From Myxococcales bacterium (GTDB taxonomy: Bacteria > Myxococcota > Myxococcia > Myxococcales > Anaeromyxobacteraceae): DNA of 64,000 nt. A program made the position numbers and the translations under genes. This document shows, one piece after another, positions 1-64,000 of this stretch (its first letter is position 1; each line of letters opens with the position of its first letter). The stretch is from positions 186,001-250,000 of the forward strand of contig JAJZQX010000002.1 of NCBI GenBank assembly GCA_021806645.1. Reading direction: 5' to 3'. Under the pieces are notes generated by a model. That model was not told the DNA's origin and searched no databases. It saw nothing but the letters and a program-made list of their open reading frames with translations.

Positions 1-1675
1 TGGTGACCGAGAAGAAGACGCCCACCAGCACGTAGACCCAGTCGAGGTTGAGCGAGAGCAGCCCCTTGATGAGCGTCGCCATCAGGGTGCCCTGCGGGGC
101 CGGGAACTTCTCGGTGCCGATGATGTGGGTGATGCCGGCCGCCAGCTGCTCGGCGGACGGCTTGTCGAGCAGGTTCACCGTCCAGCCGATCACCGCCGCC
201 GAGGCGATGGCGCCCACGAAGAGCGCGATCTGCTGCGCCCGCGGCGTGGCGCCGACCAGGTAGCCGGTCTTCAGGTCCTGCGAGGTGGCGCCGGCGTTGG
301 CGGCGGCGATGCAGACCATGCCGCCCACCACCAGCGCCATCGGCTCGTAGGCCGAGCCGGTCCAGCCCACGCCCACGAAGACCATGGCGGTGGCCATCAG
401 CGTGGCGATGGTCATCCCGGAGATGGGGTTGGAGGAGGAGCCGATCAGGCCGACGATGCGCGAGGAGACGGTGACGAAGATGAAGCCGAAGACGATGACC
501 AGCACCGCCACCAGCAGCCGGTTGAGGACCGAGTTGCCGGGCATGAAGGGGAGCGCCACCAGCACCGCCACCAGCGCCAGGCTGCCGGCGATCACGATGA
601 CGAAGGAGAGGTCGCGGTCGGTCCGCCTGGTGCCGGCGGCGGCGGCCTTGTCGGAGAGCGACCGGATCGAGTCGCGCAGCGAGGAGTAGATGGTTGGGAG
701 GGTCTTCAGCAGCGTGATGAAGCCGCCGGCCGCCACCGCCCCGGCGCCGATCTGCCTTACGAAGGCGAAGTAGACGGCCAGCGCCGGCTCCGCGAAGGCC
801 TGGGTCGCCGGATCCCATCCGCCCTTGCCGGCGGTCCCCACCTTCACCAGCTGCGCGTGGATGACGTCGGGCGGGACCAGGAAGGAGAGGAGCGGGATGA
901 GGCCGAGCCAGGCGAGGACGCCACCGGCCACCAGCACACCGCCGATCTTCGGCCCGATGATGTAGCCGACGCCCATGTACTCCGGCGTGATCTCGCCGTT
1001 GACGGTGGCGTTGGGCAGGAACTTGTTGGCCCGGGACGAGACCCAGGCCGGAACCTCGGCGATGACGTGGAAGACCTTCTGCAGGATGGCGTAGGCCATG
1101 GCGATGCCGACGCCCTGGAAGGCGGTCCTGGCGAAGTCGCCCCCCTTCTCGCCGGCGATCAACACCGAGGCGCAGGCGGCACCCTCCGGGTACTTCAGCT
1201 CCTCGTGCTCCTTCACGATGAGGGCGCGGCGCAGCGGGATCATCATGAGCACGCCGAGGATTCCGCCGATGACCGCCAGCGTGAAGAGGGTGAGCGGGGC
1301 GAAGTAGCCGGCGCCGACCGAGACGCCGGTGGTGGCGTCATTGGAGAGGAAGAGGAAGCCGGGGAGCGTGAAGACCACGCCGGCTGCGATCGACTCGCCC
1401 GCCGAGCCGGTCGTCTGGATGATGTTGTTCTCCAGGATGGTGGTCTTGAGGAACTTGCGCCCCAGCGAGATGGCGATGACCGCGATGGGTATGGAGGCCG
1501 AGACGGTCAGGCCGGCCTTCAAGGCCAGGTAGACGGTCGAGGCGCCGAAGATGATGCCGAAGATGGCCCCGGTGATGACCGCCTTCGGGGTCAGCTCGGC
1601 CATCATGGTCTCTGCGGCGACGTACGGCTTGAACTCCTTCACCGGTGCGGACGGGGAGGAGGCGGGGGCGCTCAT
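1..1675 (-). CDS. OPT family oligopeptide transporter (partial, C-terminus outside window)
   Basis: Reading inward from an ATG at 1675, the protein begins MSAPASSPSAPVKEFKPYV and then has many hydrophobic segments, for example ITGAIFGIIFGASTVYLA. The stretch NNIIQTTGSAGESIA is typical of the oligopeptide transporter (OPT) family, whose members carry peptides or metal chelates across the inner membrane. About 558 residues are visible; the gene runs off the window start, so the length cannot be judged. GGAG about eight bases before the ATG supports this start. It lies 28 bases downstream of hflX on the same strand, so the two may share a transcript. The family is clear; the substrate is not. 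Confidence 0.9.
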   Translation of the reverse strand, partial: MSAPASSPSAPVKEFKPYVAAETMMAELTPKAVITGAIFGIIFGASTVYLALKAGLTVSASIPIAVIAISLGRKFLKTTILENNIIQTTGSAGESIAAGVVFTLPGFLFLSNDATTGVSVGAGYFAPLTLFTLAVIGGILGVLMMIPLRRALIVKEHEELKYPEGAACASVLIAGEKGGDFARTAFQGVGIAMAYAILQKVFHVIAEVPAWVSSRANKFLPNATVNGEITPEYMGVGYIIGPKIGGVLVAGGVLAWLGLIPLLSFLVPPDVIHAQLVKVGTAGKGGWDPATQAFAEPALAVYFAFVRQIGAGAVAAGGFITLLKTLPTIYSSLRDSIRSLSDKAAAAGTRRTDRDLSFVIVIAGSLALVAVLVALPFMPGNSVLNRLLVAVLVIVFGFIFVTVSSRIVGLIGSSSNPISGMTIATLMATAMVFVGVGWTGSAYEPMALVVGGMVCIAAANAGATSQDLKTGYLVGATPRAQQIALFVGAIASAAVIGWTVNLLDKPSAEQLAAGITHIIGTEKFPAPQGTLMATLIKGLLSLNLDWVYVLVGVFFSVT

Positions 1676-1703
1676 GGTGGCTCCGTACGGCTGCTCAAGG
1701 GGG

Positions 1704-3422
1704 TCAGCGGTTGCCGGAATCTAGCCCGGGGCCACGGGGGGTTCCAGAAGAAGGTGGCGGGGCCCCGGCCTCCACGTCGGCGAAGGGGACCCGGCCGTCG
1801 TCCCAGAGCAGCCGGTCGCAGCGGTGGAGCAGGTCGCCCAGGCCGGCGCGCGCCGCCGCCGAGACCGCCACGCCGCCGGACTGGTGGGCCAGCGCCGTCC
1901 CCTCGCCCGGGGGGAGCCGGTCGATCTTGTTGTAGACCAGCACCCGCTTCTTCCCGAGCAGGTCGAGCTCGCCCAGGATCTTCTCGACCGAGCGCACCTG
2001 CTGCTCCCGCCGCGGATCGGCGGCGTCCACCACGTGGAGCAGCAGGTCGGCGTCGGCCAGCTCCTCCAGCGTGGCGCCGAAGGCGGCCACCAGGTCTTCC
2101 GGCAGGTCGCGGATGAAGCCGACCGTGTCGGTGATGATCACCTCGCGGTCGCGCGGGAAGCGCAGGCGCCGGCTGGTCGGGTCGAGGGTGGCGAAGAGCT
2201 TGTCCTCGACCAGCACGGTGGAGTGGGTGAGGGCGTTGAGCAGCGTAGACTTGCCGGCGTTGGTGTAGCCGACGATGGAGAGGACGGGCAGGTTGCGGTC
2301 GTTGCGCCTGCGGCGGCGCAGCTGCCGTTCCTCGGAGAGGCCGGCCACCCGCCGCTCCAGCGCGGTGATCCGGTCGCGCACCCGGCGCCGGTCGATCTCC
2401 AGCTTGGTCTCGCCGGGGCCGCGGCCGCCGATGCCGCCGGCCAGGCGCGAGAGCGAGTCGTCGCGCCCGGCCAGGCGCGGGTAGATGTACTTGAGCTGGG
2501 CCAGCTCCACCTGCAGCTTGCCGTCGGCGCTCTGCGCCCGCTGCGCGAAGATGTCGAGGATGAGCTGGGTGCGGTCGAGGATCTTGAGGCTGGTGGCCTC
2601 GGCGATGTGGCGGGCCTGCGAGGGCGAGAGGTCGGCGTCGAAGACGATCAGGTCAGCCATCAGCTGCATGGAGCGGAGCAGGATGTCCTCCAGCTTCCCC
2701 TTGCCGATGAGCGTGCGCGGGTCGACCTGGTTCCGGTGCTGGAGCGTGGCGTCCACCACCTCGACCCCGGCGGTGCGGGCCAGCTCCTTCAGCTCCTCGA
2801 GCGACGACTCGCCCTCCTCGCGCGACCGCTTCCGCCCCGAGACGCCCACCAGGATGGCCCGCTCCCGCCCGCCGGTGCCGCGCGCGGTCCGGGCCCGGGC
2901 GAACTCGTCCTCCAGCGCCAGGGCCCCGGCCAGCGCGTCATGGCGCAGCTCGTGGACCGACGCGACCGTCTCCTCCTGCCAGAGGGCGCCGGCCGGGTTC
3001 TCGGGTATGAGCCAGGCCAGGTGGATGCGGCCCGGCAGGCCGTCGGGCAGCGTCTCGATGGCGGCGACCAGGTCGAGCCGCAGCAGCGCCAGGTCGGTCT
3101 GGTCGTCGCGGGTGAGCGGCGTGGCGTCGAGGTGGGTGTGGACCAGCCGCAGGCCGCGCAGGCGGTGCGACCCGGCCCGGGCCCGGCCGATGTCGGGGAG
3201 CGTCAGCTTGCCGGCGTCGCCGACCATGACGGCCTGCACGTCCCCCTTGCGGTCGAGCAGCACGCCCACCTGCCGCCCCATCTCTCGCGACAGCTCGGTG
3301 AGGTGGCGCGCCAGCTCGGGGGAGACCACCTCGTCGGAGCCGACGCGGCGGCGCCAGGTCCGCTCCAGCGCCTTGAGCTGGGAGGGCTTGAGGCCGAGCA
3401 GGTTGCCGGTGATGTCGTTCAC
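1704..3422 (-). CDS. hflX: GTPase HflX
   Basis: This is a 572-residue ribosome-associated GTPase of the HflX family, known to bind the 50S subunit and split or rescue stalled ribosomes. The N-terminal part carries the HflX domain (QHRNQVDPRTLIGKGKLE, then GGIGGRGPGETKLE). The G domain follows, with G1 GYTNAGKST near residue 385, G3 DTVGF and G4 NKID near residue 498. It is longer than E. coli HflX (about 426) because of an extra N-terminal region of roughly 150 residues, as in many environmental HflX proteins. The chosen GTG start gives VNDITGNLLGLKPSQ. An open frame extends further upstream but looks non-coding and overlaps a transporter stub in another frame. Confidence 0.93.
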   Translation of the reverse strand: MNDITGNLLGLKPSQLKALERTWRRRVGSDEVVSPELARHLTELSREMGRQVGVLLDRKGDVQAVMVGDAGKLTLPDIGRARAGSHRLRGLRLVHTHLDATPLTRDDQTDLALLRLDLVAAIETLPDGLPGRIHLAWLIPENPAGALWQEETVASVHELRHDALAGALALEDEFARARTARGTGGRERAILVGVSGRKRSREEGESSLEELKELARTAGVEVVDATLQHRNQVDPRTLIGKGKLEDILLRSMQLMADLIVFDADLSPSQARHIAEATSLKILDRTQLILDIFAQRAQSADGKLQVELAQLKYIYPRLAGRDDSLSRLAGGIGGRGPGETKLEIDRRRVRDRITALERRVAGLSEERQLRRRRRNDRNLPVLSIVGYTNAGKSTLLNALTHSTVLVEDKLFATLDPTSRRLRFPRDREVIITDTVGFIRDLPEDLVAAFGATLEELADADLLLHVVDAADPRREQQVRSVEKILGELDLLGKKRVLVYNKIDRLPPGEGTALAHQSGGVAVSAAARAGLGDLLHRCDRLLWDDGRVPFADVEAGAPPPSSGTPRGPGLDSGNR

Positions 3423-3435
3423 GGGTCGCGCTCCA

Positions 3436-3570
3436 TCAGGACAGGGCCAGCAGCACGCCGAGCTGGCCGCCGCGGATCCGGACGCGCCCGAGCGGATAGC
3501 CGATGGCGGCGACGAGGAAGAGCAGCAGCAGCGGGTTCTGGGCGAGGAGGCGGACGAGCGTGTCGAGCAT
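3436..3570 (-). pseudogene. N-terminal stub of an AspT/YidE-type transporter
   Basis: A 44-codon frame begins MLDTLVRLLAQNPLLLLFL, continues through AAIGYPLGRVRI and GGQLGV, and then stops at a TGA. This closely resembles the first membrane segment of aspartate:alanine exchanger-type transporters (AspT/YidE/YbjL), normally about 550 residues long. The rest of the transporter is absent: hflX starts 13 bases beyond the stop. I read it as what is left after a large deletion. It could instead be a genuine single-span small protein. Family assignment is from sequence pattern alone. Confidence 0.55.
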
Positions 3571-3760
3571 GCGGGCGCGCGGAGTCTAGCAGCAGCCGGC
3601 GCGCTCCGCCCCGCCACCGCCGCGACGGGTGCCGCGGCGCTACGACGTCGAGGCCGGCGCCGCGTCGACCATCGATGCGCCGCACCCCCGTCGGTAGGGC
3701 GCCGTGCTGACCCGCGGGTGATGAGAATGCCCCCTGGGCCCACGACGCCGGCACCCGGCT

Positions 3761-3790
3761 TTGCGCCCCATACCGGGCGCGTGGTTCACT
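3761..3790 (+). promoter_or_regulatory. Candidate sigma70-type promoter for the exonuclease gene
   Basis: TTGCGC at 3761-3766 and TTCACT at 3785-3790 are separated by 18 bases. The -10-like box ends seven bases before the ATG at 3798, and there is no Shine-Dalgarno between them. If used, the transcript would begin at or next to the start codon (leaderless). Confidence 0.4.
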
Positions 3791-3797
3791 CCCGCGC

Positions 3798-4316
3798 ATG
3801 TCGCTCATCGTGGTCGACGTGGAGTCGGACGGGCCCTCGCCGGGCCACTACTCGATGGTCTCGTTCGGCGCGGTGGTGGTCGAGCCGACGCTCGGCAAGA
3901 CCTTCTTCGGCCAGGTGCGCCCCTTGAGCGACCGGTTCCTCCCGGAGGCGCTGGCCATCAGCGGCGTCACCCGCGAGCAGCACCTGCGCTTCGACGAGCC
4001 GGGCGAGGTGATGGCCCGCTTCGAGGCCTGGGTGAAGGAGGAGTCGAAGGGGAGGCCGGTCTTCTGCTCCGACAACCTGGCCTTCGACTGGATGTTCATC
4101 AACTGGTACTTCCACGAGACGCTGGGGCGGAACCCGTTCGGCTGGAGCGGCCGGCGCATCGGCGACCTCTACTGCGGAATGGTGAAGGACGGCTACGCCA
4201 CCTGGAAGCACCTGCGCAAGACGGCGCACACCCACCACCCGGTCGACGACGCCAGGGGGAACGCCGAGGCCCTGCTGGCCATGGTGGCCATGGGGCTGAA
4301 GCTGCCGGTGAAGTAG
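3798..4316 (+). CDS. DnaQ-like (DEDDh) 3'-5' exonuclease domain protein
   Basis: This 172-residue protein is a stand-alone RNase T/DnaQ-type exonuclease domain. The ExoI motif is VVDVESDG (D and E bind metal), the ExoII region is FCSDNLAFDWMF, and ExoIII is HHPVDDARGNAEAL with the DEDDh histidine and aspartate. All metal-ligand positions appear present, so it should be active on single-stranded DNA or RNA ends. There is no additional domain to name a specific role. The start is the first ATG; the upstream bases hold a -10-like box rather than a ribosome-binding site. Confidence 0.85.
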   Translation: MSLIVVDVESDGPSPGHYSMVSFGAVVVEPTLGKTFFGQVRPLSDRFLPEALAISGVTREQHLRFDEPGEVMARFEAWVKEESKGRPVFCSDNLAFDWMFINWYFHETLGRNPFGWSGRRIGDLYCGMVKDGYATWKHLRKTAHTHHPVDDARGNAEALLAMVAMGLKLPVK

Positions 4317-4343
4317 GCGCGGGGAAGCGCGCCGGCGGGGCGG

Positions 4344-4910
4344 CTAGAAGAGCGCGCCGGCCAGCGCCGAGAGCCGAAGGCCGTCGATGCGCTCCAGCGG
4401 CCGGGCCGCATCCTGGAAGACGTAGCGCCCCTCCAACCCGGCGTAGAGCGACGCGCCGAGCATCCGGCGGACGCCGAGCCCGGCGTGGTAGGCGAACTTC
4501 GAGGTGACCGTCGACGCCGCCGACCCGCCGCCGAGCGAGGTCAGGTTCACGCCCAGGCCGCCCACCGCGTAGGCCTCGAAGCCGAATTCGGAGGCGGCCA
4601 TCAGCTTGAGCGAGACGGTGAGCGGGATCACGGTGAGCCGCGTCCCGGTGCCGGTCAGCCGGCAGGTGTAGTAGCCGGCGTTGGCCTCGACCGAGACCAG
4701 GTCGTAGACGGCCCGGCCGAGCGAGAGCTCGAAGTCGGGGCCGGACGGGTGGCCGGCGATGCCCGGCGAGCGGAGCACGAAGGCGCCGGCGCGCAGCGTC
4801 GCGGCCCACGGCGGAGGGGCGTCCGGGCTCGCGGCGAGCGCGAGCGCGGGCGTGGCCAGCCCGAGGAGCGCCAGCAGCGCAAGCGCGGCGAGCGGCGTGG
4901 TCTTGGTCAT
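4344..4910 (-). CDS. Predicted outer-membrane beta-barrel protein
   Basis: The 188-residue product opens with a signal peptide (MTKTTPLAALALLALLGLATPALALA). It continues with alternating hydrophobic/polar strands such as FELSLGRAVYDLVSVEANAGYYT and ends LAGALF, a terminal phenylalanine typical of outer-membrane barrels. An AGGGAG ribosome-binding site precedes the ATG. It resembles the small eight-stranded OmpA/OmpW-like barrels, but I cannot assign a named family or a substrate. It converges with the exonuclease gene. Confidence 0.65.
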   Translation of the reverse strand: MTKTTPLAALALLALLGLATPALALAASPDAPPPWAATLRAGAFVLRSPGIAGHPSGPDFELSLGRAVYDLVSVEANAGYYTCRLTGTGTRLTVIPLTVSLKLMAASEFGFEAYAVGGLGVNLTSLGGGSAASTVTSKFAYHAGLGVRRMLGASLYAGLEGRYVFQDAARPLERIDGLRLSALAGALF

Positions 4911-5014
4911 GGATCTCCCTGGGCGGCGCGCACCGCGGCTCGAACGCTACCGGCGCCGGCCGGGCCGGGCAAGGGCGCACCGCCGAACGGCACGCCGCCG
5001 GCCGGCGGACGGGG

Positions 5015-8000
5015 TCAGGGCGCCGAGAGGAAGATGGCCGGCGCCGAGAAGCCGAAGTCGATCCAGCTGAGCCGGCCCGACCGATCGATGGCCAGGCTCT
5101 CCTTCATGGAGACGTGGTGCGACACCTGCCGCTGGGTCCCCTTGGCGAGGTCGGCCACCATGACCTGGAGCCCACCGGTGGGCGAGGTCTGGAGCCAGGC
5201 CGCGAAGTCGCCCGCCACGGTGAGGTTGCCGGCGGAGCCGGAACCGGCCGGGCCGAGCACGTCCTCGGTGTCGTCGCCGGTGTTGAAGAGGCCGTCCGGC
5301 CCGGTGCCGGCCACGGTGAGGTTCCCGTTCTCGTCGCGGAAGGCGATCTTGTCGCCTTGCACCGCCAGGCCGTAGGCGCCGTAGGGCAGGCCGGTGCTGG
5401 GCCGGTTGAGCACCAGCGTGACGTCGTCGGCCGTGCCGAACACGCCGTCGGCGCCCGGGTGGTGGACGCAGGCGTTCCAGCCGCTGCTCAGGCACTGGTA
5501 GGCCACCATGGCGGCGCTGATGCCGATACCGTTGTTGCCGGGCGTGGTGCCGGCGATGATCGGCAGGAGCGTGGTGGTTGGCGAGGCGACCGAGAGATCC
5601 GCGACCCGGTAGCGTGACAGGCCGCCCTCGGAGACGTTGAGGAGCGCCCGGCCGTCGCCCGCCGCCACCTGCCACGGCGTCCCCGTGTAGACGGCCGTGG
5701 GCGCCCCGAACCAGCTCGTCCCGGCGCGGATGCGCCGGTTGACGGTCGAGCCCTGGACCGTCACCAGGTAGGACCCGGCGGCGGCGAACGAGCTGGCGTA
5801 GAAGCCGCCTTGCTGCTCGGTCCCATCTGGCAACCGTGCGGTCAGGTTGTAGCCGCGGTGGAAGAAGAGGGTGCCCGCGCCGTTGGTGCCGAGCCCACTC
5901 AGGCCGTTCGACTCGATGGCCTCCCACCGGTAGGTGGCCAGGTCGGCGGCCAGCACGTCCGCCAGGTTGACGCCGTCGCCGAACACGCCATAGGCGACCA
6001 GGCCACCCGACAGGAGCGAAGGGCTGTGGCGCGGGATGGAGGACGGAAGCACACGGGCGACAGTGTCGTCGGCGCCGGGCGCATCGTCGAAGGCGCCGTC
6101 CGGGCCGGCGGACCAGTGGAGCAGCCAGTAGCTGCCCGAGGAGACGCCGGTCTCGGAGACCACCATGTGGCCGGGCTCGATGGTCAGGTCGGCGCCACCG
6201 GGAGCGGCGCCGGGGGCCAGGCGGGTCACGTCGGTATCGTCGATGGTGCCGTAGAGCCGATCCCGGCCTGCCGACCTGACGTGGAGGCGGGGCGCGCCAG
6301 CGGCGGACTCCAGCCATCCGAGCAGCAGGCCGTCGGAGGAGAGCGACGCGGCGATGGCGGTGGAGGGGAGCATCCAGGTGCTCGCGCCCGTGGCGTTGCC
6401 GAGGCCTCCCGCCTTGCAGTCGACGCGGAAGCTCCATGGCCAGGCGAAAGAAGACAGCATGCAGTCCCCGCCCATCAGGAGGTCCTGCACGTTGGTGCCG
6501 GCGGCGAGGGTGTAGAGCGTGGCCGGCGCCGGCATGGTGATGAAGGGGTCGAACCGGAACAGGTAGCCGCCCGAGTTGGGCTCCTGCACCTTCACGGTGT
6601 CGGTGCCGTCGGCGTTGGTCCGCTCCACCCAGGCGGCGTACTCGCGGCGCCGGGCGTGGTTCATCGAGCCGGTGACGTTGCGCACCGTCACCGTGGCCGG
6701 CGCCGTGTAGAAGGTGAACCAGGTGTCGTCGTTGGCCGCCGTGCAGAACAGGCCGTCGGGGCCGGGACGACGCACCGTCAGGACCAGGTTGCCGTCGCCG
6801 TGCACCACCGCCCTGGGGCCGAGCACGGCGATGCGCGGGACCACGGTGCCGAGCGCGCCGATGTTGCAGGCGTTGTCGCCCGCGTCGGGCCGGCCGTCGG
6901 CCCCGAGGTCGCGCAGGCGCAGGTACACGTCGGTGAAGCGGTAGCCGAGGAGCCGGCCGCGGCCGCGCGGGTTGGTGGCGCTCTCGGTGCCCACGTCCAC
7001 GGGGAGCAGGCTGGTGGCGGTGGACACCAGCTGGGAGGCGCCGCTGCCCACGTTGCCCGCCAGGTCCACGGCGCGGATGCCGACCGAGTTGCTGGTGCCG
7101 TCGAGGAGCGGGACGCGGATGGCCTTGAAGGTGGCGCCGTCGCAGACCAGCCGGGCGTCGCCGCAGCTGCAGCTACAGGGGCTGTAGACGCCGCCCGTGC
7201 GGCAGGCGGCCTTCGGGCAGAGCGCCCGGTAGCCGGAGCCGGTGTCCACCTCCACCCAGGCCACGTTCTTCCAGGCGACGCCGCCGCCGGCCGGGAGATC
7301 GGTGGCCGGCGCGGTCACGAAGAAGTCGGCGTACTCCGCGTGGACGGTGAGGAGCGACGGGTCGTAGAGCGGCGCGATGGTCGGGCTGGTCGGCGGGATC
7401 AGGTCGCTGGTCACCTCGATGAGCGCCTGCCCGCTGATCCGTCCGGCGCGGTCCACCGCCCGCGCGTAGAAGCAGGTCTTCTGGTCTGCCGCCAGGGAGA
7501 CGGCGGTGCTCGGGGTGGTGGCCGTGAAGGTGGCGGCGCTGGTGGCGGGGCAGCTCGCGGTGGCGGCCACGGTCGCGGTCACCGACTCGTACCGGTAGAA
7601 ATTGGCGTCCCCCTCGGAGCCCGAGATGGTGACGGTGGCGCTGGTGGAGTCCACCACCGCGCGGGCCGTGGAGAGCGTGGGCGCGACCGGGTCCTGCGAA
7701 TCCTGGATCACCTCGACGCTCGCGGCCGCGCCGGCGTTGCCGGCCGTGTCGATGGGGCGTGCCCAGAGGACGTTGCGGGCGTCGGCCACCAGGCCGCCGA
7801 AGGTGAGCGAGGAGGGCGTGCCGGTCACCAGCGTGGCCACGCTCCAGTCGGGCGACGGGCCGCGCGCCAGCTGGTACCCGCTCAGGTTGGGCGGGCTGGT
7901 GGCGTCGGTGGCCTGCACGGCCACGGGCACCACGACCGAGGCGGCCGCCGTGTAGCCCGGGAGCTGTGGCGGGGTGACGGCCGGCGCGCCCAGCACCAGG

Positions 8001-10024
8001 CCGGAGGGGGCGATGGTGTCGAGGCAGAGGACGGTGCCCGCAGGCGTGGCTGCGCCGCTCCCGACCGCGGCTCGCGCGTAGGCCCCGCAGGCGCGGCCGG
8101 CGGCGGTGGCGAGGATGTCGTAGCTGCCGGGGGGCAGCGCCGCGGTGGTCCAGGCGCCGCTGGCACCCGAGGTGGCCACGGCCGAGAAGGAGGTGCCGTT
8201 GAAGGCGGTGCCGGTGATCGAGATGCCCACGCCGGGGCTGGCCAGGCCGTCGCCTCCCCCGGGCAGGTTGGTGAGCGTGGCCGTGCCGGTGAGCGCGCCG
8301 GCCGCCACGGGAAGCGTCATGGCCGGCGCGGTGGCGGTGGCGCCGGCCAGCGCCAGCACGGTGGTGGCCTGGCTGGTGAACCAGGTCTTGCGCGCGGCCA
8401 CGGTGTAGCTGCCGCCGGACAGGCTCACCGGGACCCCCTCGAAGCGGTAGGCGCCGCTGGCGTCGGTGACGGCCGCGGCCACCGGCACGTCCACACCGGC
8501 CAGCGTGACCACCACGCCGGAGAAGTCGGTGCCAACGCCGAAGCCGGTGATGCCACCCGCCGAGAGCGAGACGGTGCCGGCCACGGTGCCGAGGCTGACC
8601 GACAGCGTCACGTCGGGAGCGGCCGCCGCGCCAGCGGTGACCGCCAGGCCGGAGCGCGAGGCCGTGTCATAGCCGGCCTTCGAGAAGGCGAGGGCGTAGG
8701 TGCCCTGGGCCAGGCCCCCGATGGACCAGGCGCCACCGGCTCCGGTGGTGGTGGCGCCCGTCACGGCGGAGCCGTTCACGTCGGTGCCGCTCAGGGTCAC
8801 GCTGACGCCGGCGGCGCTGCCCCGCTCCACCGCCACCGTGCCCGAGAGGGAGCCGGTGGTGGCCAGGCCCAGCGTGGCCGGGGTCACGACGGTGACCGCG
8901 CCCGGGGTCACGTCGAAGCCCGCGCTGGTGGACGAGGTGTAGGCGGCGCGCTGGAACGTGGCGGCGTACCCGGTGCCGACCCTCAGCCCGGCGACCACCC
9001 ACAGGCCAGCGGAGTCGGTGACGGTGGTGGCCGAGTCCGGGCCGCCGGAGACCGTCACCACGGTGCCGGCCTGGCTGGCCGCGCCGGTGGCGGTCACCAG
9101 TCCGGAGGCGCCGCCGCGCGAGGCCGCCACCGCCATGGCGCCGACGGCCACCGCCTGGCTGGCGGAGACCGAGAGCCCCACCGGGGCGGTGGTGTCGTAT
9201 TCGGCGCGGGACAGTGTGAGCTGGTAGCTGCCCGCCACCAGGCCGGTGAAGGAGAACGCGCCGGCGACCCCGGTGGTGACGGTGCGCGACACGGCCGCGC
9301 CGCGGAAGTCCGCGCCCACCAGGCCGGCGGTGGTGCCGGCCACCGCGCCCAGCACCTCCAGCACGGCGGTGCCGGTGATGGAGGCGGTGGCTACCGGGGA
9401 CAGCTCCAGGGGCGCCACGCTGGCGCGGGCGCCGGCCGTGACCACCACGCCGGTGGCTGCGCCGGGCTGCCACTCCGGGTCCTTGCGCGCCGCCAGCGCG
9501 TAGGTGCCAACCGGGAGCCCCGTCAGCGTGAACGCGCCCCCCGCGTCGGTGAGGCCGGTGGCGGAGGCGCCGTCCGGACCGGTGGCGGTCACCACCACGC
9601 CGGCCGACGAGGAGGCCAGCGGCAGCGTGACGGTGCCGGCCACCTCGCCGCGCGCCAGGCGGAGCGCCACCGGCGCCGTGGCCACCGTCTTCTCTCCGTC
9701 GTCCAGCGTGACCACCACGCCGGTGAGCGACGCGTCCAGGTACCGGTCGCGGCGGAGCTGCACGCTCCAGGTCCCGGGCGGCACGTTGGGCAGGCTCCAG
9801 GCGCCGGTGGCGTCGGTGGTCACCGAGCCCACTCCGGGCACGCTCACGTCGATGCCCGACAGAGCCGGCGCGACGCTGCCGATGGCCTCCAGCGTCACCG
9901 ACCCCGTGAGGGTGGCGCGCGCCTGGAGCGCGGGCGGCGTCCCCGGATCGAACGGGTTCTGGTGGTCGGGCAGGCCGCAGGCCGTCGCGAACAGCGCGAC
10001 CGCCACGAGGATGGCTCGCATCAT
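5015..10024 (-). CDS. Giant lipoprotein with carboxypeptidase-regulatory-like repeats
   Basis: This is a 1669-residue exported protein. The N-terminus MMRAILVAVALFATACG fits a lipoprotein signal with Cys just after residue 15. The first half is a chain of about eight beta-sandwich repeats of the carboxypeptidase-regulatory-like/CnaB kind (pattern GxxxGTV...V.LSG...T..TTGAGGAWSIGGLAQGTYAL). Then come Ig/fibronectin-like segments with a cysteine-rich loop (CSCSCGDARLVC). The last third holds repeated acidic motifs such as GADGVFGTADD and GPDGLFNTGDD that resemble calcium sites, perhaps in a propeller-like fold. GGGGGA before the first of two ATGs sets the start. It is divergent from the ice-binding-like gene, and the two may share control. 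Probably a surface or adhesin-like protein; the function is unknown. Confidence 0.8.
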   Translation of the reverse strand: MMRAILVAVALFATACGLPDHQNPFDPGTPPALQARATLTGSVTLEAIGSVAPALSGIDVSVPGVGSVTTDATGAWSLPNVPPGTWSVQLRRDRYLDASLTGVVVTLDDGEKTVATAPVALRLARGEVAGTVTLPLASSSAGVVVTATGPDGASATGLTDAGGAFTLTGLPVGTYALAARKDPEWQPGAATGVVVTAGARASVAPLELSPVATASITGTAVLEVLGAVAGTTAGLVGADFRGAAVSRTVTTGVAGAFSFTGLVAGSYQLTLSRAEYDTTAPVGLSVSASQAVAVGAMAVAASRGGASGLVTATGAASQAGTVVTVSGGPDSATTVTDSAGLWVVAGLRVGTGYAATFQRAAYTSSTSAGFDVTPGAVTVVTPATLGLATTGSLSGTVAVERGSAAGVSVTLSGTDVNGSAVTGATTTGAGGAWSIGGLAQGTYALAFSKAGYDTASRSGLAVTAGAAAAPDVTLSVSLGTVAGTVSLSAGGITGFGVGTDFSGVVVTLAGVDVPVAAAVTDASGAYRFEGVPVSLSGGSYTVAARKTWFTSQATTVLALAGATATAPAMTLPVAAGALTGTATLTNLPGGGDGLASPGVGISITGTAFNGTSFSAVATSGASGAWTTAALPPGSYDILATAAGRACGAYARAAVGSGAATPAGTVLCLDTIAPSGLVLGAPAVTPPQLPGYTAAASVVVPVAVQATDATSPPNLSGYQLARGPSPDWSVATLVTGTPSSLTFGGLVADARNVLWARPIDTAGNAGAAASVEVIQDSQDPVAPTLSTARAVVDSTSATVTISGSEGDANFYRYESVTATVAATASCPATSAATFTATTPSTAVSLAADQKTCFYARAVDRAGRISGQALIEVTSDLIPPTSPTIAPLYDPSLLTVHAEYADFFVTAPATDLPAGGGVAWKNVAWVEVDTGSGYRALCPKAACRTGGVYSPCSCSCGDARLVCDGATFKAIRVPLLDGTSNSVGIRAVDLAGNVGSGASQLVSTATSLLPVDVGTESATNPRGRGRLLGYRFTDVYLRLRDLGADGRPDAGDNACNIGALGTVVPRIAVLGPRAVVHGDGNLVLTVRRPGPDGLFCTAANDDTWFTFYTAPATVTVRNVTGSMNHARRREYAAWVERTNADGTDTVKVQEPNSGGYLFRFDPFITMPAPATLYTLAAGTNVQDLLMGGDCMLSSFAWPWSFRVDCKAGGLGNATGASTWMLPSTAIAASLSSDGLLLGWLESAAGAPRLHVRSAGRDRLYGTIDDTDVTRLAPGAAPGGADLTIEPGHMVVSETGVSSGSYWLLHWSAGPDGAFDDAPGADDTVARVLPSSIPRHSPSLLSGGLVAYGVFGDGVNLADVLAADLATYRWEAIESNGLSGLGTNGAGTLFFHRGYNLTARLPDGTEQQGGFYASSFAAAGSYLVTVQGSTVNRRIRAGTSWFGAPTAVYTGTPWQVAAGDGRALLNVSEGGLSRYRVADLSVASPTTTLLPIIAGTTPGNNGIGISAAMVAYQCLSSGWNACVHHPGADGVFGTADDVTLVLNRPSTGLPYGAYGLAVQGDKIAFRDENGNLTVAGTGPDGLFNTGDDTEDVLGPAGSGSAGNLTVAGDFAAWLQTSPTGGLQVMVADLAKGTQRQVSHHVSMKESLAIDRSGRLSWIDFGFSAPAIFLSAP

Positions 10025-10256
10025 AGGGTGTCCCCCAACTTCGCAAGAGAAAGCAGGATAAGCTGATCCTTCGGGCTGGATCCAGACCGTTGGACCGCCG
10101 TGGTCGCCATGGGATCTCGAGCACGGCTGGCGCTCATCTTGCTGCCGGCGGCCGGTGCGATCGATCGTCCAATAGCTTGATTTCACGGCGATTTGATTGA
10201 TGACGCGAAACCTGTCATAAGTGCGGGCTGGTGGATGGCTACCGCGCCTGCGGGTC

Positions 10257-10271
10257 GAGTCCTGCGGACTC
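10257..10271 (+). promoter_or_regulatory. Hairpin in the leader of the DUF3494 gene
   Basis: GAGTCC and GGACTC form a perfect six-base stem with a three-base loop, 31 bases before the GTG start of the DUF3494 gene. The 278-base divergent spacer (10025-10302) around it is richer in A/T than the genes (for example the TTGATTTCACGG region near 10180) and must hold promoters for both neighbours. I could not match it to a known riboswitch. Confidence 0.3.
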
Positions 10272-10302
10272 CTCGCCGCGCAGCCTCCTCGAAGGAGCAA
10301 CC

Positions 10303-11415
10303 GTGAAATACGTCAAGTCGTCCCGACTGGGGCGAAGCGCCGCCGTGCTGGCGCTTTCGCTGGCGGTCGGTTGTGGTTCGACGGGATCCAGCTCACCTAC
10401 GACGCCTCCACCGCCGGGCGCCCCGACCGTCCTGGCCACCACGCCGGTCAACGGGGCCTCCAACGTCTCCCTCGCCGGGAACGTCAGCGCGACCTTCAAC
10501 AAGGCGATGGATCCGACCACGCTCACCGTGGCCACCTTCACGCTGACCTCCGGGGTGACGGCCGTCCCGGTCGCGGGCACGGTGGATTACGCCGACCCGA
10601 CGGTGGTCTTCCGGACAGCCGCCCCGCTGTCCGCCAACACCACCTACACCGCGACCATCAGCACGGTGGCCACCAGCGCCTCGGGCACGGCCCTGACGAC
10701 CATGCTGGTCTGGAAGTTCGACACCAACACGAACCTGGTCCCGGTGTCGGGCGTGAACCTGGGGTTGGCCGGCCACTACGCGATCCTGGCCAAGAGCGGG
10801 ATCTCCACCGTGCCGAGTTCGGCCATCACCGGGAACCTCGGAGTCAGCCCCGCCGCCGCCACCTACATCACCGGCTTCTCGCTCACCGCGGATCCCTCCA
10901 ATGTCTTCTCGACCGCTTCGCAGGTGGCCGGGAAGGTATACGCCGCCGACTACGCGGTGCCCACGCCCTCCGACCTGACGACGGCCGTCCTGGACATGCA
11001 GCTCGCCTACACGGAAGCCGCGGGCCGCACCGCCGGGTTCGCCGAACTGGGCGGCGGCAACCTCGACAGGTTGACCCTCGGCCCGGGCGTCTACCGCTGG
11101 AGCTCCGACGTCCTGATCACGAACGTGGTCACGCTCAGCGGCTCCGCGACCGACGTCTGGATCCTGCAGATCGCCGGGAACCTCGGCATGGGCAACGGCG
11201 CGCTGATCCGGCTCGTCGGAGGGGCGCGGCCCAGCAACATCTTCTGGCAGGTGGCCGGGCTGGTGGACCTCGGGATGAGGGTGAACGCCGAGGGCCTCTT
11301 CCTGTCGAAGACGTCGATCACCATGGGCATCGAAGCCCTGGTCAACGGCCGGCTCCTGGCCCAGACGGCGGTGACCCTCAACCAGAGCACGGTCGTGGAA
11401 CCCACGCCCTGGTGA
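10303..11415 (+). CDS. Ice-binding-like (DUF3494) lipoprotein with Ig-like domain
   Basis: The 370-residue product starts VKYVKSSRLGRS and has a lipoprotein signal ending AVGC (Cys near residue 25). Residues about 40-145 form a bacterial Ig-like (Big_5) domain, with TTPVNGASNVSLAGNV and FNKAMDPTTL. Residues about 150-370 match the DUF3494 ice-binding beta-helix family: LGLAGHYAILAKSGIS, AITGNLGVSP, LGPGVYRWSSDV, WILQIAGNL, NIFWQVAG and a closing VNGRLLAQTAVTLNQSTV. AAGGAG at 10292-10297, five bases before GTG, fixes the start. Many DUF3494 proteins come from non-cold habitats and act as adhesins or surface layers, so ice binding is not assured. Confidence 0.88.
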   Translation: MKYVKSSRLGRSAAVLALSLAVGCGSTGSSSPTTPPPPGAPTVLATTPVNGASNVSLAGNVSATFNKAMDPTTLTVATFTLTSGVTAVPVAGTVDYADPTVVFRTAAPLSANTTYTATISTVATSASGTALTTMLVWKFDTNTNLVPVSGVNLGLAGHYAILAKSGISTVPSSAITGNLGVSPAAATYITGFSLTADPSNVFSTASQVAGKVYAADYAVPTPSDLTTAVLDMQLAYTEAAGRTAGFAELGGGNLDRLTLGPGVYRWSSDVLITNVVTLSGSATDVWILQIAGNLGMGNGALIRLVGGARPSNIFWQVAGLVDLGMRVNAEGLFLSKTSITMGIEALVNGRLLAQTAVTLNQSTVVEPTPW

Positions 11416-12364
11416 GTGGGTCCGCGTTCGGACCGCAGGCGGGCCTGCCTCGACGGCGTCCACCCCATCCCGGCGGCTTTCCCTGGTCGGGCCGCGAGTA
11501 ATCGCACACGCCGTCCGGGAAGATGGCCTCGAGCTGGGCCAGCTCCCCGGAGGTGAAGGACGTCGAGCCGTAGGTGCCTTCCGCGAGGGCCTCGGCGAGC
11601 GGCCGGAGCGCGCACTTGAACATGTCGCCCGCCAGGTCGTCGCCCGCGACGATGCGCGAGCTCGACTTGATCGGATACGCCGCCGTGCACGGGCCCGGCG
11701 CGCGGTGGTCGAGGATGCCGTCCCAGACGTGGCGGCCGGAGGCGATCAGGTTGCCGGAGGCGTCGGTGCACTTGTCCACGAACGCGGCCGGCCGCCGGCC
11801 GGTGGTCAGCCAGGTGTCGAGCACGCCGAGCGCGTCCCCGATCCGGGCCGGGATGTCCGCCTCGCTCCCGGTGAACCAGATCACCTGGTTCCGCACGTGC
11901 CCCTCGCGCCGGATCATCCGCTGGCGCGTCGAGAAGGACTGCCGGGCGTTGTGCATGTTGAGCTGCGGCTCGAGGTAGGGGCGGAGGTCGATGAGCGGGA
12001 GGTCCGCCTCCCCGGTGAACACGTGGCCCGAGGTGTAGGCCGCGTGCATGGCGCCGATGTCGCCGGGCCGGCGGGGGCTCGGCGCCCACCCGGCTCCGAG
12101 CGGCATCCGGCAGGCCGCCGGGTCGCGCCTGGCGTTCAGCGAGTCGAACGGGTCCTGGTACGGGTTCCACTGCACGTAGTCGGGCTGCTCCTTCCAGCTG
12201 CCCACGCAGGCGTTGATCTCGACGAACTCGGCGGCGCTGATGCGGCCGTCCCGGAGCGCCGCCAGGCCGTATTGCACGCCGACGTTGTCGGTGGGGATCG
12301 GCGCGTAGCCGTTGGCGTCCACGCCGTAGATGTTGGCGAGGTCGTTGAAGTGCGTCCAGCGCAT
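11378..12364 (-). pseudogene. C-terminal remnant of a DUF6351 family protein
   Basis: The readable part begins MRWTHFNDLANIYGVDANGY and contains DNVGVQYGLAAL, GDIGAMHAAYTSGHVFTGE and FPDGVCDYSRP. These are landmarks of the C-terminal half of DUF6351 proteins, which are usually about 700 residues. Only about 328 residues remain. Upstream of 12364 the frame has no family similarity and no signal peptide, so the N-terminal half appears lost. The last 45 or so residues after CDYSRP look like read-through, and the frame overlaps the end of the convergent DUF3494 gene by 38 bases. Probably a pseudogene. Confidence 0.7.
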
Positions 12365-12611
12365 GCTCGCCACCACGGAGGCGGGGTAAGGGGTGCAACG
12401 AAAGAGTTCCCGGGGACGGGCTTCGGGAACCGTGACTCGAGAACCGAAGTGATCCAGTTCGTCGATGGTTCCGCGGCATCGACTGTTCCCTCCGCGAGTC
12501 AGGTCGGGGAGGCAGCCCACCAGTCCGGCATCGGGCACGTCCCGGCGGATGGCTGCCGGGGACATGCCCCGCGCTACCTGCGCCGCCCGCCCGTCGAGTA
12601 GACTCGGCCCC
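12365..12611. other. Gap between DUF6351 remnant and proB
   Basis: I see no gene in these bases. They probably contain the deletion edge of the DUF6351 gene and the proB promoter: a TAGACT box at 12599-12604 lies seven bases before the proB GTG. Confidence 0.4.
12599..12604 (+). promoter_or_regulatory. Candidate -10 box for proB
   Basis: TAGACT ends seven bases before the GTG start of proB. No Shine-Dalgarno lies between and no good -35 (only CCTGCG) precedes it. The spacing implies a near-leaderless message. Confidence 0.35.
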
Positions 12612-13742
12612 GTGCCGAGAAGCGCCCTCCCCCGCGTCCGCCGCCTCGTCGTCAAGGTGGGGACGGGCTCCCTCACCGACGCCGCCGGTCGCTTCGACCG
12701 GGAGAACTGCCACCGGCTGGCCGCCGAGCTGGCCGCCGTCGCCGCCGGCCGCCGGCTGGTGCTGGTCTCCTCCGCCGCCATCACCCTCGGGGCGCAGCGG
12801 CTCGGCCTGACCCGCCAGAAGGGTCGCCCCTGGGACATCGCCACCAAGCAGGCCTGCGCCGCCGTCGGCCAGCCCCACCTCATGAACGAGTGGGCCGAGG
12901 CCTTCGCCGCGCACCACCTCACCGTGGCGCAGCTGCTCCTCAGCGCCGACGACCTGGCCAGCCGCAAGCGCTTCCTCAACGCGCGCCACACCTTCGAGCA
13001 GCTCCTCTCGCGCGGCGTGGTGCCGGTGGTCAACGAGAACGACACGGTGGCGGTGGACGAGATCAAGGTGGGCGACAACGACTCGCTGGCGGCGCTGGTG
13101 GCCGGCTGCGTCGAGGCCGAGCTGGTGGCCATGCTCACCGACGTGGAGGGGCTCTACGACCGCGACCCGGCCGAGCCGGGCGCGCGGCTGCTCCACCACG
13201 TGGCGCGCGTCACCGCCGAGGTGGAGCGGGTGGCGGGCGGCGCCGGCAGCGAGCACTCGACCGGCGGGATGGCCACCAAGGTGAAGGCGGCCAGGAAGCT
13301 GGGCGCCCAGGGCGTGGCCACCGCGCTCCTCTCCGGACGTCGGCCGGGCGCGCTGGCGGCGCTGCTCGCCGGCGAGGCGGTCGGCACCGTCTTCGCCCCG
13401 GCGGCGCGGCGGCTCTCGGGGCGCGACGGCTGGCTCACCACGGCGGCCAAGGCGCGCGGCCTGATCCTGGTGGACGCCGGGGCGAGGCGCGCCATCACCG
13501 AGCAGGGCAAGAGCCTGCTGCCGAGCGGCATCAAGGGGGCGCAGGGCCACTTCGGCGTGGGCGATCCGGTCGAGCTGGCGGTCGACCCGAAGCAGCCCTT
13601 CGCCCGCGGCCTGGCCGGCTACGGGGCCGACGACGTGCGGCGGCTGGCCGGAAAGAAGACCTCCCAGATCGAGGAGGTGCTCGGCTACCGGAACACCGAC
13701 GAGGTGGTCCACCGGAACGATCTGGTGCTGCTCGACTCGTGA
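12612..13742 (+). CDS. proB: Glutamate 5-kinase
   Basis: A 376-residue enzyme that phosphorylates glutamate with ATP in the first step of proline synthesis, in the cytoplasm. The amino-acid kinase domain starts [13 protein letters not shown], followed by [28 protein letters not shown] with [12 protein letters not shown], and [16 protein letters not shown]. The C-terminal 100 residues are a PUA domain ([23 protein letters not shown]). The length matches the kinase-plus-PUA form (E. coli 367). The GTG start gives [11 protein letters not shown]; an in-frame ATG further upstream would add an implausible cysteine/arginine leader. proA follows 61 bases later. Confidence 0.95.
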
Positions 13743-13803
13743 CCCGGCCCTGGCACCGTGCCTGGGCCGTGGCACTAGTGATATGAGGTGCGGCGAGCAC
13801 GCG

Positions 13804-15087
13804 ATGGACAACCAGAACATCGACCTGGACGGCGAGATGCGGGCCCTGGCCACCGAGGCCAAGGCGGCCGCGCGGCTGCTCTCGCACGCGCCCACCGCCC
13901 GGAAGGACGCCGCCCTCCGCGCCGGCGCCCAGGCCATCCTGGCCCGGCAGGAGATCATCCTGGCCGCCAACCGCGAGGATCTCGCCGCCGCCGCGCAGGC
14001 CGGCAAGAACGCCGCCTGGCTCGACCGGCTGGCGCTCGACCCGCAGCGGCTCGCCGGCATCGCCGCCGCCATCGAGGAGGTGGCCTCGCTCCCCGATCCC
14101 ATCGGGCAGGTGACCGACTCCTGGCGCCGCCCCAACGGGCTCGAGGTGCGCCGGGTCCGCATCCCGCTCGGCGTGGTGCTGATGGTCTACGAGGCGCGCC
14201 CCAACGTGGCGGCCGAGGCGGCCGCGCTCTGCGTGAAGAGCGGCAACGCCGTCCTGCTCCGCCCCGGCTCCGACGCGCTCCGCTCCTCGCTGGCCCTCTG
14301 CGACGCCTTCGCCGAGGGGCTGGCCCGGGCCGGGCTGCCGGCGGCGTCGGCGCGGGTGGTCCCGACCAGCGATCGCGAGGCCACCTTCGCGCTCCTGCAG
14401 CTCGACGATCTCATCGACCTGGCCATCCCCCGCGGCGGCCCGTCGCTGATCCGCGCCGTGTCCGAGCGCTCGCGGGTGCCGGTGGTGAAGCACTTCATGG
14501 GAGTCTGCCACCTCTTCCTCGACGCCAGCGCCGACGCCGGGCGGGCCGTGGCGCTGGCGGTCAACGGCAAGGTGCAGCGTCCGTCGGCCTGCAACGCGCT
14601 CGAGTGCCTGCTGGTCCACCGCGACGCCGCCGCCACGCTGCTCCCGCCGGTGGGGCGGGCGCTGGCCGACCAGGGCGTGGAGCTGCGCTGCGACCCGACC
14701 TCGCTCACCCTGCTGGCCCGCGCCGGGGTGCCGGCGACGGCGGCGCTGGCGGACGACTTCGGCCGGGAGTTCCTCGACCTGATCCTGGCCGTGCGCGTGG
14801 TGCCGGACCTCGACGCCGCGCTCGACCACATCGCCCGCCACGGCACGCTCCACACCGAGTCGATCCTCACCCGCGACCTCGCCAGCGCCCGGCGCTTCGA
14901 GCGGGAGGTGACGGCCAGCGCCGTGATCGTCAACGCCTCGACCCGGTTCAACGACGGCGGCGAGCTCGGGCTCGGCGCAGAGATCGGCATCTCCACCAGC
15001 AAGCTCCACGCCTTCGGGCCGATGGGGCTAAACGAGCTCACCACCCGGAAGTTCGTGGTAGAGGGCGAAGGGCAGACCCGGGCCTGA
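13804..15087 (+). CDS. proA: Gamma-glutamyl phosphate reductase
   Basis: A 427-residue NADPH-dependent aldehyde-dehydrogenase-fold enzyme that reduces glutamyl phosphate to glutamate-5-semialdehyde, the second step of proline synthesis. Visible landmarks are [46 protein letters not shown], the catalytic-cysteine segment [15 protein letters not shown], and [23 protein letters not shown]. The start at [11 protein letters not shown] is preferred because GGCGAG lies at a suitable distance; an in-frame ATG at 13783 would add seven residues but has no ribosome-binding site. A near-palindrome (CCTGGCAC and GTGCCTGG) lies in the proB-proA gap. Confidence 0.95.
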
Positions 15088-15107
15088 ACGGGCCGCGAGA
15101 GGAACGA

Positions 15108-15713
15108 ATGGCGACGAAGAGGAAGACCCCGGCGAAGAAGGCTCCTGCGCGGAAGGCTCACGGAGGGAAGGCCCCCGGCAAGAGAGCGCCGGCCAGGAAG
15201 TCCAGCGCCGGTGGACGCCCGGCCTTCAAGGCGGGCGGCTCGAAGGGGAAGAAGAAGCAGGCGCTGGAGCGGAAGCTCCCCCGCAAGTACGGTCCGCGCC
15301 GCAAGCTTCCGAGGTCGATCGGCCGCGAGGCGGCGCCGCCGGTGGTCCGGCCCGACGCCAGCCTCCCCGATCCCGGGCGCGACACGGCGCTGGCGGTGGC
15401 CGCGGCCGGTCTCGAGAAGAAGGCCGAGGACCTCCTGATCTTCGACGTGCGTGGCCTCTCCTCCTACGCCGACTATCTCGTGCTCATGACCGCCGACTCG
15501 GATCGGCAGGCCGGGGCCATCGCCGACCACGTCGACCAGCAGCTCAAGGCGGCCGGACACGGCAAGATCGCCGTCGAGGGGTACGAGACCGGCAACTGGA
15601 TCATCGTGGACTACGGCGACGTGGTCACCCACGTCATGGGCCGGGAAACCAGGACCTTCTACGATCTCGAGGGGCTCTGGGCCGACGCGCCGCGCGTCGA
15701 GATCAAGGGCTGA
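15108..15713 (+). CDS. rsfS: Ribosomal silencing factor RsfS with long basic N-terminal tail
   Basis: Residues about 95-201 are the RsfS/Iojap domain: LAVAAAGLEKKAEDLLIFDV, YADYLVLMTADSDRQAGAI, EGYETGNWIIVDYGDVVTHVM and YDLEGLWADAP. This domain binds ribosomal protein L14 and blocks subunit joining when nutrients are scarce. Family members are usually 105-130 residues. Here about 90 residues rich in Lys, Ala, Arg and Pro (repeats such as APARK and GGKAPGKRAPARK) precede the domain and resemble histone-H1-like tails. GAGAGG eleven bases before the ATG supports the start. It lies 20 bases after proA and is probably co-transcribed. Confidence 0.92.
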   Translation: MATKRKTPAKKAPARKAHGGKAPGKRAPARKSSAGGRPAFKAGGSKGKKKQALERKLPRKYGPRRKLPRSIGREAAPPVVRPDASLPDPGRDTALAVAAAGLEKKAEDLLIFDVRGLSSYADYLVLMTADSDRQAGAIADHVDQQLKAAGHGKIAVEGYETGNWIIVDYGDVVTHVMGRETRTFYDLEGLWADAPRVEIKG

Positions 15714-15914
15714 TCCGGTCCACTTTTCCCGGAACTTCCGCTCGATTCGCCCGCATCCGCCTTGCGGCCCGAGCGGGTCGATCTGCTACACTCGCCGCCC
15801 CTCAGTGGCACCGGGCGGCACGGGGATCGTGGTGGCCGGCAAGCGGCCGCCTCACCTGGAACGCCCATCAACTCGGCACCGCGGAGCGACTCACGCTCCG
15901 CTGTTGGAGGCACG

Positions 15915-18900
15915 ATGGCGGGCAGGCGAGTGGTCACCATGGACGGCAACGAGGCCGTGGCCTCGGTGGCCTACCGGATCAACGAGGTCGCGGCCATCTT
16001 CCCCATCACGCCCTCCTCCAACATGGGGGAGTGGGCCGACGAGTGGGCCGCCAAGGGGCTGAAGAACATCTGGGGGACCGTCCCCCTGGTGGCGGAGATG
16101 CAGTCGGAGGGCGGCGCCGCGGGCGCGGTCCACGGCGCGCTGCAGGCCGGCGCCCTGACGACGACCTTCACGGCGTCGCAGGGGCTGCTGCTGATGATCC
16201 CCAACATGTACAAGATCGCGGGCGAGCTGACCGCGTTCTGCATGCACGTCTCGGCGCGCACCCTGGCCACCCACGCGCTCTCCATCTTCGGCGACCACCA
16301 GGACGTCATGGGCGTGCGCCAGACCGGCTTCGCCCTGCTCTCCAGCGCCTCGGTGCAGGAGGCGCACGACTTCGCGGTGATCGCGCAGCTGGCCTCGATG
16401 AGGAGCCGGGTGCCGTTCCTCCACTTCTTCGACGGCTTCCGCACCTCCCACGAGGTGGCCAAGATCGAGGAGCTGACCGACGACGACCTGCGGGCCCTGA
16501 TCACCGAGGACCTGGTGGCGGCGCACCGCGCCCGCGCCCTCTCGCCCGACGCCCCCTCGGTCCGCGGCACCGCGCAGAACCCCGACGCCTTCTTCCAGGC
16601 GCGCGAGGCCTGCAACCCGTTCTACGCCGACGCCCACGACCACGTGCAGGCGGCCATGGACGCGTTCGCCAAGGTGGTGGGGCGCAAGTACGGCCTCTTC
16701 GAGTACCACGGCCACCCCGAGGCCGACCGGGTGGTGGTCCTGATGGGCTCGGGCTGCGAGACCGCCCAGGAGACCATCGACCACCTGGTCGCCAGGGGGG
16801 AGAAGGTCGGCATGATCAAGGTCCGGCTCTACCGGCCCTTCGCGCTCGGCGAGTTCATGACCGCGCTGCCCCGCACCGTGCACCACATCGCGGTGCTCGA
16901 CCGGACCAAGGAGCCGGGCTCGCTGGGCGAGCCGCTCTACATGGACGTGGTCACGGCGCTCCGCGAGGCGGAGCAGGCCCACATCGACCGCTTCCACCAC
17001 CAGCTCACCGTGACCGGCGGCCGCTACGGCCTCTCCTCCAAGGAGTTCACGCCGGCGATGGTGAAGGCTGTCTTCGACGAGCTGGGCAAGCCGCGCGCCA
17101 GGCGCCACTTCACGGTCGGCATCAACGACGACGTCGGCCACCTCTCGCTCAAGTACGACCCGGCCTTCGACATCGAGGGGCCGAGCGTGGTCCGCGCCCT
17201 CTTCTACGGCCTGGGCGCCGACGGCACGGTGGGCGCCAACAAGAACTCCATCAAGATCATCGGCGAGGACACGCCCAACTACGCGCAGGGCTACTTCGTC
17301 TACGACTCGAAGAAGTCCGGGTCGGTGACCGTCAGCCACCTGCGCTTCGGGCCCAAGCCCATCCACTCGGCCTACCTGGTGACCAAGGCCAACTTCGTGG
17401 CCTGCCACCAGTTCGGCTTCCTCGAGAAGTACGAGATGGTGGAGTTCGCGGTTCCGGGCGCCACCTTCCTGCTCAACTCGATCTACGGGCCGGACCAGGT
17501 CTGGGAGCAGCTGCCGCGCGAGGTGCAGGAGCAGATCCTGCAGAAGCAGCTCAAGGTCCACGTCATCGACGCCTTCAAGGTGGCGCGCGAGACCGGCATG
17601 GGGGTGCGCATCAACACCGTCATGCAGACCTGCTTCTTCGCGGTCTCCGGCGTGCTGCCGCGCGACGAGGCGATCGGCCACATCAAGAAGACCATCCAGA
17701 AGACCTACGAGCGCAAGGGCGCCGACGTGGTCCGCAAGAACTTCGAGGCGGTAGACCAGACGCTGGCCAACCTCCACGAGGTGAAGATCGCGGGCAGGCA
17801 GGTCAACGGCCGGCCGCGCCCGCCCACCGTCTCGCTAAACGCGCCGGACTTCGTCCAGCGGGTCACCTCGCTGATGCTGGCCGGCAAGGGCGACCTGCTG
17901 CCGGTCTCCGCCTTCCCGGTGGACGGCACCTGGCCCTCCGCCACCTCCAGGTGGGAGAAGCGCTCCATCGCCCTCGAGATCCCGGCCTGGGAGCCGAGCC
18001 TCTGCATCCAGTGCAACAAGTGCGCGCTCATCTGCCCGCACGCCTGCATCCGGCCCAAGTTCTTCGCGCCGGCGGCGCTGGCCGGGGCGCCGGCCACCTT
18101 CAAGTCGATGGAGTTCAAGTCGCCCACCGACAAGGGGAAGAAGTACACCATCCAGGTGGCGCCGGACGACTGCACCGGCTGCACCCTCTGCGTGGAGATC
18201 TGCCCCGCCGAGTCGAAGACCGAGAAGGGGAAGAAGGCGCTCAACATGGCCGAGGCGCTGGCGCTCAAGCCGGCCGAGCGGCTCAACTGGGACTTCTTCC
18301 TCGGCATTCCCCAGCCCGACCGGGCCGGCATCAAGCTCGACGTCAAGGGGACGCAGTTCCTCGAGCCGCTCTTCGAGTTCTCCGGCGCCTGCACCGGCTG
18401 CGGCGAGACCCCGTACATCAAGCTGCTGACGCAGCTCTACGGTGATCGGGCCATCATCGCCAACGCCACCGGCTGCTCCTCGATCTTCGGCGCCAACCTG
18501 CCGACCACGCCGTACACCAAGAACGACGCGGGGCGCGGCCCGGCCTGGGCCAACTCGCTCTTCGAGGACAACGCCGAGTTCGGCTACGGCATCCGGCTGG
18601 CGGTAGACAAGCAGACCGAGCACGCCCGCGAGCTGCTCTCGCAGCTCGGCACCGTGGTCGGCGACGACCTGGTCAAGGCGCTGCTCGGGGCCGACCAGTC
18701 GGACGAGAAGGGGATCGAGGCGCAGCGCGCCCGCATCGCCCTGCTCGCGGGGAAGCTGAGCGGCCAGAAGCGGTTCGAGGCGGTGCGGCTGGCCGAGCTC
18801 AAGGACTTCCTGCTCAAGAAGTCGGTCTGGATCGTCGGCGGCGACGGCTGGGCCTACGACATCGGCTACGGCGGCCTCGACCACGTCATCGCCCAGGAGC

Positions 18901-19505
18901 GCGACGTCAACATCCTGGTGCTCGACACCGAGGTCTACTCCAACACCGGCGGACAGGCCTCCAAGGCCACGCCCATGGGGGCCGCGGCCAAGTTCGCCAT
19001 GGCCGGCAAGACCACGCAGAAGAAGGACCTGGCCATGCTGGCCATGACCTACGGCCACGCCTACGTGGCCCGCGTCGCCATGGGGGCCAAGGACGCTCAG
19101 AGCGTCAACGCCATGAAGGAGGCCGACAGCTACCCGGGCCCCGCGCTGGTGCTGGCCTACGCCCACTGCATCGCCCACGGCATCGACATGACCGCCGCGC
19201 TCACGCAGCAGGAGAAGGCCGTGAACTCCGGCTACTGGCCGCTCTTCCGCTACGACCCGCGCCGCGTGGCCGCCGGGGAGTCCCCGCTCAAGCTGGACAG
19301 CCCGGCGCCCAAGCACGACCTCTCGGTCTTCGTGGACGGCGAGACCCGCTTCAAGCAGATCGAGCGGTCCAACCCCGAGGGCTACAAGAAGATGCTGGAC
19401 CGGGCCCAGGCCGACATCCGTGACAAGTACGCCCTCTACGAGCAGCTCTCCCGGGCGATGAACCCGGTCAACATGGTGCCGGGAGGCAACAAGCCGAAGG
19501 CGTAG
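15915..19505 (+). CDS. nifJ: Pyruvate:ferredoxin (flavodoxin) oxidoreductase, single chain
   Basis: A 1196-residue homodimer-type enzyme that oxidises pyruvate and CoA to acetyl-CoA and CO2 while reducing ferredoxin or flavodoxin, or runs in reverse. Domain order: pyrimidine-binding domain (MDGNEAVASVAYRINEVAAI), transketolase C-terminal-like domain, gamma domain (HLRFGPKPIHSAYLV), EKR region, two 4Fe-4S motifs (CIQCNKCALICPHAC from residue 697 and CTGCTLCVEICP from residue 753), and a TPP domain with its own cluster (CTGCGE from residue 826) and VGGDGWAYDIGYGG. GGAGG at 15906-15910, five bases before the ATG, sets the start. It fits an anaerobic or facultative lifestyle. A weak hairpin follows at 19519. 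Confidence 0.96.
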   Translation: MAGRRVVTMDGNEAVASVAYRINEVAAIFPITPSSNMGEWADEWAAKGLKNIWGTVPLVAEMQSEGGAAGAVHGALQAGALTTTFTASQGLLLMIPNMYKIAGELTAFCMHVSARTLATHALSIFGDHQDVMGVRQTGFALLSSASVQEAHDFAVIAQLASMRSRVPFLHFFDGFRTSHEVAKIEELTDDDLRALITEDLVAAHRARALSPDAPSVRGTAQNPDAFFQAREACNPFYADAHDHVQAAMDAFAKVVGRKYGLFEYHGHPEADRVVVLMGSGCETAQETIDHLVARGEKVGMIKVRLYRPFALGEFMTALPRTVHHIAVLDRTKEPGSLGEPLYMDVVTALREAEQAHIDRFHHQLTVTGGRYGLSSKEFTPAMVKAVFDELGKPRARRHFTVGINDDVGHLSLKYDPAFDIEGPSVVRALFYGLGADGTVGANKNSIKIIGEDTPNYAQGYFVYDSKKSGSVTVSHLRFGPKPIHSAYLVTKANFVACHQFGFLEKYEMVEFAVPGATFLLNSIYGPDQVWEQLPREVQEQILQKQLKVHVIDAFKVARETGMGVRINTVMQTCFFAVSGVLPRDEAIGHIKKTIQKTYERKGADVVRKNFEAVDQTLANLHEVKIAGRQVNGRPRPPTVSLNAPDFVQRVTSLMLAGKGDLLPVSAFPVDGTWPSATSRWEKRSIALEIPAWEPSLCIQCNKCALICPHACIRPKFFAPAALAGAPATFKSMEFKSPTDKGKKYTIQVAPDDCTGCTLCVEICPAESKTEKGKKALNMAEALALKPAERLNWDFFLGIPQPDRAGIKLDVKGTQFLEPLFEFSGACTGCGETPYIKLLTQLYGDRAIIANATGCSSIFGANLPTTPYTKNDAGRGPAWANSLFEDNAEFGYGIRLAVDKQTEHARELLSQLGTVVGDDLVKALLGADQSDEKGIEAQRARIALLAGKLSGQKRFEAVRLAELKDFLLKKSVWIVGGDGWAYDIGYGGLDHVIAQERDVNILVLDTEVYSNTGGQASKATPMGAAAKFAMAGKTTQKKDLAMLAMTYGHAYVARVAMGAKDAQSVNAMKEADSYPGPALVLAYAHCIAHGIDMTAALTQQEKAVNSGYWPLFRYDPRRVAAGESPLKLDSPAPKHDLSVFVDGETRFKQIERSNPEGYKKMLDRAQADIRDKYALYEQLSRAMNPVNMVPGGNKPKA

Positions 19506-19518
19506 TGCCTGGCCGCGA

Positions 19519-19542
19519 CGGCGCCGGCTTCTCGTGGCGCCG
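19519..19542 (+). terminator. Weak hairpin after the pyruvate:ferredoxin oxidoreductase gene
   Basis: CGGCGCC and GGCGCCG form a seven-base GC stem with a ten-base loop, 14 bases after the stop. No T-run follows, so termination by this hairpin is uncertain. A second GC quasi-palindrome (CCGGGG and CCCCGG) lies at 19626-19643. Confidence 0.3.
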
Positions 19543-19763
19543 CCGCAAGACACGGGCACCTGGCCTGCAGATGTACGGGGCCGCAGCCGAGGCCTGGACC
19601 GCCCGCTGCGAGCCCGTGTCGCCTGCCGGGGGGTACACCCCGGGGCATCCAGGACCCGGATAAGCCCGGGAGCGCGACCCCGTATCAGCCCGATTTTCCA
19701 GGATATTCCTGGCAGGCGCCCGGGGCATCGCCTATGCAGTTCATCCCGCCAGGACGCAAGAAC

Positions 19764-20078
19764 ATGCCCATGACGCTCTGCCCATTCACCGCCCAGTGCG
19801 GGCTCGCCAGGACCATCGGCATGGACGCGGCGCTCCGCGTCTGGCAGTCCTTCTACTGCGAGGGCTTCCACGCCCGCTGCGAGCGATACCGGTTGCACGA
19901 GTCGGGACGGGAGGTGCCCGTCCGGTTGCTCCCCAACGGGCGGCTGCTCGACGGCCCCGTGGACGCCGCGCCGGCTCCCTTGCGCGACGACGCCGGGCCG
20001 TTGAACGCCGCGCCGGCCAGCTCGCCCGACGACGCCGGGGTGGAGGAGGCCGCGCCGCGGCTCCTCCGCCTGCCCTGA
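19764..20078 (+). CDS. Small cysteine-containing protein of unknown function
   Basis: The product has 104 residues. The first half has three or four cysteines in the pattern CPFTAQCGLA, WQSFYCEGFHARCERYRL, followed by GREVPVRLLPNGRLLDG. This resembles a group of short, uncharacterised proteobacterial proteins with conserved WxxxYC, C.RY and LLPNG, perhaps binding a metal or cluster. The C-terminal tail is low complexity, with an imperfect repeat (NAAPASSPDDAG after DAAPAPLRDDAG). AGGAC about nine bases before this ATG favours the start; an in-frame ATG at 19734 would add ten residues. The function is unknown. Confidence 0.6.
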   Translation: MPMTLCPFTAQCGLARTIGMDAALRVWQSFYCEGFHARCERYRLHESGREVPVRLLPNGRLLDGPVDAAPAPLRDDAGPLNAAPASSPDDAGVEEAAPRLLRLP

Positions 20079-20150
20079 AGCCGCGCTACAGTGCGGCCAG
20101 ATCCCTTTGGAAGCCTGGCGCGTTGAACCCGCCGAGGCCCGCGTGAGGCC

Positions 20151-20771
20151 GTGGCGGCGGACCAGACCGACGAACAGCTCATGCGGAGGTTCCAGCGCGG
20201 CGAGGCGCGGGCCTTCGAGACGCTCATGCTACGTCACCGGACACCGGTCTACTCCTTCCTGCTCCGGCTCACCGGCGAGCGGACGCGGGCCGAGGATCTC
20301 GCGCAGGAGACCTTCATGCGGCTGGTGAAGGGCGCGGCCACCTGGGAGCCGCGCGCCGCCGTCCGGACCTGGCTCTTCACCATCGCCCGGAACCTGGCCG
20401 TGGACGCCGCGCGCCGCCAGGCGTTCCGGGCCACCGAGTCGCTCGACGCCACGTCGATCGACGGCCCGCGCGCGCGCCACGCCCCCCCCGCCGCCACCGG
20501 CCCGGGGCCCGACGAGGAGGCCGAGGCGGCGCAGCTCCGCCCCAGGCTGGAGGCGGCGCTGGCCTCGCTACCGGCCGAGCAGCGAGAGGTCTTCCTCCTG
20601 CGCGAGCACGCGGGCCTGTCGTTTCCGGAGATCGCCGAGGCCACCGGCGTCAACGAGAACACCGTGAAGAGCCGCGTCCGCTACGCGCTGCTGGCGCTGC
20701 GCGAGCGCCTGGCCGCCGATGGGGTCGTGGCCGGAGCCGCCGCCGCGCCGAGGGGAGGGGACGCGCCATGA
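20151..20771 (+). CDS. ECF-type RNA polymerase sigma factor
   Basis: A 206-residue extracytoplasmic-function sigma factor. Region 2 is at residues about 15-85 (FETLMLRHRTPVYSFLLRLTG, AEDLAQETFMRLVKG, VRTWLFTIARNLAVDAARR). Region 4 is at about 135-185 (LPAEQREVFLLREHAGLSFPEIAEATGVNENTVKSRVRYALLALRE), with a helix-turn-helix that reads the -35 element. A proline/alanine-rich linker lies between. It starts at GTG. Its end overlaps the next gene by four bases (ATGA), the usual arrangement with its own anti-sigma factor. Target promoters are not known. Confidence 0.92.
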   Translation: MAADQTDEQLMRRFQRGEARAFETLMLRHRTPVYSFLLRLTGERTRAEDLAQETFMRLVKGAATWEPRAAVRTWLFTIARNLAVDAARRQAFRATESLDATSIDGPRARHAPPAATGPGPDEEAEAAQLRPRLEAALASLPAEQREVFLLREHAGLSFPEIAEATGVNENTVKSRVRYALLALRERLAADGVVAGAAAAPRGGDAP

Positions 20772-21790
20772 TCCACCAACCGCGCCGCGACGAGCTGCTG
20801 GACCTGGCGCTCGGCCTGCTCGAGCCGGCCCAGGCGCGCGCGCTCGAGGCCCACTCCGCCGGGTGCGACGCCTGCCGGGCCGAGCTGGCCGCGCTGCGCC
20901 AGACCCGTCAGGCCCTGGGGGGCCTGCCGCCGATCGAGGCGCCGGAGCGCGGCGCCGCGGTGGTGCTGGCGGCGGCGCGGCAGGTGGCGGAAGCGACCCG
21001 GGCCGGGCGGCGGCCCGGTTGGGCGGCGCCCCGCTGGCTCTGGGGGGGGTCGATCGGGCTGGCCGGCGCCGCGGCGCTGGCGGTGCTGCTGCTCCGCCTC
21101 TCTGGTCCCAACCTGCCCGGCCCGCTCTCCGACGATCGCGAGGCGCTGCTCGGGCAGGCGACACCGGCCGCCACGGCGGCGCCTCCCGCAGGCGACGCGC
21201 CCGCCAGCCTCGACGAGGTGGCGACGGCCAAGGCGCCAGCGCCCTTGGTGGCACCGCAGGCCGAGTCGTTCGCCCCGGCCAGGCGTGCGAAGAAGGCGGT
21301 CGGCGTCCGGGGCGCCCAGGGCGACGCGCTCGGCTTCGTGGCCTCGCCCACCGCCGGGGGGGCGCCGCCCGCCGCGCCGGCGCCGCGTGCCGAACTGGCG
21401 GCCGAGGCCAAGGTCGAGCTGTCCTCGAAGCGCGCCGCCAGGCTGGCCGCGCCCGCCGCCGCCGCGGCCGCCCGCTCCGACTCCCTGGCCGAGCGCGCGC
21501 CCTGCCGCCTCGAGCAGCGGCGCCGCCTCGTCCGCGGCGCCGACGGGCAAGTCACGGGGCGCGTGCGCGAGGGGCGTTATCCGGCGCCGGGCGGCGAGGT
21601 GCCGCTCAGCGTCGAGGAGCGGTTCGGACCCGACGGCCGGTTGCTCGGCGCCACGGTCCGCGCCGGCGAGCGGCGAATCACGGTGAGTGAGGCCGACGCC
21701 GCGGCCGGGCGGCTCGAGCCGCTGCCGGGCGTGGTGCTGGCGAGGACCGCCGCCGAGGCGGTGAGCGCGCCGCCCCGTTGCGAGCGCTGA
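20768..21790 (+). CDS. Putative transmembrane anti-sigma factor (zinc-finger type)
   Basis: The 340-residue product begins with a short anti-sigma zinc-finger-like segment: DELLDLALGLLEPAQARALEAH followed by SAGCDACRAELAALR, giving the HxxxCxxC motif. One membrane span lies at about 92-113 (LWGGSIGLAGAAALAVLLL). The remainder is Ala/Pro-rich and ends in a small domain (CRLEQRRRLVRGADGQVTGRV), presumably periplasmic. The ATGA overlap with the sigma gene means translational coupling. The expected role is to hold the sigma factor at the membrane until an envelope signal arrives. Confidence 0.75.
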   Translation: MIHQPRRDELLDLALGLLEPAQARALEAHSAGCDACRAELAALRQTRQALGGLPPIEAPERGAAVVLAAARQVAEATRAGRRPGWAAPRWLWGGSIGLAGAAALAVLLLRLSGPNLPGPLSDDREALLGQATPAATAAPPAGDAPASLDEVATAKAPAPLVAPQAESFAPARRAKKAVGVRGAQGDALGFVASPTAGGAPPAAPAPRAELAAEAKVELSSKRAARLAAPAAAAAARSDSLAERAPCRLEQRRRLVRGADGQVTGRVREGRYPAPGGEVPLSVEERFGPDGRLLGATVRAGERRITVSEADAAAGRLEPLPGVVLARTAAEAVSAPPRCER

Positions 21791-21839
21791 AGCCGCCCCA
21801 AGCGCTATCGCCCGCGGCACGGACTGGGTTAGCCCGTTC

Positions 21840-21867
21840 TTGCCTCCGCCGCCGGGTGTCCTAAGCT
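21840..21867 (+). promoter_or_regulatory. Candidate promoter for the OmpA/TSP3 gene
   Basis: TTGCCT at 21840-21845 and TAAGCT at 21862-21867 are separated by 16 bases. The -10 box ends six bases before the ATG at 21874, with no Shine-Dalgarno, so the transcript would start at the start codon. Confidence 0.45.
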
Positions 21868-21873
21868 GCCAGC

Positions 21874-23367
21874 ATGCTCCGCCGGTTCCTGGCCCGCCTC
21901 GCCCTGCTCGCGGTGTTCCCGGCCGCGTCGCTGGCCGAGGATCCGACCGCGCGCGGCTTCGACGCCGACCCGGTCAAGCCGGCCCTCTCGCTCGACGGTG
22001 GCTTCGCAGTGGAGACGGCGCGCGCCGCCGAGAAGGGGACCCACGCCTTCGGCGCGGTGCTCGACCTCTCCAACGGGCTCATGGTCCTCAAGCTGGGGAG
22101 CCAGCGCGACGACCTGATCGCCAACCGGCTCACCCTGCACCTGCTCGGCGCCTGGTCGCTCGGGCGCGTCGAGCTGGGCGCTCACCTGCCCGTGGCGCTC
22201 TGGCAGCAGTCCGACTTCTCCCTCCTCACCGGCCAGGGGGTGACCGGCCCCCTCGTGGCCCCCATCGCCGGGACCGCGCTCGGCGACCTGCGGCTCGGCG
22301 CCAAGCTGCCTTTGCTGGACGGCGCCTCCTGGCCGCTCGACCTGGCCGTCCTCGCCGACCTGCGGCTACCCACCGGCAATCCCAGGGCCTTCACGAGCGA
22401 CGGCCTGGCGCTGGCCGCCTCGTTGATCGGCTCGCGCCGCTTCGGCCCGATCCGGGTGGACGGGCAGGTCGGCTACCTGTTCCGCGGCACCGGCCAGTAC
22501 GCCCAGCTGATCGTTCACGATGGGTTCACCTACGCGGCCGGTGGCGGGCTGGATCTCCCGCCCCTGCGGCGCCTGGCGCGCTGGAAGGCGATCGCCGAGC
22601 TGACCGGCGGCTGGCCGCGCGGCTTCGACGCCTCGACCGACCGTTACCGCGCGCCGCTCTCGGTCCGGGCCGGGGTGCGGGCCTGGTTCACGCGGCAGTG
22701 GTCGGGCGAGGTGGGGCTCGGCACCGGGATCGGCGAGGCCGGCTACGGGCACGAGCGGTGGCGCGTCTTCGCCGGGGTGCGCTGGACCGCCGAGGCGGCC
22801 GGGCCGCCCGGCGGCGACGACGACGGCGACGGCGTGCCCAACGCCAGGGACCTCTGCCCCAAGGAGCCGGGCCCGGCCGACCTGGACGGCTGCCCCGACC
22901 GCGACGGCGACGGCATCCCCGACCGGGAGGACCAGTGCCCCGAGGAGCCGGGCCCGGCGGAGAACGCCGGCTGCCCGCGGCCCGACGCCGAGCCGCTGGT
23001 CGAGCTCCAGTCGAGGCGGCTCTCGCTGAGCGACTCGATCCAGTTCGACACCGGGCTCGACACCATCAAGCCCGGGTCGTTCCGCGTGCTTGACCAGGTG
23101 GCGGCGATCATCGGCGAGCACCCCGAGCTGAAGCTGATCCGGGTCGAGGGGCACACCGACAACGTCGGCAGCGCCGCGTACAACAAGGAGCTCTCGGGGC
23201 GGCGCGCCGCCTCGGTGATGCGCCACCTGGTCGCCAGGGGCGTGGCGCCCGGCCGGCTCCAGGCGGCCGGCTACGGCTTCGACAAGCCGATCGCCTCCAA
23301 CGAGACCGCGCTCGGCCGGGCCAGGAACCGGCGAGTCGAGTTCACCATCATGTCGAGCAACCCGTAA
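21874..23367 (+). CDS. OmpA-family outer-membrane protein with thrombospondin type 3 repeats
   Basis: This 497-residue protein has a signal peptide (MLRRFLARLALLAVFPAASLAE). A large N-terminal beta-barrel-like region of about 300 residues follows, then two calcium-binding TSP3-like repeats (DDDGDGVPNARDLCP and DRDGDGIPDREDQCP) near residues 315-370. The C-terminal OmpA domain has SIQFDTGLDTIKPGS, VEGHTDNVGSAAYN, LSGRRAASVMRHL and GRARNRRVEF. The OmpA domain should bind peptidoglycan and the barrel anchors in the outer membrane. Such proteins are common in Myxococcota. It opens a run of envelope genes. Confidence 0.88.
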   Translation: MLRRFLARLALLAVFPAASLAEDPTARGFDADPVKPALSLDGGFAVETARAAEKGTHAFGAVLDLSNGLMVLKLGSQRDDLIANRLTLHLLGAWSLGRVELGAHLPVALWQQSDFSLLTGQGVTGPLVAPIAGTALGDLRLGAKLPLLDGASWPLDLAVLADLRLPTGNPRAFTSDGLALAASLIGSRRFGPIRVDGQVGYLFRGTGQYAQLIVHDGFTYAAGGGLDLPPLRRLARWKAIAELTGGWPRGFDASTDRYRAPLSVRAGVRAWFTRQWSGEVGLGTGIGEAGYGHERWRVFAGVRWTAEAAGPPGGDDDGDGVPNARDLCPKEPGPADLDGCPDRDGDGIPDREDQCPEEPGPAENAGCPRPDAEPLVELQSRRLSLSDSIQFDTGLDTIKPGSFRVLDQVAAIIGEHPELKLIRVEGHTDNVGSAAYNKELSGRRAASVMRHLVARGVAPGRLQAAGYGFDKPIASNETALGRARNRRVEFTIMSSNP

Positions 23368-23371
23368 GGGT

Positions 23372-24082
23372 ATGCTGGCCTCGATGGTCCGCCTCCTCCT
23401 TGCCCTGCTCATGACCATGTTCGTGGGACACGCGAGCGCCAGCGGCGCCTTCGATCCCGCGGTGAAGGCGCTTCGCAGGGACAACTCGCTCAAGGTCAGG
23501 ACGCAGGCGGCCATCGTGCTGGGCCAGCGCGGCTCGCCCGAGGCGATCCGGGCGCTTCGCGAGGCGGTCGCCGAGGACCAGGCGGCGGCGGTCCGGCTGG
23601 CGGCGGTCTCGGCCCTCGGCCACCTGGGGGCGCGCCAGGCGCGGCTCACGCTCCAGGCCTCGGCGCAGGCCGATCCTGATCCTGCGGTCCGCGCCGCAGC
23701 GGCCCGGGCGCTGGCGTCGCTTGGGCCGGTCACGCTCACGGTCGAGGTGGCCGGCGGCCCGTCCGGAGCCCGCCTGTCGGAGGCGCTCTCCCGGCAACTG
23801 CGTGAGCGGGGCCTGTCGCTGGCCGCGCGCGGCGAGCTGCGCCTTCAACCCAAGGTGAACGTGGAGGTAGACGAGAGCGGTGGCCGGACCACCTTCGAGG
23901 CCCGCGCCTCGCTGGTGGTGGTGGACGGCGACGGTCGGATGGACCTGCTCGAGACCAGTGCCCGGGCCTCCGTGGCCGGGGCGGTGCCGGAGGCACGCCG
24001 TGGCGCCTACGTCGTCAAGGTGGTGGAGGCGGCCGGCCGGGGGCTGGGCGACGAACTCGCGGTCAAGCTCGGACGGCGCTAA
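23372..24082 (+). CDS. Exported HEAT-repeat protein
   Basis: The 236-residue product has an N-terminal signal-like hydrophobic stretch (MVRLLLALLMTMFVGHASA) and two to three HEAT/PBS-lyase-like helical repeats at about 25-115 (KVRTQAAIVLGQRGSPEAIRALREAV, VRLAAVSALGHLGARQARL, VRAAAARALASLG). A C-terminal domain of about 110 residues (VTLTVEVAGGPSGARLSEALSRQL) is not recognised. The gene begins five bases after the OmpA gene; a second in-frame ATG at 23384 is equally possible and gives a cleaner signal peptide. Probably a periplasmic protein-binding scaffold. Confidence 0.7.
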   Translation: MLASMVRLLLALLMTMFVGHASASGAFDPAVKALRRDNSLKVRTQAAIVLGQRGSPEAIRALREAVAEDQAAAVRLAAVSALGHLGARQARLTLQASAQADPDPAVRAAAARALASLGPVTLTVEVAGGPSGARLSEALSRQLRERGLSLAARGELRLQPKVNVEVDESGGRTTFEARASLVVVDGDGRMDLLETSARASVAGAVPEARRGAYVVKVVEAAGRGLGDELAVKLGRR

Positions 24083-24094
24083 AAGAGAGGGACC

Positions 24095-24730
24095 ATGTCC
24101 AGCGTTGGTCCCCCCGCACCGGAGCCGGCCGAGCCTCACGACGAGGGCGAGGGCGGGCGCCGCCACCGGAGCGTACGCAACTTCCTGGTCGACACCTCGC
24201 TGCAGCTCCGCCTGGCCAGCTACCTGCTCGGCGTGGGGGTGCTCCTCTCGGCCGGTCTCGGATGGCTGCTCTGGCAGGCCTACCAGGAGACCAGCCGCGT
24301 CATCGCGCTGGGCGCTCCTGACGCCGGCGGCGCGCTGGCCGGCGCGCTGGCCAACGAGGACCGCGGCCGGATGCTGCTGGTGGCGGCGGCGCTGGCCGGC
24401 GTGCTGCTCTGCCTGCTGGGCGCGGCGGTGGTGATCACCCACCGGATCGCCGGCCCGGCCTTCGCGATCGGCCGAACCTGCAGGAAGGTGGCGGAGGGGA
24501 ACCTGGCCCGCCCGCGCCCGCTCCGCTCGCGCGACCTGCTGGTGGAGCTCGGTGAGGACGTGGCGGCCATGGTGGAGGCGCTCCGCGACCGCGAGACGCG
24601 GGAGCGGGAGGTCGCCCTGGCGGCGGCCCGCGCCTTGCGCGATGCTGGGGCTGCGCCGGAAGCGCGGGGGGCGGCGGCCACGGCCCTGGAACGGCTGGCC
24701 GAGGAGAAGGAGGAGCGCCTGAAGGGTTAG
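24095..24730 (+). CDS. Two-span membrane protein with HAMP-like domain and no output domain
   Basis: In this 211-residue protein an acidic N-terminus precedes membrane span 1 at about 46-66 (LASYLLGVGVLLSAGLGWLLW) and a short loop. Span 2 lies at about 93-113 (LLVAAALAGVLLCLLGAAVVI). A HAMP-like segment follows (THRIAGPAFAIGRTCRKVAEGNL, with the usual proline), then a charged coiled coil rich in Ala, Glu and Arg to the end. No kinase, cyclase or chemoreceptor signalling domain is present, so it looks like half of a sensor. GAGAGGGAC precedes the ATG. It may pass conformational signals to a partner protein. Confidence 0.68.
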   Translation: MSSVGPPAPEPAEPHDEGEGGRRHRSVRNFLVDTSLQLRLASYLLGVGVLLSAGLGWLLWQAYQETSRVIALGAPDAGGALAGALANEDRGRMLLVAAALAGVLLCLLGAAVVITHRIAGPAFAIGRTCRKVAEGNLARPRPLRSRDLLVELGEDVAAMVEALRDRETREREVALAAARALRDAGAAPEARGAAATALERLAEEKEERLKG

Positions 24731-24752
24731 ACCCGGGCGGCGCCAAGCGACC

Positions 24753-26003
24753 ATGCGCACCACCACCGCCATGCTCTACGCCGCCCTCGCGGCCCTCCCG
24801 GGCTGCGCCTGCGATACCGTCCCGGCCTCGGCCGTGCAGGACTGCCAGGCGGCGCAGGTGTTGCCCGACAAGGTCCAGACCGACATCCTCTTCGTCGTAG
24901 ACGACTCCGGGTCGATGAGCGACAACCAGGCCAACCTGGCCGCCAATCTCGGCGCCTTCATCGACACGCTGGCCGCCTCCCCGGTCCAGAACGAGTTCCG
25001 CATCGGCGTCACCAGCACGTCGGTCGAGAGGTACAACGCCACCGCCACCAGCGGGCAGGCCTATTCGGCCGGCCCGGCCGCGGGGACGCCCTATCCAGAC
25101 GGCGCCGTCGTGGCCATCGCGCAGAACGTGGACGGCACGGTGACGGCAGGGAACCTCATCTACGATCCGGTGACCTACCCGCAGACCGGCGGCTGGGGCG
25201 GCAACCGGCTCCTCGACGCCGGGATGGTGTCGCTCCCGCAGGACTTCAAGGCCAACGTCCTGGTCGGCACGTCGGGCAGCGGCCGGGAGCAGCCGTTCCG
25301 CGCCGCCAGGCAGGCCCTCACCGACAGGCTGGCCGAGGCCAACGGCGGCTTCCTGCGCCCCGGGGCCAGGCTGGCCGTCTTCTTCGTCACCGACGAGGAC
25401 GACTGCTCGGGCGACCCCAACGCCGCCGTCTCCTCCGAGGCGCAGTGCCACAGCCTCGCGGTCAAGAACGACCCGGCGCTGCTCGACAGCGTCTCCGGCT
25501 TCGCCGGCTTCCTGCTCGGCCCCATCGGCGGCGAGCTGCGCGAGGTGATGGTCGGGGCCATCGCCGGCTTCGACCCGGGCACGCTCGAGCCGTCGTGTGG
25601 GAGCGCGACCTGCGCCAACAAGTCCTGCGCCACCGCCTACGAGCAGGCCGACCGGTTTTACCAGCTGTGGACCGCCCTGGGCGACTCGCGCATGCGGGTC
25701 GGCTCGATCTGCGACGCCAGCTTCCGCGACACGCTGCTCCGCTTCGCCGAGCAGCTCACGCCGTCGGCGCTGCCGCTGAAGGGGACGCCGGCCGACTGGC
25801 GCATGCTGGCGGTGAAGCTCACCAGGGCGAGCGGCGTGGTGGTCGCCTGCACGGTGGCGCTCGACACGACGCCGCAGGCCCCGGCCGCCGACGCCCTCTA
25901 CAGGCCGCCCGGCTTCGGGCGCCCGGCCCAGCTCACCTTCCAGAACGCCTGCAAGCTGGAGCTCGGCGACCGGATCGACGTCTCGATCGTCTGCGCGGGG
26001 TAG
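24753..26003 (+). CDS. Lipoprotein with von Willebrand factor A-like domain
   Basis: The 416-residue product has a lipoprotein signal ending ALPGC, with the anchoring Cys near residue 18. The vWA domain begins at about residue 45 (TDILFVVDDSGSMSDNQ), where DSGSMS is the metal-ion-dependent adhesion site. It continues through FRIGVTSTSV and VFFVTDEDDCSGDP. Several cysteine pairs (CSGDPNAAVSSEAQC, CGSATCANKSC) suggest disulfides in the periplasm or on the surface. Similar proteins are numerous in Myxococcota with no established role; protein binding or adhesion is likely. The stop codon forms part of a -10-like box for the next gene. Confidence 0.82.
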   Translation: MRTTTAMLYAALAALPGCACDTVPASAVQDCQAAQVLPDKVQTDILFVVDDSGSMSDNQANLAANLGAFIDTLAASPVQNEFRIGVTSTSVERYNATATSGQAYSAGPAAGTPYPDGAVVAIAQNVDGTVTAGNLIYDPVTYPQTGGWGGNRLLDAGMVSLPQDFKANVLVGTSGSGREQPFRAARQALTDRLAEANGGFLRPGARLAVFFVTDEDDCSGDPNAAVSSEAQCHSLAVKNDPALLDSVSGFAGFLLGPIGGELREVMVGAIAGFDPGTLEPSCGSATCANKSCATAYEQADRFYQLWTALGDSRMRVGSICDASFRDTLLRFAEQLTPSALPLKGTPADWRMLAVKLTRASGVVVACTVALDTTPQAPAADALYRPPGFGRPAQLTFQNACKLELGDRIDVSIVCAG

Positions 26004-26006
26004 AGT
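26001..26006 (+). promoter_or_regulatory. Candidate -10 box for the glycosyltransferase gene
   Basis: TAGAGT overlaps the stop of the vWA gene and ends seven bases before the ATG at 26014. I see no Shine-Dalgarno and no convincing -35, so this is a weak prediction of a leaderless start. Confidence 0.25.
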
Positions 26007-26013
26007 CCGCTCC

Positions 26014-27117
26014 ATGCGGATCCTGTACGGCGTGGCCGGCGAGGGCATGGGGCACGCCACCCGCTCGCGCGTGGTCATCGACCACCTCTCGCGCCAGCAC
26101 GAGGTGGAGGTGGTGGTCTCCGGCCGCGCCCACGACTACCTGAAGGCCCGCGAGCACGATCGGTTCGGGGTCAACAGGATCTGGGGGCTCTCGATCGTCT
26201 ACGAGGACAACGAGGTGCAGCAGCTCCGCACCGTCCTCGCCAACCTGAAGGGCGCCCTCACCAGCGGCCTGCCCAAGAACCTCAAGGCCTACTTCGACCT
26301 GACCTCGCAGTTCAGCCCGGAGGTGGTCATCTCCGACTTCGAGAGCTGGAGCTACCTCTACGGCACGCTCCACGGCCTGCCGGTGGTGAGCCTCGACAAC
26401 AACCAGATCGTCAACCGCTGCGCCCATGCCCCGGACCTGCTGGCCGGCAAGGAGACCGAGTACCTGCTGGCCAAGGCGGTGGTGAAGGCCAAGCTGCCGG
26501 GCTGCTTCCACTACCTGATCACCACCTTCTTCCGGCCCGAGGTCACCCACCCGCGCACCACGCTCCACCCGCCGGTGCTGCGCCCGGAGATCCGTGCCGC
26601 CCGCCCCGAGCCGGGCGACCACCTGCTGGTCTACCAGACCAGCACCTCCAACACGGCGCTCCCCGAGATCCTGGCGGGCACCGGGCGCGAGTGCCGCGTC
26701 TACGGGCTGCGGCGCGACCTGACCGCCGAGGTGCGGGAGGGGACGCTGCGCCACCGGCCCTTCAGCGAGGCGGCCTTCATCGAGGACCTGCGCACGGCGC
26801 GCGCCGTCATCTCCGGCGGCAGCTTCACGCTCATGAGCGAGGCGATCCACCTCGGCCGCCCCATGCTCTCGGTGCCGGTGAAGAAGCAGTTCGAGCAGAT
26901 CCTCAACGGGCGCTACCTGCAGAAGCTCGGCTTCGGGCTGACCGCCGACGAGGTCACCGGGGCGGGGGTGGGGGAGCTGCTGGAGCGCGCCGGCGAGTTC
27001 GAGCGGAACCTCGCCGCCGCGCCGCACCCGGGCCACGAGGAGACGCTGGCCAGCCTGGACGCGGTGCTGGGCCGGGCGGTGGCCGAGGGGGCGCCCCCCG
27101 AGGAGCTCGGCTCGTGA
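26014..27117 (+). CDS. Glycosyltransferase, MJ1255/VC2487 family
   Basis: A 367-residue GT-B-fold protein. The N-terminal half has MRILYGVAGEGMGHATRSRVV, the glycine-rich start typical of the MJ1255/VC2487 family, and SFTLMSEAIHLGRPMLSVPV in the C-terminal half corresponds to the nucleotide-sugar site. FSPEVVISDFESWSYLYG and VSLDNNQIVNRC are also family-like. Members are thought to transfer a sugar in envelope or lipid glycan synthesis; donor and acceptor are unknown. Its last four bases overlap the start of rlmH (GTGA), so the two are translated together. Confidence 0.83.
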   Translation: MRILYGVAGEGMGHATRSRVVIDHLSRQHEVEVVVSGRAHDYLKAREHDRFGVNRIWGLSIVYEDNEVQQLRTVLANLKGALTSGLPKNLKAYFDLTSQFSPEVVISDFESWSYLYGTLHGLPVVSLDNNQIVNRCAHAPDLLAGKETEYLLAKAVVKAKLPGCFHYLITTFFRPEVTHPRTTLHPPVLRPEIRAARPEPGDHLLVYQTSTSNTALPEILAGTGRECRVYGLRRDLTAEVREGTLRHRPFSEAAFIEDLRTARAVISGGSFTLMSEAIHLGRPMLSVPVKKQFEQILNGRYLQKLGFGLTADEVTGAGVGELLERAGEFERNLAAAPHPGHEETLASLDAVLGRAVAEGAPPEELGS

Positions 27118-27575
27118 AGGTCCGCTTGCTGGCGGTGGGGCGCGACCGCTCCGGCCTCTACGCGCCGGCGGTCGAGGAGTACGTCTCCCGGCTGGTCAGG
27201 ATCCTCAAGTTCGAGCTGGTGGAGCTGCCCGAGGCGAAGAAGCAGGCCGGGACGCCGCAGGCCAGGGACGAGGAGGCGGCCACCATCCTGGCCAGGATCG
27301 AGCCGCGCGAGCGGGTGGTGGCGCTCGACGAGCGGGGCGAGGAGCCGACCAGCCTGGAGCTGGCCAGGCGGGTGGAGCGCTGGATGACGCGCGGGCAGGA
27401 CGTGGCGCTGGTCATCGGCGGCTCGGACGGGCTGGCGCCGGCGGTGCTGGAGCGGGCCCAGGAGCGCCTGGCGCTGTCGAGGATGACGCTGGCGCACCGG
27501 CTGGCGCGCCTGATGCTCGTCGAGCAGCTCTACCGCGCCATGACCATCCTGCGCGGCGAGCCGTACCACAAGTAG
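27114..27575 (+). CDS. rlmH: 23S rRNA (pseudouridine1915-N3)-methyltransferase RlmH
   Basis: A 153-residue SPOUT-class enzyme that uses S-adenosylmethionine to methylate pseudouridine 1915 in helix 69 of 23S rRNA. Family landmarks are VRLLAVGRDRSGLYAPAVEEY, VVALDERGEEPTSLELA, DVALVIGGSDGLAP, LSRMTLAHRLARLMLVEQLYRA and the C-terminal ILRGEPYHK, where Tyr-His-Lys is the conserved end. The length is normal. The GTG start overlaps the stop of the glycosyltransferase gene by four bases. Confidence 0.95.
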   Translation: MKVRLLAVGRDRSGLYAPAVEEYVSRLVRILKFELVELPEAKKQAGTPQARDEEAATILARIEPRERVVALDERGEEPTSLELARRVERWMTRGQDVALVIGGSDGLAPAVLERAQERLALSRMTLAHRLARLMLVEQLYRAMTILRGEPYHK

Positions 27576-27600
27576 TGTTGGGCCCCGGCGGGGGAAGCGT

Positions 27601-28176
27601 TCAGCCCCGCAGCACCGGCGCCAGCGCCTCGATCAGCTTCCGGCTGACGCGGGCGTGGTTGGCCTTCCACTCCGCGTGCGCGTGGGGGCCGACCCGGTTG
27701 GCCACCGCCAGCGCGCCGGCCACCGGCACGCCGGCCGCGTGGGCCGCGGCGAAGACCCCGGTCAGCTCGAGGTGCTCGGCGGCGGCCACGGCGGCCAGCA
27801 GCCGCGCCCCGGCGGCGGTGCAGGTGATGGCGGGCGGAACGGCCACCGGGAAGGCGGGCCAGGGGAGCGTCCAGCCCGGAGCCCAGCGTGTCACCTCGGC
27901 CTCGGGCCGGTAGGCGCGCCCCTCCAGCACGTCGAGCGAGATGGCGATCGCCGCCGAGGCCGAGAGCAGGTCGCCCACCGCCAGCCGCTCGTCATAGGCG
28001 CCGCAGGTGCCGACGAAGAGCACCTTCGAGGTGGGACGCTCGGCCAGCAGCCGGGCTGTCACCGCGGCGGCGCCGAGCGCGCCCACGCCGGTGAGGGCCA
28101 CCCGCCAGCCGGGCGGCGGTGTGGCGTCGAGGCCGGCCAGCTCCGGCGGGAAGGCGGCGAGGAGGAGGGCGTCCAT
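27601..28176 (-). CDS. Nucleoside phosphorylase / nucleosidase superfamily protein
   Basis: This 191-residue protein of the PNP/UDP phosphorylase fold has VALTGVGALGAAAVTARLL, VLFVGTCGAYDERLAVGDLLSA and LELTGVFAAAHAAGVPVAGALAVAN. It is shorter than MTA/SAH nucleosidase or futalosine hydrolase (about 220-240 residues). The catalytic Asp that usually follows Ser in the C-terminal motif seems to be replaced in AVANRVG, so catalysis and substrate are uncertain. CAGGGG before the ATG supports the start. It converges with rlmH across a 25-base gap. Confidence 0.7.
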   Translation of the reverse strand: MDALLLAAFPPELAGLDATPPPGWRVALTGVGALGAAAVTARLLAERPTSKVLFVGTCGAYDERLAVGDLLSASAAIAISLDVLEGRAYRPEAEVTRWAPGWTLPWPAFPVAVPPAITCTAAGARLLAAVAAAEHLELTGVFAAAHAAGVPVAGALAVANRVGPHAHAEWKANHARVSRKLIEALAPVLRG

Positions 28177-28283
28177 GGCCCCTGATACTGGACCAACAGG
28201 GCCAGCCCTGGCCACCACGAGCACGTTTGCGCACCGTCGGATTCGATTGTTTCCCTCGACTTGTCGTGCGAGGCTCCCCAGCC

Positions 28284-29096
28284 ATGTCGATCGCCCCCTT
28301 AGCCGTCGCCGCCCTGCTGCTCGCCGCCGATCCCGCCGGCGCACCACCACCGGCGCCGGCCCCGTCCACGGTGCAGGCCACGGTGCAGGCCGCCGTGGCC
28401 CAGCCGGTGGCGCCCCCCGCGGAGCCGCCGGCCGACGACCTGGCTGCCCAGCCACCCGCCGCCGCGCCGCCGGCCACCGCGGCGGTGAACTTGCCGCCGG
28501 CCGCAGCGATCACCGTCGCCTCGCCGGCGCCCCCCGCCGACCCGAAGGCGCGCCAGGTGCGGGCCGGCCTTGGCGTGAGCTTCACCGACGCCGACAAGGG
28601 GTTTGCCTCCACCTTCCAGGCCGGCGTGCAGGTCGATCCATGGGACCACTTCGGGTTCCGAACCGGCCTGGGGATGACCACCAGCGTCGTCGGGGCCGGC
28701 GGTTGGGACGCGGCCGAGCTCTCGGGTGCCGTGCTCTACCGCCCCCTCGGCACCGGCCGGCGCGTGGTGCCGTACGCCGCGCTGGGCGTCCAGTTCGCGC
28801 TACTGGCCGTCTTCCCCGACCCCCCGCCTCCGCCTCCCCAGGGGTTGGCGCGGCACGCCGGTGGCCACCTAGCTCCGATGTCGGCGAATGCCGATGGGGG
28901 GAAGTTCCCGAAGGTGCCCGATGGCTTCGGGGGCACCAACCAGTTCAAGGTCATGCCCGAGGCCACGGTGGGAGCTCTGGTCCGGCTCTCGCGCCGGCTC
29001 GACCTCGACGTGGCGGCCCGCTACATGCCGCTCTTCTGGAACGGGGTCACCTACAGCGGCCTCTCGGTGGTCGCCTCGGTCTGCGCGCCTTTCTGA
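28284..29096 (+). CDS. Predicted outer-membrane protein with Pro/Ala-rich linker
   Basis: The 270-residue product has a short signal-like start (MSIAPLAVAALLLAADPAGA). About 75 residues of Pro/Ala-rich linker follow, then a beta-barrel-like domain (VRAGLGVSFTDADKGFASTF, FGFRTGLGMTTSVVGAG, VPYAALGVQFALLAVFPD) ending VVASVCAPF with a terminal Phe. A PDPPPPPPQG loop interrupts the barrel. It resembles small OmpA/OmpW-like barrels; the function is unknown. There is no clear Shine-Dalgarno; TTGTTT (28247) and GAGGCT (28270) are a possible weak promoter eight bases before the ATG. Confidence 0.65.
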   Translation: MSIAPLAVAALLLAADPAGAPPPAPAPSTVQATVQAAVAQPVAPPAEPPADDLAAQPPAAAPPATAAVNLPPAAAITVASPAPPADPKARQVRAGLGVSFTDADKGFASTFQAGVQVDPWDHFGFRTGLGMTTSVVGAGGWDAAELSGAVLYRPLGTGRRVVPYAALGVQFALLAVFPDPPPPPPQGLARHAGGHLAPMSANADGGKFPKVPDGFGGTNQFKVMPEATVGALVRLSRRLDLDVAARYMPLFWNGVTYSGLSVVASVCAPF

Positions 29097-29128
29097 TCCG
29101 CGCCGGCGTCGCGTCCTCGCCGTCAGCC

Positions 29129-29157
29129 TTGAGCCCCACGGCACGGCACCATACTAT
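29129..29157 (+). promoter_or_regulatory. Sigma70-type promoter for gpmI
   Basis: TTGAGC at 29129-29134 and TACTAT at 29152-29157 are separated by exactly 17 bases. This is the best match to the consensus in the window. It would give a leader of about 40 bases containing GGGGGAGG before the gpmI GTG. Confidence 0.6.
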
Positions 29158-29204
29158 CCCCCTTTCGCATCGGCGCCTCCCGGGCGCCCCGGGGGAGGTT
29201 CCGC

Positions 29205-30755
29205 GTGTCCAAGGTGAAGCCGGTCCTGCTGGTCGTCCTCGATGGCTGGGGACTTCGCGCCGAGCGCGAGGCCAACGCCATCGCCGCCGCCGGGACGCCC
29301 AGCATGGACGCGCTGGGGCGCGACTTCCCCTCGACGCAGCTCCTGACCAGCGGCCTGTCGGTGGGGCTGCCCGAGGGGCAGATGGGCAACTCCGAGGTGG
29401 GCCACACCAACCTCGGCTGCGGCCGGATCGTCTACCAGGACCTGGTGCGCATCAACCGCGCGGTCGAGGACGGCAGCTTCTTCCAGAACGACGCCCTGCT
29501 GCAGGCCTGTCGCCGCGCCAAGGCCCACGGCGGCGCGCTCCACCTCCTGGGGCTGGTCTCCGACGGCGGCGTCCACTCCAGCCTGCAGCACCTCCAGGCC
29601 TGCCTCGAGCTCGCCCGGCGCGAGGGGGTGGCGCGCTGCTTCGTCCACGCCTTCATGGACGGTCGCGACACGCCCCCCTCCTCCGGCGCCGGGTACATGC
29701 GCCAGCTGGAGCAGCGGCTCGACTCGACCGGTCACGGCCGCGTGGCCACCGTCCATGGCCGCTACTACGCCATGGACCGCGACAAGCGCTGGGACCGGGT
29801 CGCGCAGGCCTGGGCCGCCATGGTGCGCGGCGAGGGGTACCGGGCCGGCACCGGGCTGGCCGCCGTCGAGTCCTCCTACGCCCACGGCGAGACCGACGAG
29901 TTCATCAAGCCGACGGTGATCGTCGACGCCGACGGCAAGCCGGTCGGCCCGGTCAAGGACGGCGACTCGGTCGTCTTCTTCAACTTCCGCTCCGACCGGG
30001 CGCGCGAGCTGACCAGGGCGCTGGCCGATCCCGGGTTCAAGGAGTTCGAGCGGCCGGTGGTGCCGCAGCTCTCGGCCTACGTCTGCATGACCCAGTACGA
30101 CGAGACCTTCCCCTGGCCGGTGGCCTTCCCGCCGCAGGTCCTCGAGCAGATCTTCCCGGAGCTGGTGAGCAAGGCGGGGCTGAAGCAGGTCCGCTGCGCC
30201 GAGACCGAGAAGTACGCCCACGTCACCTTCTTCTTCAACGGCGGGCGCGAGACCATCTACCCCGGCGAGGACCGCATCCTGGTGCCCAGCCCGCGCGAGG
30301 TTCGGACCTACGACGAGAAGCCGGAGATGAGCGCCCGCGAGGTGACCGACAAGCTCTGCGCCGCGCTCGCCACCGGGACGTACGGCTTCGCGCTCGTCAA
30401 CTTCGCCAACCCCGACATGGTGGGCCACACCGGCATCATGGAGGCGGCGGTCAAGGCGGTGCGGGTGGTGGACGAGTGCGTCGGACGGCTCTGGCAGGTG
30501 GCGCGCGCCCAGGGGATGGCCATGCTGGTCACCGCCGATCACGGCAACTGCGAGCTGATGACCGACCCGGTGACCGGCCAGCCGCACACAGCCCACACCC
30601 TCAACCCGGTCCCGTTCATCCTCGCCGACCCCGGCTACCGCGGCGCCAGGCTGCGGTCGAAGGGCGTGCTGGCCGACGTCGCCCCGACGGCGCTGCAGGT
30701 GATGGGGCTGCCCCAGCCGAAGGAGATGAAGGGGCTGGGGTTGCTGCAGCGGTAG
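29205..30755 (+). CDS. gpmI: 2,3-bisphosphoglycerate-independent phosphoglycerate mutase
   Basis: A 516-residue, manganese-dependent glycolytic enzyme that interconverts 3- and 2-phosphoglycerate. The alkaline-phosphatase-like fold shows VLLVVLDGWGLRAEREANAI, the catalytic-serine segment QMGNSEVGHTNLG, LVSDGGVHSSLQHL, HAFMDGRDTPPSSG, FFNFRSDRARELTRAL, FFFNGGRETIYPGEDR, FANPDMVGHTG and LVTADHGNCELM. The length is standard. The GTG start is preceded by a strong GGGGGAGG and the promoter at 29129. Confidence 0.97.
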   Translation: MSKVKPVLLVVLDGWGLRAEREANAIAAAGTPSMDALGRDFPSTQLLTSGLSVGLPEGQMGNSEVGHTNLGCGRIVYQDLVRINRAVEDGSFFQNDALLQACRRAKAHGGALHLLGLVSDGGVHSSLQHLQACLELARREGVARCFVHAFMDGRDTPPSSGAGYMRQLEQRLDSTGHGRVATVHGRYYAMDRDKRWDRVAQAWAAMVRGEGYRAGTGLAAVESSYAHGETDEFIKPTVIVDADGKPVGPVKDGDSVVFFNFRSDRARELTRALADPGFKEFERPVVPQLSAYVCMTQYDETFPWPVAFPPQVLEQIFPELVSKAGLKQVRCAETEKYAHVTFFFNGGRETIYPGEDRILVPSPREVRTYDEKPEMSAREVTDKLCAALATGTYGFALVNFANPDMVGHTGIMEAAVKAVRVVDECVGRLWQVARAQGMAMLVTADHGNCELMTDPVTGQPHTAHTLNPVPFILADPGYRGARLRSKGVLADVAPTALQVMGLPQPKEMKGLGLLQR

Positions 30756-30824
30756 CGGTCGAGGGCGGGTTCGGGGTTGAAGGTTGCGGTTGCGCCTGCG
30801 GTCGAGCGGTGCCGATCTTCGGCC

Positions 30825-31161
30825 GAGAGGCGTAGCGAGGTGGAGCGCGGGGATGGGCGGTGCCGTTGGGCGGGCGAGAGGCGTAGCGAGAGGGGCCGCG
30901 GTGGCGGGCGGTTCCGTGGGGCGAGCGCGTCCCGGGCGGGGTGGGTTGATTTTACTTCTGACGTCAGAAACGCACTCTCGGTACGCCTAAGGCATTTTCG
31001 CCGGACTTGCGGGATCTTGTGGAGCGAAGCGGAGCGCAACACGTACCTGTAGTCATTTCGGGCGCCCGAACTAATTCGTTGGTCGAAGGAATTGCCAGCC
31101 CCCTGCCGGTCGCGTCCTTCGCTGAACCGCCCGTCCCCGCGCTCCCCTCGCTGCGCCTCTC
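30825..31161. repeat. Inverted-repeat element (MITE-like or structured RNA)
   Basis: Unit A (30825-30864) begins GAGAGGCGTAGCGAGG and continues GGAGCGCGGGGATGGGCGGT. Unit B (30876-30916) is a more diverged direct copy. Unit C (31124-31161) is unit A in inverse orientation, with about three mismatches and one gap over 38 bases. The segment between, about 30940-31115, is much richer in A/T. Terminal inverted repeats around a non-coding core suggest a small non-autonomous mobile element, though a structured transcript is equally possible. Confidence 0.45.
30956..30969. promoter_or_regulatory. Perfect 14-base palindrome (possible operator)
   Basis: TTCTGACGTCAGAA is self-complementary over all 14 bases. 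It sits in the A/T-richer core of the inverted-repeat element and could be a dimeric regulator or recombinase site. Confidence 0.3.
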
Positions 31162-31272
31162 GCTCACTGATCGCAGAAGCGCGCCTGGACGGAGCCGCGC
31201 GGCCGGACGGAGGCGCGGTCGAGGTCACGGCCGCGGTCGTTCCGGCACACTCCATGCTCCTCCACCCCGGGC

Positions 31273-31950
31273 ATGCTCCGCTCGCTCGGCGTCGCGCTCC
31301 TCGACCTCCTCTATCCGCCCCGCTGCGCCGCCTGCGGCGAAGCCGGCGAGCCGTTCTGCGCAAGCTGCGCCGAGGCCCTGGTCTCACCAGGAGAGGGCTG
31401 TCCGCGCTGCGGCCGCCCCGGCCGCGCGGCGACCTGCGGCGCCTGCCTCCTCCATCCCCCCTCGTTCGAGGCGGTGCAGGCGGGCGGGCTCTTCGGCGGC
31501 CCGCTGGCCGACGCCATCCATGCCCTCAAGTACGCCGACCGGCCGGCGCTGGCGCGGCCGCTGGGGCGCTGGCTGGCGGACCGCGTCTCGCTGCCACCCG
31601 GCGCCATGGTCGTGGCCGTGCCGCTCGGCCGGCGGCGGCGGCTCACCCGCGGCTACGACCAGGCGGGCCGGCTGGCCGAGCAGCTGGCGCGGGCCACCGG
31701 CGCTCCACGTCTCGCCGGGGCGCTGCGGCGGGTGCGCGAGACGCCGCCGCAGGTGGGCCGGTCCCGGGCGGCGCGGGCCGCCAACGTCGCCGGCGCCTTC
31801 GCCGCCGACCCGCGGCGCGTGGCCGGCCGGGAGCTGGTGCTGGTGGACGACGTGGTCACCACCGGCGCCACGGCCGACGCGGCGGCGCGCGCGCTCCTGG
31901 CCGCCGGGGCGCGCCGGGTCACGGTGGTGGCGCTGGCCCGCGCCGAGTGA
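31273..31950 (+). CDS. comF: ComF family phosphoribosyltransferase-like protein
   Basis: The 225-residue protein has an N-terminal zinc-binding segment (CAACGEAGEPFCASC, CPRCGRPG, CGAC) and a C-terminal type I phosphoribosyltransferase fold with the PRPP motif LVLVDDVVTTGATAD. ComF proteins are needed for natural DNA uptake, where they act on the inner side of the membrane with ComFA; in non-competent bacteria the role is unclear. KYADRPALARPLGRWLAD and RGYDQAGRLAEQLAR are family-typical. No other competence gene is nearby. Confidence 0.9.
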   Translation: MLRSLGVALLDLLYPPRCAACGEAGEPFCASCAEALVSPGEGCPRCGRPGRAATCGACLLHPPSFEAVQAGGLFGGPLADAIHALKYADRPALARPLGRWLADRVSLPPGAMVVAVPLGRRRRLTRGYDQAGRLAEQLARATGAPRLAGALRRVRETPPQVGRSRAARAANVAGAFAADPRRVAGRELVLVDDVVTTGATADAAARALLAAGARRVTVVALARAE

Positions 31951-32046
31951 GGGCCCGGCGCCACCGCTCCCCGTGACCCCTGCCCGGAGAAGTGGTCTAC
32001 TCCTCCGGCGCACGCGACCCGCGGGCGTTCGAGCCCGGAGAACACG

Positions 32047-32334
32047 ATGAAGCGTCTCGCCCTCGTCCTCGCCCTGTCCGCCCCTCTGGCCGCCCTGGGG
32101 GGCGACTCGGGGCTGGTGGTCTTTCATGGCAAGTGCACCCGGTGCCACGGCGCCGACGGGCGGGGCAAGGCGATCTTCAACACCCCCAGCATGCTCACCT
32201 CCAAGCTCACCGCCGCCGAGATGGAGCAGGTGATCGCCAACGGCCGGGCCAGGATGCCGGCCTTCAAGGCCAAGCTCTCTGCCGAGGAGATCAAGGCCGT
32301 CGCGGCCTTCATCAAGGCCGAGCTGAAGCCATAG
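32047..32334 (+). CDS. Small periplasmic c-type cytochrome
   Basis: The 95-residue product has a signal peptide (MKRLALVLALSAPLAALGG) and a single haem-attachment motif CTRCH near residue 29. The likely distal methionine is in ARMPAFKAKL, followed by LSAEEIKAVAAFIKAEL. This is a mono-haem class I cytochrome that should carry electrons in the periplasm. GGAG ten bases before the ATG supports the start. Its redox partner is not evident from the neighbours. Confidence 0.92.
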   Translation: MKRLALVLALSAPLAALGGDSGLVVFHGKCTRCHGADGRGKAIFNTPSMLTSKLTAAEMEQVIANGRARMPAFKAKLSAEEIKAVAAFIKAELKP

Positions 32335-32374
32335 CGCCGTCGGTCCCACCGGCCGGCCCAGGTCCAGGCGCAGG

Positions 32375-35300
32375 ATGATCGCCCCGACCCTCGCGCTCGC
32401 CGCCGTGCTCGCCGCGGCGGCGCCCTTGCCGCCCGGCGCGCGCCCCCCCCCGAGGAGCCGCGACCTCGCCGCCGAGCTGCACGCCGCCGCCATCCTCGCG
32501 CTCGACCGTGATCACGGTCCGCGCGCCGTGGTGGCGCTGGCCGAGCTGCGGGCGCTGGCCGATCAGGTTCCGGACCGGACCAGGGGGATCCAGGCCCTGG
32601 CGCGACTGCTCGACGATCCGGGTTCGGACCCCGAGATCCGGGCGCTGGCGCGAGCGCAACTGGCGCGGGAAGAGCGGGCCCGCGGCAACCTGCGGCGCGC
32701 CGCCGCCGAGGTCGGCAGGCTCGGCGCCGTCGCCCGCTGGCTGGTGATCGGTCCGTTCGACGACGATGGGAAGAACGCGCTCGACCGCGCCGAACCACCC
32801 GAGCAGCGGCTCGACCCGCGGGCCCAGGTGCCGGGAAAAGGGAGGCAGGTGGGCTGGCGCCCGCTCCCGGCCGAGGCGGTGGTGGACGGCGAGGTGGCGC
32901 TCGGGGCCGTGCTGCGCCCCCCCGAGCACGTGGCGGCCTACGCGCTGGCGGTGGTGGACAGCCCCCGCGACCAGCCAGCCCGGCTCTGGTTCGGCGCCAG
33001 CGGGCGTAGCAAGGTCTGGGTGAACGGCGTGCTGGCGCTGGAGGACCGGATCGACCACCCGGCACGGTTCGACCAGCATGGCGCGCTGGTCTGGTTGAGG
33101 GCGGGGCCCAACCGCCTGCTGGTGAAGCTGGCCCACGACACCGGCTGGATGGGCTTCGCGCTCAGGCTGGCCGACGGGAGCGGCGACGGGCTCCAGCTCA
33201 CGGAGCGGGAGCCGGCCGCAGTGCAGGCGGTGTTACCCGCGCTGCCGGCGCCCGGTCCGGCCCCGCGGCCGCTCCCGGGGCTGGTGGAGCGGCTGGCGAG
33301 GCAGGCCGCCGCCCTCTCCCGAGGCGCCGGTGAGCGGACTCGACGGGCCTACGCCGAGGCGCTGCGGGCCCAGGTGGCGGCGCTGGCGCTGCGCCGCTCC
33401 TTCGAGCCGCGTTCGGGGGAGCCGGCGGTGGTGGCGCGCCGCATGGTCGAGGCGGCGCCGCGCTGGCTGGACGGTCGGCTCGCGGCGGCGGCGCAGGAGG
33501 AAGACGGCAATCGCCGGCTCGAGCAGCTGCACGCGGCCGAGGCGCTGGAGCCGGGGGAGCCCCGCGTGCAGCGGCTGCTGGCCGAAGAGCTGCTCCGGCT
33601 GGACCGGCCACATGAGGCGGTCCGGGTCGCGGAGCGGGCGGTGGCGGCGGCGCCGGGCTGGGTGGAGGCCCGCCTCACGCTGGCGGAGGCCCGCGAGCGG
33701 GCCGGGTCCTGGGCGCGGGCCCGGGTGGAGCGGCGCGAACTCGGCGACCTGGTGCCGAACACCGCTCCGGCGCTCGAGGCGGCCGCCTCGGCGGCCGCGG
33801 AGGACGGCCAGCCGCGCCGCGCCGCCGGGCTGATGCGGACGGCCGTCGCGCTGGCCTTCGACCTGCCGGCGCCCCGCGCCCGCCTCACCGCGCTGCTCCT
33901 CCAGCTTGGCGACGTGGCCGGCGCGGTGGCGATGCTCCAGGAGGCGCTGCGGCTCGACCCCGGGGACGCCTCGATCCGGCTTCGCCTGGCCGACCTGCTG
34001 GCGGCCAGCGGGCGCGGCGCGGAGGCCGAGGCCCAGTTCGAGACGGCGCTGGAGATCTGCCCGGAGGACGCCGAGAGCTGGGAACGGCGGGGGCGCGCGC
34101 GGCTGAGGGCGGGACGGCGCGGCGAGGCGCTGGCCGACCTGAGCCGCTCGCTCGAGCTTCGCCCCCAGCAGCCGGCGCTCAGGGTGCTGGTGCAGAGCCT
34201 CGAGCCGGAGCGCGAGCCGTTCGAGACGCCGTACGCCGCCGACGCCGCGGCGCTGGCGCGCCAACCGGTGAAGGCCGAGCCGGGCGACGACCTGGTGGTG
34301 CTGGCCGACCTGGAGGTGGTCCGGGTGCAACCGACCGGCCTAGCCTCCCGGTACCGGCAGGCCGTGATCGAGGTGCTGACGGCGCGCGGCGTGGACGAGG
34401 CGCGCCGGCAGTCGATGAGCTTCACGCCGGGCCGGCAGGAGCTGCGGGTGGAGCGGGGACGGATCCACAGGCCGGACGGGACGGTGGTGGAGGCCTGGGA
34501 GGAGAGCGAGACCAGCGCCAGCGAGCCCTGGTACCGGATGTACTACGACACCCATGTCCGGACGCTCACCTTCGCCGCGCTCCAGCCCGGCGACGTGCTG
34601 GAGGTGGCCTGGCGGCTCGACGACGTGGCCGAGGCCAACCTGCTGGCCGACTCGTTCAACGACCTCACGCCCATCGACGGCGGGCCGGCGCGGCGCCGCT
34701 TCGACTACGTGCTCCTCATGCCGGCGGGGCGAGCCATCCACGCCAACCAGCCGCCCGGCGTGGCCCACACCGAGCGGTCGCTCCCCGGCGGGCTCACCGA
34801 GCACCGCTGGACCGCCACCGACATCCCTCGCTTCGTCGGCGAGCCCCGACTGCCGGGCTGGGCCGAGCTCTTCCGCTTCCTCCACGTCTCCACCTTCGAG
34901 AGCTGGGACGAGGTGAACCGGTACTACTGGGGGCTGGTGAAGGAGCAGCTCCGGCCCGGCGTCGAGCTCAGGGCGCTGGCGCGCGGGCTGGCCGAGGAGG
35001 CGCTGCGGGCTCGCGGGCTGCCGCCGGCCCTCCCTCCCGGCGGCGGCGAGGCGCTGGAGCCGGGCGCGCGGCGCGCCGTGGTGGCCGCCCTCCACGCCTT
35101 CGTGGTGACTCAGACCCGGTACGTGGCGCTGGAGTTCGGCATCCACGGCTACAAGCCGTACGCCGTGGACCAGGTCTTCGAGCGCCGCTTCGGCGACTGC
35201 AAGGACAAGGCTTCGCTCACCTACGCGCTGCTCGCCTCGGTCGGGATCGAGTCGCGGCTGGTGCTGCTGCGGATGAGCCAGCTCGGTGCCGTCCCCGACG

Positions 35301-36148
35301 CGCCGGCGTCGCTGGCGGTCTTCAACCACGCCATCCTGCGCGTCCCCTCGCTCGATCTCTGGCTCGACGGGACCGCGGACCACAGCGGCACCGGCGATGT
35401 GCCCAGCGCGGACCGCGGCGCCACGGTGCTGGTCGTCAACCCGGCCGGCCCCCCCAGCTTCGGCCGGCTGCCCCTGGCCCTTCCGGAAGAGAACCGCTCC
35501 GAGACCGCCATGACCTTCCAGCTCGCGGCCGACGGCTCGGCCACGGTGGAGGCGACCTACCAGCAGGCCGGGGCGAGGGCGCCGGCGCTGCGCCGCGCCT
35601 ACCAGTCCGAGGCCGACCGGAAGCCGTCGCTGGAGCGATCGCTGGGGCAGATCTACCCGGGGCTGCGGGTGGAGCAGGTGGCCTTCGAGGACCTGACCCG
35701 GCTCGAGGAGCCGGTCCGGCAGCGGTACGCGGCCAGCGTCCCGCGCTTCGCCCGCCTCGACGGAGGCGCGCTCACCTTCTCCCCGTTCGGCGAGCCGCCC
35801 AGCATGAGCAACGGGTGGGCGTCGCTCTCGGCGCGGCGCCATCCGCTCCAGCTCGAGGATCCCGCCACCAGCCACGCCACCTACCGGGTGGTGCTGCCGC
35901 CCGGGGCGGCGGCGGCCGAGCTGCCTTCGCCCGCCTCGTCCGACGGCCCACACCTGGCCTGGGCGCTGCGCTACCAGGCCGAGGCCGGCCTGGTGACGGC
36001 CGAGTTCACCATGACCTGGAAGAGCGCTCGAGTTCCGGTGGCCGACTACCGGGCCTTCCGGGACCAGCTCATAGCGCTCGACCGGGCGGTGGCGCGGCGG
36101 GTGACGGTCCGCCCGGCGCCCGGCGGCGCGGCGGGAGGCACCCCATGA
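32375..36148 (+). CDS. Exported TPR/DUF3857/transglutaminase-core protein (catalytic triad intact)
   Basis: A 1257-residue protein with an N-terminal signal (MIAPTLALAAVLAAAAPLPPG). A sugar-binding-like beta domain follows around residues 120-275 (RWLVIGPFDDDGKNALD, VWVNGVLALEDRID), then helical TPR repeats at about 390-620 (AVAMLQEALRLDPGDASIRLRLADLLAASGR), a DUF3857 domain from about 640, and a transglutaminase core. The triad is complete: Cys942 in FGDCKDKASLTYALL, His985 in VFNHAILRV and Asp998 in LWLDGTADH. It probably acts as a periplasmic transamidase or peptidase-like enzyme on an unknown substrate. Its stop overlaps the start of a paralogue (ATGA). Confidence 0.85.
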   Translation: MIAPTLALAAVLAAAAPLPPGARPPPRSRDLAAELHAAAILALDRDHGPRAVVALAELRALADQVPDRTRGIQALARLLDDPGSDPEIRALARAQLAREERARGNLRRAAAEVGRLGAVARWLVIGPFDDDGKNALDRAEPPEQRLDPRAQVPGKGRQVGWRPLPAEAVVDGEVALGAVLRPPEHVAAYALAVVDSPRDQPARLWFGASGRSKVWVNGVLALEDRIDHPARFDQHGALVWLRAGPNRLLVKLAHDTGWMGFALRLADGSGDGLQLTEREPAAVQAVLPALPAPGPAPRPLPGLVERLARQAAALSRGAGERTRRAYAEALRAQVAALALRRSFEPRSGEPAVVARRMVEAAPRWLDGRLAAAAQEEDGNRRLEQLHAAEALEPGEPRVQRLLAEELLRLDRPHEAVRVAERAVAAAPGWVEARLTLAEARERAGSWARARVERRELGDLVPNTAPALEAAASAAAEDGQPRRAAGLMRTAVALAFDLPAPRARLTALLLQLGDVAGAVAMLQEALRLDPGDASIRLRLADLLAASGRGAEAEAQFETALEICPEDAESWERRGRARLRAGRRGEALADLSRSLELRPQQPALRVLVQSLEPEREPFETPYAADAAALARQPVKAEPGDDLVVLADLEVVRVQPTGLASRYRQAVIEVLTARGVDEARRQSMSFTPGRQELRVERGRIHRPDGTVVEAWEESETSASEPWYRMYYDTHVRTLTFAALQPGDVLEVAWRLDDVAEANLLADSFNDLTPIDGGPARRRFDYVLLMPAGRAIHANQPPGVAHTERSLPGGLTEHRWTATDIPRFVGEPRLPGWAELFRFLHVSTFESWDEVNRYYWGLVKEQLRPGVELRALARGLAEEALRARGLPPALPPGGGEALEPGARRAVVAALHAFVVTQTRYVALEFGIHGYKPYAVDQVFERRFGDCKDKASLTYALLASVGIESRLVLLRMSQLGAVPDAPASLAVFNHAILRVPSLDLWLDGTADHSGTGDVPSADRGATVLVVNPAGPPSFGRLPLALPEENRSETAMTFQLAADGSATVEATYQQAGARAPALRRAYQSEADRKPSLERSLGQIYPGLRVEQVAFEDLTRLEEPVRQRYAASVPRFARLDGGALTFSPFGEPPSMSNGWASLSARRHPLQLEDPATSHATYRVVLPPGAAAAELPSPASSDGPHLAWALRYQAEAGLVTAEFTMTWKSARVPVADYRAFRDQLIALDRAVARRVTVRPAPGGAAGGTP

Positions 36149-39100
36149 GGCCGGGCCGGATCGCCCCGCTGCTGCTCCTGGTCACCGCCTGCGCCGGTCC
36201 CGCCGGGCTGGCCGGCGCCGGGAGCGGCCCCTCGATGGCGACGCGGCGGGCGCTCGACGCCTGGCTGACGGGCGGCGATGCCGGCGCGGCGCGCGGCCAG
36301 CTGGACGCCCTGGCGGCCGCACGCCCGGGCGACCCGTGGACCCGGTTCGGCGCCGCGCTGATGGCCGAGCGGGCGCTGCGGCCCGAGCGGGCGGTGGGCC
36401 ACCTGGCCGCGCTGGTGGAGGCCAGCCCGGACCATCCGCTGGCGCTGGTGGCGCTGCGCGAGCTGGGGCGGCTGGCGTTCGATCTCCCCGAGCTGGCGCC
36501 GGCGGTCGAGCGCTCGCTGGCCGGGTTGCGGCCGCGCGCGCCGCTCCAGGGGTTGGCCGCCTACCGGGCTCGGGTGGCGCGCATCGCGGCGGCGGAGCAG
36601 CTTGGCGACTGGGAGAAGGTGGCCTCGCTCCGGGCCGAGAACGGCGCCGTCACCCGCTGGACGGTGGCGGGCCCATTCGGCGACTTCGCCGCGCTCGACC
36701 TCGACCATCCCTTCCCGCCCGAGGAGGGGCGGCTGCCGGAGTCGGTGGCCGGCCCGCTGCTGGGGCCGGCGCGGCCGACCCGTCCGCTGGAGGTTCCGTC
36801 CGGCCGCGTGACGCTGGAGGGCGAGCCGTTCGACGGCGCCTTCCACTACCTCGCCGCCGACGTGAAGGTGCTGGAAGGCGGCGCCCACCTCGCCATGCTC
36901 CGCTCCGACGGCCCCTTCCGCGCCTGGCTCGACGGCGCGCCGCTGGCGGAGCGGCGCGGCTGGACCGGCCTGGAGCCGGGACAGCTCTTCGTCGCCGTGA
37001 CGCTCACGCCCGGGTCACATCAGCTCCTGGTGAAGCTGGGGCGGGAGGCCGGCGTGCCGACCTTCATGGTCAACCTGGTCCGGGCCGACGGCCGGCCGGC
37101 GCGGCTGCTGGCCCGGCCGCGACCGCCGGGGGCGCTCCTCGCCGTCCGGCCCGGCCCGGTTCCGGCGCCGGCGTGGGAGCCGGGCCAGCTGGCCAGTGCC
37201 CTCGAGGAGGCGGGGCGGGCCACCGCGCTCTTCCTGGCCGCCGCCGACGCCGTGAACGACGTCGAGGTGGCCAAGGCCCTCGCCGAGGAGGGGCTGGCGG
37301 TGGCCCCCCGCTCCGCCCCGCTGCTGGCGCTGCGTGCCCTGCTCCATGTCGCCGACTCCTCGCTCGACCGGCAGGCGCGCCAGGGGCGCGCCGAGGAGGC
37401 GCTGCGGCGGGCGCTGGCCGCCGACCCCGGCGACGGCCCGGCCCGGCTCGAGCTGGCCTCGCTGCTGCTGGCGGTGGAGCGCCCCGCCGACGCGCAGCAG
37501 GTCATGGCCGGCTTGCCAGGGCCGCTGGCGGAGCGAGGGCTGGCGCTGCTGGCGCGGGCCAGGGTGGCCAAGGCCCGGGATCAGTCCGAGGCGGCCGAGG
37601 CGCTGGCCGAGCGGGCGCTCGCCGCGGGGGCGCGCTGCGGCGCCACCCCGCTGCTGCTCGAGCTCGCGGTCCAGCGCGACGACGTGGCGCGCCAGGACCG
37701 GCTGGTGGAGGAAGGGCGGACCTGTTCGGGTGGGCGGGAGCGGCTGGCCCGGTACCGGATGCGGCGCGGAGAACCGGCCGGGGCGCTGGAGCTGCTGGAG
37801 CCGCTCTTCCGGTGGCGCCCGAGCGAGACGCGGATCGGGTTGAGGGTGGCGCAGGCGCGGCGGGCCGCCGGCGACGCGCCGGGCGCGCTGGCGCTCCTGC
37901 GAGCCCTCCGCGACACCTGGCCGCGCGACGGTTCGCTGGCGCGGGCCATGGCCGACCAGCTCGAGCTCGACGGCGACCGGGCCGGCGCCCGCGCCGCGCG
38001 CGAGGAGGCGCTCCGGCTCGACGGCGCCGACCTCTCGACGCGCCGGCTGCTGGCGCTCGAGGACGGGCGCGAGGCGCTGGACGACCTGGCGGTCGATGCC
38101 GCGCCGGTGCTGCGGGCCTACCGGGCGGCGGCGCCCATGGAGACCGGCTCGGCGGTGCTGGTCCTCGACGCGGCGGCGGTGGAGTTCCACCCCGGGGGGG
38201 GCTCGACCGAGCGGGTCCACCAGGTGGTCCGGCTCCTCGACCAGCAGGCGGTCGGCCGCTACGGCGAGGTGGTGCCGCCGGAGGACGCCCAGCTGCTCCG
38301 GCTCCGGACCATCAAGGCCGACGGCCGCGTGGTGGAGCCTGACCTGGGCGACGCCAAGGGGAGCCACTCGCTCTCCAACCTGGAGCCGGGCGACTTCTTC
38401 GAGCTGGAGTACCTGCGCGCCAACCGGCCGCCGCGCCCGGTGCCGCCGGTGGGGGCGGCCCCCTTCTACCTGGCCGAGCTGGGCGAGCGGATCTTCTTCT
38501 CCAGCTACGCGGCCAGCGCGCCGCGTGGCTTCGGGCTGGAGGCCGAGGTCCGCCGGCTGGACGCGCCGGCGGCCGCAACCGTCGCGGGCGATCGCGAGCT
38601 GGTCCGGGTGGAGCGGCGCGACGTCGCGAGGGTGCAGCCCGAGCCGCACTCGCCGCCGGCCCCGGAGTGGCTCCCCTTCATCCAGGTCGGCGTGGGCGAC
38701 GGCGTCGAGCCGGCGCAGCTGCGGCGGGCCAACGCCATGGCCGGCCTGCTCCGCTCCACCGTCGAGCTGCGCGCGCTGGCTGCCCAGCTGAAGGGGCGCG
38801 CGGGGGCCGGCGCCACGCCAGAGGCGCTGGCCCGGGCGGCCTGGGAGGAGACGCGGTTCCGGCTCCCCGGCGCGGCCGACATGAGCCTCGCCCCGGCCAG
38901 CGTCATCCTCTCCCGCGGCCGCGGAAACCGGCTGGTGCTCATGGCGGCGCTGCTCGACTCGCTCGGCGTGGCGTCGCGCTTCGCGCTGGTGAAGCCGTTC
39001 GACGCCAACCAGGAGACCTACCGCTTCGGCCGCGAGGAGGCCTGGGCGGCGCTGCTGCTGCGGGTGGCGCTCCCGGGCGGACCGGCCTGGCTCGACGGCG

Positions 39101-39867
39101 CCGGCCGGCAGGTCCCGTTCGGCGCGCTGCAGGAGCGGCTGCGGGACCGGGAGGCGCTCATCCTGCCCCGGCCGGGCGAGGCGCCGACCCGGGACCGGAC
39201 GCCGGCCTCCGTGCCCATCCGCGAGGGGAGGGAGAGCGAGTACCTGGTGCGGCTCGCGGCCGACGGCTCGGCCGAGCTCACCGGGACCGAGAGGTTCTCC
39301 GGCGTGATCGGCGCCGCCGCCAAGGAGCTCTTCTCGCGCGCCGATCCCACGCAGCAGCGCCAGGCCGTCGAGCTGCTCTACGCCGGCTCCGTGAACGGCC
39401 TGTCGATCGCCGAGGTGGCGCTCGACGGCCTGGACGAGCCCGGCCGGCCGCTCGCCATCCGCTGGCGCGGCCGGGCCCCTTCGCTGGCCCGGGCGAGCGG
39501 CGAGGGGCTGCAGCTCGAATGGCTTGGGCCGCCGGCGCAGCTGGCCAGGCGGTTCGCCACCGTCTCCTCGCGCACCTCGCCCCTCCTCATCGACGAGCTG
39601 CTGGGCCAAAAGACCAGCGGGAAGGTGATCCCGCCGGAGGGGTTCGCCGCCCCCGCGGCGGCGCCCGACCAGATCGACTCGCCGTTCGGCCGCTACCAGC
39701 GGCGCGAGCGGAACGAGGGTGGGGCGCTGCTCTGGGAGGAGGAGCTGGTGGTGCCGCTGGCGCGCATCTCGCCGGCCGGCTTCCCGGCCTTCGCCGCCTT
39801 CGCGGCCGCGGTGGACGCCGCGCAGGCCCGGAGCCTGGCGGTGGTCCCGACACCGGCGCGGCAATAG
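36145..39867 (+). CDS. Lipoprotein paralogue of the preceding gene with a degenerate transglutaminase core
   Basis: A 1240-residue protein with a lipoprotein signal (MRPGRIAPLLLLVTAC, Cys16). The layout matches its neighbour: helical repeats, a beta domain (RWTVAGPFGDFAALDLDHPF), TPRs and a DUF3857-like domain from about residue 660 (VLVLDAAAVEFHPGGG). In the transglutaminase-like part the catalytic Cys position is Arg926 (SRGRGNRLVLMAALLDSLG) and the His position appears to be Ala (EAWAALLLRVALPGG). Only the Asp in AWLDG remains. It is therefore probably not an enzyme but may pair with the intact paralogue. The ATGA overlap implies coupled, similar-level synthesis. Confidence 0.82.
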   Translation: MRPGRIAPLLLLVTACAGPAGLAGAGSGPSMATRRALDAWLTGGDAGAARGQLDALAAARPGDPWTRFGAALMAERALRPERAVGHLAALVEASPDHPLALVALRELGRLAFDLPELAPAVERSLAGLRPRAPLQGLAAYRARVARIAAAEQLGDWEKVASLRAENGAVTRWTVAGPFGDFAALDLDHPFPPEEGRLPESVAGPLLGPARPTRPLEVPSGRVTLEGEPFDGAFHYLAADVKVLEGGAHLAMLRSDGPFRAWLDGAPLAERRGWTGLEPGQLFVAVTLTPGSHQLLVKLGREAGVPTFMVNLVRADGRPARLLARPRPPGALLAVRPGPVPAPAWEPGQLASALEEAGRATALFLAAADAVNDVEVAKALAEEGLAVAPRSAPLLALRALLHVADSSLDRQARQGRAEEALRRALAADPGDGPARLELASLLLAVERPADAQQVMAGLPGPLAERGLALLARARVAKARDQSEAAEALAERALAAGARCGATPLLLELAVQRDDVARQDRLVEEGRTCSGGRERLARYRMRRGEPAGALELLEPLFRWRPSETRIGLRVAQARRAAGDAPGALALLRALRDTWPRDGSLARAMADQLELDGDRAGARAAREEALRLDGADLSTRRLLALEDGREALDDLAVDAAPVLRAYRAAAPMETGSAVLVLDAAAVEFHPGGGSTERVHQVVRLLDQQAVGRYGEVVPPEDAQLLRLRTIKADGRVVEPDLGDAKGSHSLSNLEPGDFFELEYLRANRPPRPVPPVGAAPFYLAELGERIFFSSYAASAPRGFGLEAEVRRLDAPAAATVAGDRELVRVERRDVARVQPEPHSPPAPEWLPFIQVGVGDGVEPAQLRRANAMAGLLRSTVELRALAAQLKGRAGAGATPEALARAAWEETRFRLPGAADMSLAPASVILSRGRGNRLVLMAALLDSLGVASRFALVKPFDANQETYRFGREEAWAALLLRVALPGGPAWLDGAGRQVPFGALQERLRDREALILPRPGEAPTRDRTPASVPIREGRESEYLVRLAADGSAELTGTERFSGVIGAAAKELFSRADPTQQRQAVELLYAGSVNGLSIAEVALDGLDEPGRPLAIRWRGRAPSLARASGEGLQLEWLGPPAQLARRFATVSSRTSPLLIDELLGQKTSGKVIPPEGFAAPAAAPDQIDSPFGRYQRRERNEGGALLWEEELVVPLARISPAGFPAFAAFAAAVDAAQARSLAVVPTPARQ

Positions 39868-39884
39868 GGCGAGGCGCCGCGAGC

Positions 39885-39986
39885 CTATGCCGCCGCCGCC
39901 TTCGGGTTCGGGCCGTACTGGTTCGGGGTCGCCTGCCCCTCCTGGACCGCGAACACGATCAACACGAAGGCGCCGGGGATTGCAGA
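39885..39986 (-). pseudogene. C-terminal fragment of a DUF805 family membrane protein
   Basis: A 33-codon frame reads SAIPGAFVLIVFAVQEGQ then ATPNQYGPNPKAAAA and stops. The last transmembrane stretch followed by an acidic residue and the PNQYGPNPK tail is the usual end of DUF805 proteins (about 110-150 residues). The frame is closed by a TGA upstream and no start codon is present, so this is a remnant. Confidence 0.5.
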
Positions 39987-40184
39987 TCACGACCGGTCCC
40001 ACAACCTGGAAGGCCCGGCCGCTGAAGGCCAGGAGGCCCTGGAGGCCCTGACCGAGAGTCTTGGGGGAAGGCGAGCCCGTCCGGGCCCGCCCTCCCCAGC
40101 CTGGACCTCCGCCCGGGCGGCGAGTTGCACGACTCCATGACCGCCACCGCGCCGCCACGGATCGCGTTCACGAAGGAGGCCGGC

Positions 40185-40274
40185 ATGCCGCTCATGCACG
40201 AGGCGACGATCGTCTACCACGAGGTCACCCCACGGAGGCGCCTCGCCTACGATCACCTGGCCGACTTCACCGGC
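40185..40274 (+). pseudogene. Possible SRPBCC/AHSA1-like domain fragment
   Basis: The frame from ATG 40185 gives MPLMHEATIVYHEVTPRRR and LAYDHLADF. This resembles the strand pair (Y.EV.P..RL.Y.H) in the middle of AHSA1-type SRPBCC domains. Nothing like the rest of the domain is present, and the frame continues into antisense hemW. The match is short, so the assignment is tentative. Confidence 0.35.
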
Positions 40275-41414
40275 TCAGCCGAACAGCCGCTCCGCCACCG
40301 CGCTCTCCAGGTCGAGCCCCCGGCTGGTGAGCACCAGCCGGCCGCCGCGCACCACCGCCAGCCGCCGCCGCCGGAGCTCGGCCACCTCGCCGGCCCGCGA
40401 CGGGTGGACGAGCTCGAGCGGGATGCCGCGCGCCGTCCGCAGGCCGAGCATGAGCCGCTCGTTCCGATCGGCGGTGGCGTCGAAGCGGTCTTCCTCGCCG
40501 GTGGGTAGCCGACCGGCCTCCACCGCCGCCAGCCAGGCCTCGGCGTCGCGCAGGTTCTGCCAGCGGACGCCGCCCACGGGGCCGCGCAGGCAGCCGGCCG
40601 CCCCGGCGCCCAGCCCGAGGTAGCTCTCCCCGTCCCAGTAGAGCTGGTTGTGGCGCGACTCGCGCCCCGGGCGGGCGAAGTTGGAGAGCTCGTAGCGCCG
40701 CAGCCCGGCGGCTCGCAGCGCGACGCGGGCGGCGCGGGCCTGCGCCAGCGCCTCGTCGTCGCCGGGGAAGACCAGCCGGCCGGTGCGGGCGGCGCGGGCC
40801 AGCGGCACCTCCTCCGCCATCACCTCGGGGTCGAGCGTGAGGCCGTAGGCGGAGACGTGGACGGCGCCGCAGGCCACGGCGCGGGTCGCGTCGGCGGCGG
40901 CGATGGCCACCGAGGAGCGGCGCCCCGCCTGGATCAGGTCCACGCTGACGTTGGGGATCACGGCGGCGGCGGTGGCGATGGCGCGGGCCGCCGTCTCGCC
41001 GTCGTGGCGCCGCCCCAGCTGGGCCAGCACGCCCGGGTCGAACGACTGCACGCCGATGGAGACCCGGTTGACGCCGGCCTCCCGCCACGCCAGCAGGCGC
41101 GCCCGGTCGCACGACTCCGGGTTGGCCTCGATGGTCACCTCGGCGCCGGCCCGCAACCGGCACCGCTCGCCGATCCCGGCCACCACCGCCGCCACCTCGG
41201 CGGGCGCCCAGCGCGACGGCGTGCCGCCGCCGAGGTAGAGGCTGACGCCCTCGAACGGCTCGAACGGCGCGGCCCGCAGCGCCAGCTCCGCCAGCACGCC
41301 CCTGGCGTACCGGCCACCGGCCGGCACCGGCCGCGTCGTCACCGCGAAGTCGCAGTACGGGCAGCGGTGGGCGCAGTAGGGGAAGTGGACGTAGACGCCG
41401 TATGGGCGTGGCAT
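40275..41414 (-). CDS. hemW: Radical SAM protein HemW (haem chaperone, HemN-like)
   Basis: A 379-residue radical SAM protein. The cluster motif CAHRCPYC (residues 14-21) is followed by SLYLGGGTPSRWAP, EVTIEANPES and VNRVSIGVQSFDPGVLAQLGRRHD. RYELSNFARPGRESRHNQLYWDGESYLGLGAGAAG is the HemW/HemN hallmark. HemW lacks the extra N-terminal residues that true coproporphyrinogen dehydrogenase HemN needs, so a haem-trafficking role is more likely than oxidation of coproporphyrinogen. The length is normal. Confidence 0.9.
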   Translation of the reverse strand: MPRPYGVYVHFPYCAHRCPYCDFAVTTRPVPAGGRYARGVLAELALRAAPFEPFEGVSLYLGGGTPSRWAPAEVAAVVAGIGERCRLRAGAEVTIEANPESCDRARLLAWREAGVNRVSIGVQSFDPGVLAQLGRRHDGETAARAIATAAAVIPNVSVDLIQAGRRSSVAIAAADATRAVACGAVHVSAYGLTLDPEVMAEEVPLARAARTGRLVFPGDDEALAQARAARVALRAAGLRRYELSNFARPGRESRHNQLYWDGESYLGLGAGAAGCLRGPVGGVRWQNLRDAEAWLAAVEAGRLPTGEEDRFDATADRNERLMLGLRTARGIPLELVHPSRAGEVAELRRRRLAVVRGGRLVLTSRGLDLESAVAERLFG

Positions 41415-41432
41415 GGTCGGGTCCCGGCGGCG

Positions 41433-42380
41433 CTAGCGCAGCGCCGGAAGGTGCGAGGCGCGCAGCAGCACCGGCACGACCTCGCCGCCCTCGACGATCG
41501 CCATGTGGGTGTACTGTGACTTCAGGTGAACGAGCCGCGCGGTGCGCGCCGTGCCCTCCAGCCCGCGGTCGGCCGCCGGCACCTCTCCGAGCGAGACGGC
41601 GCCGGGCACGCTGGCCGAGAGCGCCTCGGCGGCCGGGAAGGTCTCGTTGGAAACCAGCACCAGCCGGCGCGGGCGCGGCGACCCGTTCCCCTGCAGCCAG
41701 CCCTTGAGCTGCGCCTCGCCGCGGTAGAGCCCGTCGAGCAGCACCACCTCCTCCAGGTCGGGATCGCCAAGCCAGGAGAGGATGGGACGGAAGGCGCCGG
41801 AGTGGCCGACCACGACCAGCGGTCCGGGCGGCCTCCCCAGGCCGATGCGGTGGAAGGTCTCGGCCAGCAGCTCGTCGAGGTCGGGCCAGACGCCGTCCTC
41901 CCCGTTCCACGCCGGCGCCTCGGCGACCACGAAGAGGGCGTCGCGGCCGCTGGCGGCGAACTGGTCGGCCAGTCGGTGGTCCTGAACCGCCTGGTCCACG
42001 GTGGTGAAGTAGCCATGCAGGTAGACGCAGACCCCGGCCTCGCGCGGGCGATAGCCGGGCGGCCGCCAGGCCCAGACCGTGCCGCGCGCCGTCCCGACGC
42101 GCCAGCTGGTTCCCCCCGCCGCCGTGCCGGTCTCGACCTCGCCGATGCCGAGGAGCCTCACCGGCGTCCGCGACCAGGGGGCCTGCGTCCGGTCGGGCGG
42201 GGCGAACGGATCGGAGCTCGGCGGCGCGACCGCCCTCGGCGCGGCGGGCGATGGCGCCGCCGGCGCCGGTCCGGGGCCCGGCAGGAACTGGCTCGACGAG
42301 GACGAGACCGGCTCCCTCGGCGCGGCACAGCCTCCGGCGAGGAGGGCCAGCGCGAGGAGCGGTGCCGGGACCTGCTTCAT
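41433..42380 (-). CDS. Lipoprotein with alpha/beta-hydrolase-like domain
   Basis: The 315-residue product has a lipoprotein signal (MKQVPAPLLALALLAGGC). A Ser/Pro/Ala-rich linker of about 50 residues follows, then an alpha/beta-hydrolase-like core: VYLHGYFTTVDQAVQDH near the oxyanion region, the nucleophile elbow VVGHSGAFRPILSWL, VVLLDGLYRG, and a candidate catalytic His in KSQYTHMAIVEGG. It is probably a periplasmic esterase or amidase; the substrate is unknown. It follows the upstream exported-protein gene by six bases, so the two likely form an operon. Confidence 0.7.
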   Translation of the reverse strand: MKQVPAPLLALALLAGGCAAPREPVSSSSSQFLPGPGPAPAAPSPAAPRAVAPPSSDPFAPPDRTQAPWSRTPVRLLGIGEVETGTAAGGTSWRVGTARGTVWAWRPPGYRPREAGVCVYLHGYFTTVDQAVQDHRLADQFAASGRDALFVVAEAPAWNGEDGVWPDLDELLAETFHRIGLGRPPGPLVVVGHSGAFRPILSWLGDPDLEEVVLLDGLYRGEAQLKGWLQGNGSPRPRRLVLVSNETFPAAEALSASVPGAVSLGEVPAADRGLEGTARTARLVHLKSQYTHMAIVEGGEVVPVLLRASHLPALR

Positions 42381-42386
42381 GGCGTG

Positions 42387-43586
42387 CTAGTGCCCCGCCA
42401 CCTTGCGCGTCACCAGCAGGTGATGGCGGCCGATCGGCTTGTCGCCATCCTTCAACCCATCGACGTACCCGTACCGGAACGGGAGCTTGCGCACCGGCTG
42501 CGACGCCCAGAGCTCCTTGAACTCCTCGTTGACGTCCTCGCTGGCCTCGAGGAAGGAGACCTCGAAGTGGCCGTAGGTCTCCTGCACGAAACCGGCCGGC
42601 TTCGCCCATTTCGGCGGGATGCCGGTGGAGTCGGAGATCATCAGGGTCATGTGGCCGAGCAGGTACTTGCGGACGCGGGAGAAGTCGTCGCGCCAGAGCA
42701 GGTAGGAGGCGGCCTTGGTCATGGCCGCGACGGGCCCCTTGGCCACGAGATAGGCGATGACCCCGGTCCTGGCCACGGCCGGGTCCGACAGGTCCCAGGC
42801 GACGTGGCGGTGGACGCGAGCCGCGGTGGCCGGGTCCTCGCCCCTCTTCACGAAGGTGAGCTCGGAGTTGGAGAAGGCCGTGGAGAAGTCGGGGGCGACC
42901 CACCTTCCGCGCAGCAGCTTCGCCTCCTGCCCCTGGAGCGCCGCGATCTCGGCGGCGGTGAAGTAGTGGAGCGAGCCGTCCTTCTCGATCCGGAAGAACC
43001 TGAGGCCAATCGGCTCGAAGCCGTGGATGGCCAGCGCGGTGAGGAAGAAGGCGAGCTGGCCCGGGATCTCGCCACGCTGCCCCTTCATCAGGTTCTCGGT
43101 CCTGGAGTCGGAAGCATGGAGCAGGCCGCTGGAGGTGGCGCGGATCAGCTCCAGCGACGCGGCCAGCTGCTCCTTGGTCGCGATGGAAGCGAGCCGCCGC
43201 GGATCGCCGGCGTGCTCCAGCGACAGGGTGGTGATGTCCCGGGCGTCCGGATAGGTGGTGAGCGCGGAGAGCAGATCGCCGCCGCCGAACGGGTAGACCA
43301 CCGTGGTGGGCGTTCCGGCCGGTCGGAGCCTGGCGAGGAACGGTCCCGCCAGCGGCAGGTAGCGGTCGCGGTAGGCCGAGATGGCCCTCAGCTGCTTCTT
43401 GCAGTAGGCGGCGACGGTGGGCTCGTCGAAGCCGTGAGGGAGTGGCCCGTCGCCCTGGCAGGCGACTGTGCGCATGAGCGCCCTGGCCTCGGCGGCGAAG
43501 TCGGCGGGCGCATCGGCGTGGGCCGCGGGGGCGGCGGCGAGGGCCAGGGCGGCCAAGGTCGAGAGCGCGGCGATCATGGCGCTCAT
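42387..43586 (-). CDS. Exported protein of unknown family
   Basis: I do not recognise the family of this 399-residue protein. It has a signal peptide (MSAMIAALSTLAALALAAAPAAHA) and a single pair of cysteines (RTVACQGDG, VAAYCKKQL). The middle is conserved-looking and reads PTTVVYPFGGGDLLSALTTYPDARDI with LSLEHAGDPRRLASI. Later segments are SELTFVKRGED, KAASYLLWRDDFSRVRKYLLGHMTLMISDSTGIPPKWAKPAGF and YGHFEVSFLEASEDV. The phrase YPFGGGDLLSAL suggests a ligand site, but nothing indicates an activity. It is divergent from the permease gene, only 13 bases apart. Confidence 0.65.
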   Translation of the reverse strand: MSAMIAALSTLAALALAAAPAAHADAPADFAAEARALMRTVACQGDGPLPHGFDEPTVAAYCKKQLRAISAYRDRYLPLAGPFLARLRPAGTPTTVVYPFGGGDLLSALTTYPDARDITTLSLEHAGDPRRLASIATKEQLAASLELIRATSSGLLHASDSRTENLMKGQRGEIPGQLAFFLTALAIHGFEPIGLRFFRIEKDGSLHYFTAAEIAALQGQEAKLLRGRWVAPDFSTAFSNSELTFVKRGEDPATAARVHRHVAWDLSDPAVARTGVIAYLVAKGPVAAMTKAASYLLWRDDFSRVRKYLLGHMTLMISDSTGIPPKWAKPAGFVQETYGHFEVSFLEASEDVNEEFKELWASQPVRKLPFRYGYVDGLKDGDKPIGRHHLLVTRKVAGH

Positions 43587-43587
43587 G

Positions 43588-43593
43588 TAACAT
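43588..43593 (+). promoter_or_regulatory. Candidate -10 box for the APC permease gene
   Basis: TAACAT ends six bases before the GTG at 43600. It lies in the 13-base gap with the divergent gene, and any -35 would fall inside that gene; I see no TTG there. No Shine-Dalgarno is present. Confidence 0.3.
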
Positions 43594-43599
43594 GCCGCG

Positions 43600-44907
43600 G
43601 TGCGCACCGCCTCCACCCAGCCCAAGCTCCACCTCGCCTCCGGCGTCGGCATGGTCGCCGCCAACATGATCGGCGCCGGCGTGTTCCTCTCGGCCGGCTT
43701 CATGGCCCAGGACATGGGCCCCGGTCAGATCCTCCTCGCCTGGGTGGTCGGCGCCATCCTGGCCCTCTGCGGCGCGGTCGCCTACGGCGCGGTGGCGCGG
43801 CTGGTGCCGCGATCCGGTGGCGAGTACCGCTACCTCTCCGAGCTGCTGCACCCGGCTGTCGGCTACCTCGGCGGCTGGGCCTCGCTGCTGATCGGCTTCT
43901 CGGCGCCGGTGGCGATGGACGCGCTGGCCGCCGGCGCCTTCGCCAGCACCATCTTCCCGTCGCTCCAGCCGACCTGGGCCGGCGCCGGGTTCGTGGTGCT
44001 GCTCACCGCCTTCCACGCCATCGGCTTCCGCTCCAGCGCCCGGACGCAGAACCTGCTCATCCTGGTGAAGGCCACGCTGCTGGTCGGCTTCGTGGGCGTC
44101 GGGCTGTTCCTCGGCGCGCGCGGCTGGCCCACCTGGACGCCACCCAGGGCCCAGCCCGGCTTCCCGCTGGGTCCGTTCGCCAGCAGCCTCTTCTACATCG
44201 CGCTCGCCTTCTCCGGCTGGAACGCGGCCGTCTACGCCGCCGAGGAGTTCGCGGAGCCGGCCAAGACCGTGCCGCGCTCCATGATCGTCGGCACCATCCT
44301 CGTTGCCGCGCTCTACCTGGTGGTCAACTGGATCTTCGTGGCCAACCTCGACCCGGCCACCGCCTTCTTCACCGTCACCGGCGAGAACGGCACGCTGGGG
44401 CACGCCGTCATGGCCAGGCTGCTCGGCCCAGCCGCCGGCGCCGCCTGGTCGGCGGCCACGGTGCTGGTCTTCCTCTCGGCCATGTCCGCCATGATCTTCC
44501 TGGGCCCGCGCGTCTACGCGGCCATGGCGGCCGACGGCTTCCTGCCGAGGTTCCTGCGCGCCAGCCCCGAGGGGCACCCGCCGCGTTCGGCCATCCTGGT
44601 GCAGGGGGCGCTGACGCTGGTCATCATCTTCACGCAGGGGCTGCGCGAGACGCTCGGGCAGGTGGGCGCCATCCTGGTGCTCTTCGCAGCGCTGGTGGCG
44701 CTCGGGCTGGTGGTGGCGCGGGTGCGCGGCATGCAGCCGACGCCGTCGAAGCGGGCCGTGGCGGCGGCGTTGGTCTACGTGATCTCGTCGGCCTGGATGT
44801 TCTGGAAGGGGTTCGGCGACCAGCCGCGCACCCTGCTCTGGGTGGCCGGCGTGGCGGTGATCGGCGTCATCGCCTGGGCGCTGTCGCGGCGGCGAGCGGC
44901 CGCCTGA
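43600..44907 (+). CDS. APC superfamily amino acid permease
   Basis: A 435-residue inner-membrane transporter with about 12 membrane spans. The start VGMVAANMIGAGVFLSAGFMA holds the glycine-rich TM1 signature of amino acid-polyamine-organocation permeases. It continues with RSGGEYRYLSELLHPAVGYLGGWASLLIGFSAP, then FSGWNAAVYAAEEFAEPAKTVPRSM (TM6 region, with the conserved E..EP..) and MIFLGPRVYAAMAADG. The substrate cannot be read from sequence. It begins at GTG and diverges from the exported-protein gene, so expression of the two may be linked. Confidence 0.9.
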   Translation: MRTASTQPKLHLASGVGMVAANMIGAGVFLSAGFMAQDMGPGQILLAWVVGAILALCGAVAYGAVARLVPRSGGEYRYLSELLHPAVGYLGGWASLLIGFSAPVAMDALAAGAFASTIFPSLQPTWAGAGFVVLLTAFHAIGFRSSARTQNLLILVKATLLVGFVGVGLFLGARGWPTWTPPRAQPGFPLGPFASSLFYIALAFSGWNAAVYAAEEFAEPAKTVPRSMIVGTILVAALYLVVNWIFVANLDPATAFFTVTGENGTLGHAVMARLLGPAAGAAWSAATVLVFLSAMSAMIFLGPRVYAAMAADGFLPRFLRASPEGHPPRSAILVQGALTLVIIFTQGLRETLGQVGAILVLFAALVALGLVVARVRGMQPTPSKRAVAAALVYVISSAWMFWKGFGDQPRTLLWVAGVAVIGVIAWALSRRRAAA

Positions 44908-44919
44908 CCCGAACCCCCC

Positions 44920-45891
44920 TCAGTCTCCGAGCACCGCCTCGACGCGCCGGTTGCGCGCGTGACAGGCCTCGGTGGACTCTCCGCAGAGCGGGCTCGACTC
45001 GCCGAAGGAGCGGGTCGAGATCCTCCCGGCCGCCACGCCGCGCGACTCGAGGTGACGCGCCACCGCGCCGGCGCGCCGCTCGCCCAGCGCCAGGTTGTAG
45101 GCGACGCCGCCGCGGACGTCGCAGTGGCCGTCGAGCCGGATGGCGCCGGCGCCCGGGGCGACGCAGGCGGCGAAGCCGTCGAGCGCCTGGCGTGCCGCCG
45201 GGGTGAGGGTGGCCTGGTCGAAGCCGAACTGGACGGCGGGGAAGGCGCAGGCGGCACCCGGCGGCGCGACGGGCGGCTCGGGTTCGGCGGCGCGGGCCGG
45301 TGCCGGCGAGAGCGGCGGCGCCTCCGTGACGGGCGCGCCGGCGGGTGGCTGGGCCGGAGGTGGAGAGACGCGGGCGGGAACTTCCGCCGCGGCGGCGCGG
45401 TCGGACGGGTAGGGGGCCGCCGCCAGCGCCAGCGTGTACCGGTTGGTCCACGGCGTGGTCGCCTCGGAGCTGGCCCGGACGCTCCCGTGGACGCCGACCA
45501 CGTTTCCGGCCGGCGCGGAGACATCGAGGCGGCCGCGCATGGTGAAGCGGTAGCCGTCCAGGTAGGTGAAGACGCCGGAGGTCCCCTTCAGCACCGCCGC
45601 CAGCTCGACGAGGTGCGGACCGGGTGCGACCGGCCCCGAGTAGAGGGGCGTGCCCGGTGGGTCGTCGCTGGCGGGCCGGCGCACCGCAAGCTCCTCCCCG
45701 TCCAGCCGGACGCGCAGCGAGTCGACCGCCAGCCAGTCGGTCTGGCTCGGACCGAAGTAGACCTCGAGGAGAGCGCCCGGGGCGGCGGCGCCGGGCGCGG
45801 CGAGGACGAGCATCGAGGCGGCGGCGATGGAGCGAAGGAGCGAGCGGCGTCGGAAGGTCGGTCGGCAGGGTCCGGAAGTCATTCGAAGCAT
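44920..45891 (-). CDS. OmpA-family C-terminal domain protein
   Basis: The 323-residue product has a basic N-terminus and hydrophobic stretch (RRRSLLRSIAAASMLVLAAPGAAA). A beta-rich domain of about 120 residues (LLEVYFGPSQTDWLAVDSLRVRLDGEEL) precedes a Pro/Ala linker. The C-terminal OmpA-like peptidoglycan-binding domain follows, with FPAVQFGFDQATLTPAARQAL, IRLDGHCDVRGGVAYN, GERRAGAVARHLESRGV and CHARNRRVEAV. It probably ties the envelope to peptidoglycan. The start is ambiguous: an in-frame ATG at 45882 also fits and has TAGGAT seven bases before it. Confidence 0.83.
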   Translation of the reverse strand: MLRMTSGPCRPTFRRRSLLRSIAAASMLVLAAPGAAAPGALLEVYFGPSQTDWLAVDSLRVRLDGEELAVRRPASDDPPGTPLYSGPVAPGPHLVELAAVLKGTSGVFTYLDGYRFTMRGRLDVSAPAGNVVGVHGSVRASSEATTPWTNRYTLALAAAPYPSDRAAAAEVPARVSPPPAQPPAGAPVTEAPPLSPAPARAAEPEPPVAPPGAACAFPAVQFGFDQATLTPAARQALDGFAACVAPGAGAIRLDGHCDVRGGVAYNLALGERRAGAVARHLESRGVAAGRISTRSFGESSPLCGESTEACHARNRRVEAVLGD

Positions 45892-46003
45892 CCTAGGGGA
45901 TCCTCGAAGAGATTCCCGCCCAGGGGGCGCATCCCCCGTTCCGGGACCCTCGCGCGGGGTGGCCCCATGGAAGCTGCGGTGGCCGGAAGGTGGACCGGCG
46001 GCG

Positions 46004-46639
46004 TCAGAGTCGGAGCGTCAGCCCGCCGACCACCAGCCCCTCGAAGCCGAGGCCGAGGTCGAGGAAGGCGCGGAACCGGTCGTTCCCGACGTTGGCCCCG
46101 AAGTAGCGTATCTGGAACGCGAACCCGGACTGGACGCCGCGCCGCGAAGCCCCGATCCCCCGGCCCGACTGGCTCCACCACCCGCCCCCGGCGGCCAGGC
46201 CGCTGTAGAGCTCGAGCCACCTGGTGCGGAGCCACCGGACCGTGACATCGGCCATCAACACGTAGACCGAGTTGTCGATCGAGCCGACCCGGGTCCCACC
46301 CGAGAAGTAGGTCTCGGTCCAGCGGTTGTAGACCCCGGCGACGCCGGCGCGGAACCGGCGGTTCAGCTCCCGGTCCGCCCGCGCATTGAGCTGGAGCCGG
46401 TTCTCCCGGCGGGACTTGTCGTAGGCGCCCGGGTCGGCGTTCGGGAGGGCGTCGACGAACTCGACGAAGCCGCCGCCACCGGTCCCGAGCGAGACGCTCC
46501 AGGCGTGCTCCTGCGCGGAGGGGGCCGAGGGTGGCACGGCGGCGGGCCGGGGCTCCTCTCCTGCGGCCACGGCGGGGCTCAGCAGGCCCGCCAGGCAGGC
46601 GAGGAGCGCGGCCAGCGTCAACGGGATGACGGCCTTCAT
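46004..46639 (-). CDS. Predicted outer-membrane protein
   Basis: The 211-residue product has a signal peptide (MKAVIPLTLAALLACLAGLLSPAVAAG) and a barrel-like series of strands (HAWSVSLGTGGGGFVEF, RLQLNARADRELNRRFRAGVAGVYNRW, WLELYSGLAAGGGWW, FQIRYFGANVGND), ending LVVGGLTLRL. An AGGAGG ribosome-binding site precedes the ATG. It follows the pseudo-receiver coiled-coil gene by 31 bases on the same strand. The function is unknown. Confidence 0.65.
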   Translation of the reverse strand: MKAVIPLTLAALLACLAGLLSPAVAAGEEPRPAAVPPSAPSAQEHAWSVSLGTGGGGFVEFVDALPNADPGAYDKSRRENRLQLNARADRELNRRFRAGVAGVYNRWTETYFSGGTRVGSIDNSVYVLMADVTVRWLRTRWLELYSGLAAGGGWWSQSGRGIGASRRGVQSGFAFQIRYFGANVGNDRFRAFLDLGLGFEGLVVGGLTLRL

Positions 46640-46670
46640 CGCGGTTTCCTCCTGGGCCGGTCACCGGCGA

Positions 46671-49100
46671 TTACGTCCCGCCCAGCTTCGCGGTGAGGTC
46701 CCGGTTCTTCTGCGTGTAGCGCGCCACCTCGCCGTTGAGGAAGTCGTTCTCGTCGCGCAGGTCGGAGAGCTCTCCCTCCAGCTCGGCGATGCGGGTCTCG
46801 AGCGCGGCGAGCACGGCACCGTCCACCTCGGCCGGCGGGGCCTCCGCGGTCTCCCTGGCCGCCGCCTCCAGCTCGCCGATGCGCCGCTTCAGCTGCTGCT
46901 CGACCCGGGTGCGCCCCTCGAGGTGGCGCTCCAGCTCGGCGGCCGTCGCCTTGAGCCGCTGCAGGTCGGTGGCGTGGCGCTGCTCCACCTGGGTCGATCC
47001 CTCCCGGAACGTGCCGCGCGCCTGCTCCGCGGCCTGCTGCTCCCTCGCCAGGTCGGCCTGCGCCTGGGCCGCCGCCTGCTGGGCGTCGGCCAGCTTGCGC
47101 TGGACCTGCGCCAGCTCCCCCTCCAGCCGGTGCACGTCCGACTGGAGCTGGCCGGTCTCGATCGAGAGCCGCTCGGCCAGCTTCCCGCGTTCGCTGGCGG
47201 CGGCCTGCGCCGCGCGCGACGAGGCCTCGGCCGCCTGTGTCCGCTGCTGCACCAGCTCCTTCAGGCCCGGCAGCTCCTTGCGCAGCCGGACCGCCTCGGC
47301 GGCCACCGGCTCGAGCGGCGCCAGCCGGGCCACCTCAAGCTCCAGCCGCGCCACGCGCTCGCGGGCCTCGGCCTCCCCGGCCCGCGTCGTCTCCAGCTCG
47401 CCCGCCAGCCGCCGCCCCTCGGCCTCGGCCTCGGCGGCGCGGTGGCCGGCCTCGGCCCGGTCGGCCTCGGCGCGCGCCAGCTCGCCCCGGACGCCCTGCG
47501 CCGTGGCCCGCCCGGCGTCGAGGGCGCCGGCCTGCTCGGCCACGCGGGCCCGCTCCGCCGCCAGCTCCATGTCGCGCGCGGCCAGCGACTGCTCGGCGTC
47601 GCCGGCCCGGGCCAGCGCCGCCTCCAGGTCGGCCCTGACCTGCCGCAGCGAGGACTCCAGCTCCGTGCGGGAGGCCTCGACCTGCTGGAGCTGCTGCTCC
47701 AGCGCCTCGGCGCGCGCCGTCGCCTCGGCCAGCTCGCCGGCGGCGAGCGCCGCCCGTCCCTCGGTCTCGGTGAGCCGGGCCTCCAGCGAGCCCCGCGTCT
47801 CGGCCGCCAGCCGCGCCGCCGCCTCGGCCGCCTCCTCCACCTCGGCCAGCTTCGCCGCGGTGGCGGAGAAGCTGTGCTCCAGCTCGTCGCGCTCGGTGGA
47901 GAGCTCGACCAGCTGGGCCGAGGCCGCCTCGGCCGCGGTCCGCGCCGCCTCGCGATCGGCCAGCCGCTCGGCGTCGAGCTGGGTGAGCGACTGCGCATGG
48001 TCGGCCTCGACCTGGACGCGCGCCTCCTCGATGGCCGCCCGCTCGTCGGCCCGGTCGGCGGCGATGGACTGCAGCTCCCTGACATGGGCCTCCTGGGCCT
48101 CGGCGAACGACTGCTCCACCTCGGCGCGGGCCGCGTCGGCGGCCGCCACCCGGGCCGACCACTGCTGCTCGGCCCGCTCCTGCTCCTGCATGGTCTCGGA
48201 GAGCACCTCGGAGAGCGACTGGCGCGTGGCGTCCACGTCGGCCAGCCGCCGCTCCAGCTCCATCCGCCGCGCCGCGGCGGCGGCCAGCTCCTGCGCCGCC
48301 TCGCCGAGCCGTCCCTCCAGCGAGGCCGCCTGGCTCCTGGCGGCGGCGAGGGTGGCGCGCAGCTCCTCGCCGTCGGTGATGAGCTGGGCCGCCTCGGACT
48401 TCAGCTCGCCGATGGCCTCGCGCAGCCTCGGCATGTAGGTGTCCCTGGCGCGGAGCCGCTCGCGGAAGTACTCGAGCTTCTCCTCGGGCGTCCCCTTGGG
48501 TGGCGCGGGATCGCGCGGCCACTCGGCCAGCACCTGGTCGGCGCGAGGACCGGCGGTCTTGAGCCGCGCCGGCGGCGCCGGCTGCGCGGGGAGGGCGACC
48601 GTGGGGCGAGGAGGTGGGGGAGGCGGACGCGGCGTGGCGCCGGCCGGGGTCGAGGGCGCGGGCGGGCGAGCCCCGGCGGAGGGAGCCGGCCCGGTGGCCG
48701 GGAGCGCGGCCGCCGGCGGCGCGGCGGCGGGATCGGCGTGGAGCAGCCGGGCGGCGTGGCCCAGCAGGTCGGCCATGTCGAGCGGGGCGCGCAGGTAGGC
48801 GTCGGCCCGCCCCTTCGAGGCACGGTGGGCCTCGATGGCGCCGTCGGTGGCCTCGCGCGTGTAGAGGACGAGCGGCGTGGACGGCAACGCCCGCTTGAGC
48901 CGGTTGCAGACCGAGAAGCCGCTCATGTCGGGCAGCTCGGCCGAGAGCAGGATCAGGTGGGGCGGCGAGGCCCGGGTCCGCTCCAGCGCGGAATCGCCGG
49001 CGTCGGTGGAGGCGACCACGAAGCCGGCCGGAGAAAAGGCGGCCCGGATCTCCTCGGCGACGGCGGCGTCGGCTTCGATCAGCAGCACGTTCCAGCTCAT
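46671..49100 (-). CDS. Pseudo-receiver plus long coiled-coil protein (AglZ/FrzS-like layout)
   Basis: An 809-residue protein. Residues 1-120 form a response-regulator receiver fold (WNVLLIEADAAVAEE, LILLSAELPDMSGF, LVLYTREATDG, AYLRAPLDMADLL). The phospho-acceptor Asp is Ser53, one of the two acidic metal ligands is missing (E9-A10-D11) and the conserved Lys is Ala105; only Thr81 remains. It should therefore not be phosphorylated. A Pro-rich linker (about 125-185) leads to a coiled coil of about 600 residues, rich in Ala, Glu, Gln and Arg. The layout matches M. xanthus AglZ and FrzS, which organise gliding and pilus machinery at cell poles. Function by analogy only. Confidence 0.8.
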   Translation of the reverse strand: MSWNVLLIEADAAVAEEIRAAFSPAGFVVASTDAGDSALERTRASPPHLILLSAELPDMSGFSVCNRLKRALPSTPLVLYTREATDGAIEAHRASKGRADAYLRAPLDMADLLGHAARLLHADPAAAPPAAALPATGPAPSAGARPPAPSTPAGATPRPPPPPPRPTVALPAQPAPPARLKTAGPRADQVLAEWPRDPAPPKGTPEEKLEYFRERLRARDTYMPRLREAIGELKSEAAQLITDGEELRATLAAARSQAASLEGRLGEAAQELAAAAARRMELERRLADVDATRQSLSEVLSETMQEQERAEQQWSARVAAADAARAEVEQSFAEAQEAHVRELQSIAADRADERAAIEEARVQVEADHAQSLTQLDAERLADREAARTAAEAASAQLVELSTERDELEHSFSATAAKLAEVEEAAEAAARLAAETRGSLEARLTETEGRAALAAGELAEATARAEALEQQLQQVEASRTELESSLRQVRADLEAALARAGDAEQSLAARDMELAAERARVAEQAGALDAGRATAQGVRGELARAEADRAEAGHRAAEAEAEGRRLAGELETTRAGEAEARERVARLELEVARLAPLEPVAAEAVRLRKELPGLKELVQQRTQAAEASSRAAQAAASERGKLAERLSIETGQLQSDVHRLEGELAQVQRKLADAQQAAAQAQADLAREQQAAEQARGTFREGSTQVEQRHATDLQRLKATAAELERHLEGRTRVEQQLKRRIGELEAAARETAEAPPAEVDGAVLAALETRIAELEGELSDLRDENDFLNGEVARYTQKNRDLTAKLGGT

Positions 49101-49228
49101 GAGGGCTCCATGCTAGCGCCAAACGGCGGGTTGGACAGCCTTGGCGCCGCGCGATATCGGCGCGCTACGGCTGGATCGGCGGGCCGGGACGGGGTACGCA
49201 GACCGGCGAACGGCGGGAGGAGGCGCGC

Positions 49229-50092
49229 GTGGCGAGCTGGTCGGCGACCATCGACGTGGAGCGGGGCGAGGCCGAGGAGCTGGCGGCGGCGCTCATGGAG
49301 GAGGGGGCGAGCGGCGTCGAGGTGCGCGACGGCGAGGGGCTGCCCATGCCGGGCGCGCTCCAGCCGGCGGCGGGACGGGCGCTGGTGGTGGCCTGGTTCG
49401 CGGATCGGGAGGAGGGGGCCGCCGCGGCCGGCCAGCGCGGCGTCGAGCTGGAGGAGGTTCCCGACCAGGACTGGGGCGAGCGCTGGAAGGAGGGGCTGGT
49501 GCCGCTCCGGATCGGCCGGGTCTTCGTGAGGCCGAGCTGGATCGCCGCCGGGACGCCGCCCGGGATGGTGGAGGTGACCCTCGATCCGGGCATGGCCTTC
49601 GGCACCGGGACCCACCCGACCACCTCGCTCTGCCTGGCCGCCATGTCGGAGCGGCTCGCCGCCACGCCGCGGGCGCGCGTCCTCGACGTCGGCACCGGCT
49701 CGGGGCTGCTGGCCATCGCGGCGCGCAAGCTGGGGGCGCCGGTGGTGGTGGGGAACGACAACGATCCAATCGCCATCCGCGTGGCGCTGGAGAACGCCGC
49801 GCTCAACGGCGTGCAGGTCCAGTTCGACGAGCGGGACGTCGGCGAGCAGCCCGGGCCGTTCGACCTCATCCTCGCCAACATCCTCGCCAACACGCTCTGC
49901 GAGCTGGCGCCGGCCATCGCCGCGCAGCTCGCGCCCGGCGGCGTGGTGCTGCTCTCCGGCATCCTCACCCCGCAGGAAGCGGAGGTGCGCGCCGCCTACG
50001 TCGCCGCCGGCCTGCGGCCGCTGGCCGGGGGCGACCGGCGCGAAGGGGAGTGGTCGCTGCTGGCGGTGGAGCGTCCGGCGGGCGGGCCGTGA
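49229..50092 (+). CDS. prmA: Ribosomal protein L11 methyltransferase
   Basis: A 287-residue S-adenosylmethionine-dependent enzyme that methylates ribosomal protein L11. The N-terminal L11-binding domain includes VPDQDWGERWKEGLVPLRIG. The Rossmann domain carries MAFGTGTHPTTSLCLAAM, motif I VLDVGTGSGLLAIAARKLGA and motif IV LILANILANTLCELAP. The length is typical (E. coli 293). The GTG start has GGAGGAGG just upstream. It overlaps rsmE by four bases (GTGA), so the two are translated together. Confidence 0.95.
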   Translation: MASWSATIDVERGEAEELAAALMEEGASGVEVRDGEGLPMPGALQPAAGRALVVAWFADREEGAAAAGQRGVELEEVPDQDWGERWKEGLVPLRIGRVFVRPSWIAAGTPPGMVEVTLDPGMAFGTGTHPTTSLCLAAMSERLAATPRARVLDVGTGSGLLAIAARKLGAPVVVGNDNDPIAIRVALENAALNGVQVQFDERDVGEQPGPFDLILANILANTLCELAPAIAAQLAPGGVVLLSGILTPQEAEVRAAYVAAGLRPLAGGDRREGEWSLLAVERPAGGP

Positions 50093-50817
50093 CCCGGCGC
50101 CGCTTGCACCTGCCGCCCGAGCGGATCGGCCCGGCCCGGGCCGAGCTCACCGACGAGGCGCGCCACTACCTGCGCGACGTGCTGCGGCTGGCCCCGGGCC
50201 AGGCGGTAGAGCTCTTCGACGGGCGTGGCTGGGCCTGGGAGGCCATCATCGAGCCGGGCTTCGCGGCCCTGGCCCTGGGGGCGGGGCGGGAGGAGCTCCC
50301 CGGCGGGCTGGCCATCTCGCTCCTCTTCGCGCTCGCGAAGGGAGAGAAGGGTGACCTGGTGGTGCAGAAGGCCACCGAGCTCGGGGCGGCGCGGCTCTGC
50401 CCGTGGCCGGCGGAGCGGTCGGTGGTGAAGCTGGACGCGGAGAAGGGTCGCGAGCGGGCCGAGCGCTGGCGCCGGATCGCCGAGGAGGCGGCGCGCCAGT
50501 GCGGGCGGGCCGATGTCCCGGTGGTCGAGGCGCCGGCGCCGCTCCCGGCCGCGCTGGCGGCGGTGCCGAAGGGTCACCGCCTGGTGGTGCTCCACGGGCC
50601 CGGGGGCACGCCGCTCTCCGCGCTCGGGCTCGACGAGGCGCCGGGCGCGGCACTGGTGGTCGGTCCCGAGGGCGGGTTGACGGAACGTGAGCTGGCGGCG
50701 TGCCAGGCGGCCGGTGCGCTCCGCGGGTCGCTCGGGCCGCGGACCCTGCGTGCCGAGACCGCGGCCATCGCCGGCGTGGCGGTGCTGCAGGCGGTGGCGG
50801 GCGACCTGGACGGGTAG
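50089..50817 (+). CDS. rsmE: 16S rRNA (uracil1498-N3)-methyltransferase
   Basis: A 242-residue SPOUT methyltransferase for U1498 of 16S rRNA. An N-terminal PUA-like part (RRRLHLPPERIG, HYLRDVLRLAPGQAVELFDG) precedes a trefoil-knot domain with LAKGEKGDLVVQKATELGAARLCPW, RWRRIAEEAARQCGRADVP, LVVGPEGGLTERELAACQ and LGPRTLRAETAAIAGVAVLQ, the knot and cofactor site. The length is normal. It begins with GTG inside the end of prmA. Confidence 0.95.
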   Translation: MTRRRLHLPPERIGPARAELTDEARHYLRDVLRLAPGQAVELFDGRGWAWEAIIEPGFAALALGAGREELPGGLAISLLFALAKGEKGDLVVQKATELGAARLCPWPAERSVVKLDAEKGRERAERWRRIAEEAARQCGRADVPVVEAPAPLPAALAAVPKGHRLVVLHGPGGTPLSALGLDEAPGAALVVGPEGGLTERELAACQAAGALRGSLGPRTLRAETAAIAGVAVLQAVAGDLDG

Positions 50818-50865
50818 GGGGGGGTAGGCCAGTCGTGCTCGCGCCGGTCGGACCCGGCCGGATCC

Positions 50866-50893
50866 TTGCCCGGGCCACGGGTCGGGGTAGCTT
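50866..50893 (+). promoter_or_regulatory. Candidate promoter for the RDD gene
   Basis: TTGCCC at 50866-50871 and TAGCTT at 50888-50893 are separated by 16 bases. The -10 box ends six bases before the ATG at 50900, with no Shine-Dalgarno, implying a leaderless message. Confidence 0.45.
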
Positions 50894-50899
50894 GGGCCA

Positions 50900-51313
50900 A
50901 TGGCCCCAAGCCCCGTCATCGAGCTGCGCCGCGCCAGATCGTGGAAGCGCGCCGCGGCCTGGGCGCTCGACGGCGCCCCCTTCGCCGTCCTCGCCTGGTG
51001 GAGCGCCAGCTGGCTCGGTGCCGAACCGACGCTGCTCATCCCGGTGCTGGCGGCGCTGGCGCTGGCCGGCTTCGTCTACCAGCTGCTCTGCACCTGGCTG
51101 CTCGGCGCCACCTTCGGCAAGCGGGCCGCCGGGCTGCGCGTGGTCGGCCCCGACGGCGCGAGGCCCGGGCTCGGCCGGAGCGCCCGGCGCGCCGCCGCCG
51201 CGGTGCTCGGCGTGATGCTGTTCGGGATCGGTACGCTGGTCGCGCTCTTCACCAGGAGCGGACGGGGCCTGCACGACTTTGCGGCCGGTACGGCCGTGGT
51301 GGAGGCGCCTTGA
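50900..51313 (+). CDS. RDD family membrane protein
   Basis: This 137-residue protein has three hydrophobic segments and the RDD features: RAAAWALDGAPFAVLAWW (the Asp in TM1), a central span ALAGFVYQLLCTWLLGATFGKRAAGLRVVGPDG and a last segment VLGVMLFGIGTLVALF followed by GRGLHDFAAGTAVV. RDD proteins are small inner-membrane proteins, some linked to ion transport; the precise role here is unknown. Confidence 0.8.
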   Translation: MAPSPVIELRRARSWKRAAAWALDGAPFAVLAWWSASWLGAEPTLLIPVLAALALAGFVYQLLCTWLLGATFGKRAAGLRVVGPDGARPGLGRSARRAAAAVLGVMLFGIGTLVALFTRSGRGLHDFAAGTAVVEAP

Positions 51314-51363
51314 CCGGCCCGAGGCGCGGGGCCTAGAACCCAAGGGCGAAGGGGACCAGACCA

Positions 51364-54066
51364 TTGCCGCGCGAGCTGCCACAGCTCCTCCTTGACGAGG
51401 GGATCGTTTCGACCGAGGGGCTGCGGCAGGCGTTGACCCGGCAGGGGGAGGCGGGCGGCACGCTCGACACCGCGCTGCTGGAGCTGGGGCTCGTCGCCGA
51501 GGCCCCCCTGGTGGCCGCCATGGCCCGCGCCGCCGGCCTGCCGCCGGCGCCGCTCTCCGCCTACGAACAGGCCGACGCCCGTGCCCGCCGGGTCTTCCCG
51601 TCCAGGGTGGCGGAGCGGCACGGCCTCGCCCCCTTCGCGCTCGACGGCCGCGAGCTCTCGCTGGTGGCCACCTGTCCGGTCGACCTCGGGCTGCTCGACG
51701 AGGTGAGCTTCATGCTCTCCCTCCACCTGGCGCCGCACGTCGGGCTGGAGTGGCGCGTCCGCTCGCTCATCCAGCGGCTCTACGGCGGGCCCCTCCCGCC
51801 GAGGCTGGCGCGGCTGGCCGAGCTGTCCTCCGCCAGCGGCCCCAGCCCCAGCCCCGGGCCCGGCCCCGGGCCCGGCCCCGGCCCCGGCCCCGGCGTGGCC
51901 GACGCGGCGCCCGCGCCGTCTCCGGCGGACCTTGCCGTGACGGAGGGTGAAGTGGTGGCGGCCGGGCCGGCCCAGGGGATCTACCTCGGCCCGGCCATGC
52001 CGGCGGTCAGCGCCGCCGCGACGACGCCCGGCGCGCCGGGCCCGACGCGGCCGCCGCCGGGCCTGGTCGGCTTCACTCGCGACCAGGGCGAGCCGCTCGA
52101 GCCGCTGTCCGCGGCGCTGGCCGAGGCGCTGGAGGCCTACGACGTCGAAGGGTCGGAGCCGCCGCCCGCCACCGCCGCCGTCGCGGGGATTGGGGCCGGA
52201 GCGCCCGGGCCCGGCCCGGCGGCGCCGGCAGAGGCGCCGGACCTGCTCGACCGCTCCGCGCCTCCGCGCTGGACGCTGGAGCAGGCTCGAGCCGTCCTGG
52301 CCCGGGCCCGGACCCGGGACGAGGTGGTGGTCACCGCGCTGCGCTACGCCCGCGACTCCTTCCAGTTCGCGGCGCTCTTCGCCGTGACCCGCGACGCGGT
52401 GGCTGGCCACGACGCGCTCGGCCCCGACGGCGACGCCCGCGACCTGGCCCGCACCGTCGCCATCTACGCCGACGACCCCGGGGTCTTCCGCACCGCCATC
52501 GAGACCAGGGCTCCCTGTCTCGGCCGGGTAGACCGGACCGCGCCGGGGAACCAGGCGGTGCTCGACGCCCTGGGGCGTGGCTCGCCGCGCACCGTGCTGG
52601 TGACGCCGATCCTGCTGCGCCACCGGCCGGTCTGCCTGCTCTACGGTGACAACGCCGGCGCTCCGGTCTCGGTGCGGAGGCTCGGCGACCTGCTGGTCTT
52701 CTGCTCCACCATCGGCGCGGCCTTCGAGCGGATCATCAAGTCGCGCAAGGGGGACGGACCGCCCGGGGGCGAGCCGCCGCTGGCCGAGCCGCCTCCGGAG
52801 CCGCCGGCCGAGGCGCCGGCCGGGACTGCGCCCGGCTTCGTGGCGCGGTCGGAGGCGGCGTGGCGCGGTCCGGGCCGGGGCGCCGAGCCGGTGAGCGCCG
52901 CCGAGGCCGACTTCTTCGCCGCGGGAGGCCAGCTCGAGCTGGAAGAGCTCCACGCCCCGCTCCCGTCCCCGCCTCCGGCCATGGAGCCCAGGGAGGCGCT
53001 CGGCCCGGCGCCGGTGATGGAGCCCGGCGTGGCCGCTGAAGTCGCTCCGCCCCTTTCCGGGCCCGGACCTGAGGAGCAGGCCGCGCCGGAGGCCGAGCCC
53101 GTCCAGGAGCCCGAGCGCCTGCCGCCCGAGCCGCCGGTCAGCGTGGAACCGGAGCCGGTCGCGGAAGCGGTCGCGGCGACGCCTCCCGCCGGCGAGCCGG
53201 AGCCGGAGGGCGTACCGGACGATCCCGCCTATCTCGTCGGCGCCTACCTCACCACGGCTCCCGGGACACCCGCCCGCGGCGACCTGCTGGCCCGGCTGGT
53301 GAACCACGCGGCGGTCGCGGCGCCGATCCTCTGTGAGCTGCTCCCGGGACCGCTGGAGGTGGCGCCGGAGGCGCTCGCCACCACCCCCGCGGCGGAGCAG
53401 GGGCCGGTCTTCGAGGCCCTCGCCGCCATGGGGCATCCGGCCATCCCGCCGCTCCTCGCCGTGCTCACCGACGCCGTCCCGGCCCGGCGCCGCGCCGCCG
53501 CGGCGCTGCTCGGGGCCATCGGCGACCCGGCGACGCTGACGGCGCTGGCCGACCGTTGCCTCGACCCCGAGCCGGAGGTGGCCGAGGCGGCGCGGGAGGC
53601 GCTGGCCGCGCACCGTGGCACACCGGCCGTGCGACCGATCCCGGAGCGGCTGCGACGGGCGCTCGCCTCCGGGCTGGCGGCGCGCGCGGCCGCTGCCGCG
53701 CGGGCGCTGTCGGCGCTGCGCGACGCGGAGTCGATTCCCAACCTGATCCAGGCGCTCGACGGGACCGACCAGGCCACCGCGGCCGCCGCCGCCGAGGCGC
53801 TGTCCGCCATCACCCTGCAACGCCACGGCACGGCGCCTCGCCAGTGGCTGCTCTGGTGGAAGGAGAACCGGGGCCGGGGCCGGGCCGAGTGGCTCTTCGG
53901 TGGCCTGACGGCCGAGGACCGCGAGGTGCGCGCCGCGGCCGCCGCCGAGCTGGCACGGATGGCGCCGCCACCGGTCCCATACTCCCCCGACATGACCGTG
54001 GCGGAGCGGGAGCCGGCGGCGCGCGCCTGGGCCGGCTGGTTCACGCGGAGCGGTTACCGCGTCTAG
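51364..54066 (+). CDS. MshEN (GspE N-terminal-like) / GAF-like / HEAT-repeat protein
   Basis: The 900-residue product begins at TTG, with GGGG about nine bases upstream. Residues 1-150 resemble the MshEN/GspE N-terminal domain (LPQLLLDEGIVSTEGLRQALTRQ, HGLAPFALDGRELSLVATCP), which in some members binds cyclic di-GMP. A Pro-Gly linker follows, then a GAF-like region at about 300-460 (ALRYARDSFQFAALFAVTRDAV, LVTPILLRHRPVCLLYGDNAG) and a long Pro/Glu-rich disordered stretch. C-terminal HEAT repeats lie at about 620-880 (EALAAMGHPAIPPLLAVLTD, LLGAIGDPATLTALADRCL). No ATPase domain is present. Perhaps a cytoplasmic regulator or scaffold. Confidence 0.68.
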   Translation: MPRELPQLLLDEGIVSTEGLRQALTRQGEAGGTLDTALLELGLVAEAPLVAAMARAAGLPPAPLSAYEQADARARRVFPSRVAERHGLAPFALDGRELSLVATCPVDLGLLDEVSFMLSLHLAPHVGLEWRVRSLIQRLYGGPLPPRLARLAELSSASGPSPSPGPGPGPGPGPGPGVADAAPAPSPADLAVTEGEVVAAGPAQGIYLGPAMPAVSAAATTPGAPGPTRPPPGLVGFTRDQGEPLEPLSAALAEALEAYDVEGSEPPPATAAVAGIGAGAPGPGPAAPAEAPDLLDRSAPPRWTLEQARAVLARARTRDEVVVTALRYARDSFQFAALFAVTRDAVAGHDALGPDGDARDLARTVAIYADDPGVFRTAIETRAPCLGRVDRTAPGNQAVLDALGRGSPRTVLVTPILLRHRPVCLLYGDNAGAPVSVRRLGDLLVFCSTIGAAFERIIKSRKGDGPPGGEPPLAEPPPEPPAEAPAGTAPGFVARSEAAWRGPGRGAEPVSAAEADFFAAGGQLELEELHAPLPSPPPAMEPREALGPAPVMEPGVAAEVAPPLSGPGPEEQAAPEAEPVQEPERLPPEPPVSVEPEPVAEAVAATPPAGEPEPEGVPDDPAYLVGAYLTTAPGTPARGDLLARLVNHAAVAAPILCELLPGPLEVAPEALATTPAAEQGPVFEALAAMGHPAIPPLLAVLTDAVPARRRAAAALLGAIGDPATLTALADRCLDPEPEVAEAAREALAAHRGTPAVRPIPERLRRALASGLAARAAAAARALSALRDAESIPNLIQALDGTDQATAAAAAEALSAITLQRHGTAPRQWLLWWKENRGRGRAEWLFGGLTAEDREVRAAAAAELARMAPPPVPYSPDMTVAEREPAARAWAGWFTRSGYRV
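51838..51896 (+). repeat. GC-rich short tandem repeat encoding a Pro-Gly linker
   Basis: Repeats of six-base units (CCCGGG/CCCGGC, preceded by CCCAGC) encode alternating Pro and Gly. Changes by whole units keep the frame, so slippage would alter linker length only. Confidence 0.6.
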
Positions 54067-54108
54067 AGGGCCGCTCTCAGCCAGCGCGGTCCGTGCTATC
54101 AGGACGGG

Positions 54109-55671
54109 ATGGCCAGCCCCATCGATCCCGATCCGCGCCGGGCCCGCCTCGACCTGCTCGACGCCACCGCCGAGCAGGGCGGTGGCGCGGCCCGCATCGA
54201 GCGCCAGCACCGCGACGGGAAGCTGACGGCGCGCGAGCGGCTCGACCTGCTGCTCGATCCCGGCACCTTCGTCGAGCTCGACAAGTTCAAGACCCACCGA
54301 TGCGCTGATTTCGGCATGGCCGACCAGCACATCCCGGGCGACGGCGTGGTCACCGGCCACGGGCTCGTCGAGGGGCGGCAGGTCTTCGTCTTCGCCGAGG
54401 ACTTCACCGTCTTCGGCGGCTCGGTCTCGGGCGCCTTCGCCGAGAAGATCTGCAAGGTGATGGACCTGGCGGTCGAGGTGGGGTGCCCCATCATCGGCCT
54501 CAACGACTCCGGCGGCGCCCGCATCCAGGAGGGGGTGGTGGCGCTGGCCGGGTACGCCGACATCTTCCTGCGCAACACGCTGGCGTCCGGGGTGGTCCCG
54601 CAGCTCTCCGCCATCCTCGGCCCCTGCGCCGGCAGCGCCGTCTACAGCCCCGCCATCACCGACTTCATCTTCATGGTGAAGGGGACCTCGTCGATGTTCG
54701 TGAACGGGCCCGGCGCCGTCGAGGCCACCACGCGCGAGCAGGTGACCCGGGAGGAGCTGGGCGGCGCCCACGTCCACGCCGTCAAGTCGGGCGCGGCGCA
54801 GTTCGCCCACGACACCGAGGAGGCGGCGCTGCGGGCGGTCCGCGACCTGCTCGGGTTCCTGCCGCTCAACAACGCCGACGAGCCGCCGGTCCGGCCGTGC
54901 GGCGACGACCCGGCCCGGCGCGACGAGAGCTTGAAGACGCTGGTCCCCGACACCCCTGCCAAGCCCTACGACATCCGTGGCCTCATCCGCGCCGTCGCCG
55001 ACGACCGCCACTTCCTGGAGGTGGCCGAACTCTTCGCGCCCAACCTGGTGATCGGCTTCGCGCGGCTCCACGGCCGCCCGATCGGCGTGGTGGCCAACCA
55101 GCCGGACTGGCTGGCCGGCGTGATCGACGCCGACGCCGCGGTCAAGGCGGCCCGCTTCGTCCGTTTCTGCGACGCCTTCAACCTGCCCCTCTGCACCTTC
55201 GTGGACGTCCCCGGGTTCCTGCCGGGCACCGCCCAGGAGTGGGGCGGCCTCATCCCCGCCGCCGCCAAGCTCATCTACGCCTACGCCGAGGCGACGGTGC
55301 CGAAGGTCACCGTAATCGCGCGCAAGGCGTATGGCGGCGCCTACGCGGTCATGGCGTCGAAGCACCTCAAGGCCGACGTCAACTTCGCCTTCCCCGGCGC
55401 CGAGATCGCGGTGATGCCGCCGGATTCGGCGGTAGACGTCATCTTCCGCAAGGAGCTGGCGGCCGCCAGGGACCCGGTGGCGGAGCGGGTCCGGCTGGTG
55501 GCGGAATACCGCGAGCAGTTCGCCACGCCGTTCCAGGCGGCGGCGCTCGGCTACGTGGACGAGGTGATCAGGCCGGAGGAGACCCGCCCCCGGCTCATCC
55601 GCGCGCTGGCCATGCTCCGCACCAAGCGGCCGCGGCGCTCCAGCCGCAAGCACGGCAACATCCCGCTCTAG
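54109..55671 (+). CDS. pccB: Acyl-CoA carboxylase beta subunit (propionyl-CoA carboxylase type)
   Basis: The 520-residue carboxyltransferase subunit moves CO2 from carboxybiotin to an acyl-CoA, most likely propionyl-CoA given the mutase nearby. Landmarks are GKLTARERLDLLLDPGTFVE, GDGVVTGHGLVEGRQVFVF, ARIQEGVVALAGYADIF, a crotonase-type oxyanion site (SAILGPCAGSAVYSPAITDF), VDVPGFLPGTAQEWGGLIPAAAKLIYAY and VIARKAYGGAYAVMASKHL. The length is typical. The biotin-bearing alpha subunit is not intact in the window. TATCAG with a preceding TG lies six bases before the ATG. Confidence 0.93.
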   Translation: MASPIDPDPRRARLDLLDATAEQGGGAARIERQHRDGKLTARERLDLLLDPGTFVELDKFKTHRCADFGMADQHIPGDGVVTGHGLVEGRQVFVFAEDFTVFGGSVSGAFAEKICKVMDLAVEVGCPIIGLNDSGGARIQEGVVALAGYADIFLRNTLASGVVPQLSAILGPCAGSAVYSPAITDFIFMVKGTSSMFVNGPGAVEATTREQVTREELGGAHVHAVKSGAAQFAHDTEEAALRAVRDLLGFLPLNNADEPPVRPCGDDPARRDESLKTLVPDTPAKPYDIRGLIRAVADDRHFLEVAELFAPNLVIGFARLHGRPIGVVANQPDWLAGVIDADAAVKAARFVRFCDAFNLPLCTFVDVPGFLPGTAQEWGGLIPAAAKLIYAYAEATVPKVTVIARKAYGGAYAVMASKHLKADVNFAFPGAEIAVMPPDSAVDVIFRKELAAARDPVAERVRLVAEYREQFATPFQAAALGYVDEVIRPEETRPRLIRALAMLRTKRPRRSSRKHGNIPL

Positions 55672-55734
55672 TTTCCCGCCCCATGCCCGGGGCGGTGCAC
55701 CAGGCCCGGGTTGGGGCACTGGCCGGAGGTGAAC

Positions 55735-56058
55735 GTGGGCACGGTCGAGATCGTCGAGCAGCAGGTCGGGACGGGCGCGGAGGCCAGGGCCGGCTCGCGG
55801 GTCGAGGTCCACTACACCGGGTGGCTGATCGACGGCAAGCAGTTCGACTCGTCGCGCGGCGGCTCGCCCTTCGCCTTCGACCTCGGCGCCGGGCAGGTGA
55901 TCAAGGGCTGGGACCAGGGCGTGGCCGGCATGAAGGTGGGCGGCAAGCGGAAGCTCACCATCCCCCCCGAGCTGGCCTACGGGCTGCGCGGCTTCCCGGG
56001 CGTGATCCCGGCGCAGGCGACGCTGGTCTTCGAGGTCGAGCTGCTCGCCGTGAAGTGA
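55735..56058 (+). CDS. FKBP-type peptidyl-prolyl cis-trans isomerase
   Basis: A minimal 107-residue FKBP domain without a signal peptide, so cytoplasmic. It shows VEVHYTGWLIDGKQFDSSRGGSPFAFDLGAGQVIKGWDQGVAGMKVGGKRKLTIPPELAYG, and all the usual aromatic pocket residues are visible. It catalyses proline isomerisation in proteins. GGAGG at 55725-55729 places the start at GTG 55735 rather than at an upstream TTG (55711). It follows pccB closely and ends before a strong hairpin. Confidence 0.9.
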   Translation: MGTVEIVEQQVGTGAEARAGSRVEVHYTGWLIDGKQFDSSRGGSPFAFDLGAGQVIKGWDQGVAGMKVGGKRKLTIPPELAYGLRGFPGVIPAQATLVFEVELLAVK

Positions 56059-56072
56059 CCCCGGAACGTGAA

Positions 56073-56105
56073 CGGCCCGGCCCCCCTCTTCGAAGGGCCG
56101 GGCCG
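56073..56105. terminator. Strong hairpin between convergent FKBP and cold-shock genes
   Basis: CGGCCCGGCCC at 56073-56083 pairs perfectly with GGGCCGGGCCG at 56095-56105 around an 11-base loop. It sits between the two convergent stops and probably terminates both, though neither side has a T-run. Confidence 0.65.
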
Positions 56106-56133
56106 AGGACCGCGGTCGAGCAGGGGGTGGGGG

Positions 56134-56337
56134 CTAGACCTTGCGAACGTTCGCGGCCTGGAGTCCCTTGGGACCCTTGACCACGTCGAACTCCACCTTC
56201 TGTCCCTCGGACAGGCTCTTGAAGCCGTCCGCGTTGATGGCGCTGTAGTGACAGAAGACGTCCTCACCACCGTTGTCCTGGGTGATGAAGCCGAAGCCCT
56301 TCGCATCGTTGAACCACTTCACGGTACCGGTCGCCAT
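56134..56337 (-). CDS. cspA: Cold-shock protein (CspA family)
   Basis: A 67-residue single cold-shock domain that binds single-stranded RNA or DNA. The RNP1 motif is KGFGFITQ and RNP2 is DVFCHYSAI, framed by [12 protein letters not shown] and [20 protein letters not shown]. It has the full length for the family. The phylogenetic cue in [16 protein letters not shown] is common in Deltaproteobacteria. Upstream lies a long untranslated leader with a hairpin, as in regulated csp mRNAs. Confidence 0.95.
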
Positions 56338-56609
56338 GCTGGTAAGTCGCTTTCTTCGATTCGAGCCGCCGAGATGACAGTCGGTCCAGCGTCCGCAGGC
56401 TGGACAGCAAAAAGCCTTATCCGAAAATTTCATCGATCGGAAGGGTGAACTACTCGTGTCGAGGCTGGGTACCGATTGCCGCACAGTGATATCTCCGGCC
56501 CCGCTCCATGGTTGACGCACCGCGCCTCGGCCCCTTCCGAACCCAGGCCGGCCGGGGGCCGGCTCGCGCCATCCGCTGGACCTCTGGTACCTTCTCCAGT
56601 CCCATCTCG
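56338..56609. promoter_or_regulatory. cspA leader and divergent intergenic region
   Basis: This 272-base spacer has a richer A/T segment (56405-56450) than its surroundings. On the minus strand, GTCCAGC and GCTGGAC (56384-56405) form a seven-base stem with an eight-base loop within the presumed cspA leader. A structured leader of about 100 bases would fit cold-responsive control. I could not place a confident -35/-10 pair for either direction. Confidence 0.4.
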
Positions 56610-57944
56610 ATGCCGACCGACCCCAAGCCCCCCCCCCTCTCGCCGCTCGTCGTCGCCGTCGAGATGGGTTACGGCCACCTGCGCGCGGCCATGCCGCTGG
56701 CCGAGGGGCTGGGGACGACCGTGACCCACGTCGACCGGCCGCCGCTGGTGGCGCCGGAGGAGGAGAAGCTCTGGGCCCGGGTCCGGGGGGCCTACGAGCT
56801 GGTCTCGCGGCTCTCCCAGCTGCCCGTCATCGGCTCGCCGCTGCGCCTCCTGCTCGACGGCCTCACCGACATCCCGCGGCTCCACCCGTACCGCGACCTG
56901 TCGGCGCCGACGCGCTCGGTGATCACGCTCGACCGGCTCATCCGCCGCAACCTCGGCGCCGGGCTGGTGGCGAAGCTGCGCGAGACCGGGGCGCCGCTGC
57001 TCACCACCTTCTACTCGCCGGCCATCGTGGCCGACCGGGCCGGCCACCGGCGGATCTTCTGCGTCGTGACCGACTCCGACATCAACCGGATCTGGGTGCC
57101 GGCGGCGCCGGAGCGGACCCGTATCCAGTACCTGGTGCCGACGCGGCGCGCCGCCCGCCGGCTCCTCGCCTACGGGGTCCCCGAGGCGCGCATCACCTTC
57201 ACCGGCTTTCCGCTCCCCCAGGCGCTGCTGGGTGGCCCGGCCCTGCCGGCGCTGAAGCAGAACCTGGCGGCGCGGCTGGTCCGGCTCGACCCCTCCGGCG
57301 AGTTCCGGCGCGAGATGCCGGAGGAACTGGCCCACTTCCTGGGCGTGCCGCTGCCCGCGGAGGAGGAGGGGCGGCCGCCGCTCATAACCTTCGCGGTGGG
57401 TGGCGCCGGGGCGCAGGTGGAGCTGGCGCGACAGTTCCTCCCCGGCTTCCGGCCGCTGCTCGACGCCGGCCGGATCCGGATCGCGCTGGTGGCCGGCGTG
57501 CGCCCCGAGGTGGAGGCCCGCCTCCGCGAGTCGGTCCAGGGCGCGCGGCTGGAGGGGCACCTGGGCGGCGCGCTGGAGATCCTGCGCGCTCCCGACTTCT
57601 CCTCGTATTACTCCCAGTTCAACGCGCTGCTGGCCCGCACCGACGCGCTCTGGACCAAGCCCTCCGAGCTGACCTTCTACGCCGCGCTCGGGCTGCCGCT
57701 CATCTCGGCGCCGCCGGTGGGGGTCCACGAGCGCTACAACCGCCGCTGGGCGCGCGAGGGCGGCGCGGCGCTCAAGCAACGCGATGCCCGCTTCGCCGCC
57801 GAGTGGTTCTCCGACTGGCTGGCCGACGGCCTGCTGGCCTCGGCGGCCTGGGCCGGCTACATGCGGCTCCCCAAGTTCGGCACCTACCGGATCCTCGAGG
57901 CGGTGGCCGCCTCGGCGGGCGACGACGCGCCCGCCTCACCCTGA
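56610..57944 (+). CDS. GT28-like glycosyltransferase family protein
   Basis: This 444-residue protein of GT-B appearance has [21 protein letters not shown], the Gly-x-Gly-His start seen in diacylglycerol glucosyltransferase/MurG-type enzymes. [16 protein letters not shown] and [13 protein letters not shown] lie in the middle, and [23 protein letters not shown] with [34 protein letters not shown] in the C-terminal half form the donor site. With plsC ten bases downstream, a role in membrane glycolipid synthesis is plausible. The chosen ATG follows a poor Shine-Dalgarno; an upstream in-frame ATG (56508) is possible but its leader looks non-coding. Confidence 0.72.
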
Positions 57945-57954
57945 ACCGCTCGCC

Positions 57955-58698
57955 ATGGCCCTCTTCTCGATCCTCTACTGGCTCTTCTTCCTGGTGTCGC
58001 TGCCGCCGCTGATCGTCATCCAGCTCGCCATCTTCCTCGTCACCGCGCCGTTCGACCGCCGCCGCACGCTGGTCCACCTCTTCGGCTGCGTCTGGGGGAT
58101 GATCTACGTCTGGGTCAACCCCCTCTGGAAGCTGCGCGTCGAGGGGCGGGAGAAGCTGCCCTGGCACGCCCCGGCCGTCATCACCGCCAACCACCTCTCC
58201 ATCCTCGACATCCTGGTGCTCTACGGTCTCTTCGCGCCGTTCAAGTGGGTCGCCAAGGGGGAGCTGTTCCGCCTGCCGTTCATCGGCTGGAACATGATGC
58301 TCTCCGACTACGTGCCCATCTGGAGGGGAGACCGCGAGTCGGTGCGCCTCATGATGACCCGCTGCCGCGCCCACCTCGACCGAGGCGTGCCGGTGCTGAT
58401 CTTCCCCGAGGGGACCCGCTCGCTGGACGGCGAGCTCCTGCCGTTCAAGGAGGGGGCCTTCCGGCTGGCGTGCGACGCCAACTGCCCGATCTACCCGGTG
58501 GCGGTCTCCGGCACCGGCGACGCCATACCCAAGCACGGCATCCTCTTCCGCGACCGGATGAAGGCGCGCGTCCAGGTGCTCGACCCGATCCACCCGTCGC
58601 AGTTCGGCAACGACCCGACGGCGCTGCGCGACGCGACCCGCGCCGCCATCCGCGCCGCCCTGCCGCACGGCAAGGGGATCCTCGGCGCCGGGCGGTGA
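57955..58698 (+). CDS. plsC: 1-acyl-sn-glycerol-3-phosphate acyltransferase
   Basis: A 247-residue membrane-bound enzyme that adds the second acyl chain to lysophosphatidic acid. One or two N-terminal hydrophobic spans (ILYWLFFLVSLPPLIVIQLAIFLV) precede the catalytic motif NHLSILD (H-x4-D), motif II (KGELFRLPFIGW), the substrate motif FPEGTRSLDGELLPFKEG and PIYPVAVSGTGDAIPK. The length matches PlsC. It is ten bases after the glycosyltransferase gene and likely in one operon. Confidence 0.93.
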   Translation: MALFSILYWLFFLVSLPPLIVIQLAIFLVTAPFDRRRTLVHLFGCVWGMIYVWVNPLWKLRVEGREKLPWHAPAVITANHLSILDILVLYGLFAPFKWVAKGELFRLPFIGWNMMLSDYVPIWRGDRESVRLMMTRCRAHLDRGVPVLIFPEGTRSLDGELLPFKEGAFRLACDANCPIYPVAVSGTGDAIPKHGILFRDRMKARVQVLDPIHPSQFGNDPTALRDATRAAIRAALPHGKGILGAGR

Positions 58699-58831
58699 AC
58701 CGCCGATAAGTGGAGTCAGCTCGGCGACATTGACGCGCTGCCCGGTGGACGGCTCCGCACCCACGCGGGTATCTTCCCGACCCCAACGCAGCCGCTTGCC
58801 GCATCTTCCCTGCCCTCAGGGTGTCCGAAGC

Positions 58832-59026
58832 GTGAGCCCGCCGAAATCCATCCGGAAGGTCCTGATCGCCAATCGCGGCGAGATCGCCGTGCGGGTGATC
58901 CGGACCTGCCGCGAGATGCGGATGGAGAACGAGCTGCGCAGCCCCCGCGGCGGGACGGTGGCGGAGGTCGAGGTCCAGGCGGGGCAGGACTTGGCGGGCG
59001 GCGCGAGGCTGCTGGCCGTCGAGTAG
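58832..59026 (+). pseudogene. In-frame deletion product joining biotin carboxylase N-terminus to biotin-carrier C-terminus
   Basis: A 64-codon frame from GTG reads SIRKVLIANRGEIAVRVIR, exactly the first residues of biotin carboxylase/acyl-CoA carboxylase alpha subunits. After CREM it switches to RMENELRSPRGGTVAEVEV and AGQDLAGGARLLAVE, the end of a biotinyl carrier domain just after its AMKM biotin site. The biotin-accepting Lys position is Arg at the join. About 600 or more residues are missing with the frame preserved. It lies between plsC and the mutase gene, where an intact carboxylase alpha subunit would fit. Either a real deletion allele or an assembly artefact. Confidence 0.82.
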
Positions 59027-59059
59027 GGCGGAACACCGGCACGGAGGACCGAGGACGAC

Positions 59060-60727
59060 ATGGCTGACGATCGCGAGCAGAGCCGTACCGAGAAGGAGCG
59101 CTGGCTGAAGGGGCCGTACGGGAAGGCGGTGGCCAGGTCACCGGAGCGGCGCCACGCCTTCGAGACCAGCAGCGGGATCGCGCAGCAGCCGGTCTACGTG
59201 GCCGCCGACGTGAAGCCCGGCCTGGAGGGGCGGCTCGGCCTGCCCGGCGAGTACCCGTTCACCCGCGGCGTGCAGCCGACCATGTACCGGGCCCGCTTCT
59301 GGACCATGCGGCAGTACGCCGGCTTCGGCACCGCCGCCGAGTCGAACGAGCGCTACAAGTACCTGCTCGGGTCGGGCCAGACCGGCCTCTCGGTGGCCTT
59401 CGACCTGCCCACGCAGATGGGGCGCGACTCCGACCACGTTCGCGCCAAGGGGGAGGTGGGCAAGGTGGGCGTGGCCATCGACTCGATCGACGACATGGCG
59501 ACGCTGCTCGACGGCATCCCGCTCGGCACCGTCTCCAGCTCGATGACCATCAACTCCACGGCCGCCGTGCTGCTCTCCATGTACCAGGCGATCGGCGAGC
59601 GGCAGGGCGTGGCCCCCGGCGACCTGCAGGGGACCATCCAGAACGACCTGCTCAAGGAGTACGCCGCCCGCGGCACCTACATCTACCCGCCGGTCCCGTC
59701 GCTGCGGCTCATCACCGACATCTTCGCCTACACGGCCAGCGTGATGCCGAAGTGGAACCCCATCTCCATCTCCGGCTACCACATCCGCGAGGCCGGCTCG
59801 ACGGCGGTGCAGGAGGTGGCCTTCACGCTGGCCGACGGCATCCAGTACGTGGACGCCGCGGTCAAGGCCGGGCTCGACGTGGACGCCTTCGCCGGCCGGC
59901 TCTCCTTCTTCTTCAACGGTCACAACAACCTGCTGGAGGAGGTGGCCAAGTACCGCGCCGCCCGCCGCCTCTGGGCGCGCGTCATGAAGGAGCGGTTCAA
60001 GGCCAGGGACCCCCGGTCGTGGATGCTCCGCTTCCACACCCAGACCGCCGGCTCGATGCTGACCGCCCAGCAGCCCGACAACAACATCGTCCGCGTCACC
60101 ATCCAGGCGCTGGCGGCGGTGCTGGGCGGCACCCAGTCGCTCCACACCAACTCACGCGACGAGGCGCTGGGGCTCCCCACCGAGGCGTCGGCTCGCATCG
60201 CGCTGCGCACGCAGCAGATCATCGCCAACGAGTCGGGCGTGGCCGACGTCATCGATCCCTTCGGTGGCAGCTACGTGGTCGAGGCGATGACCGACGAGAT
60301 CGAGGCGCGCGCCGAGGCCTACATCAAGAAGATCGACGAGATGGGTGGCATGGTCCACGCCATCTCCAAGGGCTTCGTGCAGCGGGAGATCCAGGACGCC
60401 GCCTACGCCTGGCAGAAGCAGGTGGAGCAGCGGCAGCAGGTGGTGGTGGGCGTCAACGCCTACCGGTCCGACGATCCGCCGGTGACGCTGATGAAGGTCG
60501 ACCCGGCGCTCGAGGAGCAGCAGGTGGCGCGGGTGAGGGCCGTGCGGGCCCGGCGCAACGGCACGGCGGCGAAGCAGGCGGTGGACGCGGTCCGCGCCGG
60601 GGCTCGCGGGAGCGACAACCTCATGCCGCTCATCCTCGCCGCGGTGAAGGCCGAGGCGACGCTGGGCGAGGTCTCCGACGCGCTGCGGGAGGTGTTCGGA
60701 GAGTACCGGGAGACGGTGGTACTCTAG
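59060..60727 (+). CDS. Methylmalonyl-CoA mutase, catalytic (alpha) subunit without B12 domain
   Basis: The 555-residue product has the TIM-barrel mutase domain: [121 protein letters not shown] and [27 protein letters not shown]-like sequences and NGH are active-site markers. It interconverts methylmalonyl-CoA and succinyl-CoA. The C-terminal cobalamin-binding domain found in one-chain mutases (about 720 residues) is absent, so a separate small subunit is required and is not in this window. GGAGGACC precedes the ATG. Confidence 0.93.
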
Positions 60728-60734
60728 CGGCGCC

Positions 60735-62462
60735 GTGGCAGATCCACCCAAGCCCCGGCCGGCCCAGGCGCCGGCCTCACCTCCGCGCCTGCCGCGGGTG
60801 CCGCAGCCGGGCCAGGCGCCGGGGGCCAGCCGCGGGCTCGACGCGCCCGAGGTGACCGCGGACGCCGCCCTCGCGGCCGGCCTCCCCAAGGAGGGCGACC
60901 TGGCCGCCGAGAGCGCGCTGCGGCTCTTCGCGCTGGCGGCCGCCACCGGCGCGTCGGGGCGGCTCACCGTCGCCCCGGAGGACCGGGCCTTCACGCTCAC
61001 CTTCCGCAAGGGGGTGCTCGAGCACGTCCGCACCTCCCACCCGGAGGACGACCTGCCGGGCTACCTGGTCTTGCGTGGCGCGGTGCGGCCGGACCAGGTG
61101 GCCGAGGCGGCCCGGGTCGCCGGGGCCGAGGGCGACCTGGTGGGCGCGCTGGTCATGCGCCAGCTGGTAGCCGGCGCCGACCTGGTCCGGTTCATCCAGG
61201 AACACGCCACGCAGCTGGTGACGCGGGCGCTGGGCGTCGAGCGCGGGGGCTGGCGCTGGGAGCCGGGGGTGGCGCCGCCGCCCAGCGCCTTCCAGCTCGG
61301 TTCACCCTGGGTGATGCTGGGCGCGGCGGTGCGCGCCCTCGATCCGGCCGCGGTGGTACGCCGGCTGGGACCGCGCGAGCAACTCGGCGCCAGCTCGATC
61401 GCCGGCCGGGTCCGGGTCGAGGACCTGCGGCTCGGGCCGGTCGAGGCGCGGGTGGCCGGCGCCTTCGACGGGAGCCGGCTCTCCGAGGTGGCCCGGCTGC
61501 GCGGCGCCGACGCGACCACCGTGCTCCGCGTGGCGCTGCTGCTGGCCGAGGTGGGGCTGCTGGCGTTCGGGCCGCCTCGCGCCGGCGCCGCCTCCGCCGA
61601 CCCGCCGTCTCCCGCGCCCGCCGCATCGACCGCGCCGCCTCCCGCCCCGCCCCGTCAACCCGGTGTCGCGCCGCGAACGCCGCCACCCACCGCGCCCCGG
61701 CCCCCCGGCGTCGCCGCGGCGCCGCCCTCGCCGGCGACGCCCGTGGTGAAGGCCGCCCAGCCGCACGCGGCGGCCCCCCGGCCCGCGCCGGCGCTCGACG
61801 AGCGGGCGCTCAAGGCCTTGCTCGCCTCCTACGCCAGCGCCGACCACTTCAAGGTGCTGGGCGTGGGGCCCGACGCCACCCCGGCGGCGATCAAGGTCGC
61901 CTACTTCAAGCTCGCCAAGGCCTACCACCCCGACACCGTGGCCGTGCAGGAGTCGCCGGCCGTGAAGAGGCTCTGCGCCGACATCTTCTCGCGCATCGGC
62001 GAGGCCTGGGGCGTCCTCGGCGAGGACGCCAGGCGGGCCAAGTACGTCGAGGATCTGGTGACCGGGGCCGGCGTCTCCGTGGACGTGATGGGGATCCTGC
62101 AGGCGGAGACCGTCTTCCAGACCGGCACGCTGATGGTGAAGGCGCGCCAGTACGAGGAGGCGGCGGCCAGGTTCGCCGAGGCCATGAAGCTCAACCCGGA
62201 CGAGCCGGAGTACGGCATGTGGCTGGCCTGGTGCGAGTTCGTCTCTTCCGCGGAGAAGAAGAAGGTCCACGCCCGCGCCGCCGGCGCCATCGAGGCGGCG
62301 CTGAAGAAGAGCCCACGCTGCGTGGCGGGCTACCTGTTCCTCGGCCAGATGGCCAAGATCGTCGGCGACCTCGCGCTCGCCGAGAAGCAGCTCAAGCGCG
62401 GCCTGGCGGTGGCGCCCGAGCACCTCGAACTCCAGCGCGAACTGAAATACCTGAGGAAGTGA
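60735..62462 (+). CDS. DUF4388 / J-domain / TPR protein
   Basis: The 575-residue product opens with a Pro-rich tail. Residues about 55-240 resemble DUF4388 (ALRLFALAAATGASGRLTV, FRKGVLEHVRTSHPEDDLPGYLVLRG). A Pro/Ala linker follows. A J-domain begins at about 365 (DHFKVLGVGPDATPAAIKVAYFKLAKAYHPDTV, with the essential HPD) and should stimulate Hsp70. TPR-like helices finish the protein (YEEAAARFAEAMKLNPDEPEYGMWLAWCEF). The combination is characteristic of Myxococcota, where relatives are linked to motility and signalling. It begins at GTG eight bases after the mutase stop. Confidence 0.82.
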   Translation: MADPPKPRPAQAPASPPRLPRVPQPGQAPGASRGLDAPEVTADAALAAGLPKEGDLAAESALRLFALAAATGASGRLTVAPEDRAFTLTFRKGVLEHVRTSHPEDDLPGYLVLRGAVRPDQVAEAARVAGAEGDLVGALVMRQLVAGADLVRFIQEHATQLVTRALGVERGGWRWEPGVAPPPSAFQLGSPWVMLGAAVRALDPAAVVRRLGPREQLGASSIAGRVRVEDLRLGPVEARVAGAFDGSRLSEVARLRGADATTVLRVALLLAEVGLLAFGPPRAGAASADPPSPAPAASTAPPPAPPRQPGVAPRTPPPTAPRPPGVAAAPPSPATPVVKAAQPHAAAPRPAPALDERALKALLASYASADHFKVLGVGPDATPAAIKVAYFKLAKAYHPDTVAVQESPAVKRLCADIFSRIGEAWGVLGEDARRAKYVEDLVTGAGVSVDVMGILQAETVFQTGTLMVKARQYEEAAARFAEAMKLNPDEPEYGMWLAWCEFVSSAEKKKVHARAAGAIEAALKKSPRCVAGYLFLGQMAKIVGDLALAEKQLKRGLAVAPEHLELQRELKYLRK

Positions 62463-62464
62463 CC

Positions 62465-62875
62465 GTGACCACGCACAGCAGCCCGAAGCAGCAGTCGCTC
62501 ATGCCGCCCTCCCGACTCCGCAAGGCGCTCCGCGCCGCCGGTCACCACCTCTCGCCGGTGGTGCAGGTCGGCAAGGAGGGGGTGACCCCGGCGGTCATGA
62601 AGCAGCTCGACGAGGCGCTGCTGGCCCACGAGCTGGTGAAGGTGAAGGTGGGAGCCGAGAGCCCGGAGGACCGCTTCGAGGCGGCCGCGCGGGTGGCGGC
62701 CGGGCCGGGCATGCGGCTGGCGCAGCTGCTGGGCCGGACCATGCTGGTCTACCGCAAGCACCCGAGGAAGCCGAAGTTCGAGCCGGCGGCGAGGGAGGCC
62801 GCGAAGGCTCCCGCTCGGCGTCAGCCGCCGAAGACGCGAAGGGCCCAGGGGACGAGACAGCCGTGGAGGCGGTAG
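62465..62875 (+). CDS. yhbY: YhbY family ribosome-associated RNA-binding protein
   Basis: A 136-residue protein with a CRS1-YhbY (CRM) domain at residues about 15-105: RKALRAAGHHLSPVVQVGKEGVTPAVMKQLDEALLAHELVKVKV, then LAQLLGRTMLVYRKHPRKPKF. The GxxG-type loop (VGKEG) is the RNA contact. Known members bind pre-50S particles. A basic tail of about 30 residues follows. The GTG start overlaps nothing but lies two bases after the previous stop. Confidence 0.9.
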   Translation: MTTHSSPKQQSLMPPSRLRKALRAAGHHLSPVVQVGKEGVTPAVMKQLDEALLAHELVKVKVGAESPEDRFEAAARVAAGPGMRLAQLLGRTMLVYRKHPRKPKFEPAAREAAKAPARRQPPKTRRAQGTRQPWRR

Positions 62876-62920
62876 AAGTCGAGAGCCGCCTCCCGAACCG
62901 CGTCCTGGAGTGGTCGGATT

Positions 62921-63001
62921 GCGCGGCCTGAAGGCCGCGCAGTAAAGCTTGCGCCGCGCAAGCGCGGCGCGATTTGGGATTGCGCGGCCTGAAGGCCGCG
63001 C
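62921..63001. repeat. Array of three GC hairpins (REP-like)
   Basis: Identical 20-base hairpins (stem GCGCGGCC, loop TGAA) occur at 62921-62940 and 62982-63001. Between them is a different hairpin at 62951-62970 (stem GCGCCGCG, loop CAAG). All have perfect eight-base stems. The array lies between the convergent yhbY and small membrane-protein genes, so it may terminate both; the spaced direct copies look like repetitive extragenic palindromes. Confidence 0.65.
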
Positions 63002-63003
63002 TG

Positions 63004-63312
63004 CTAATGAATGACGTCGCCGTCGCCCGGGGCGGTGCCGTCGGTCACGAGGCGCCGGCGCATGTCCTCCACCTCGTCGGCGTCGGCGATCCCCTTCTCC
63101 AGCAGCAGCCCCTCGGCCACCCCGGTCTGCGACAGCGCCATGGCGAGGTCCTGTTCCGTCACCTCCAGCCGCAGGTGAAGCTGGTCGAGCCGATTCCCGA
63201 GCAGTTCCAGCTGCGCGCGCAGCGCCGCCTCCGCGCGCCGCGACCTCCAGGCCTGGAGGGCGAGCAGCGCGAGCGGGCCGGTGAGCGCGAAGAGGAGCAG
63301 CAGGACCGTCAT
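63004..63312 (-). CDS. Small single-span membrane protein with coiled coil
   Basis: The 102-residue product has an N-terminal span (VLLLLFALTGPLALLALQAW), then a heptad-like helix (RAEAALRAQLELLGNRLDQLHLRLEVTEQDLAMAL) and an acidic tail. This is the layout of PspB-like or FtsB-like bitopic helpers, but no family signature is present. There is no strong ribosome-binding site. Function unknown. Confidence 0.6.
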   Translation of the reverse strand: MTVLLLLFALTGPLALLALQAWRSRRAEAALRAQLELLGNRLDQLHLRLEVTEQDLAMALSQTGVAEGLLLEKGIADADEVEDMRRRLVTDGTAPGDGDVIH

Positions 63313-63419
63313 GGTCGGCGCATGCTATCGATCCCGGGTGGGGTGTTCAAGGCGGAAGAGGTGGAATCCGCGCCCGGGAGCTTGGCGCCGGGCCGGAGGA
63401 CGGCGATGCTGGCCCCACG

Positions 63420-63995
63420 GTGGCGAGGCTCAACGTGACCCTGGCGGTTAAGCGGCTGGTCCGCGACGTGGCCGCGCGGCTGCCGGAGCTGGCCCACGTG
63501 AAGGCCTCGAGGGTGCTGGTGGTGGCCGGCGAGGCCCGGCGCGCCTCGCGCGCCACCATCCGGCCCTTCCCCGACGGAGGCCGCGCCCCGCGCATCGAGG
63601 TGCGCGGGCGCGGGGTCCGCTACGTCATCACGCTCCGGCCGCTCTGGTTCCTCGACTCGACGCCCGAGGAGCGGATCGAGACCGTCCTCCACGAGCTCTA
63701 CCACGCGTCGCTCCGCTTCGACGGCACGCTCCACGGCGGCCGCCGTCACGCCCGGCTCCCGGCCGCGGCCTACCAGCGCCGCATCCGGGCGCTCCGGGAG
63801 CGGTACCTCGACGAGGCTCCGGCCGAGCTGGTGGCGCCCTTCGCGCACCGGGGGCTGGCGCGCGCCCGCATGTGGCTGGAGCGGCCGGCCGCCCCTCGGC
63901 GCGACGCCGGGCCGGCGCGGAGGACCTACACCGAGCGGCAGCTCTTCTACGGGCTGGTGAGGATGCGGACGCCGGGCCGCCGGAGCCCGGCGTGA
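63420..63995 (+). CDS. Putative zinc metallopeptidase-like protein (HExxH)
   Basis: A 191-residue protein starting at GTG. Residues about 75-100 read LRPLWFLDSTPEERIETVLHELYHAS, with the zinc motif HELYH. FDGTLHGGRRHARL follows, and its histidines could supply the third metal ligand. This is the plan of SprT-like or related putative metallopeptidases in Deltaproteobacteria. The C-terminal RRTYTERQLFYGLVRM is conserved-looking. No signal peptide, so probably cytoplasmic; the substrate is unknown. Confidence 0.72.
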   Translation: MARLNVTLAVKRLVRDVAARLPELAHVKASRVLVVAGEARRASRATIRPFPDGGRAPRIEVRGRGVRYVITLRPLWFLDSTPEERIETVLHELYHASLRFDGTLHGGRRHARLPAAAYQRRIRALRERYLDEAPAELVAPFAHRGLARARMWLERPAAPRRDAGPARRTYTERQLFYGLVRMRTPGRRSPA

Positions 63996-64000
63996 ACCGG

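Follow-up and report, generated by a model that had tools for sequence, protein, structure and literature searches.

A candidate third lineage of FrzS/AglZ-type pseudo-receiver/coiled-coil scaffolds in Anaeromyxobacteraceae

Myxobacterial scaffold proteins that carry a pseudo-receiver ahead of a coiled coil are known from two motility systems, FrzS serving type IV pilus motility and AglZ serving gliding. The two have been described as paralogues without a functional phosphorylation site, both going back to a single duplication of an ancestor that resembled FrzS, and AglZ as wiring gliding to the polarity switch (PMC4546325). Replacement of His92 by Phe or of Tyr102 by Ala in FrzS was described to abolish S-motility and localisation at the leading pole, the protein being found at the lagging pole; the Asp55Ala replacement, which removes the aspartate nearest to the phosphorylation site, caused no defect and this residue is thus dispensable (PMC1974792). 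The FrzS pseudo-receiver binds the pilus activator SgmX and the FrzS coil suffices for polar localisation (PMC11580455), and the surface of FrzS that binds SgmX was mapped to helix 3, strand 4 and helix 4 (PMC12632262).

We analysed a window of 64,000 nucleotides, the whole stretch of DNA under study, from a Myxococcales bacterium of the Anaeromyxobacteraceae (contig JAJZQX010000002.1, positions 186,001 to 250,000). The initial annotation had pointed there to an unphosphorylatable pseudo-receiver fused to a coiled coil of about 600 residues, with the layout of AglZ and FrzS. The gene, named PRX here, is an intact open reading frame with an ATG start and no internal stop (Table 1). The long coiled coil behind the receiver was borne out by both approaches used: two tests each placed the heptad periodicity of residues 204-807 above that of every one of 1000 shuffles, and the full-length model, which is of low confidence (mean pLDDT 64.8), is helical at residues 205-225, 242-532, 538-694, 710-745 and 761-807. 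Conservation along the protein was judged from five PRX sequences of three genera. Invariant positions make up 46% of the whole receiver and 95% of residues 51-71, 10% of the linker, 63% of residues 191-220, 20% of the coil body and 53% of the tail. Residues 51-71, the most conserved part of PRX, overlap helix 3, which FrzS uses for SgmX.

Table 1. Features of PRX and of the divergent neighbour gene, with positions in the window and the evidence for each.
Feature	Position	Strand	Evidence
Whole gene PRX, 809 aa: pseudo-receiver, proline-rich linker and coiled coil	46671..49100	-	ORF, translation, Pfam
Pseudo-receiver, residues 1-122; Ser53, Glu9-Ala10, Ala105; His92 and Tyr102 kept	48735..49100	-	Pfam, alignment, model
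Best-conserved segment, residues 51-71; spans receiver strand 3 to helix 3	48888..48950	-	PRX conservation, predicted secondary structure
Proline-rich linker, residues 123-190	48531..48734	-	Composition, conservation
PPKGTPEEKLEYFRERLRARD... motif, residues 200-228; common to AglZ, absent from FrzS	48417..48503	-	Segment scan
Coiled coil, residues 205-807	46680..48488	-	Heptad periodicity, helix prediction
Conserved C-terminal tail ENDFLNGEVARY..., residues 778-806	46683..46769	-	Conservation, segment scan
prmA (ribosomal protein L11 methyltransferase), divergent from PRX, conserved near PRX	49229..50092	+	Domain matches, locus comparison

The N-terminal domain is a receiver by sequence and by predicted structure. 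Pfam Response_reg matched residues 5-114 (E 2.8e-14), the best match among solved structures was the FrzS receiver (2gkg, E 2.3e-13), and an AlphaFold2 model of residues 1-122, built with 11 relatives, has the receiver fold with strands and helices in the usual order (mean pLDDT 91). When this fold was compared with solved ones, various kinds of receiver came out nearest, the FrzS entries reaching Z 20.3-20.9 and one ordinary receiver Z 21.1; because the two kinds tie, the fold alone says only that the domain is a receiver. The active-site changes proposed from the sequence were all found. Ser53 takes the place of the acceptor aspartate in a 57-row alignment, one metal-ligand acid is lost (the acidic pair reads Glu9-Ala10), and Ala stands at the Lys105 position of the window PRX, which therefore deviates from ordinary response regulators at both the acceptor and the lysine. 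Nor does the alignment move another aspartate into the acceptor position; Glu55 of PRX lies opposite Asp55 of FrzS. Among the ten aligned orthologues from the family, the combination of Ser53 and Ala105 is limited to the window PRX and the copy from the same genus, the other eight having Ala53 without exception, seven of them with Lys105 and one with Gln105. Since eight of the ten carry Ala53 and seven Lys105, the loss of the acceptor is general and that of the lysine local. Furthermore, residues were counted in 45 pseudo-receiver rows and in 21 ordinary receivers from the window's genome. Asp at position 53 is present in none of the pseudo-receivers and in 20 of the ordinary receivers, His92 in 45 and in one, Tyr102 in 45 and in 14, and Lys105 in 31 and in 21, respectively.

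Segments outside the receiver tell three types of protein apart. As yardsticks for FrzS and AglZ we took the proteins of the Myxococcaceae genome G077, whose FrzS receiver is identical, across 120 residues, to the solved receiver from M. xanthus; its 1395-residue AglZ-type protein was used together with six others. The 29-residue motif PPKGTPEEKLEYFRERLRARD... at the start of the PRX coil has a counterpart in all seven AglZ proteins (scores 44-59), in four of four PRX-like proteins (56-71), in both "poly" proteins, which are FrzS/AglZ-type proteins from outside the class (45 and 64), and also in a protein whose type is uncertain (45). None of the seven FrzS proteins has it (10-25), the background maximum being 30 over 17,816 windows. 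A second segment, of the MTEEDRAFLDRTFQSIADRK type and placed before the coil, belongs to AglZ only, with scores of 85-130 in 7/7 AglZ and at most 34 in 20 others; the seven PRX proteins score 16-27. The C-terminal tail of FrzS (...YQKIKGDEK...KALAIA...) likewise scores 70-160 in 7/7 FrzS, at most 45 in 20 others and 23-29 in the seven PRX proteins. PRX has a tail of its own, ENDFLNGEVARY..., which scores 101-147 in all seven full-length Anaeromyxobacteraceae PRX proteins and no higher than 37 in the 20 remaining proteins of the scan, among them the four PRX-like ones. The window's genome holds one protein of each type, namely PRX, a FrzS-type protein of 535 aa and an AglZ-type protein of 517 aa. 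We thus rejected the assignment of PRX as AglZ, given that it lies outside the AglZ clade, lacks the AglZ segment and occurs in a genome with a separate AglZ-type gene elsewhere, and its assignment as FrzS, as it lacks the FrzS tail and the genome has a separate FrzS-type gene. Within this genome, the PRX receiver is 43% identical to that of the FrzS type and 38% to that of the AglZ type; this identity, nearer to FrzS, pulls against the coil motif, which points to AglZ.

The receiver phylogeny with AglZ and FrzS, suggested as a check by the initial annotation, was built from a hand-picked part of the matches, truncated loci being left out. In the second of two trees, five near-duplicate rows were dropped, as were three ordinary rows (L011, L013 and L024) in which the extracted stretch ran over a stop. 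All pseudo-receivers, PRX included, fell on one side of a branch and the ordinary receivers on the other; support for this split was 98/96 when 7 ordinary rows were used and 100/99 when 21 were. The AglZ receivers formed their own clade in both trees (100/100), with PRX outside. In the first tree, the ten PRX rows of the family were a clade (98/90), which was joined by two proteins, of G076 and G100, belonging to a different family of the order, f4 (98/94), and PRX, AglZ and two proteins of the f10 family (G060 and G194) grouped at 86/78. This last grouping was not recovered in the second tree and was not rejected by the AU test (p 0.253). Judging from the sequences, the f4 and f10 proteins are possibly relatives of PRX rather than proven orthologues. 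Placement of PRX with FrzS was not rejected either (p 0.143 in the first tree, 0.108 in the second), nor was its placement beside the ordinary receivers (p 0.209 in the first tree, 0.581 in the second, both unrooted), for which the constrained second tree outscored the unconstrained one by 4.18 log units. As the tree is unrooted, the latter result also fits PRX as the first branch of the pseudo-receivers. None of the alternatives tested, which bore on whether PRX is nearer to AglZ or to FrzS and on whether all PRX-like rows form one clade, was rejected (p-AU 0.108 to 0.581). The resemblance of layout to FrzS and AglZ was upheld, with family membership indicated by the tree, by His92 and Tyr102 and by the coil-start motif shared with AglZ.

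A model of five PRX receivers found PRX in 11 of 24 family genomes searched (E 2.7e-63 or better), the next match below these being of FrzS type (E 6.5e-31). PRX is present in the named cultured strains Anaeromyxobacter soli SG29, A. oryzae Red232, A. terrae SG22 and A. oryzisoli SG63. One of the 11 copies, in a bin of another genus (G172), lies on a 4.75-kb contig on which PRX is 96% and PrmA 92% identical to those of the window; the record matching this contig gives a coverage of 1.07 in its title and the contig is likely a stray one. All 11 genomes also have AglZ-type and FrzS-type matches, type having been checked by tail or segment for the fully read proteins and called from the matches for the rest. 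The receiver model found no PRX in the remaining 13 genomes. In eight of them a prmA match is missing too, so the locus may be missing from these assemblies; the other five (G139, G062, G043, G117 and G096) do have prmA, and the absence of PRX there is thus not just that of a contig. A screen of 147 genomes from the class, which scored 29 candidates per genome, led to no PRX call among the Myxococcaceae; the best match there, 1.1e-20, is in the FrzS-type range, and many of the matching places are FrzS places. In addition, PrmA gave a match in 13 genomes from other families, and no PRX was found within 1.5 kb of it there.

The gene divergent from PRX encodes PrmA and lies within about 250 bp in 10 of the 11 loci and about 1.8 kb away in G015. 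Beyond it, RsmE, followed by an RDD protein and an MshEN/HEAT protein, is found in 11/11 PRX loci. The conserved neighbours prmA and rsmE are housekeeping genes. On its other side, PRX is followed on the same strand by two genes, the nearer one 31 bp away; they encode a 211-residue protein that by eye has the look of an outer-membrane barrel but is without a match in Pfam or NCBIfam, and a protein with an OmpA domain. The initial annotation had placed PRX next to outer-membrane protein genes rather than motility genes. The second half of this statement stood, no motility gene being recognised among the scanned neighbours; the first half did not extend beyond the window, as none of the 16 related loci used for comparison contained a match to either downstream gene, and in a genome of the same genus an amino-acid permease gene follows PRX directly. 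With both genes unmatched in these 16 loci, we rejected the outer-membrane linkage as a clue to function.

The same annotation had assumed that Anaeromyxobacter-type bacteria are not classic gliders, a premise that proved weak. A search of the window's genome for polarity and pilus genes recovered MglB-like, MglA-like and PilT genes. The MglB-like protein matched the roadblock family (1.2e-16) and, under the cut-off, the MglB model (2.9e-23). The gene directly downstream, in the same orientation, codes for a small GTPase that exceeds the cut-off of the Arf family (25.4 bits) and that we take to be MglA-like from its place and resemblance. Within 8 kb of the AglZ-type gene lie PilT, whose match exceeds the cut-off (2.3e-113), and a TolQ-TolR-TolR-like cluster, whose matches stay under the cut-offs. 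The best G077 match of this cluster, at 64%, is on the same contig as the G077 aglZ, about 19 kb off. A second TolQ/TolR-like cluster is found on contig C28 beside genes that look Che-like by eye, and either of the two clusters may be AglRQS. The CglB model NF033757 gave one partial match (22.6 bits, under the cut-off of 200), and the protein at that place has no NCBIfam match. Among relatives, A. dehalogenans 2CP-C was reported to show surface motility and to have 28 A-motility and 17 pilus-motility genes, its dif cluster containing mglA, aglR and aglS (PMC2330069), and Glt homologues were reported in four Anaeromyxobacter genomes (PMC3169522).

Several other explanations of PRX had to be weighed. 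That it arose by decay of an ordinary response regulator whose output is a coiled coil, without special kinship to FrzS and AglZ, appears highly improbable to us. This explanation can draw on the best NCBIfam matches of PRX, the ordinary regulators CreB and CtrA, though these are far under the cut-offs, on the tie between FrzS and ordinary receivers in fold, and on the AU test with the ordinary receivers, which fits a first-branch placement equally; it has to contend with the supported branch that keeps the ordinary receivers on one side, with the His92 signature and the AglZ-shared motif, and with a helix 3 that is nearly unchanged among PRX orthologues, unlike decay. PRX could also be the functional AglZ of its lineage, the true AglZ having been cut to about 517 residues and PRX having taken over as the long coil. 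The lengths are suggestive in this regard, since the AglZ-type protein of the window's genome has 517 aa and the frames from the same genus 522 and 537, as against 1329, 1395 and 1500 in other genera, and the coil-start motif of PRX is that of AglZ. Nevertheless, six genomes (G015, G036, G082, G068, G066 and G168) carry PRX together with AglZ-type frames of 1336-1396 residues, the AglZ-specific segment occurs in 7/7 AglZ and 0/20 other proteins, and the AglZ receivers are a clade apart, so that we regard such a replacement as rather improbable.

A scaffold of the same build might instead serve another polar or envelope process, such as a chemosensory array, secretion, cell division or outer-membrane maintenance, and not motility. 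The two same-strand genes behind PRX in the window, coding for the barrel-like and the OmpA-domain protein, would suit this explanation, as would the lack of a motility neighbour and the RDD and MshEN/HEAT proteins conserved in the family beyond prmA-rsmE. Both downstream genes are, however, unmatched in the related loci and give way to the permease gene in the genome of the same genus, and the family signatures of PRX point to scaffolds of the FrzS/AglZ type; we consider a role outside motility unlikely.

From its sequence features, PRX very probably is a member of the FrzS/AglZ-type family of pseudo-receiver/coiled-coil scaffolds, and within this family we incline to the reading that it represents a third myxobacterial lineage, besides FrzS and AglZ, with an unphosphorylated docking domain. 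A role in polarity or motility is likewise somewhat favoured. Head, coil and conserved patches can be read from the sequence; from there we infer dimerisation, localisation, partner and process, and with them a pole-organising function. The coil would form a dimeric or filamentous rod in the cytoplasm, and tail and coil together could anchor the protein at the pole or at an envelope site, unless the tail binds a second partner. The pseudo-receiver would act as a docking surface independent of phosphorylation, running from helix 3 to helix 4 beside His92 and Tyr102, and may recruit its partner as the FrzS pseudo-receiver binds SgmX. This partner could belong to a motility or pilus apparatus under MglA/MglB control, regulation being exerted through the state of the partner (e.g. 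MglA-GTP) or through localisation. PRX probably helps to place some component of the apparatus for surface movement within the cell. A bolder version is possible but doubtful: PRX might give the MglA polarity switch a third output arm, placing a machine that has gone unstudied in Myxococcus and docking via helix 3 and the C-terminal tail. On this tentative proposal, PRX would have been kept by some myxobacteria and lost from, or never present in, Myxococcus.

Scaffolds of this kind are already known, and the new part would be a third, separately conserved type. A third FrzS/AglZ paralogue was not found in the literature searched on FrzS, AglZ, MglA and Anaeromyxobacter, although the supplements S6 and S7 of one report (PMC4546325) may list PRX under another label. 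If the third conserved type is real, the scaffold family has diversified further and the Myxococcus model shows only a part of it. Moreover, the small conserved patches of PRX would offer a direct route to what switches a pseudo-receiver and how it selects its client, questions described as open (PMC12632262).

Compared with the known systems, PRX shares its pseudo-receiver signatures with FrzS/AglZ-type proteins encoded in other classes of the phylum (eight "phy" and two "poly" rows), among which the acceptor position is Cys in 7/8 and Ala in 1/8 of the "phy" rows and Asn in both "poly" rows; the two "poly" proteins have the coil-start motif as PRX does, and lack the PRX tail. With FrzS (M. 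xanthus MXAN_4149), PRX has in common the N-terminal pseudo-receiver without acceptor aspartate, His92 and Tyr102, and the C-terminal coil. In contrast to PRX, FrzS is devoid of a TPEEKL-type motif (0/7) and ends in its own tail, whereas the tail of PRX is a different one and its coil is longer. The likeness to AglZ (M. xanthus MXAN_2991) comprises the pseudo-receiver with the His/Tyr pair, the proline-rich linker, the TPEGKL/TPEEKL motif at the start of the coil and the long coil itself. PRX differs from AglZ in lacking the segment before this motif and in the acceptor position, which is Ser or Ala in PRX and Arg in AglZ.

The AglZ-type gene of the window's own genome (G000) is followed directly by an adjoining gene on the opposite strand, and in two genomes of the same genus the AglZ-type frames comprise 522 and 537 residues. 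In six Anaeromyxobacteraceae genomes of other genera, frames of 1336-1396 residues were found, while the remaining AglZ-type frames fall below this range, some of them perhaps truncated by contig ends. The AglZ coil seems to be shortened in the window's genus.

Features in the window and in other contigs of its genome (G000)
Feature	Coordinates	Remark
AglZ-type gene	L029:9522-11075 (contig C27)	517 aa
TolQ-TolR-TolR-like cluster 1, candidate AglRQS	L029:16774-18625	within 8 kb of aglZ
TolQ-TolR-TolR-like cluster 2, candidate AglRQS	L182:6995-8797	adjoins genes Che-like by eye
Lipoprotein-like protein	L103:9842-11854 (contig C23)	weak partial CglB match
MshEN + HEAT-repeat protein	window 51364-54066	900 residues

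The pseudo-receiver/coiled-coil gene (PRX) and its conserved neighbour prmA also lie on a 4.75-kb contig (L168, G172:C195), where both are almost identical to the window's copies, yet the bin belongs to another genus; this is probably a stray contig. A genome of another family carries both a PRX-like gene and prmA on one 29-kb contig (G100:C30; loci L164 and L151), approximately 13 kb apart, possibly as a remnant of the linkage between PRX and prmA. In Anaeromyxobacteraceae, the gene order prmA-rsmE-RDD is followed by the MshEN/HEAT gene; MshEN domains bind c-di-GMP in pilus and secretion ATPases.

The lipoprotein-like protein matched the gliding protein CglB weakly and partially, scoring 22.6 bits where the model's cut-off is 200, and the NCBIfam search of this protein at the default threshold returned no matches. 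Candidate AglRQS cluster 1 shares 64, 47 and 52% identity with a cluster in the Myxococcaceae yardstick genome (G077), which is located approximately 19 kb from the aglZ of that genome.
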